Origin: a virus
Virus record (IMG/VR): IMGVR_UViG_3300037508_000116
Location: 1-24,191 of that record
Reading direction: 5' to 3' (one strand)
DNA length: 24,191 bases
Made by a program: the position numbers and the translations under genes
Part shown: positions 1 to 24,191 of the stretch, one piece after another
Layout of the letters: every line of letters starts with the position of its first letter
Position numbering within the stretch: position 1 is the stretch's first letter
Notes under the pieces: model-generated
Told to the model about the DNA's origin: nothing
Databases searched by the model: none
The model's input: only the letters and a program-made list of their open reading frames with translations

Positions 1-51
1 AGGGGCGAGATTGTACTCTTCGCTCGTTCTGTTTCCTTTTTTAGCAGCCAT
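1..51 (-). CDS. start of an unidentified gene, 3' part outside window
   Basis: Only 17 codons are visible, reading MAAKKGNRTSEEYNLAP. The case for a real start is the site in front of it: a GGAGGAAGG ribosome binding site at about 54-62 ends a few bases before the ATG (49-51), close to ideal spacing. The basic N-terminus (AAKKGNR) resembles many small phage DNA-binding or terminase-small-subunit-like proteins, but 17 residues cannot support a function. It lies wholly inside the zinc-ribbon frame of the neighbouring entry, in a different frame. Either the two genes overlap by more than 50 bases, or one start is spurious. The strong ribosome binding site favours a real start here. Confidence 0.45.
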   Translation of the reverse strand, partial: MAAKKGNRTSEEYNLAP

Positions 52-188
52 CTACCTTCCTCCGAATCAGATGGCGGGTGAAAAAATTTTCTTGATCCAC
101 ACACCAAACAATATATTTCTAAATGAGAAACTGAGTTGTACACTCTGTCTATTAACATTTTGCGAAAACATTTTTTGCATTTAATCAT
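1..188 (-). CDS. small zinc-ribbon protein, C-terminus outside window
   Basis: The frame opens at ATG 186-188 and stays open to the window edge (62 residues seen). The start shares one base with the stop of the upstream gene (TAATG), the same coupling used at several other junctions here. Two cysteine pairs are visible: CKKC at residues 4-7 and CLVCG at 27-31, about 19 residues apart, which is the spacing of a compact zinc ribbon. The C-terminal part has a WLL..E..RAK pattern after a short acidic linker, as in small zinc-ribbon proteins common among environmental tailed phages. Such proteins are usually inferred to bind nucleic acid or protein; no specific role can be read here. The gene lacks a clear Shine-Dalgarno, so it probably relies on coupling to the gene before it. 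Confidence 0.72.
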   Translation of the reverse strand, partial: MIKCKKCFRKMLIDRVYNSVSHLEIYCLVCGSRKFFHPPSDSEEGRWLLKKETERAKSTISP

Positions 189-631
189 TAATTAGGTATG
201 CCAACGATAATTAAATTAACGCCGATTGAAACGTCTCCAGTAGAATTAAAATTAACTATGCCATCTATCTTAGATGTTGTAATAGATTTTATTACAACAG
301 ATACATTTTTGCCTGCTTCTGTTCCGCCAATATTTACTGGAGTCGCTGTTGCAATGGGAGCAAACTTAAAGTCCGCTGGAAAGTTATATGTAAATGGTTG
401 CTGACTACCAATACTTTGATTTGAACTTTTTACAACATCAGCATATCCTGCAATTATTCTTGTTTCAGAAGCCTTTGCATTTTGCTGAACGCCATTAGGA
501 ACATCCACAGTAACATATTTATATATTGCAGGTGATACCTGTAGAGATAACTCATTTATTGCATTTGCTAATTGATATATATATGAAACGTCTAGCGGTT
601 GACCTAGTTCTGGTAGTGGTATTTTTGCCAT
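188..631 (-). CDS. small phage structural protein, probably tail appendage
   Basis: The protein has 147 residues with no signal peptide or membrane segment. The start has a clear ribosome binding site (AGGAGG, then AATA, then ATG). The first 30 residues (MAKIPLPELGQPLDVSYIYQ and on) form a short helical-looking opening. The rest alternates beta-type segments rich in I, V, T, N and S and ends in a hydrophobic strand (GVNLIIVGIPN), as in trimeric or beta-rich virion appendage proteins. Its place after the tail hub and fibre genes suggests a distal tail or fibre-associated role. I do not recognise a named family. It is preceded by an extended -10 motif over the stop codon of the previous gene, so it may also be transcribed separately, and it is coupled by TAATG to the zinc-ribbon gene. 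Confidence 0.8.
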   Translation of the reverse strand: MAKIPLPELGQPLDVSYIYQLANAINELSLQVSPAIYKYVTVDVPNGVQQNAKASETRIIAGYADVVKSSNQSIGSQQPFTYNFPADFKFAPIATATPVNIGGTEAGKNVSVVIKSITTSKIDGIVNFNSTGDVSIGVNLIIVGIPN

Positions 632-639
632 TATTCCTC

Positions 640-655
640 CTGTCTAATTATATCA
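640..655 (-). promoter_or_regulatory. candidate extended -10 promoter, TGATATAAT
   Basis: The minus strand carries TGATATAAT at 655-647, overlapping the TAA stop of the 648-1088 gene. Transcription would begin near 640-641, so the mRNA would start almost exactly at the AGGAGG ribosome binding site of the 188-631 gene. No -35 element is evident. The same TGnTATAAT form recurs upstream of three other genes in this window, which raises its credibility. In AT-rich DNA a chance match is still possible. Confidence 0.4.
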
Positions 656-1088
656 GACTGCCCTCATTTTCAAAGAATTCTGAGTCTGCAAATCTTTCCA
701 ATGGTATTGTTTTTGGCTGCACAGCAATATGAACATAAGTTTTGTTTGAGTCATATACAATTGAATAATTTGTTTGTGATGTTTTTGCATAATATTTCCA
801 TCCAGAATTATTCCATTTTACATAAATAAAATACTCATCTATATTGCTTTGTGGCTCCCACGCTATATTTATTACTTTATTTTCAGTATCTATAATCATA
901 CTATTTAATATTTCGCTTGGAGTATCTTCCGCTAATATTTTATAAACAGGTGACCAGTGGGACGTTCTATTTTTGTCTTCGGATATAAATCTATACCGCA
1001 AAACATACTGCCTATTTTCTCCAAAAAATCCAGGTAATTTTGATTTTGGAATAATTATTTTTTTTATTCCTTGATCTGGAGTTGACAT
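648..1088 (-). CDS. minor tail protein with fibronectin-III-like pattern
   Basis: The protein has 146 residues. Its middle (about residues 20-125) has a fibronectin type III or similar beta-sandwich pattern: an early strand with YVLRYRFIS, an IAWEP strand start, then DEYFIYVKWNN and later YSIVYDS and YVHIAVQP strands. Such small beta-sandwich modules are frequent in phage tail-tip and fibre proteins, where they bind surface glycans or join other subunits. The start overlaps the preceding stop by one base (TAATG), implying translational coupling with the 1088-2206 gene. The fold is inferred from the pattern of hydrophobic and aromatic residues; the exact function is unknown. Confidence 0.75.
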   Translation of the reverse strand: MSTPDQGIKKIIIPKSKLPGFFGENRQYVLRYRFISEDKNRTSHWSPVYKILAEDTPSEILNSMIIDTENKVINIAWEPQSNIDEYFIYVKWNNSGWKYYAKTSQTNYSIVYDSNKTYVHIAVQPKTIPLERFADSEFFENEGSLI

Positions 1089-2206
1089 TATTGCACATCC
1101 ATTGCAAATCTAAACTCTATATAGTTTGTAGTATTGGCAGCCTTAATGACAGTTTCTGCATTTACATTTTTTAGTACTGTATAACCTGTTAATCCATATA
1201 CTGGATTTGTTGTTGAAACATTTTCAAATCTGACTGCATCTAAACCAACATAAAAATCATCAGATGGTATATTGTTTTTAATAACAGTTGTATATATTTT
1301 TACTATACTAACATTGTTCCATGTGAAACCAGTACTTTTGTACAGTTCTTGTAATTGTTTTGTAATTACATAATATCTATTAGTTGAAAATGAATAGTCA
1401 TTTGCAGGCATAACTACCTCAAACCTGGCCCATTCTCCTGTCCCTGGGGAATCACTTTCTGCAAACTCTAAAAGAATCCTGACTTGATCTGGAAGAATTG
1501 AAGGATCTGGATCTTTACTTATAACACTGAATGCCAATTTAATTTCATCTGTAGGTGCATTTTTATTAAAATCTAATGCGGTTCCAAGTAAGTGAATATG
1601 ATTTGATCCAATCGCTGGAACTAAATGATTTGATTGTATCTGTAAATTTGCAGAGTCTCCTCTCATCATTACAATATTATTAAAAAATCTAGCACGTTCA
1701 TATCTAGAAGTTCTATCTGGGTTGGTAAACAATCTGTTATCAGAGTTTGTTTGAAATGCTTCATATGTTTGATTTATTAAACCATCTTCGGCAACGCCAT
1801 CAAGCGGTTCATAAACTATTGGCAATTCGCTTGAAGATGTTTGATTATGATATTCCCAATTTTCATTAACAGTAAAAGCAAGAAGCGTTCTACTGTCGTA
1901 TGCCCCCGCTGATGGGTTAGCCCCTGCTGAAAATATTCCTACTTCAGAAATCTCATATCTTTCGTCTGTAGGAAGTTCTGCCGTTAATACGATTTTATTT
2001 ATTCCATCTTCATTGACATATCCTCTTGAAGTTATTGGAACTCTAAACATTTCAAAATCTAATGCCTTTTTATCTGAGTAATCGCCGAATGACTGGTTAG
2101 TTGCTAATGGCTTTGCCCCACAGCCAATTGCCACATAAGAGGCATAGGCTGGTGCCTGGCCTATTAGATATTTTGCTAAAATGCTTTTGCCTGTATTTGT
2201 TATCAT
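1088..2206 (-). CDS. tail fibre or collar-like minor tail protein
   Basis: The protein has 372 residues. Residues 1-110 resemble the N-terminal region of phage tail-collar fibre proteins: GKSILAKYLIG, then a YVAIGCG segment, then FRVPITSRGYV, INKIVLTAELP, and YEISEVGIFSAG followed by LLAFTV. Residues about 165-365 look like a beta jelly-roll, with ARFFNNIVMMRG, long polar strands and a closing FYVGLDAVRFENVSTTNPVY segment before GLTGYTVLKN. This layout fits an attachment domain followed by a carbohydrate-binding-like module. It starts inside the stop of the preceding gene (ATGA, four-base overlap) and its stop overlaps the next start. Virion location is inferred from these matches and the gene order. 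It could be a receptor-binding protein. Confidence 0.78.
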   Translation of the reverse strand: MITNTGKSILAKYLIGQAPAYASYVAIGCGAKPLATNQSFGDYSDKKALDFEMFRVPITSRGYVNEDGINKIVLTAELPTDERYEISEVGIFSAGANPSAGAYDSRTLLAFTVNENWEYHNQTSSSELPIVYEPLDGVAEDGLINQTYEAFQTNSDNRLFTNPDRTSRYERARFFNNIVMMRGDSANLQIQSNHLVPAIGSNHIHLLGTALDFNKNAPTDEIKLAFSVISKDPDPSILPDQVRILLEFAESDSPGTGEWARFEVVMPANDYSFSTNRYYVITKQLQELYKSTGFTWNNVSIVKIYTTVIKNNIPSDDFYVGLDAVRFENVSTTNPVYGLTGYTVLKNVNAETVIKAANTTNYIEFRFAMDVQ

Positions 2207-2835
2207 GGTATCACTCCGTATATTGTATCATCTAGAACAGCCCCATCTGAAATTATAGAAACTTCAACTTGTTCGTCTCGAGCCAAATTAATAACATTTA
2301 TTACTAAGTCCCCTGTATCTGAGTCTATGTAGACAATAGCGCAGTCTGGTCCTGTTCCACATTCTGGAATTTTGCTATTAAAATTAATTGGAAACTTTTT
2401 AAAATAATTAGAATCTATATCTTGTAATGACAAAATATTTTGAGGGTTATACTGAAAATATACATTACTTAAGTTTTTAATCGGTTGATATAAAACATTT
2501 TGCCCATTAACTAAGTCTGATCTTACTATATTGATTAACTCTTGTCCACCAATATTCTCAAATATTAAATCTGTCATTATTTCTATAGGGACTGCGTCAT
2601 CATTAAATAATATAATATCTGGTGTCGCTGGCTTTACATCTGGATTGTTTTGTTGAACTAAGTCAATAACATCTGGGCTATCTGGTGTTGCGTTTAATCC
2701 AGAAATAGAATCTAGATATGAGTTCAGCGCTTCTTCGCTTGGGATTAATGTTCCTGGCTTCCATCTCATATTGACGTCTGGAGTGGCTGGATAATCATCA
2801 TAAACTATTTTTCCGCTGGAATCAAAATATACCAT
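2203..2835 (-). CDS. uncharacterised tail protein
   Basis: The protein has 210 residues, is acidic, and has several Asp-Pro-rich stretches near the N-terminus (PATPDVN, NATPDSPDV, PATPDII). Three loosely similar ATPD-type segments lie within the first 80 residues. The C-terminal half contains likely beta strands, a CGTGPDC segment at about 160-166 that could form a disulphide or a loop, and ends IYGVIP. No membrane segment is present. It is sandwiched between the hub gene (two bases away) and the fibre-like gene (ATGA overlap), so it should be made with them as part of the tail tip. A weak GAGG lies before the start, within the end of the hub gene. No family is recognised. Confidence 0.7.
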   Translation of the reverse strand: MVYFDSSGKIVYDDYPATPDVNMRWKPGTLIPSEEALNSYLDSISGLNATPDSPDVIDLVQQNNPDVKPATPDIILFNDDAVPIEIMTDLIFENIGGQELINIVRSDLVNGQNVLYQPIKNLSNVYFQYNPQNILSLQDIDSNYFKKFPINFNSKIPECGTGPDCAIVYIDSDTGDLVINVINLARDEQVEVSIISDGAVLDDTIYGVIP

Positions 2836-2837
2836 TT

Positions 2838-5800
2838 TTATACCTCACTCATATACAGGGTCATAGAGGGACCTGCAGAATCTTTTTGATAATCTATATT
2901 ATACACAACAAATCTGCTTTCACTAGAAGCAACCGCATCCTTATTTTCTGAGTCTTTATATTGAATATTTACAATATCTCCAAGTTGAATTATTGGAGTG
3001 CTAAATATTTTAACTCCTACATTCTTTCTTGGTTTCATAATCTTATTTATAATCCAAGACATCAGGTCTCTTGCGTCATCTTCAGATTGTACATAAGATG
3101 GACTTAGAGAAAATTCTTTTTTGCCATACGTGAGCCTACTTGTTTTTATTTTGTCATAATCTTGTTGTGCTCTAAATGGTGAAACAATTAAATTATCTTT
3201 TCCTATAACTGGATCAGCAAAGTTACTATTCTTAATAAAATAACTATCAACGCTTAATTCATTTTGAGATTGCTGAGTAAAAGTTATTCCCTGAATTCTT
3301 AAGTAGTTACCGCTTGTTTCATCTAAATTTAATGCAGTATCAGTAGAATTAAATATCAAAAATTCTGCACCATAGGATCCTGCTCTAAAGCCAGAAACCG
3401 TGTATCCTTTAATTCTGTTAAACGTTGGAGATAGTTGGGCATATAATGCTGGATATGCCTTATCATATTTTATCTTTAAATATGCTGCCTCTCTCATAAT
3501 TGTTCCAAACTCATCAAAATATAAATTAAATTTAGGTGGCTCTCCAACACTTATGCCAGATAAATATGTAGACTGAACTATACCAGACATTGCATATTTT
3601 CTAAATGATTCATTTGCATTAATTTCATTATCATCAAATGCTGCACTAACTGGTGTGTCCAATGCAAACACAGTGTTCTGGCTATAGTTATTAGTTAATG
3701 CATAAATATTTTCAAACATACATTTTGATCCGCCACGCACAAAAAGCGCAATATTATTATATATTGGCAAAGGAGAAGAGTCGTCAACTATCTTAATTAA
3801 TTTATTGTTTATATATAAATAGAATCTTCTAATAGATCCTATATCTTGATATTCAACAGCAAGATCATATACTGTTGGATTTTCTTCTCCTATAATTCTG
3901 CTTTGACCAGTGAATTTACCATCATCTACAACTATATTTCCAAACCCGCCCCATAGTTTTATTGGTATTGCATTTGATTCTGAATCTGAATAAACTTTAT
4001 AAAATAATATATTGTGAAGGCTATCTGATTCTGATGAATATTCACTTACATTTTTTTCGGTTAAAGAAACTATTTCAAAATAATATCCTACATTTGTTGC
4101 TGGATTAATCATTACTGCAATACCACCAGAACCTCCAGAAATATTAAGTCTTTGACTAGGCTGGCTTCCTGGCAAAACATAATAAGGAGTTGCGTTTATT
4201 GGGGTCTGGCCTACAGTTTCGCTGGCTTCAATTTTTCCAACTATTCTCATTCTAGTTCCGAAATGTTTATATTTATTATCTAGAGCCTTATACTGATATG
4301 ATAAAAAGTTAATTGGAGTTTCTGTTGTGCCAAATGATGGGCCGTTCATAACCAAAGCAGAAGATTGAACTGATCCTGCCTGTGTTGACTTTATTGTATT
4401 GTTTTGTGTTTCTTTAGTATAAGACGATGACATAAAATTTTTAATAATTCCAGTTCTTACATTTTGTAACGCTCTAGAATTATTTGCTCCAGCCACGTTT
4501 GTACTTAACGATAATTCTGAAATTGATTCATTAGTTAATATATCTCCATCTACCAAACCAAACAAGTGTTTGCTTTTCATATTAAATCCACGAACATATG
4601 CGTTATTTGACCAATAGGGGTCTAGTCCTGCTTTATGATTAACTATAGGGGTTCCAAACTGTCCTCTGCCATGTCTAGATACCTCGCCATTTTTCATTAC
4701 TGTTATTCCGTTTATTTCTTCATACTTTGGCTCTGCATATATTCTAACTAGCCCCGTAGGATATATTTTTCCATTAAACGTTAGTTTTGACATATAGTCC
4801 TGATATTCTTGATTACTGCTAATCCATACGTTTCCTATTGCGCCAACTGTTTGAGTAGTAAATGTTGGCTTTCCATTACCGTTGTCTAAAACTATATTTT
4901 TTTGAGCACCTGGAATACTATATTGAATTGCATCAAATCTAATTATTTCTCCATTAGCATAAAAATATCCATTATGCTTTCCAAGCCAATAAACTGCTTC
5001 TCCTAAATCAATAATATTATTAACAAGAATATTATTTGAAACATATGGAACAATTGATGATAAGTCAGAGTTTAATGGTATAGCAGAAAGACTATATGAA
5101 GACTGACTAGAAACTTCTCCATTAATAGATCTTAAAGTTTGATCTCCAGTAACTTCCCATAACAGGGCTGGCTTGTATATCCAATTTTTTGAAACAACTT
5201 CGTTGTCAACCATGCTGGCTTGCTTGATGGTTCCGTAAGAACGTTGAATGTATCTGCTGTTATAATTAATTTTGCCGTCATTAAATACATTTTTATCAGA
5301 AGAAACTATATCTACTATGTTTGTTATTTTAGAGTTTTTATTTTTGTTTTCTATAACTCCAGTATCCTCAAAATCATTTGATCCGTAAAGAGTATAGTCT
5401 ATACCTCTGTCTGTTTCTAATGGTAACATGTATTGCTTACTCATCATAACAAAATTATTATATTCATCAAAAAACATTGCAGTCTGTGTTGATATTGCTA
5501 AATCTGACAAAACTTCTGCCACACTTTTATCTGGAGCAATATAAAAAAATGGGATTACTAATTCTTTTTCTCCAGAAACTCTTTTAAAGGTGTAGTTAGA
5601 AAATCCAACAGAATCTAACAAAAGAGATACTGCATAACTTAATGATACATTGGTAACTAACATTTCTGGAGCAGTTATAGATTCAAGATAAAAATATAAA
5701 TCTCTAAGTTCTAAATTTACCTTTCTGTCGTTTGGATTGTATTTTGGGAAACCGTCACAATATAAAGTCTTTATTGGTACCAGATAATCATAGCCATTTA

Positions 5801-7232
5801 CATCAACAACTATATCGTAAAATTTAATTTGAATATTATTAGAAAGATATTTATAAATAATGCTGTCTGTGTTGTTTTCATTAAATGCTGCATCATAGTC
5901 AAAAAGTGTAAGGCTTCCAACAGAAGCAAGCAACTGTCCTACTGGCAAACCACTTGTACCTAAATCAGAAGCAGTCTTTTTTACAGAAAAGTTTGTAGTT
6001 TTGTCTGATATATCTGCTACCAATCTTGGCGACATTTCAATTAAATCAAAAGATGAATCTACCTTATTCATCGTATCTACAACTATTCTAATACCATTAA
6101 TATATTCAAATTCACGATAAATATTTTTTCCATCTATTGATGAAGAAAATGATACTGGATTAGTTAAATCTGTTACAAAGTTAGTAAGCCTATTTACAGT
6201 TTCTTCTTCTAGATACCAGCCATATTCTGGAACAAATGTTTCCCAATTATTTTCAAACCAAATATGATATGTCCCAATATCTGAATCATTCAATTTAATT
6301 AAATATGCATAGCCATTAATAGATTTTTCAGGCAAAAATGATTCACTATTATATTCTTCAGCACGTATAAAAACATCCTTATATTTTTGTGGAACTTTAA
6401 GGCCGTATGCCAATTCTACATATCCATCTTCTTTAATAATTCTTGTTCCATCTGATCTTATGCTTGTAGAGTCAAAATTAATAGCATCTACCCAACTATT
6501 GTTTTTTAAATATTGAATCTTCCATCTTACTGGGGTTGTTTGATTTGATGGGCCATAAAGTGGGTCTGGAAACGATCCTGCAGAACTTGAAAATGGTCCT
6601 AAGTCTATACCTCCAACATTAGTCTGCATTTTTATTACAATTCTATTTGCAGGCACTTGATTTTGATAAACTACAAATGGAGCAACGTCATCAATAAAAT
6701 GCTGACCACTAACAAGTTTATTTGCTATACCTCTTGCTATTCCTGATTCTGTTCTATAAGATGTCCAATATTTAAATTTATCATTTTTATCAGCCATGTA
6801 GTATCTTGGTCGATTAAACATATTTGGATTAGAATGATGTAATTTTTTTCCAGGAGAATATGATGCTTTGTTAATTCCAGATCTGGGTCGAAACTTTTTA
6901 AAACAATCTTCTAATGAATAAATCATTGAATTTTTTTTATTTTGTGCAAGCAAAAACCAAGGCTGTTCATTATCTACTGGATCTATTCCGCCATCTATCT
7001 TAATATCTGCGTCAGTTGCCCCAGTATAAAAATTTCCACTATCATTTGCATCAAATGTATTTGGTATTAATTTATATTTATTAGAAATATTTTCTGTTGG
7101 TCTATATCTATAATTGCCTATTCTAAAAATATTATCAGCAATATTCATATTCCATTCAGCAATGACAGCAGATTGCGTTTTGATTGTGCTAGATGATTCT
7201 AAGTGGGCTTTTAATTCTGTATTCTGAAACAT
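2838..7232 (-). CDS. large tail hub protein with lectin-like insert
   Basis: The protein has 1464 residues. The region around 530-605 (SYAVSLLLDSVGF, then SVAEVLSDLAISTQTAMFFDEYNNFVMMSK) matches the hub domain of siphophage tail-tip proteins, where this AVxxLL...A.S.....F.DE pattern recurs. Residues about 1382-1427 (DARDLMSWIINKIMKPRKN, then QLGDIVNIQYKD) match the closing beta domain typical of hub or Tal-like proteins. Between them, about residues 975-1178, lies a probable concanavalin/LamG-type jelly roll, with YYFEIVSL, HNILFYKVY, IRRFYLYINNKLIKIVDD and ALFVRGGSKCMFENIYAL. The protein would plug the tail tip and contact the cell surface. No peptidase or lysozyme motif was seen. It is coupled by TAATG to the Dit-like gene upstream. 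Confidence 0.82.
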   Translation of the reverse strand: MFQNTELKAHLESSSTIKTQSAVIAEWNMNIADNIFRIGNYRYRPTENISNKYKLIPNTFDANDSGNFYTGATDADIKIDGGIDPVDNEQPWFLLAQNKKNSMIYSLEDCFKKFRPRSGINKASYSPGKKLHHSNPNMFNRPRYYMADKNDKFKYWTSYRTESGIARGIANKLVSGQHFIDDVAPFVVYQNQVPANRIVIKMQTNVGGIDLGPFSSSAGSFPDPLYGPSNQTTPVRWKIQYLKNNSWVDAINFDSTSIRSDGTRIIKEDGYVELAYGLKVPQKYKDVFIRAEEYNSESFLPEKSINGYAYLIKLNDSDIGTYHIWFENNWETFVPEYGWYLEEETVNRLTNFVTDLTNPVSFSSSIDGKNIYREFEYINGIRIVVDTMNKVDSSFDLIEMSPRLVADISDKTTNFSVKKTASDLGTSGLPVGQLLASVGSLTLFDYDAAFNENNTDSIIYKYLSNNIQIKFYDIVVDVNGYDYLVPIKTLYCDGFPKYNPNDRKVNLELRDLYFYLESITAPEMLVTNVSLSYAVSLLLDSVGFSNYTFKRVSGEKELVIPFFYIAPDKSVAEVLSDLAISTQTAMFFDEYNNFVMMSKQYMLPLETDRGIDYTLYGSNDFEDTGVIENKNKNSKITNIVDIVSSDKNVFNDGKINYNSRYIQRSYGTIKQASMVDNEVVSKNWIYKPALLWEVTGDQTLRSINGEVSSQSSYSLSAIPLNSDLSSIVPYVSNNILVNNIIDLGEAVYWLGKHNGYFYANGEIIRFDAIQYSIPGAQKNIVLDNGNGKPTFTTQTVGAIGNVWISSNQEYQDYMSKLTFNGKIYPTGLVRIYAEPKYEEINGITVMKNGEVSRHGRGQFGTPIVNHKAGLDPYWSNNAYVRGFNMKSKHLFGLVDGDILTNESISELSLSTNVAGANNSRALQNVRTGIIKNFMSSSYTKETQNNTIKSTQAGSVQSSALVMNGPSFGTTETPINFLSYQYKALDNKYKHFGTRMRIVGKIEASETVGQTPINATPYYVLPGSQPSQRLNISGGSGGIAVMINPATNVGYYFEIVSLTEKNVSEYSSESDSLHNILFYKVYSDSESNAIPIKLWGGFGNIVVDDGKFTGQSRIIGEENPTVYDLAVEYQDIGSIRRFYLYINNKLIKIVDDSSPLPIYNNIALFVRGGSKCMFENIYALTNNYSQNTVFALDTPVSAAFDDNEINANESFRKYAMSGIVQSTYLSGISVGEPPKFNLYFDEFGTIMREAAYLKIKYDKAYPALYAQLSPTFNRIKGYTVSGFRAGSYGAEFLIFNSTDTALNLDETSGNYLRIQGITFTQQSQNELSVDSYFIKNSNFADPVIGKDNLIVSPFRAQQDYDKIKTSRLTYGKKEFSLSPSYVQSEDDARDLMSWIINKIMKPRKNVGVKIFSTPIIQLGDIVNIQYKDSENKDAVASSESRFVVYNIDYQKDSAGPSMTLYMSEV

Positions 7233-7873
7233 TATACCTCTTCCAGGCTAATATTAATATTCCAAAAATCAAAATTACTACCGCCTCTTTTAACTACACT
7301 ATAACTAAAATCTGTAAAATACATTTGTAATAATTGATTATATTGTGGTAAGTGTGCATATGCATCTGAGTTTTTCCCAAAATTTGAGTATTTGTCATAC
7401 GCAAGATATACCCAGAATGGCCCCTTATGTGTTTCATACCAGTCTAATAACTCTACCCCTCCAGCACCTCCGTCAGTCGTATATTCTAAATTATTAGATC
7501 CAGCGTGTGGAGATATTCCAGTTGTTGCATTAAATTCTGGAACAGTAAAATATGATCTAGATGGAAGCATTTGCCACGAAGTAGTTATTTGAAGTTTGTC
7601 TGCTATATGATAAGATCGCATTCTTCCATTAATCATTCTTTCTCTTTTTTCAATTCTAATAGGCTTAAAGTCAATATCTTGCCTATTATCATCAGACAAT
7701 ATTAAAAATTGATTATATAAAGATGTATTTGTTTCTGATCCTGGGTCTTGTCCAACCTCAAGCCCATTTGGAATATATAAACCATTAACTAATGTGCCAG
7801 AATTATTAGACCATAACATGGCCTGTGGGCGTTGATACTTACGCCTTCCTGTAATATAACTAGCACTTGACAT
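7232..7873 (-). CDS. distal tail (Dit-like) protein
   Basis: The protein has 213 residues and lies directly between the tape measure and the hub gene, the usual place of the distal tail protein. The sequence is beta-rich and aromatic: KLQITTSWQMLPSRSY, then VELLDWYETHKGPFWVYLAYD, then a C-terminal FSYSVVKRG and FWNINISLEEV, which reads like the closing strands of a tail-tube-like barrel. In siphophages Dit forms a hexameric ring joining the tube to the tip. The identity rests on gene order and pattern and not on a diagnostic motif. An alternative is a minor tail protein that replaces Dit. The start shares a base with the tape-measure stop (TAATG), with AAGGAG 12 bases upstream. Confidence 0.7.
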   Translation of the reverse strand: MSSASYITGRRKYQRPQAMLWSNNSGTLVNGLYIPNGLEVGQDPGSETNTSLYNQFLILSDDNRQDIDFKPIRIEKRERMINGRMRSYHIADKLQITTSWQMLPSRSYFTVPEFNATTGISPHAGSNNLEYTTDGGAGGVELLDWYETHKGPFWVYLAYDKYSNFGKNSDAYAHLPQYNQLLQMYFTDFSYSVVKRGGSNFDFWNINISLEEV

Positions 7874-10800
7874 TATATCCTATTACTCCTTAACCTCTTT
7901 GAATCTACCTGCTTAATTTGTGTCATGACTGCTCTTGCAATTTCTTCTGGATTAGCATCAGATCTTACATTTACTGCCACGCTATAATTATACACTGAGG
8001 CATCTGAGTATGTTCCGTTATTGATTGCTTTCATTTTATCAAGGCCAAAACTATCTACTGCATATCTGCTCATCACAAATTCTCCAGGGGTTAGCATTGA
8101 TGGAATTACATCTGTTCCAATTACTGGGCCACCTACAGCAAATCTCTTAATTAGTCCGCCAGATGCTTTACCTGAAGGCCAATTAGCAAACTGAGAGGCT
8201 GCTATTGCATTTCCACCAAATTTCTTTAAATCTGCTGCTGCCTTTGCCTTTGCTGCTGCATCTGCCTTTGCTTTTTCTGCATTTGCTTTAGTAGACGATG
8301 CTATAACCTTATTTGCTGCATTAATAACCTTAGCATCTGCTGCTGCCAAAGAATGTCCAAAATCGCTAGGCGTTGCGCCCTTACTTAAACTTTGTGTAAC
8401 TTTTTTATTGTAATCATTTTTTGCATCAACTAAATTAATTGCATTAATGACCTTTTGATCTGCTGCTGCTAAAGCATGGCCCCAATCACTAGGACTTGTT
8501 CCAGGCGTTAAAGATTTTGCAACTAACTTATCATATTCAGATTTTGCTTCATTTAAATATGGAGTAAATCCATTTACATCTCTACCAGTATAATCTTTTT
8601 TATTTCCATCATTTGCTTTGCCATCGCCATTGTTTGTTTTATCTTTTCCGTTGTCTGTAATCGGACTAGTTGGCAAGTCATCACTAGTATCTTCATCTTT
8701 TTTCCTAATCGCCGAAGGATCCCAATTATCTGGTATTCCGTCTGGTGTACCATTATTTCCGCCAGTACTGCCACCAGTGCTTCCACCCTCATAAATAGTA
8801 ATAATTCTATGAGTTGTTATAAATTCTCTTTCTAGACTTTTCCAATACTTTACTATATCTTCAACAATATCAAGTGCTGCTTTCATTGCATTAGTATATT
8901 CATCACTTGCTGTTTTTGCAAGATCAATTCTATTTTTTTGCTCTTCCCACTCAAGTCTAGTTTTACCAAGTACAGTAAGAGACTGTATTAACTCTCTCTT
9001 CTTTGCTTCTTCAATTCTTACTCTTTCTTGTGCTGGCTCTAATTCTGCTTCTTCGATTTTAAATATTTTATCTCTTAGTCCCTTAATTTGATCTTCAATT
9101 TGTGCACGAGTATACCCAAGAGTATTTCTTACATTTGCTAATTCGTTTTCTTTAGCAGCCTCAAGAGATTTTTGCTGTGCATCAAGAGCATCAGATGCTT
9201 GTTGCGTACGAATATCTTGTGCTGCACGAGCAGCAGCAGAAATGTCGCCTTGAGATAATGCGTCAGCAAGAGTTAACTGACCCTTTTGTTGTCTTGATAT
9301 CTGCTCGTTAAGAGATCTTAAAGAATCTAATGCTTCAAATCTAGCATCATATTTATCATTAATATCTTTTTCTTTATCTTCAATTTCAACTAATTGTGCT
9401 TCCCAATCATCAATTTGATATTGCAGTCCAGCAATTTTATCCTGTGCTTTTTCAATAACATCTTGATCGCCCATTGTTGTTTTTTGGAAGTCAATCTCAA
9501 TCTTTGCTTCCATAGCAGAGAATCTTTCCATGGCCTTATCAAATCCATTTTGAAATACAGACTCTTTAAACTCTATACTATCAAATATTTGTTGTAGTCT
9601 TTGCTGAAATGCAGGCCCCCATTGACCATTTTTAGCCATCTCTTTAAGATTTTCATCAGACATAATGGCCATCTGCTCTATGGTTGAAAATCTCTTTGAC
9701 TCTAAAGTTTTGCGTAAAGCGATTTCTTTTTGTGCGTTTTCAATATCTTGCTGAACTGCCTTTTTAGCATCAGTCTTTTTTTGCTCTGCTTGAACTTTTT
9801 TATAAAGATCGATTAATTTCTTTGCACTCTTACTATTTCCTTCAGATGCAATCATTGCAGCAAAAGCAGCATCTGCTATTAATTCGTGTGCCTCTGCAAC
9901 TCCGACTCCAGCCTCTCTTAAAATATTGTATGCTTTAGCCTGATCCTTTAATTCTTGTTGTTGACGCAATAGCGAAGATTGGAAATCTCCAGCAACAATT
10001 GAGTTAAGGGCTTCCTGTATAGTTTTAGCATCTTTTTTGAGTCCTACAATATTTCCCTTATTATCAAACTTAAATAATGAATTTTTTCTTTTTTCATATT
10101 CTTTTGGATCCATGCCAACAATTAACTCTATAAAGTTACCTTTGGCTCCTAATTTAGTTAAATCTTGCTCTATACCGCCAAAGAAATCAATTTTCTTTTT
10201 GCCACCAAATAAATTGTCTAAAACCTTGCGAGATGCAGACCAACCCTCAGTAACCTTGATTTGATTTTTGCGAACATCCCTTAACTTCTTTACAAGTTCA
10301 TCTAATGGGGATGAGTCTACTTTTCCTCCTCCAGAAGAAGGACCGCCCTTTGATCCAACAGTTGTATCTGTAGAGACCTGGGTTACCTTTTGTGCAGAAG
10401 TTATGTAATAATCAATTGGTTTTTTACCTGGATTTTGTTTTAGCCAGTTTTCTAATTCTTCTTTGTTATTGCCTTCAAGATTTGCAATTGTAGTCAATGT
10501 TTGCAAATATACCTTTTGCTGAACTGGATCTAATGAATCAAAATACTCTTGATCTTTTCTTAATGCTTCCATCTCTTCAGTTCCAAGAATAGTTGCAGCA
10601 ACCTCTAAAGAAATCTTGCCCTTTTGTTCATTTATTTTATCTATAATTCCTTGTAGTTTTTCTGCTGCTTTTGGATTTTCTTGATAATACTTAAGAGCAA
10701 CATCAATATCTAATACATTAGAAACCTTGGCAATATCTGAAAATAAGTCTAAATGCTTTCTTGCTTCTTCTGGACTTTTTGTTTCTATTTCGGCAATAAA

Positions 10801-13800
10801 CTTTGCTGCAGTCTTTTTATTTTTAAACATAGAAGCAATACCCTGAACTTCGTTGGCAAATGTACCACCAAACTTTCCAATTATATTAATTACCTTGCTT
10901 AATGTTTTGCTATCTTTGCCAAACATTTCCATCATATCAATTAATTGCATTGGATCAATATTGCCAGTTGCTAACTGCATTTTTAAGGTATATTGTTGCT
11001 CTTGTGACACTCCAGAATCCTCAATCAATGTTTTTGCAAGAGGTGCGACATCCTCTAAAGCAGTACCCTTATACTTCTTTGTTATCGCTTTATCTACACC
11101 AGTCATAAGGGCTTCTCTTGTTGCGCCCCTAGACTTCTCAAACTGTGTCTGTATGTCAGTAACTGTTTTACCATTTTCTAAAAGTAAAGCGTTTCTATTT
11201 TTAATATATTCGTTGGTTAGTCTTTCTGCCTCAGCCTGATTTCCAGCAGCCCTGGCATTTTCAATTTTCTTTTCATACTCTAAATCTAATGAGTCTATCA
11301 TTTCTTGTTGCTGTTCAAGTGCAACCTTGTTCATTGCAACAGATGCTCCAGAGGCTTCACCAATCTTACGTTGTCTTTCTTTTCCACCAATAATGCCACC
11401 AGCAACTCCGCCAATAATTCCACCAGCAATTGCTCCTAAAGCAGTTCCAATAATTGGCACTGCAGAACCTACAACTGCACCTGCCAGAGCGCCTGCTGCT
11501 GCTCCACCAAGTGCTCCACCACCAATCTGCCTTACTCCAGTTGCGTTAATACCTCCTGCACTACGTGCTTTTTCTGCAGCGAGTCCTGCTCTTGCACGAG
11601 TTTCTTCAATCATTTTAACTCTTATTGTTAGTGGATCTTTTATTAAGTTCTCTCCATTAGGTCCAAGTAGTTCTATTAATTTTGCATTTACCTGAATTCC
11701 AAAACCATAATCTCCAAGTTCTCTTCCTATATTTCCAGCAATAGATCTAGCCTGTGCTGGAGTTAATGAACCAGATATAACTCCTGTTACTAGTTGATTA
11801 GTTAGGTCTGCCTGAGCCTGCTTTTTTCCTACCGCTTTAATATTTTGACCAACTGCAGAAAGTGTAGCCTTGCCAGTTTCTGATTGAACAAAACTTTCTC
11901 CAAATGTTGTTTTTCCTGGCTTAATGTCAAACGGAGAAAGCCCTTCTGATCTTCTTCTTCTCATTACTTCACCAGCACTTACAGTTCCCGCAAACTTACT
12001 CAACTCCATTATTGATTGTGAACTTGAGGCTGTAGACTCCACTAATTTCATCATTGAGTCTTGTGCTTTATCAAAAGCCATTCTTGTTGAAATTATCGCA
12101 TAGGATAGTACGCCAAGTGCTGCAACAACACCTGCAATCTTTGCTGGCATCATGGCAAGCATTGACAATACCATTAAAGGCATCATTAGTTGCTGAGAAA
12201 CTTCTCCAACTTTTCCTGGCGCCATTGAGCCTGCTGCTGCTGCCATAGATAATCCCATTGCTGCTCCACCCATGCCCATTTTTTGTTTTGGCTCGGATCC
12301 ATCTGCTGGAGTTGGTTTTCTAAATCTACCAAAAAACCCTCCACGTCCACCATTTCTACCGCCACCAGTATTTCCTCCAGCACCTGCTCCTCCTGCTACA
12401 AACCCAGTTATTGTAGATTGTTGATATGCTCTCTTTGTTGCAAGTTCCTGTAATCTTGCCTGTCTCTCTAATTGCCTACGTAAAGATTTTTGTGCAGGAT
12501 CTATTGGCCCAGTTCCATATAGTGCTGCTCTTGATGCTGCAGCCTTTTGTGCTTGAGTTCCTTGTACTGTTGCAGCACCTAACTGCTGACCAGCAGCCCT
12601 AGCATCATCTACATATTCTTTAAGACCTATGATGGCTCCAGATGCTATATCTCCGCCGACCTTCTTTGTTACTCTTGATGGTGAGGCAACTTGTGCTCTT
12701 TCCATCATTCCCTCTACCATGCTCTTTTCTGCAAAGTCTACTAAACTAAATCCAGTTCTCTTATAGAATGTAAACCTATCTCCACCACGACGAATCTTCA
12801 TTCCTCCAACATTAACTGCACCCTTACTTCCTCCGCCAGCAACTGTTGAAAGTCCTGCAGCCTTTTGTGCTGCCTGAGATATATTAATTCTTGCTTCTCC
12901 TGCTGTTAGTGCAAGTTGTTCAAATGCCTGTACTAACTTATTATTTGCACCCATCTGTCTCTTAGCATGATCATACGCCTGCTTAACATGTACATCTGTA
13001 ATTTTAGTATTTGAATCAAGGCTTGTCAGATAATCCTTCATATGTGTGTCCAAGATTGCTAAATCTTGAGCAACATCCTGCATCTTCATTCCACCATTAC
13101 GTAATGATATCTTCCATCTATCCAAGCCTCTCTTATCCCAGTCAGCCATGAATTCGCCCTTGCCGACACCACGTCCGCCAGCCTTCATAAGATTATTCAT
13201 TGAAACTGGCTTGCCTCTTGCATCTAGTTGAGATGACATACCAGTTGTTATACCAAGTTTTCCATAAAGATTTATTTTAAGCGTATTAGCAAATTTCATT
13301 GCAACAGCCTCTACTGCCTTCATTGCCCTATCGCTAATAATTCCTGCAGGCATTCTCTTAAGCATATTTGCCAAATCTAGTGCACCTACAGTACGCATTC
13401 CGCCAATATGAGAGAAGTCTCCAGCGCCAGCAGTTCCAACCTTAAACTGTTGCATTACTCCGCCTGCAATCATATGGCTAATTGCTGGCTTATTGCGTGG
13501 ATCTTGTGCTGGGCCTGCTGGAATAACTGCCTCACCAGGAGTTAACATTGCAGGTACTGTATCTGTTCCTTTTGCAAAATAGAATGGCTTTACTTTTTTA
13601 GTTCCATCTGCAAAGCCCTTTCTGTTTTTACCAACAACAGGTCCGCCAAAACCTCTTTGTGCAGCAATCGCTCTTTGATAAGCACTTGTTAATGCATTAA
13701 GTGCAGCAATTTCAGATGTAAATGTTTGAGATAGTTGTGTGTGGACCTGATTTAAAGAAGATGCTACGGCTGATGCCTTCAATTGTTCTGTTGTTAAATA

Positions 13801-15594
13801 ACTAGTCTGATCTCCTAGTATTTTTGAAGATTGCCCAGTTCTATTAAATACACTTTTAATATTAACAAAAAGTTTAATAATGTTAGCCAAACCATTAGCC
13901 AACAAACCGAAGGTCATTAAAAATATAGGTCCTATTCCACCTAATAAAGTAGTTAATATTACTACAAATTTCTTTGCGCCGTCGCTAAGATTATTAAACT
14001 TTTCTAAAACATTTCCTACAAATTCTACTATGGGAGTTATTGCCTTTAAAAATTCTTCTCCAACTGGTGCTATGGCTACCTTTAGATCTTCGATAGTTTT
14101 CTTAAACTTATAAGTTGTTGACTCTTCAACTCTTGCTAATTCTCTCTCTGAAAGAATTGCAAGTTCTTCAGTTGTTGCTTTAGTTAACTGAAGTACACGA
14201 CTTGCCTGGTTTCCCTCTTGAATAACATTTTGAAATAATGTTGATAAACGAGAAAATTGAAACTTTCCAAACAATTGTTCAATTGCACGAGCACGATTTA
14301 GTGGATCTAGGGTGTTTAATGCTTGAGCAAAATCTGTTACTACACCCTTAACATTGCCCTGGTTTCCTTCAACAATACCTTTAATATTAATACCCATTTC
14401 TGCCAACATAGCACTTGCTTTTTCTGTTGGATTAATCAAGGCTGCTAAACCAGACTTTAAGGCGTTAGCGCCCTCTGATGCGTTGATGCCACCTTCTTTC
14501 ATAGCAGTAAGGAAGAATGCTAGGTCCTCAACATCTCCACCTAATTGTTTAACAACTGGGCCTGCTTTAGGAATCGCAATAGTCAAATCTTCAATAGATA
14601 CAACTGTTTGGTTTTCAACAGAGTTTAAAAAGTTAATCTTTTTAGTCAAGTTTTCTGCTGATACAGCAAAGGCATCAGTTAAAGATATTGTTGTTTCTAA
14701 TGCCTGTTCTTGTTCAACTCCACCCAATACAGAGAGTCTAGTTGCTTCATTTATCTGTGCAAGAAGATCTGCACCCATCTTACCAGAAGCAGCAGCATCT
14801 GCTGCCATCTTCATAGTACTTTCAACACTAACTCCGTACTTGGTAAATTCTTTGGCAAGAAGTTTAATGTCTGTAAGCATCTTGTCAGTTTCTTCAGTAG
14901 TAGTAAATAATTCGCCGTAAACACGCTTAAATCTAATTGCCTGCTCTTCCATCGCCATAAATGTTTTTGCAGCAGTAGTGCCAAGCATGGTAAGTGGAAT
15001 TGTAAAACCAACCATTAACTGGCGACCAGCCCACTGAGTATTCTTACCGAAGTTCAACATATTTGTTGAGCCTTGCTTTAATAATTGATTAAGCAATGCC
15101 TGTCTTTGTGCAGCAATCTGTGTCTGTGTCCCAAGATTTTGCATATCTAATGCAAGTGGTCTAACTGCAATAGCCTTCATGGCGCCATTTGCATCACGGC
15201 CCATTTTTATATATTGTGTTTGTAAGTCTTTGACTCTTTCTCTTGCTACCTTATTTATGGTGTCAAATTCAGACTGAAAAAATTTACCAAATGTTTTTGT
15301 TGCTCCCATTGAATAGCGGTAATAATCCCGCATTGATAATTTGTTTTTTTCAAGGGAATTTGTAAAAGACTCAGTTGTAGTTTTTACATTTTGCATTGAG
15401 GCAGAGAATTTGCCTGTAGCATTTAAAGAGTTTATTAGGTTTTGTTGCATATTGGCGGAGACGGCTGCTGCTGCAGCGCCACTCTTCGCCATCGAGGAAT
15501 GGAAGGCTGATATCTGTTTTTGTAAAAGTTTGATACTGGCTAATGCTTCAGACGTATCTATATTTACGTGAATATTAGATTGAACATCAGCCAT
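7873..15594 (-). CDS. tail tape measure protein, unusually long
   Basis: The protein has 2573 residues. It sets tail length and is ejected ahead of the DNA. Residues about 190-500 carry the phage TP901-type tape-measure core (GRQLMVGFTIPLTMLGTTA, a long Ala/Ser/Glu helical run, then a GGINASEGANALKSGLAAL segment). Hydrophobic segments lie at about 535-580 and 1110-1180, and a glycine-zipper stretch at about 1350-1410; these could cross the host membrane. A Gly/Arg-rich linker lies at about 1065-1095. Coiled coil dominates 1965-2240. A polar Gly/Asn/Asp linker at about 2268-2340 precedes two 41-residue repeats. The motif GTD.(V/I)P.MLTPGE.V occurs twice (about 685 and 2495). The start has AGAGGTG ahead of ATGGCTGAT; an ATG four bases earlier in another frame meets a stop at once. 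Confidence 0.96.
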   Translation of the reverse strand: MADVQSNIHVNIDTSEALASIKLLQKQISAFHSSMAKSGAAAAAVSANMQQNLINSLNATGKFSASMQNVKTTTESFTNSLEKNKLSMRDYYRYSMGATKTFGKFFQSEFDTINKVARERVKDLQTQYIKMGRDANGAMKAIAVRPLALDMQNLGTQTQIAAQRQALLNQLLKQGSTNMLNFGKNTQWAGRQLMVGFTIPLTMLGTTAAKTFMAMEEQAIRFKRVYGELFTTTEETDKMLTDIKLLAKEFTKYGVSVESTMKMAADAAASGKMGADLLAQINEATRLSVLGGVEQEQALETTISLTDAFAVSAENLTKKINFLNSVENQTVVSIEDLTIAIPKAGPVVKQLGGDVEDLAFFLTAMKEGGINASEGANALKSGLAALINPTEKASAMLAEMGINIKGIVEGNQGNVKGVVTDFAQALNTLDPLNRARAIEQLFGKFQFSRLSTLFQNVIQEGNQASRVLQLTKATTEELAILSERELARVEESTTYKFKKTIEDLKVAIAPVGEEFLKAITPIVEFVGNVLEKFNNLSDGAKKFVVILTTLLGGIGPIFLMTFGLLANGLANIIKLFVNIKSVFNRTGQSSKILGDQTSYLTTEQLKASAVASSLNQVHTQLSQTFTSEIAALNALTSAYQRAIAAQRGFGGPVVGKNRKGFADGTKKVKPFYFAKGTDTVPAMLTPGEAVIPAGPAQDPRNKPAISHMIAGGVMQQFKVGTAGAGDFSHIGGMRTVGALDLANMLKRMPAGIISDRAMKAVEAVAMKFANTLKINLYGKLGITTGMSSQLDARGKPVSMNNLMKAGGRGVGKGEFMADWDKRGLDRWKISLRNGGMKMQDVAQDLAILDTHMKDYLTSLDSNTKITDVHVKQAYDHAKRQMGANNKLVQAFEQLALTAGEARINISQAAQKAAGLSTVAGGGSKGAVNVGGMKIRRGGDRFTFYKRTGFSLVDFAEKSMVEGMMERAQVASPSRVTKKVGGDIASGAIIGLKEYVDDARAAGQQLGAATVQGTQAQKAAASRAALYGTGPIDPAQKSLRRQLERQARLQELATKRAYQQSTITGFVAGGAGAGGNTGGGRNGGRGGFFGRFRKPTPADGSEPKQKMGMGGAAMGLSMAAAAGSMAPGKVGEVSQQLMMPLMVLSMLAMMPAKIAGVVAALGVLSYAIISTRMAFDKAQDSMMKLVESTASSSQSIMELSKFAGTVSAGEVMRRRRSEGLSPFDIKPGKTTFGESFVQSETGKATLSAVGQNIKAVGKKQAQADLTNQLVTGVISGSLTPAQARSIAGNIGRELGDYGFGIQVNAKLIELLGPNGENLIKDPLTIRVKMIEETRARAGLAAEKARSAGGINATGVRQIGGGALGGAAAGALAGAVVGSAVPIIGTALGAIAGGIIGGVAGGIIGGKERQRKIGEASGASVAMNKVALEQQQEMIDSLDLEYEKKIENARAAGNQAEAERLTNEYIKNRNALLLENGKTVTDIQTQFEKSRGATREALMTGVDKAITKKYKGTALEDVAPLAKTLIEDSGVSQEQQYTLKMQLATGNIDPMQLIDMMEMFGKDSKTLSKVINIIGKFGGTFANEVQGIASMFKNKKTAAKFIAEIETKSPEEARKHLDLFSDIAKVSNVLDIDVALKYYQENPKAAEKLQGIIDKINEQKGKISLEVAATILGTEEMEALRKDQEYFDSLDPVQQKVYLQTLTTIANLEGNNKEELENWLKQNPGKKPIDYYITSAQKVTQVSTDTTVGSKGGPSSGGGKVDSSPLDELVKKLRDVRKNQIKVTEGWSASRKVLDNLFGGKKKIDFFGGIEQDLTKLGAKGNFIELIVGMDPKEYEKRKNSLFKFDNKGNIVGLKKDAKTIQEALNSIVAGDFQSSLLRQQQELKDQAKAYNILREAGVGVAEAHELIADAAFAAMIASEGNSKSAKKLIDLYKKVQAEQKKTDAKKAVQQDIENAQKEIALRKTLESKRFSTIEQMAIMSDENLKEMAKNGQWGPAFQQRLQQIFDSIEFKESVFQNGFDKAMERFSAMEAKIEIDFQKTTMGDQDVIEKAQDKIAGLQYQIDDWEAQLVEIEDKEKDINDKYDARFEALDSLRSLNEQISRQQKGQLTLADALSQGDISAAARAAQDIRTQQASDALDAQQKSLEAAKENELANVRNTLGYTRAQIEDQIKGLRDKIFKIEEAELEPAQERVRIEEAKKRELIQSLTVLGKTRLEWEEQKNRIDLAKTASDEYTNAMKAALDIVEDIVKYWKSLEREFITTHRIITIYEGGSTGGSTGGNNGTPDGIPDNWDPSAIRKKDEDTSDDLPTSPITDNGKDKTNNGDGKANDGNKKDYTGRDVNGFTPYLNEAKSEYDKLVAKSLTPGTSPSDWGHALAAADQKVINAINLVDAKNDYNKKVTQSLSKGATPSDFGHSLAAADAKVINAANKVIASSTKANAEKAKADAAAKAKAAADLKKFGGNAIAASQFANWPSGKASGGLIKRFAVGGPVIGTDVIPSMLTPGEFVMSRYAVDSFGLDKMKAINNGTYSDASVYNYSVAVNVRSDANPEEIARAVMTQIKQVDSKRLRSNRI
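8305..8550 (-). repeat. two tandem 41-residue coding repeats in the tape measure
   Basis: Two directly adjacent units of exactly 123 bases (8428-8550, then 8305-8427 in reading order) encode 41 residues each. By eye 25 of 41 residues match, including YxKxV, the P-S-D-(W/F)-G-H core, LAAAD and KVINAxN. The units lie between a disordered Asn/Asp/Gly linker and an Ala/Lys-rich helix near the C-terminus. The drift in sequence shows that the duplication is not recent. Confidence 0.85.
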
Positions 15595-15616
15595 CCATTA
15601 ACACCTCTTTATTTAA

Positions 15617-15946
15617 TTAATTATTTACAAGATTTCCAACAAGAGATGCTGCTTCTGATAGTTTGATTCCAGAAGCCTCTTCTACAATCTTATAAACTGT
15701 TGGAAGATCTAAAATTTCTTCTAGAGCATCCATATCTTCTGATAACTCTGGCTTATATTGTTTCATTGCAATAGCAACGCATTCCATAAGTAGAGTCATA
15801 GACTTTTCATTATCGTCTGCCACTCCTGCGATACCCTCGAACTTCTTCATAAAAGGACGGAGTAAAGAGATCTTAAGTGGTCTTACTTTTATTTCTGTGC
15901 CATCAATTAACTTAATTGACTTTTCTTCGTGCACGGTTGTAGCCAT
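15617..15946 (-). CDS. short tail assembly chaperone
   Basis: The protein has 109 residues and lies immediately before the tape measure, where phages encode the G-type tail assembly chaperone. Its whole length aligns with the N-terminal half of the neighbouring 228-residue protein: shared MAT, LIDGT.I, PLKI..LR.FM..FE and a closing L.T.YKIV..A.GIK. It is soluble, helical and acidic. In well-studied siphophages this chaperone coats the tape measure and is not kept in the virion. A Shine-Dalgarno AAGGAGG lies four bases before the ATG and a TGGTATAAT motif lies further up, so it can be made from its own transcript. The ORF ends cleanly at TAA with 22 bases to the tape measure; no slippery heptamer or downstream T-like frame was found in it. 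Confidence 0.78.
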   Translation of the reverse strand: MATTVHEEKSIKLIDGTEIKVRPLKISLLRPFMKKFEGIAGVADDNEKSMTLLMECVAIAMKQYKPELSEDMDALEEILDLPTVYKIVEEASGIKLSEAASLVGNLVNN

Positions 15947-15947
15947 T

Positions 15948-15989
15948 AGTCCTCCTTATAAGGTTTAGTTAATTATACCATAAAGGACT
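15948..15989 (-). promoter_or_regulatory. extended -10 promoter inside a hairpin that pairs the Shine-Dalgarno
   Basis: On the minus strand TGGTATAAT occupies 15980-15972, an extended -10 form; transcription would start near 15965, about 19 bases before the ATG. The same interval can fold in a longer transcript: AGTCCT (15989-15984) pairs with AGGACT (15953-15948), and TTAT (15983-15980) pairs with ATAA (15959-15956), with a two-base bulge between. The second arm contains most of the AAGGAGG ribosome binding site. Read-through mRNA could therefore hide this site, while mRNA begun at the local promoter lacks the first arm. This is inferred from sequence only. Confidence 0.4.
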
Positions 15990-16676
15990 TTATTTTTTAG
16001 TTAAATCCTGATAGTCTAGTCCCATACCTATGCCAAACCCAGCCTTTTGTGCATTTATACCCTGTAAGGCTGTAATATCATTTGCATTTTGTGCCTTACC
16101 CTTACTAAATACTCTAGCCTTCATATCTTCCCAGGCATTGTTCTTTTTAGAGTTTTTGTCTAAATCTACACCCTGGATTGCTGCTAAAAATTTCTTTTCT
16201 GAATAATCTAACTCTCTTTTTATATTAAGTGTTGCTGTTAATTCTGGCATAGACATAGATGTTTCCAGTTCCTCATAGTCTTTCCATATACCGAGCAAAA
16301 ATACCTCAGATTCTAACTTTACTAAATCAAGATCCTCCCATGAAGCACCGCTATCTGTGGCCTGCTTTTTGACTTCTTCTTCTGATTCTTTGTTTATTTT
16401 TATACCTGCTGCAATATCTACAATTTTATATATTGTTTTTAAATCTATACTATCTTCTAAATCTTCAATAGTATTTATTTTTGGATAATATTGTTGCATT
16501 GTTATTAATGCACATCTTGCTAATGCTGCGATTGCTTCATCATCTCCATTTGATGATTTTACAGTTTCAAATTCTTGCATAAATTGTCTAAGATATTTTA
16601 TTTTTAGCGGAGTAATATATATTTGTGTTCCGTCTATCAAATTAATATATGCACTCTCATAAACCTCTGTAGCCAT
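15990..16676 (-). CDS. long tail assembly chaperone (G-like plus T-like domain in one frame)
   Basis: The protein has 228 residues. Residues 1-100 are homologous to the 109-residue protein downstream (LIDGT.I, PLKI..LR.FM, an M.QYYP segment, TIYKIVDIAAGIK). Residues about 115-228 are extra: SWEDLDLVKLESEVFLLGIW, a helical middle, and a tail ending KAGFGIGMGLDYQDLTKK. In lambda-type phages a long chaperone with an extra domain arises by a programmed frameshift; here the long form is continuous and the short form is a separate gene. The gene follows the tail tube gene and its terminator. No Shine-Dalgarno is present; a TGATATAAT motif places the expected transcript start on the A of the ATG, so leaderless translation is likely. 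The assignment rests on position, paralogy and size. Confidence 0.75.
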   Translation of the reverse strand: MATEVYESAYINLIDGTQIYITPLKIKYLRQFMQEFETVKSSNGDDEAIAALARCALITMQQYYPKINTIEDLEDSIDLKTIYKIVDIAAGIKINKESEEEVKKQATDSGASWEDLDLVKLESEVFLLGIWKDYEELETSMSMPELTATLNIKRELDYSEKKFLAAIQGVDLDKNSKKNNAWEDMKARVFSKGKAQNANDITALQGINAQKAGFGIGMGLDYQDLTKK

Positions 16677-16682
16677 ATAATT

Positions 16683-16691
16683 ATTATATCA
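16683..16691 (-). promoter_or_regulatory. extended -10 promoter giving a leaderless chaperone mRNA
   Basis: TGATATAAT reads on the minus strand at 16691-16683, directly after the tail-tube terminator. Six bases separate it from the ATG at 16676, so the expected start base is the A of that ATG. No ribosome binding site lies before the gene, which fits a leaderless start. No convincing -35 lies at 16-19 bases; the extended TG may replace it. Confidence 0.55.
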
Positions 16692-16696
16692 AACAG

Positions 16697-16731
16697 AAAA
16701 GCCCAGCCTTTTCAAATATGACTGGGCCTTC
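16697..16731 (-). terminator. rho-independent terminator after the tail tube gene
   Basis: On the minus strand AAGGCCCAG (16730-16722) pairs with CTGGGCTTT (16706-16698) across a 15-base loop: nine pairs including one G-U, with a GC-rich core, followed by a short U run and a further CTGTTT. It lies 16 bases after the stop of the tail tube gene and just before the chaperone promoter motif. It would keep tube mRNA high and chaperone mRNA low. The plus strand has no U run on its side. Confidence 0.75.
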
Positions 16732-16746
16732 TGATATTAAGTTGTA

Positions 16747-17367
16747 TTATGCTGGGATAGTACGATCTACGATCTTACCATACGAAGCAGCGTCATTTGG
16801 AAGAAGGCGGAATGAAACTTCAAACATTGTAGCCTCATCACGCTTTGCAGATACAGTTACATTCTCAATTGAGAGTGCACGGTATGCTACATAAACTCTT
16901 TCAATCTGATCCGAAGCAGCACATTCTCCAGTTCCTGGACCAACCGCTACCAAACCACGCTCGACTGGGCATTCGCCGATGTCTCCTGCAGAAAGGTTTA
17001 ATGTTGGGTTGCCTGAGACTGTTGTCAAATCGCCATCGCTGCTTGCAAGTGCGAAAAGAAGATTCTCAAGTGTTGACTCAGCAAATGTAGTATTTAGGTT
17101 AACCTGCATACCTTGCTTGTACAACTTAGCAACGTCAAGAACCTGGTCTACCTGCACTTCACCGAAGTCAGGCTGGAATTGAATCTCAAGACCATTCATT
17201 GTGTAACCAACGTTACGGAAGTCTGCGTGATCTTCAAGGGTATCCTTGTAAGATGTGCCTGCTACGTACGCTGGTAAATCACCATCAGCAAGTACGCCGT
17301 CCTCATATGTGAAGAGAGCGGCAGCACCAACGATAATGTTATTGCTTGTACCACGAGTATAAGCCAT
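16747..17367 (-). CDS. major tail tube protein
   Basis: The protein has 206 residues and lies between the tail terminator and the chaperones, the standard location of the tube subunit. The sequence reads as a beta-barrel: the start MAYTRGTSNNIIVGAAALFT, then YTMNGLEIQFQPDFGEVQVD, QGMQVNLNTTFAES, a Gly/Cys-containing loop region at about 120-150, and a closing IENVTVSAKRDEATMFEVSFRLLPND. This pattern of a GLEI.F.P...EV..D strand followed by a C-terminal sandwich is typical of siphophage tube proteins, which stack as hexamer rings. The gene has a good ribosome binding site (AGAGGTG), its own downstream terminator and a hairpin upstream, as expected for a very abundant protein. Codons look somewhat more GC-rich than in the tail tip genes, as in the capsid gene. 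Confidence 0.85.
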   Translation of the reverse strand: MAYTRGTSNNIIVGAAALFTYEDGVLADGDLPAYVAGTSYKDTLEDHADFRNVGYTMNGLEIQFQPDFGEVQVDQVLDVAKLYKQGMQVNLNTTFAESTLENLLFALASSDGDLTTVSGNPTLNLSAGDIGECPVERGLVAVGPGTGECAASDQIERVYVAYRALSIENVTVSAKRDEATMFEVSFRLLPNDAASYGKIVDRTIPA

Positions 17368-17397
17368 TTATTTCACCTCTTTATTTTTCTAGAAATT

Positions 17398-17436
17398 AAA
17401 AGGCGTGTTTCCTCATTGATAAGTATACAGCCTTTT
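17398..17436 (-). terminator. hairpin between tail terminator gene and tube gene
   Basis: On the minus strand AAAAGGC (17436-17430) pairs perfectly with GCCTTTT (17404-17398) over a 25-base loop. The first arm overlaps the TAA stop of the 17435-17959 gene. The U stretch is part of the second arm and continues only as AATTT, so it may be a weak terminator or an mRNA-stabilising hairpin. Confidence 0.45.
17422..17427 (-). promoter_or_regulatory. weak -10 candidate for the tube gene
   Basis: TATACT reads on the minus strand inside the loop of the hairpin at 17398-17436. Transcription would begin near 17415, and the resulting RNA would lack the first hairpin arm. No -35 and no correctly placed TG were found, so support is thin. 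The main argument is that a highly expressed gene flanked by two hairpins should have its own promoter. Confidence 0.25.
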
Positions 17437-17959
17437 ATGAAAGGATTTCTGTGTCTTGATGATAATCATAATCAATAATAATCTTATTTCCAGCATAAGT
17501 CCTAGCAGTACCAAAGTCTACTATATCTCGTGCCTCTTCTAGATGGTATATCTTAAAGTTATGGAAGAAGAATTTACACTGTAATTCTTCACCCTCAACC
17601 TCTATTGTTTTTCCTCTAGCCCATGAGTTTATTTCTTGAGCCGTTTCATCGCCACGATCCATAAATCTTAAGACGGCTTCTTGAATTTTAATCATAGTTA
17701 TGTTTGGTTGTGATCCAGAAGCATAAAAATAATATAGTATCTGCTCACATCTTATGTGTGGAAATGGACCTCTACGCATTCTAAACATTCTGTCCCAAAC
17801 TGCCATAGACCCCTCTTCTGGAAATTGTGTCTGAAGAGTTTCTATTGTTGACGGCCCTGTTGGAAAAAATGGAACAACAATGTCTGCAAAACCCTCTATT
17901 TTTTCTTTTAAATATGTATTAATCCATAAAACTGGTGTATTCAATAAAGATACTGACAT
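17435..17959 (-). CDS. tail terminator protein
   Basis: The protein has 174 residues and lies last in the neck block, directly before the tail tube gene, the expected place of the tail terminator that caps the tube and joins it to the head. It is alpha/beta in pattern: an N-terminal helix (TPVLWINTYLKEKIEGFADI), a strand with VVPFFPTGP, then RRGPFPHIRCEQILYYFYA and a helix IKIQEAVLRFMDR. The C-terminal half has strands CKFFFHNFKIYHL and NKIIIDYDYHQD. The PxxPHI.CEQILY.FYA stretch resembles siphophage tail-completion proteins that I have seen described as type-1 neck components. The start shares a base with the upstream stop (TAATG). The assignment is by position and general pattern. Confidence 0.65.
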   Translation of the reverse strand: MSVSLLNTPVLWINTYLKEKIEGFADIVVPFFPTGPSTIETLQTQFPEEGSMAVWDRMFRMRRGPFPHIRCEQILYYFYASGSQPNITMIKIQEAVLRFMDRGDETAQEINSWARGKTIEVEGEELQCKFFFHNFKIYHLEEARDIVDFGTARTYAGNKIIIDYDYHQDTEILS

Positions 17960-18633
17960 TATCTACCAACTCCTGCATTCGCTATCCAGCGATATCCTGT
18001 TTCATAGCCTTTTGTTTTTCCGCCACGCTTACCAGCGGATAAATTCTTTTTATATGCTATTGGATTTTCTAAATATTTAGCAATCCCGCTAACTCTTAAA
18101 AATGCCTGTGTAAAAAATCTATTAAAAAATGAATCAAATACTTTTTCAAATCCACCCTGCACTGCATCTCCTCCAGGGTTTAAAACTTCAATTGGTTGTC
18201 TTGTAAATATTGTTTCTCCATTTATCTCAAATGCCAATGCCTGTGCTCTTTTAGGAATAATAGTAACTGGAATTCCTTGTTCCATAATTCTAGCCTTATC
18301 ATAAAATGGAACACGTGATCCATTTTTAATAGATGTTGACTGTTTAAATGTTGATCTAAAAGAAAGTCCTATTTGACTTGTTACATATTGTATGTCAAAT
18401 AATCTAGAATTTGGGCTTCCTGTCTGATTCCATTCATAAATATGGTGAAGCATTTCTGGATTAACTCTAGCATTTGAATCTATATACTCTTTCATTAGTT
18501 CTACTGTTTCTAGTCCAATAGTATTCAAGAATGCTTTTTTACCGCCTTGAATTCCCTCAACATATCCAACAGAATAATCTATAATGTTTTTCATGTCTTT
18601 ACGAAATGCAGTGTTGTTGAATACAACTCTCAT
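17959..18633 (-). CDS. neck or head-tail joining protein (HK97 gp10-like)
   Basis: The protein has 224 residues. It lies between the stopper and the tail terminator, where many siphophages encode a gp10-like joining protein. The N-terminal 70 residues are helical with an F...GKKAF....GLETVELMKEYID segment. The middle has GLSFRSTFKQS and PFYDKARIMEQGIPVTIIPK, and then ALAFEINGETIFTRQP, which resembles the glycine-bordered strands of this family, including the FT(R)QP..VLNPG turn. A basic C-terminal tail (KKNLSAGKRGGKTKGYETGY) may contact DNA or a neighbour. It starts inside the stop of the preceding gene (ATGA). The ribosome binding site is weak, so translation is likely coupled. Confidence 0.65.
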   Translation of the reverse strand: MRVVFNNTAFRKDMKNIIDYSVGYVEGIQGGKKAFLNTIGLETVELMKEYIDSNARVNPEMLHHIYEWNQTGSPNSRLFDIQYVTSQIGLSFRSTFKQSTSIKNGSRVPFYDKARIMEQGIPVTIIPKRAQALAFEINGETIFTRQPIEVLNPGGDAVQGGFEKVFDSFFNRFFTQAFLRVSGIAKYLENPIAYKKNLSAGKRGGKTKGYETGYRWIANAGVGR

Positions 18634-19079
18634 ACATCTACCGCCTGATTTTCAGATCTGCGAAGAACAAGTTTATAATACTCTACATTTCCAAATGGTC
18701 CCGTAAATGGATCTTGTGTTGCTATTTCAAATATTGTAGACTTTCCTGCACGTGGTCCAGAGGTTTCTAAATAAATTTCATTACAATTTTTGTCTTTAAT
18801 ATTTGTGATGATAACATTGGTTACAGAATTTCTTGCTTCAAGACTAGATATTCTTATATCTGTTTTACATCTTCCAAGTAACAATTTATCTTGCGTAATA
18901 TTAATATTTGGAGTTACCTCTTCTTTAAATGCTGTTCCTGCTGAAGTGAACGAACATGCAATTGTTCTGTCTAGTATCCAAGTCTTTTTAACATTTCCAT
19001 ATGCGCCCTGCTCAACAATTGGGTGATATACGTCTGCTTGCATAGGAAATGCGAAGTCTGGAGTTTCGCATATAACCAT
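18630..19079 (-). CDS. head closure (stopper) protein
   Basis: The protein has 149 residues and is the second gene after the head-tail connector, where the stopper that holds packaged DNA normally lies. It is beta-rich: an N-terminal ADVYHPIVEQGAYGNVKKTW, then DRTIACSFTSAG, a disordered-looking middle, DKLLLGRCKTDIRISS, VTNVIITNIKDKN, and a C-terminal strand YYKLVLRRSE. The pattern of a strand with D..R.I.CSF, then a (V/I)(T/N).(V)(I/L)(I)TNI strand, is typical of phage head closure proteins. The start shares a base with the connector stop (TAATG), and the stop overlaps the next start by four bases. No conserved catalytic residue is expected for this structural role. Confidence 0.65.
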   Translation of the reverse strand: MVICETPDFAFPMQADVYHPIVEQGAYGNVKKTWILDRTIACSFTSAGTAFKEEVTPNINITQDKLLLGRCKTDIRISSLEARNSVTNVIITNIKDKNCNEIYLETSGPRAGKSTIFEIATQDPFTGPFGNVEYYKLVLRRSENQAVDV

Positions 19080-19957
19080 TATAGTACCCCGACGAACTCA
19101 ATCGGTTTGCGATATTTATCAAGTATCTTGTCTACAATTAAATTGCCAGTACCTTCAAATACTGCTCTATCAAACTGAATTCTAAATTGATCTGTATTAT
19201 AGGCACCAATATAGCGCTTATAATAATCTAACTTACCACAATCGATGTCATGAATAAGTAACTCTGTTGCCCTTACAATATCAGATGGCACCTTGCTATA
19301 TCCTACTTCTAAAACAACCGTATAGTCCCATGTTTTTGGAAATCCTCGTGCAGAATAATCAAGTTCTGTAATATCTGTTGGTGAGGCTGGCAATAAAATA
19401 CGAGCAGACTCATCTCTATTTATTGCATCATTAAATGTCATAGTGATTGCAGATCCATCTGGAATAATCTCAAATGCTGAAACAGAATTTTCTAAATCAT
19501 CTGCATCATAAAGCAATACATTATTTTCATAAACCTTTAAAACTTTTTTAGCATCTACCCAAATAGGAAGATAATCTGTGCCTTGACCTGTTGTTTGAAT
19601 TATTTTTTTCTTGTAATAAAATTCTACATCACATACAGAGTCTATAATTGCTCTGGCTAATTCTTCATTAGAAGCATAAGTTAAAACTTCACTGGCTGTA
19701 GTTCCGTGATCATTTGGATTGATGTATGGACGAACTACATCAATAAAATATTCATCTCCGTCAATTTCTATTTTATATTCTGTATCATATTTTGAAGATA
19801 GTGGTATTACAACTTTTGAACTTGCATTAGAAGTAATTGAACCCTCTACAACTGAAGAGTCCGCCATATCTGTAATAGTATAATCATATTCTGTGGATAC
19901 AGATCCAACATCTAAAGTTACACTTAAATTATATGGCGGTACTCTCAGAATTTGCAT
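19079..19957 (-). CDS. head-tail connector (adaptor) protein with N-terminal beta domain
   Basis: The protein has 292 residues. The last 75 (VPSDIVRATELLIHDIDCGK and the following LDYYKRYIGAYNTDQFRIQF segment) match the helical adaptor protein, which attaches to the portal: a helix with an IVRAT..LI.DI motif, a linker, and a C-terminal VDKILDKYRKP helix. This adaptor core is usually only about 100 residues long. Here about 200 residues of beta-rich sequence precede it (PYNLSVTLDVGSVSTEY, SSKYDTEYKIEIDGDEYFID and more), a marked enlargement. The N-terminal part may be a neck ring or fibre anchor. The stop of the upstream gene is directly adjacent to the ATG, and an AGGAG lies further upstream. 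Confidence 0.72.
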   Translation of the reverse strand: MQILRVPPYNLSVTLDVGSVSTEYDYTITDMADSSVVEGSITSNASSKVVIPLSSKYDTEYKIEIDGDEYFIDVVRPYINPNDHGTTASEVLTYASNEELARAIIDSVCDVEFYYKKKIIQTTGQGTDYLPIWVDAKKVLKVYENNVLLYDADDLENSVSAFEIIPDGSAITMTFNDAINRDESARILLPASPTDITELDYSARGFPKTWDYTVVLEVGYSKVPSDIVRATELLIHDIDCGKLDYYKRYIGAYNTDQFRIQFDRAVFEGTGNLIVDKILDKYRKPIEFVGVL

Positions 19958-20443
19958 TTAGCGACCAAACTCCTTGGCTACTTCTTCTGGAGTAGCGAGT
20001 CTAATATGGCTACGCTCTAACCACTTTTCTGCTTGCTCTGGTGTAACAATGTTATATCCACGATATACCTTGCCGACTCCAGACCAACTTACATTCTTTG
20101 TAGAATGAATGGCAACTGTTTTATTTGATTTCTTAACAACAGTAGATGGCTTTTCAACCTTGCGCTCTACATGTGTTACTCCAATCACACCGTTGGCAAC
20201 CTGTCCAACAGCCTGTGCTGTATTTGATCCTCTAGCAAAGTCTGATGTAGTAATTGCATCTGTAGTTTCTGCAGCCTCAGTTACTGAAGCCTCAAAATTA
20301 TTTTCTGCTGCTACCTCTTCCACCTTTGTTTCTGGCATAGGAGCGTCCACAACTGCCTCATCAACAATTGGTGCTTCTACTGGAGCCTCTGGAGCAACAA
20401 AATTTTCTACTGGTGTCTCATTATTAAAATTATTTTCTTCCAT
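19958..20443 (-). CDS. small acidic head-region protein
   Basis: The protein has 161 residues. Residues 1-65 are low-complexity and acidic with many Glu, Ala, Val and Pro (for example PEAPVEAPIVDEAVVDAP), similar in composition to the acidic part of the scaffold domain. Residues about 108-161 are a compact basic-to-mixed domain: VAIHSTKNVSWSGVGKVYRG, YNIVTPEQAEKWLERSHIRL and ATPEEVAKEFGR. Similar C-terminal domains are found in other phages beside the capsid gene; I know no proven function, and it may be a minor head or portal-region factor. It starts the cluster of neck genes. It has a strong ribosome binding site (AGGAGG, then TAAAATA) and its own extended -10 just after the capsid hairpin. 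Confidence 0.7.
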   Translation of the reverse strand: MEENNFNNETPVENFVAPEAPVEAPIVDEAVVDAPMPETKVEEVAAENNFEASVTEAAETTDAITTSDFARGSNTAQAVGQVANGVIGVTHVERKVEKPSTVVKKSNKTVAIHSTKNVSWSGVGKVYRGYNIVTPEQAEKWLERSHIRLATPEEVAKEFGR

Positions 20444-20457
20444 TATTTTACCTCCTA

Positions 20458-20473
20458 TGTGACTATTATAACA
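20458..20473 (-). promoter_or_regulatory. extended -10 promoter for the neck operon, TGTTATAAT
   Basis: TGTTATAAT reads on the minus strand at 20473-20465, 12 bases after the capsid terminator arm. Transcription would start near 20458, just before the AGGAGG of the 161-residue gene. No -35 is evident. The motif has the same TGnTATAAT form as three others in this window. Confidence 0.55.
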
Positions 20474-20485
20474 GAATACTAAAGA

Positions 20486-20524
20486 TTAAGAGGGGGAGGA
20501 GAACTAGCCCCTGCCCCCTCTCAA
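20486..20524 (-). terminator. hairpin after the major capsid gene
   Basis: On the minus strand TTGAGAGGGGG (20524-20514) pairs with CCCCCTCTTAA (20496-20486), eleven pairs with one G-U. The loop can itself fold by AGGGG pairing with CTCCT. A strong U run is missing (TTAATCTTTAG), so termination may be partial. Its position 17 bases after the capsid stop matches the role seen for the tube-gene terminator. Confidence 0.65.
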
Positions 20525-20541
20525 AGGTTACTGATTACAGA

Positions 20542-21669
20542 TTATGCATCTGCAGCAGCGTCTGCCCATGCAATAGCGTCTTCTTCTTCCCATTGAATAC
20601 CGAAGCGAACGAACACAGTATATTCAATTGTGTCCTTCTTAGCAACATATTCACGGTTGACGACGATATCACGCTGGAAGCCCCATACACGGTTCTGTGG
20701 GAATGTCAAATCGACATATCCTTCAGGGTAGTAAGGAACTTCTTGGACATCAATTCCGAGAACACGAGTTGTACGTGCTCCACCGAATGTTTGGCCTTGA
20801 CCATCAAGGTATGCCTGTGTATTTGCATAGGTATTACCATTCTTGCCAAGTGCCTCAGCGATTGCATCAGACAATGTACCGTTATTCTTAACGATACCTG
20901 CGAATGCATCTGTACCTGCATAGAACTTAAGATTATTCTTAAGTGCACGATACTTACGTGGCATTGCAAGGATAATTTCCTGCATCTTTTCTGGAGTCCA
21001 TGCGTTGTCAGCAACTGTTACGGCTGCTTCATGTGAATCTCCATTGTCCTTGTGCTTCTTGATGAAGCCAGGCATGATTGAAAGGAATGGACCTGTTGTT
21101 CCATCTCCATTGATAGCAAGATCCTCAATATCGTTAGCAAAAGCATTGGTCATCAAGCGAACGAGATGATCTTCCAATGCACCTCCTTCGACATTGTCTT
21201 CAAGTGCTTCAGCAGAAACTTCCCAATCAAGACGAATTTTCTTGGTTGTAAGTTCTACCTTTGAGAATGTAGCACCAGTGTTTGTGTAGTTACCAACTGC
21301 CTGAGCAGCAGCACGAATAACACGCTCACCAACGTTAATCTTCTCTAGTTCCATACTGTTTGCTCTCATGGTCACACGACGACCATCTTGAGCAAGAATG
21401 GTTGCATCCCAAACATAATCGATAAAACGACGTGCCTGTTCAGGACGTAAAATTCCGCTTGCAGCATCACCCGAAGGATTTACGGCATTAGGACCAGTGG
21501 TTACTCCAAAGTTAGCATTTGGGATGTTACCAAGTGTATCTGCACCTGGATCTGTTACACCACCAACACCACCTGAAGCAAAAGCGCCTTGACCTTGATA
21601 AAGACCTGGTGCTGTTCCGCCTAGTTCGCCAGTTTCTCCTGGCTGGTTTTTCTTAATCTCTTCCGACAT
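20542..21669 (-). CDS. major capsid protein
   Basis: The protein has 375 residues. Residues 1-75 form a Gly/Pro-rich, probably flexible N-arm (LGGTAPGLYQGQGAFASGG and more), then LRPEQARRFIDYVWDATIL opens the fold. Recognisable HK97-fold features follow: a RVIRAAAQAV strand-helix, KVELTTKKIRLDWEVSAEAL, a peripheral LINxxxTNAFANDIEDLAINGDG helix and turn (here MTNAFANDIEDLAINGDGTT), a TPEKMQEIILAMPRKYR helix, LKFYAGTDAF, VLGIDVQEVPYYPEG, and a closing WGFQRDIVVNREYVAKK strand. The shell builds from this subunit. The site is TAGGAGGTGA with seven bases to the ATG, a near-perfect Shine-Dalgarno. The gene follows the protease and scaffold by 23 bases and ends at a hairpin, consistent with high expression. 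Confidence 0.93.
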   Translation of the reverse strand: MSEEIKKNQPGETGELGGTAPGLYQGQGAFASGGVGGVTDPGADTLGNIPNANFGVTTGPNAVNPSGDAASGILRPEQARRFIDYVWDATILAQDGRRVTMRANSMELEKINVGERVIRAAAQAVGNYTNTGATFSKVELTTKKIRLDWEVSAEALEDNVEGGALEDHLVRLMTNAFANDIEDLAINGDGTTGPFLSIMPGFIKKHKDNGDSHEAAVTVADNAWTPEKMQEIILAMPRKYRALKNNLKFYAGTDAFAGIVKNNGTLSDAIAEALGKNGNTYANTQAYLDGQGQTFGGARTTRVLGIDVQEVPYYPEGYVDLTFPQNRVWGFQRDIVVNREYVAKKDTIEYTVFVRFGIQWEEEDAIAWADAAADA

Positions 21670-21692
21670 ATTGTCACCTCCTAAGTGATTAC

Positions 21693-22259
21693 TTAATTAA
21701 ATAAGTCGGCTGTTTTGAGGAAACGTCCGCCCCATAGGGATTTTTCAACCATTTCTGGTTGTTCCTGTACGATCTCGCCTAGATCGCCAGACTTTCGGAA
21801 AGCGGTATCTGCTTCTACTGCATCAACTCGCTTACCAAACTTATCTACTTGTTCAACTGTTGCAGCAATGTCTTTGGCGACTGCATCAAGTGAACTCTTT
21901 ACTGCTGCTGTATCAACCTTTGTAGACTTAAGCATTTCTACTTCTGCCTGCAAAGATTTTACAGTTTCAACTAAATCGCTAAAGGCTGATGTAATTGTAT
22001 TCTTGATTTCTGCAACTGCTTCAACAATCGCTTCATCTGATTTAGATACTTCTGTAGCAACTTCTGCTGCTAGTGCTTCAACTGTTTCTTCAGCCTTTTC
22101 GACTACTTCTTCAGTCTGTGCAACTTCTTCAGTAACTGGAGCCTCTTCAGACTTTTCAGCAACTTCTGCAACAGGAGTTTCAACTACGGCATCTGCCTCT
22201 GGAGCGATCTCTTCTGACTTAATAACTTCGACTTCTTCAGTCTTTGTCTTTTTTGCCAT
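21693..22259 (-). CDS. nested in-frame scaffold protein
   Basis: Inside the protease gene, in the same frame, an ATG at 22257-22259 (MAKKTKTEEVEV...) is preceded by AAGGAGG at 22274-22268 with eight bases between, the best ribosome binding site of the head block after the capsid one. It would make a separate 188-residue protein comprising only the scaffold region: an acidic Glu/Ala/Val run, a coiled coil (TVKSLQAEVEMLKS) and a second helix (VEQVDKFGKRVDAVEAD). Lambda C/Nu3 and Mu I/Z use the same design, in which the scaffold is an internal in-frame product of the protease gene. The nested start falls exactly at the linker between the protease and the coiled region. Confidence 0.72.
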   Translation of the reverse strand: MAKKTKTEEVEVIKSEEIAPEADAVVETPVAEVAEKSEEAPVTEEVAQTEEVVEKAEETVEALAAEVATEVSKSDEAIVEAVAEIKNTITSAFSDLVETVKSLQAEVEMLKSTKVDTAAVKSSLDAVAKDIAATVEQVDKFGKRVDAVEADTAFRKSGDLGEIVQEQPEMVEKSLWGGRFLKTADLFN

Positions 22260-23009
22260 AGGATTATCCTCCTTGTTAATCTTAGCATCAATGCCTTTAG
22301 CACTATCTACTAAGAATTTGACTATATCCATTTTTTCGTTGTCTTCTTTTTCAACGAAACCTATATTCTTCATCGTATTACCAGTCACTGGACTTGTAAC
22401 TGATTCTTCATCTGAAACCATAACTAGTCCAGATTCCTCATCGTAAAAAACATTTTCAAGCGCAACATCTTGACCTTTAACAACTTCAATACCATCAACT
22501 TTTTCTACATGCATAATGTTTGCAAATTGATTTGCTGGTGAGTCTACTAATGATAATTCAACAAGATCATAATCTTTAATAATTCTAATTGTGGAATCTG
22601 ACTTCTCATCATAACCATCATCCCATTTATTCATTCTTCCACCAATTGAAAATCCTGTTAATGTACCGTCCAAAACTTTTTCCCATGTATCTTGTGCACC
22701 CTTAGAAACATATGCTGACACAAAAACTCCAGAATAAAACTTTTTAGATTCTGGATCAAAATATCTATCTTCTTTAAAGTTAACCATTTTGCCAACCGCT
22801 AGTGGCTGATGCATTTCACGAATGTTTCCACGAAACTTTGAAAATGCTTTCATTGATGCCTCTGCGGTAACTATATCGCCTTGCTTATCAATGTTATCAA
22901 GAGATGCAAAGCCAGAGACGATACGTCTCTCCTTATCAACCTTCGCAAATGGAAGGGAAAGCCTTACTGATTCTCCATCGGTATCCCAATGGGCTTTAGA
23001 TATAGTCAT
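21693..23009 (-). CDS. capsid maturation protease with fused scaffold domain
   Basis: The protein has 438 residues from ATG 23007-23009. Residues 1-165 are an XkdF-like (S78-type) prohead protease: RRIVSGFASLDNIDKQGDIV, EMHQPLAVG with a probable catalytic His67, GTLTGFSIGG with a probable nucleophile Ser121, and YDLVELSLVDSPAN with acidic residues near 151-156. Residues about 250-400 are an Ala/Glu/Val-rich, coiled-coil scaffold-like region. The C-terminus ends SLWGGRFLKTADLFN. In this family the protease trims scaffold and shell proteins. An earlier TTG at 23042 would add 11 residues, but it would lie in the promoter spacer and lacks a ribosome binding site, so ATG is preferred. The -10 lies 10 bases before the ATG, so translation is likely near-leaderless. 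Confidence 0.86.
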   Translation of the reverse strand: MTISKAHWDTDGESVRLSLPFAKVDKERRIVSGFASLDNIDKQGDIVTAEASMKAFSKFRGNIREMHQPLAVGKMVNFKEDRYFDPESKKFYSGVFVSAYVSKGAQDTWEKVLDGTLTGFSIGGRMNKWDDGYDEKSDSTIRIIKDYDLVELSLVDSPANQFANIMHVEKVDGIEVVKGQDVALENVFYDEESGLVMVSDEESVTSPVTGNTMKNIGFVEKEDNEKMDIVKFLVDSAKGIDAKINKEDNPMAKKTKTEEVEVIKSEEIAPEADAVVETPVAEVAEKSEEAPVTEEVAQTEEVVEKAEETVEALAAEVATEVSKSDEAIVEAVAEIKNTITSAFSDLVETVKSLQAEVEMLKSTKVDTAAVKSSLDAVAKDIAATVEQVDKFGKRVDAVEADTAFRKSGDLGEIVQEQPEMVEKSLWGGRFLKTADLFN

Positions 23010-23019
23010 ACTAGTATAT

Positions 23020-23049
23020 ATTATAGAGCCTTTTTTACACAAATGTTAA
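23020..23049 (-). promoter_or_regulatory. promoter of the protease-scaffold-capsid operon
   Basis: On the minus strand TTAACA (23049-23044) and TATAAT (23025-23020) are separated by 18 bases, one mismatch to the housekeeping consensus. Transcription would start near 23013, leaving about four bases before the ATG at 23009. It is the best -35/-10 pair seen in the window. It lies in the gap after the portal gene and overlaps two DnaA-box-like sites. Confidence 0.6.
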
Positions 23050-23075
23050 TAAATTGTGTATAAGGTTGTGGATAA
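23033..23075. other. cluster of DnaA-box-like 9-mers
   Basis: Within 43 bases the minus strand carries TTATCCACA (23075-23067), TTATACACA (23063-23055) and TTATTAACA (23052-23044), and the plus strand carries TTTTACACA (23033-23041). The first is the classical strongest DnaA box, and the second and fourth fit TTWTNCACA. The third has one mismatch and overlaps the -35 hexamer. Three same-strand copies are spaced by 12 and 11 bases. All lie in the gap between portal stop and protease start, free of coding constraint. The consensus is established knowledge; DnaA binding here is inferred. Confidence 0.5.
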
Positions 23076-24191
23076 CTAAGAAGTTGATCTTCCCTCTCCC
23101 TTTGGATTTCTTCCACTAATTGTGGCTTCTCCATCGGACTGATTGTTTAGTCTTTCTCCATCCCTAGCCCTTTCTGAATTATCTTCTGGCTTAGGGCTAA
23201 ACGGCTCATCTCCTCCTTCCCTCTGGGGTAATCCAAGAACAGATCTAGCCTCATTTGGAAGCATAACCTGAGTTTTGACATATCTTTCTAATATTTGAGA
23301 TTGAGCGATTTCGTCTGTAAGGGTTAGTTCTTTAAATTTTAAGACAAGAACATCTGTTTTTTCCTTAACTATCTTGTTAATAATTTTTTCTAATTCTCTT
23401 TGTGCTGGCCTAGAGACTTGTTCTTTAAATGTACGATCTTGCGCTAATGCTGCTGCAATTGATCCAGAATCTCCTCCACCTATTTTTGATAACGGGACCT
23501 GATGTGCAATTAAAACATCATCACGATTTTGCTTGCGATATTTTTCAAACGAGCCTTCTTGGACACCATTCTCGATTGGCTCCATCTTGAATTCAACTTT
23601 ATTACTATCGCTATCTCCAGGAAGCGGAATATACAGAGTTCTGTGTGATTGGCCCTTAAGCCCAGTCTGCAAAAATCTAAACATCTTATCTTCAGCATCA
23701 GCAGATAGACGAGCACCCTTTAGTGTCACAACATAACGAGGGACAGCCTTATTGCTAAAGTAGTCAATGTTATATTGTGACGCTAATTGGTCTCCATGGA
23801 GCGAGTTTATTGCCGACATGATATCTGGGACACCATAAAAAGTATTTAAAGGCGAATACTGTTTAAAGTGTATAATCTCATTAGGCCTTGGATCAGACGT
23901 AACTGGATTAGCATTTTTTGCCCCAAAATTTCTAAAATATACAACTTTACTTCCAATAATTTGAACATATCCATCACGCAATCTACGAACACGCATTGTT
24001 GTTGCTGGAATATGTCCTACATAGCCAATCTCTCCACGAGTTGTTCTTCCAATCTCAAGATATCCATTTCCTACAGCCTGAACATCTGTATAAACCTTCA
24101 TCATTGTAGTTGTAAAAGAATCATCATCATTTAAAGATTCAAGCCATTCGTGCATTTCAATTTTTGCACGTTCAATTCTATTTCTTGCTCT
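23076..24191 (-). CDS. portal protein, N-terminus outside window
   Basis: The frame is open to the window edge; 371 residues plus the TAG stop are seen. An ATG at 24155 is internal, since 12 codons before it (RARNRIERAKIE) continue the frame. The sequence matches PBSX-family portals: a helix MHEWLESLN, then VQAVGNGYLEIGRTTRGEIG with RRLRDGYVQIIG, then IIHFKQYSPLNTFYGVPDIM, NIDYFSNKAVPRYVV, and a basic RKQNRDDVLIAHQVP segment, ending in a disordered, charged C-terminus (GRNPKGEGRSTS). The portal forms the dodecameric ring through which DNA enters and leaves. The terminase genes would normally lie just beyond the high-coordinate end of the window. Confidence 0.93.
   Translation of the reverse strand, partial: RARNRIERAKIEMHEWLESLNDDDSFTTTMMKVYTDVQAVGNGYLEIGRTTRGEIGYVGHIPATTMRVRRLRDGYVQIIGSKVVYFRNFGAKNANPVTSDPRPNEIIHFKQYSPLNTFYGVPDIMSAINSLHGDQLASQYNIDYFSNKAVPRYVVTLKGARLSADAEDKMFRFLQTGLKGQSHRTLYIPLPGDSDSNKVEFKMEPIENGVQEGSFEKYRKQNRDDVLIAHQVPLSKIGGGDSGSIAAALAQDRTFKEQVSRPAQRELEKIINKIVKEKTDVLVLKFKELTLTDEIAQSQILERYVKTQVMLPNEARSVLGLPQREGGDEPFSPKPEDNSERARDGERLNNQSDGEATISGRNPKGEGRSTS

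Follow-up and report, generated by a model that had tools for sequence, protein, structure and literature searches.

The 66-base non-coding gap between the portal and protease genes of the window (the whole stretch of viral DNA analyzed here, 24,191 nucleotides, which is also the full length of its own record) is read here as a sigma-70-type, near-leaderless promoter of the protease and capsid genes, internal to the head cluster and provided with a putative DnaA-box operator, a reading that we hold with about even confidence. The array is best explained by control through DnaA or another protein of like specificity, because the sites are non-random, are retained in relatives with a degeneracy typical of DnaA boxes, and lie on a conserved promoter. 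The preliminary description of this DNA had suggested that host DnaA, or a phage protein with a similar site, could time the transcription of the late head genes; the conserved sites on the promoter speak for this, while binding and timing are deductions from the sequence. The sign of control, the titration discussed below, and the identity of the host are likewise what we infer, and the sequence is compatible with either activation or repression.

The portal–protease gap and its promoter

The portal, protease, and capsid genes were assigned with Pfam and PHROGs. The features of the gap and its surroundings are as follows.

23076–24191, minus strand: portal protein gene, incomplete at the window edge, upstream of the promoter
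23067–23075, minus strand: DnaA box 1, TTATCCACA, a strict consensus match; TT(A/T)T(C,a,t)CACA in relatives
23055–23063, minus strand: DnaA box 2, TTATACACA, a TTWTNCACA match; TTAT(T,C,A,G)CACA in relatives
23044–23052, minus strand: box 3, TTATTAACA, which matches a DnaA box weakly and includes the −35 hexamer TTAACA (23049–23044)
23033–23041, plus strand: opposing box 4, TTTTACACA, weak, within the −35/−10 spacer
23020–23025, minus strand: −10 element TATAAT, invariant among box-bearing relatives (0 changes)
23010–23019, minus strand: 10-nt stretch from the −10 element to the ATG
21693–23009, minus strand: head maturation protease gene (phrog_9427, E 1.1e-114), the first gene downstream of the promoter
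20542–21669, minus strand: major capsid protein gene, following the protease gene

The gap (23010–23075) runs from the portal stop to the protease ATG (23009–23007), in agreement with the size and borders given in the preliminary description. Its account of three boxes in the same orientation, with start-to-start distances of 12 and 11 bases, and of one box on the other strand also proved correct at every position. Box 3 has one mismatch to TTWTNCACA and two to TTATCCACA. The promoter (TTAACA at 23049–23044, an 18-nt spacer, and TATAAT at 23025–23020) scored 11/12 and ranked first of 32 promoter-like sites in a scan of positions 15000–24191 (9.2 kb), so that within the scanned part box 3 covers the −35 element, and the opposing box occupies the spacer, of the best promoter, as had been described. 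TTWTNCACA boxes are therefore found at and next to a promoter, the arrangement expected of DnaA-regulated promoters. Since only 10 bases separate the −10 element from the ATG, the transcript is probably leaderless or nearly so, and since the portal gene lies upstream on the same strand, the promoter is located inside the head cluster.

Conservation of the boxes in related phages

Loci of relatives were collected by three IMG/VR scans (protease, portal, and capsid), and the portal–protease gap was taken from 198 loci, 119 of which were distinct after a length filter. The box class comprises 41 distinct gaps, 40 with at least one strict TTWTNCACA; in the gap of L006, which belongs to this class, all three boxes read TTATNAACA, outside the DnaA consensus. 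Box-bearing relatives mostly keep the same register, with box starts 50, 38, and 27 bases before the −10 element, and in L028 and L029 a strict box, TTTTCCACA, occupies the place of the third box. These two loci have an additional box-like stretch, TTCATCCACATAG, overlapping the end of the portal gene. Neither a forward box nor an inverted match occurs in 73 of the 119 distinct gaps, and six more have no forward box. Gaps outside the box class keep the −10 element and differ in their upstream part; the boxless types include short gaps with a TGAGA −35 region, 58-base gaps with TGTCC-N4-TGTCC direct repeats of 9-base period at the head promoter (L206, L196, L121, and others), and two gaps with TTTATAACATG repeats at the same promoter (L100 and L102). 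The TGTCC-N4-TGTCC motif was also seen in a block of short leftward genes in box-bearing phages (L258: 10183, 13199, 14462, 15495, and 18432).

On a tree of 600 bases of one gene (the N-terminal codons of the protease), the presence or absence of boxes required 8 parsimony changes, a lower bound, compared with 33.6 for shuffled labels, which indicates that the boxes track lineages, yet have been gained or lost repeatedly. Because other clades and the Streptomyces relatives keep the promoter without the boxes, the promoter predates the boxes, and the latter are an added module rather than an essential part. The preliminary description had regarded loss of the sites in close relatives with retention of the promoter as evidence against DnaA control; in many relatives the promoter is indeed present without boxes, which counts against the reading given here.

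The footprint left by selection was assessed as parsimony changes per alignment column, again lower bounds, on the same protease tree with only the 40 taxa of the box class retained. Of the 36 changes inferred for boxes 1 and 2, 29 fall at the W and N of TTWTNCACA (positions 3 and 5), while the remaining 14 positions account for 7 changes together and the CACA is nearly invariant. Position 3 changed nine times in box 1 and three times in box 2, always between A and T; position 5 changed four times in box 1 and 13 times in box 2, the latter box having only 4 changes over all its other positions. The spacer columns beside the boxes show 7–18 changes each, and the six −10 columns none. TTWTNCACA is the Escherichia coli DnaA consensus, obtained from the binding of purified DnaA (PMC5835720), and it may differ from that of the host. 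The footprint, which is comparative, is the strongest evidence for binding by a protein of DnaA-like specificity. The comparison of this gap in related phages, proposed in the preliminary description, thus revealed two upstream boxes under selection with DnaA-type degeneracy on a conserved promoter, within the box-bearing clade only. Part of the conservation of box 3 must be attributed to promoter constraint, because this box resembles the −35 region of the boxless clades.

The ligand of the array and the sign of control

Host DnaA is probably the ligand of the array, and the simplest reading, judging from the sequence, would be host DnaA acting on a host-sigma promoter. Candidate regulators encoded by the phages were searched for as DnaA domain IV, MraZ, WhiB, and sigma-70 region 2. 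WhiB is encoded in 13 of 13 large relatives, and points to an actinobacterial host, WhiB being treated as a marker of such hosts in an actinophage paper (PMC10202952). DnaA domain IV (PF08299) was above the cut-off in none of 16 large relatives, whose records may be fragments, with a sub-threshold match of 32 residues (E 0.02) in G010. Sigma-70 region 2 (PF04542) was likewise found in none of 13 large relatives at E 0.01, again in records that may be fragments, and the consensus promoter therefore probably uses a host sigma factor. A phage-encoded MraZ was not detected. DnaA has been described as autoregulatory in Streptomyces lividans and mycobacteria, which makes actinobacterial DnaA a plausible transcription factor.

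We favor early repression by DnaA because of the precedent of E. coli nrdAB and because the strong boxes lie upstream, whereas the weak ones lie over the −35 element and the spacer. DnaA would first occupy the two strong boxes, 1 and 2, immediately before the −35 element; with plentiful ATP-DnaA, binding would then spread to the weaker box 3, which overlies the −35 element, and to the opposing weak box in the spacer, so that the −35 element is masked and head-gene expression stays low at the start of infection. Every new copy of the phage DNA would bring further boxes and dilute the DnaA pool, which would free the promoter or leave only the upstream boxes filled, the state that activates nrdAB; the output of the head genes would then follow phage DNA replication. 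The titration step assumes certain numbers of DnaA molecules. Exact TTATCCACA occurs 6–10 times per genome in four relatives compared with 1.3–2.2 expected, some copies being within genes. By analogy with nrdAB, repression lifted by titration seems possible, at somewhat less than even chances. The wider proposal, that the host initiator serves a clade of actinobacterial phages as the timer of the head operon, so that DnaA diluted by phage copies counts capsid production against genome copies and no late regulator of the phage is required, is more tentative and rather doubtful as a whole.

In the main rival reading, DnaA is the ligand but would act chiefly as an activator, which from boxes 1 and 2 holds RNA polymerase at the promoter and raises rather than delays the head genes. 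Strong boxes upstream with weaker ones overlapping the promoter have been described for nrdAB, and DnaA stimulates transcription at ori-lambda via the beta subunit of RNA polymerase (PMC8203912); moreover, L064, L095, and L044 keep both upstream boxes without box 3 and the spacer site. The near-consensus −10 and −35 elements (11/12), however, seem to need little help, and box 3 over the −35 element is retained in most box-bearing relatives, so that we regard predominant activation as unlikely.

Unlikely, too, is binding by a phage-encoded regulator with a DnaA-like site, whose specificity would vary by clade. Different phased repeats do occur at the same place elsewhere (TGTCC-N4-TGTCC in the 58-base gaps, TTTATAACATG in L100 and L102, and the threefold TTATNAACA of L006), but boxes 1 and 2 vary at positions 3 and 5 in just the way that the DnaA consensus allows, and these genomes carry paired TTATCCACA at further sites as well, both of which speak against such a regulator.

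In the relatives, paired boxes recur mainly at two places besides the gap. Site B is non-coding and conserved, and combines two DnaA boxes with an AT-rich stretch and GTGGAG repeats of 10-base period; it was found at L258:5677–5810 (G004), with counterparts in L233, L235, L238, L239, L242, L249, L253, and L297, the last being a Bacteroidota-labelled MAG contig that is presumably a mis-binned phage contig; in L280 the GTGGAG array is present without boxes. A 26-base form of this array has an exact match just upstream of mraZ in a deltaproteobacterial MAG (L298; MraZ E 7.7e-30), and a scan of genome contigs for the GTGGAG array matched only L297 and L298, and thus no actinobacterial host genome. 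Site B may be a phage MraZ operator, a decoy, or an origin; no title on phage MraZ operators came up in a literature search. Site C lies inside the block of short leftward genes, and G004 also has a facing TTATCCACA pair at 18383 and 18408. Perfect TGTGA-N6-TCACA palindromes, which resemble operators of the CRP/GlxR type, were observed in G004 (L258: 16262, 18363, and 18563), with similar ones in G001, G002, and G007; there are 2–4 per genome against 0 for a control palindrome, most of them near sites C and D. G002 has 60-base repeats at 695 and 123228, near both ends of its 123,487-base record, which are perhaps the terminal redundancy of the assembly.

The preliminary description had also considered a phage origin in the gap and proposed GC skew as a check. 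Clustered DnaA boxes are typical of origins, but no skew switch occurs at the gap in the window or in G001, G002, G004, and G007 (the gap of G007 lies 1.5 kb from its record's end), conservation is highest in the columns of the promoter core, and site B is the better origin-like candidate in the relatives. The gap sequence has no AT-rich unwinding element or iterons beside the boxes, which are the only repeats seen. An origin at the gap was rejected on GC skew and anatomy, and we consider it highly improbable.

With respect to random scatter, which had been named as an argument against DnaA control, the number of single sites in the window is ordinary (5 TTWTNCACA found and 4.2 expected, the ones outside the gap, at 2899 and 18107, being both within genes), but the tight clustering is not: of 1500 windows simulated with a second-order Markov model, 1 contained three sites within 43 nt and 12 contained two. 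Fifteen of 16 large relatives carry the pair TTWTNCACA-N1-5-TTWTNCACA, at 26 places altogether, and the reversed pair pattern had no match in the same 16. Chance resemblance in an AT-rich promoter region, although lone sites are as common in the window as expected, is contradicted by the cluster probability, the lack of reversed-pattern pairs in 16 genomes, and the position-specific conservation, and can practically be dismissed.

Comparison with known systems

Among annotated isolates, the Stanwilliamsviridae Streptomyces phages Karp, Blueeyedbeauty, Samisti12, and BillNye share the gene order portal, protease, capsid, with homologs of all three genes, and in Karp, Blueeyedbeauty, and BillNye a −10-like element lies shortly upstream of the protease ATG. 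They differ in that all four, like Rhodococcus phage Trina, carry an additional gene that separates portal from protease, whereas Francob has no annotated gene there; no TTWTNCACA array was found in the portal–protease stretches inspected of these six phages.

A role of DnaA as transcription factor is already known for host genes and for the replication region of phage lambda. A search of open-licence literature returned, in the text available, no report of a DnaA-box operator on a phage structural operon, which is weak evidence of novelty, and a search on DnaA and phage promoters gave nothing relevant, subscription journals being mostly outside its scope.

The gap site would be, by analogy, most like E. 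coli nrdAB. According to PMC8203912, one of the three DnaA boxes of nrdAB is specific for ATP-DnaA and the other two show no nucleotide preference; low DnaA levels or ADP-DnaA activate the operon, and high levels of ATP-DnaA repress it, presumably because RNA polymerase is kept off. The likeness consists of three boxes at a promoter, where DnaA at nrdAB can either activate or repress; the difference is that nrdAB is a host gene (the ribonucleotide reductase operon) and the gap would serve a phage head operon. The same source describes stimulation of the ori-lambda/pR region of phage lambda by host DnaA, again a phage using host DnaA in transcription, which for the gap phages is a proposal; there it concerns an early/replication region and here the head genes. 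In phage T4, late genes are coupled to DNA replication via the gp45 sliding clamp (PMC2988020, abstract). The tie between late genes and DNA replication, proposed here, is shared, but T4 uses its own clamp as activator, whereas the proposed link would consist of the host initiator and its binding sites. If this holds, conserved DnaA boxes serving as operator of the structural genes would give these phages, in whose large relatives neither sigma-70 region 2 nor DnaA domain IV was detected, a simple means of coupling late genes to replication through a protein of the host.
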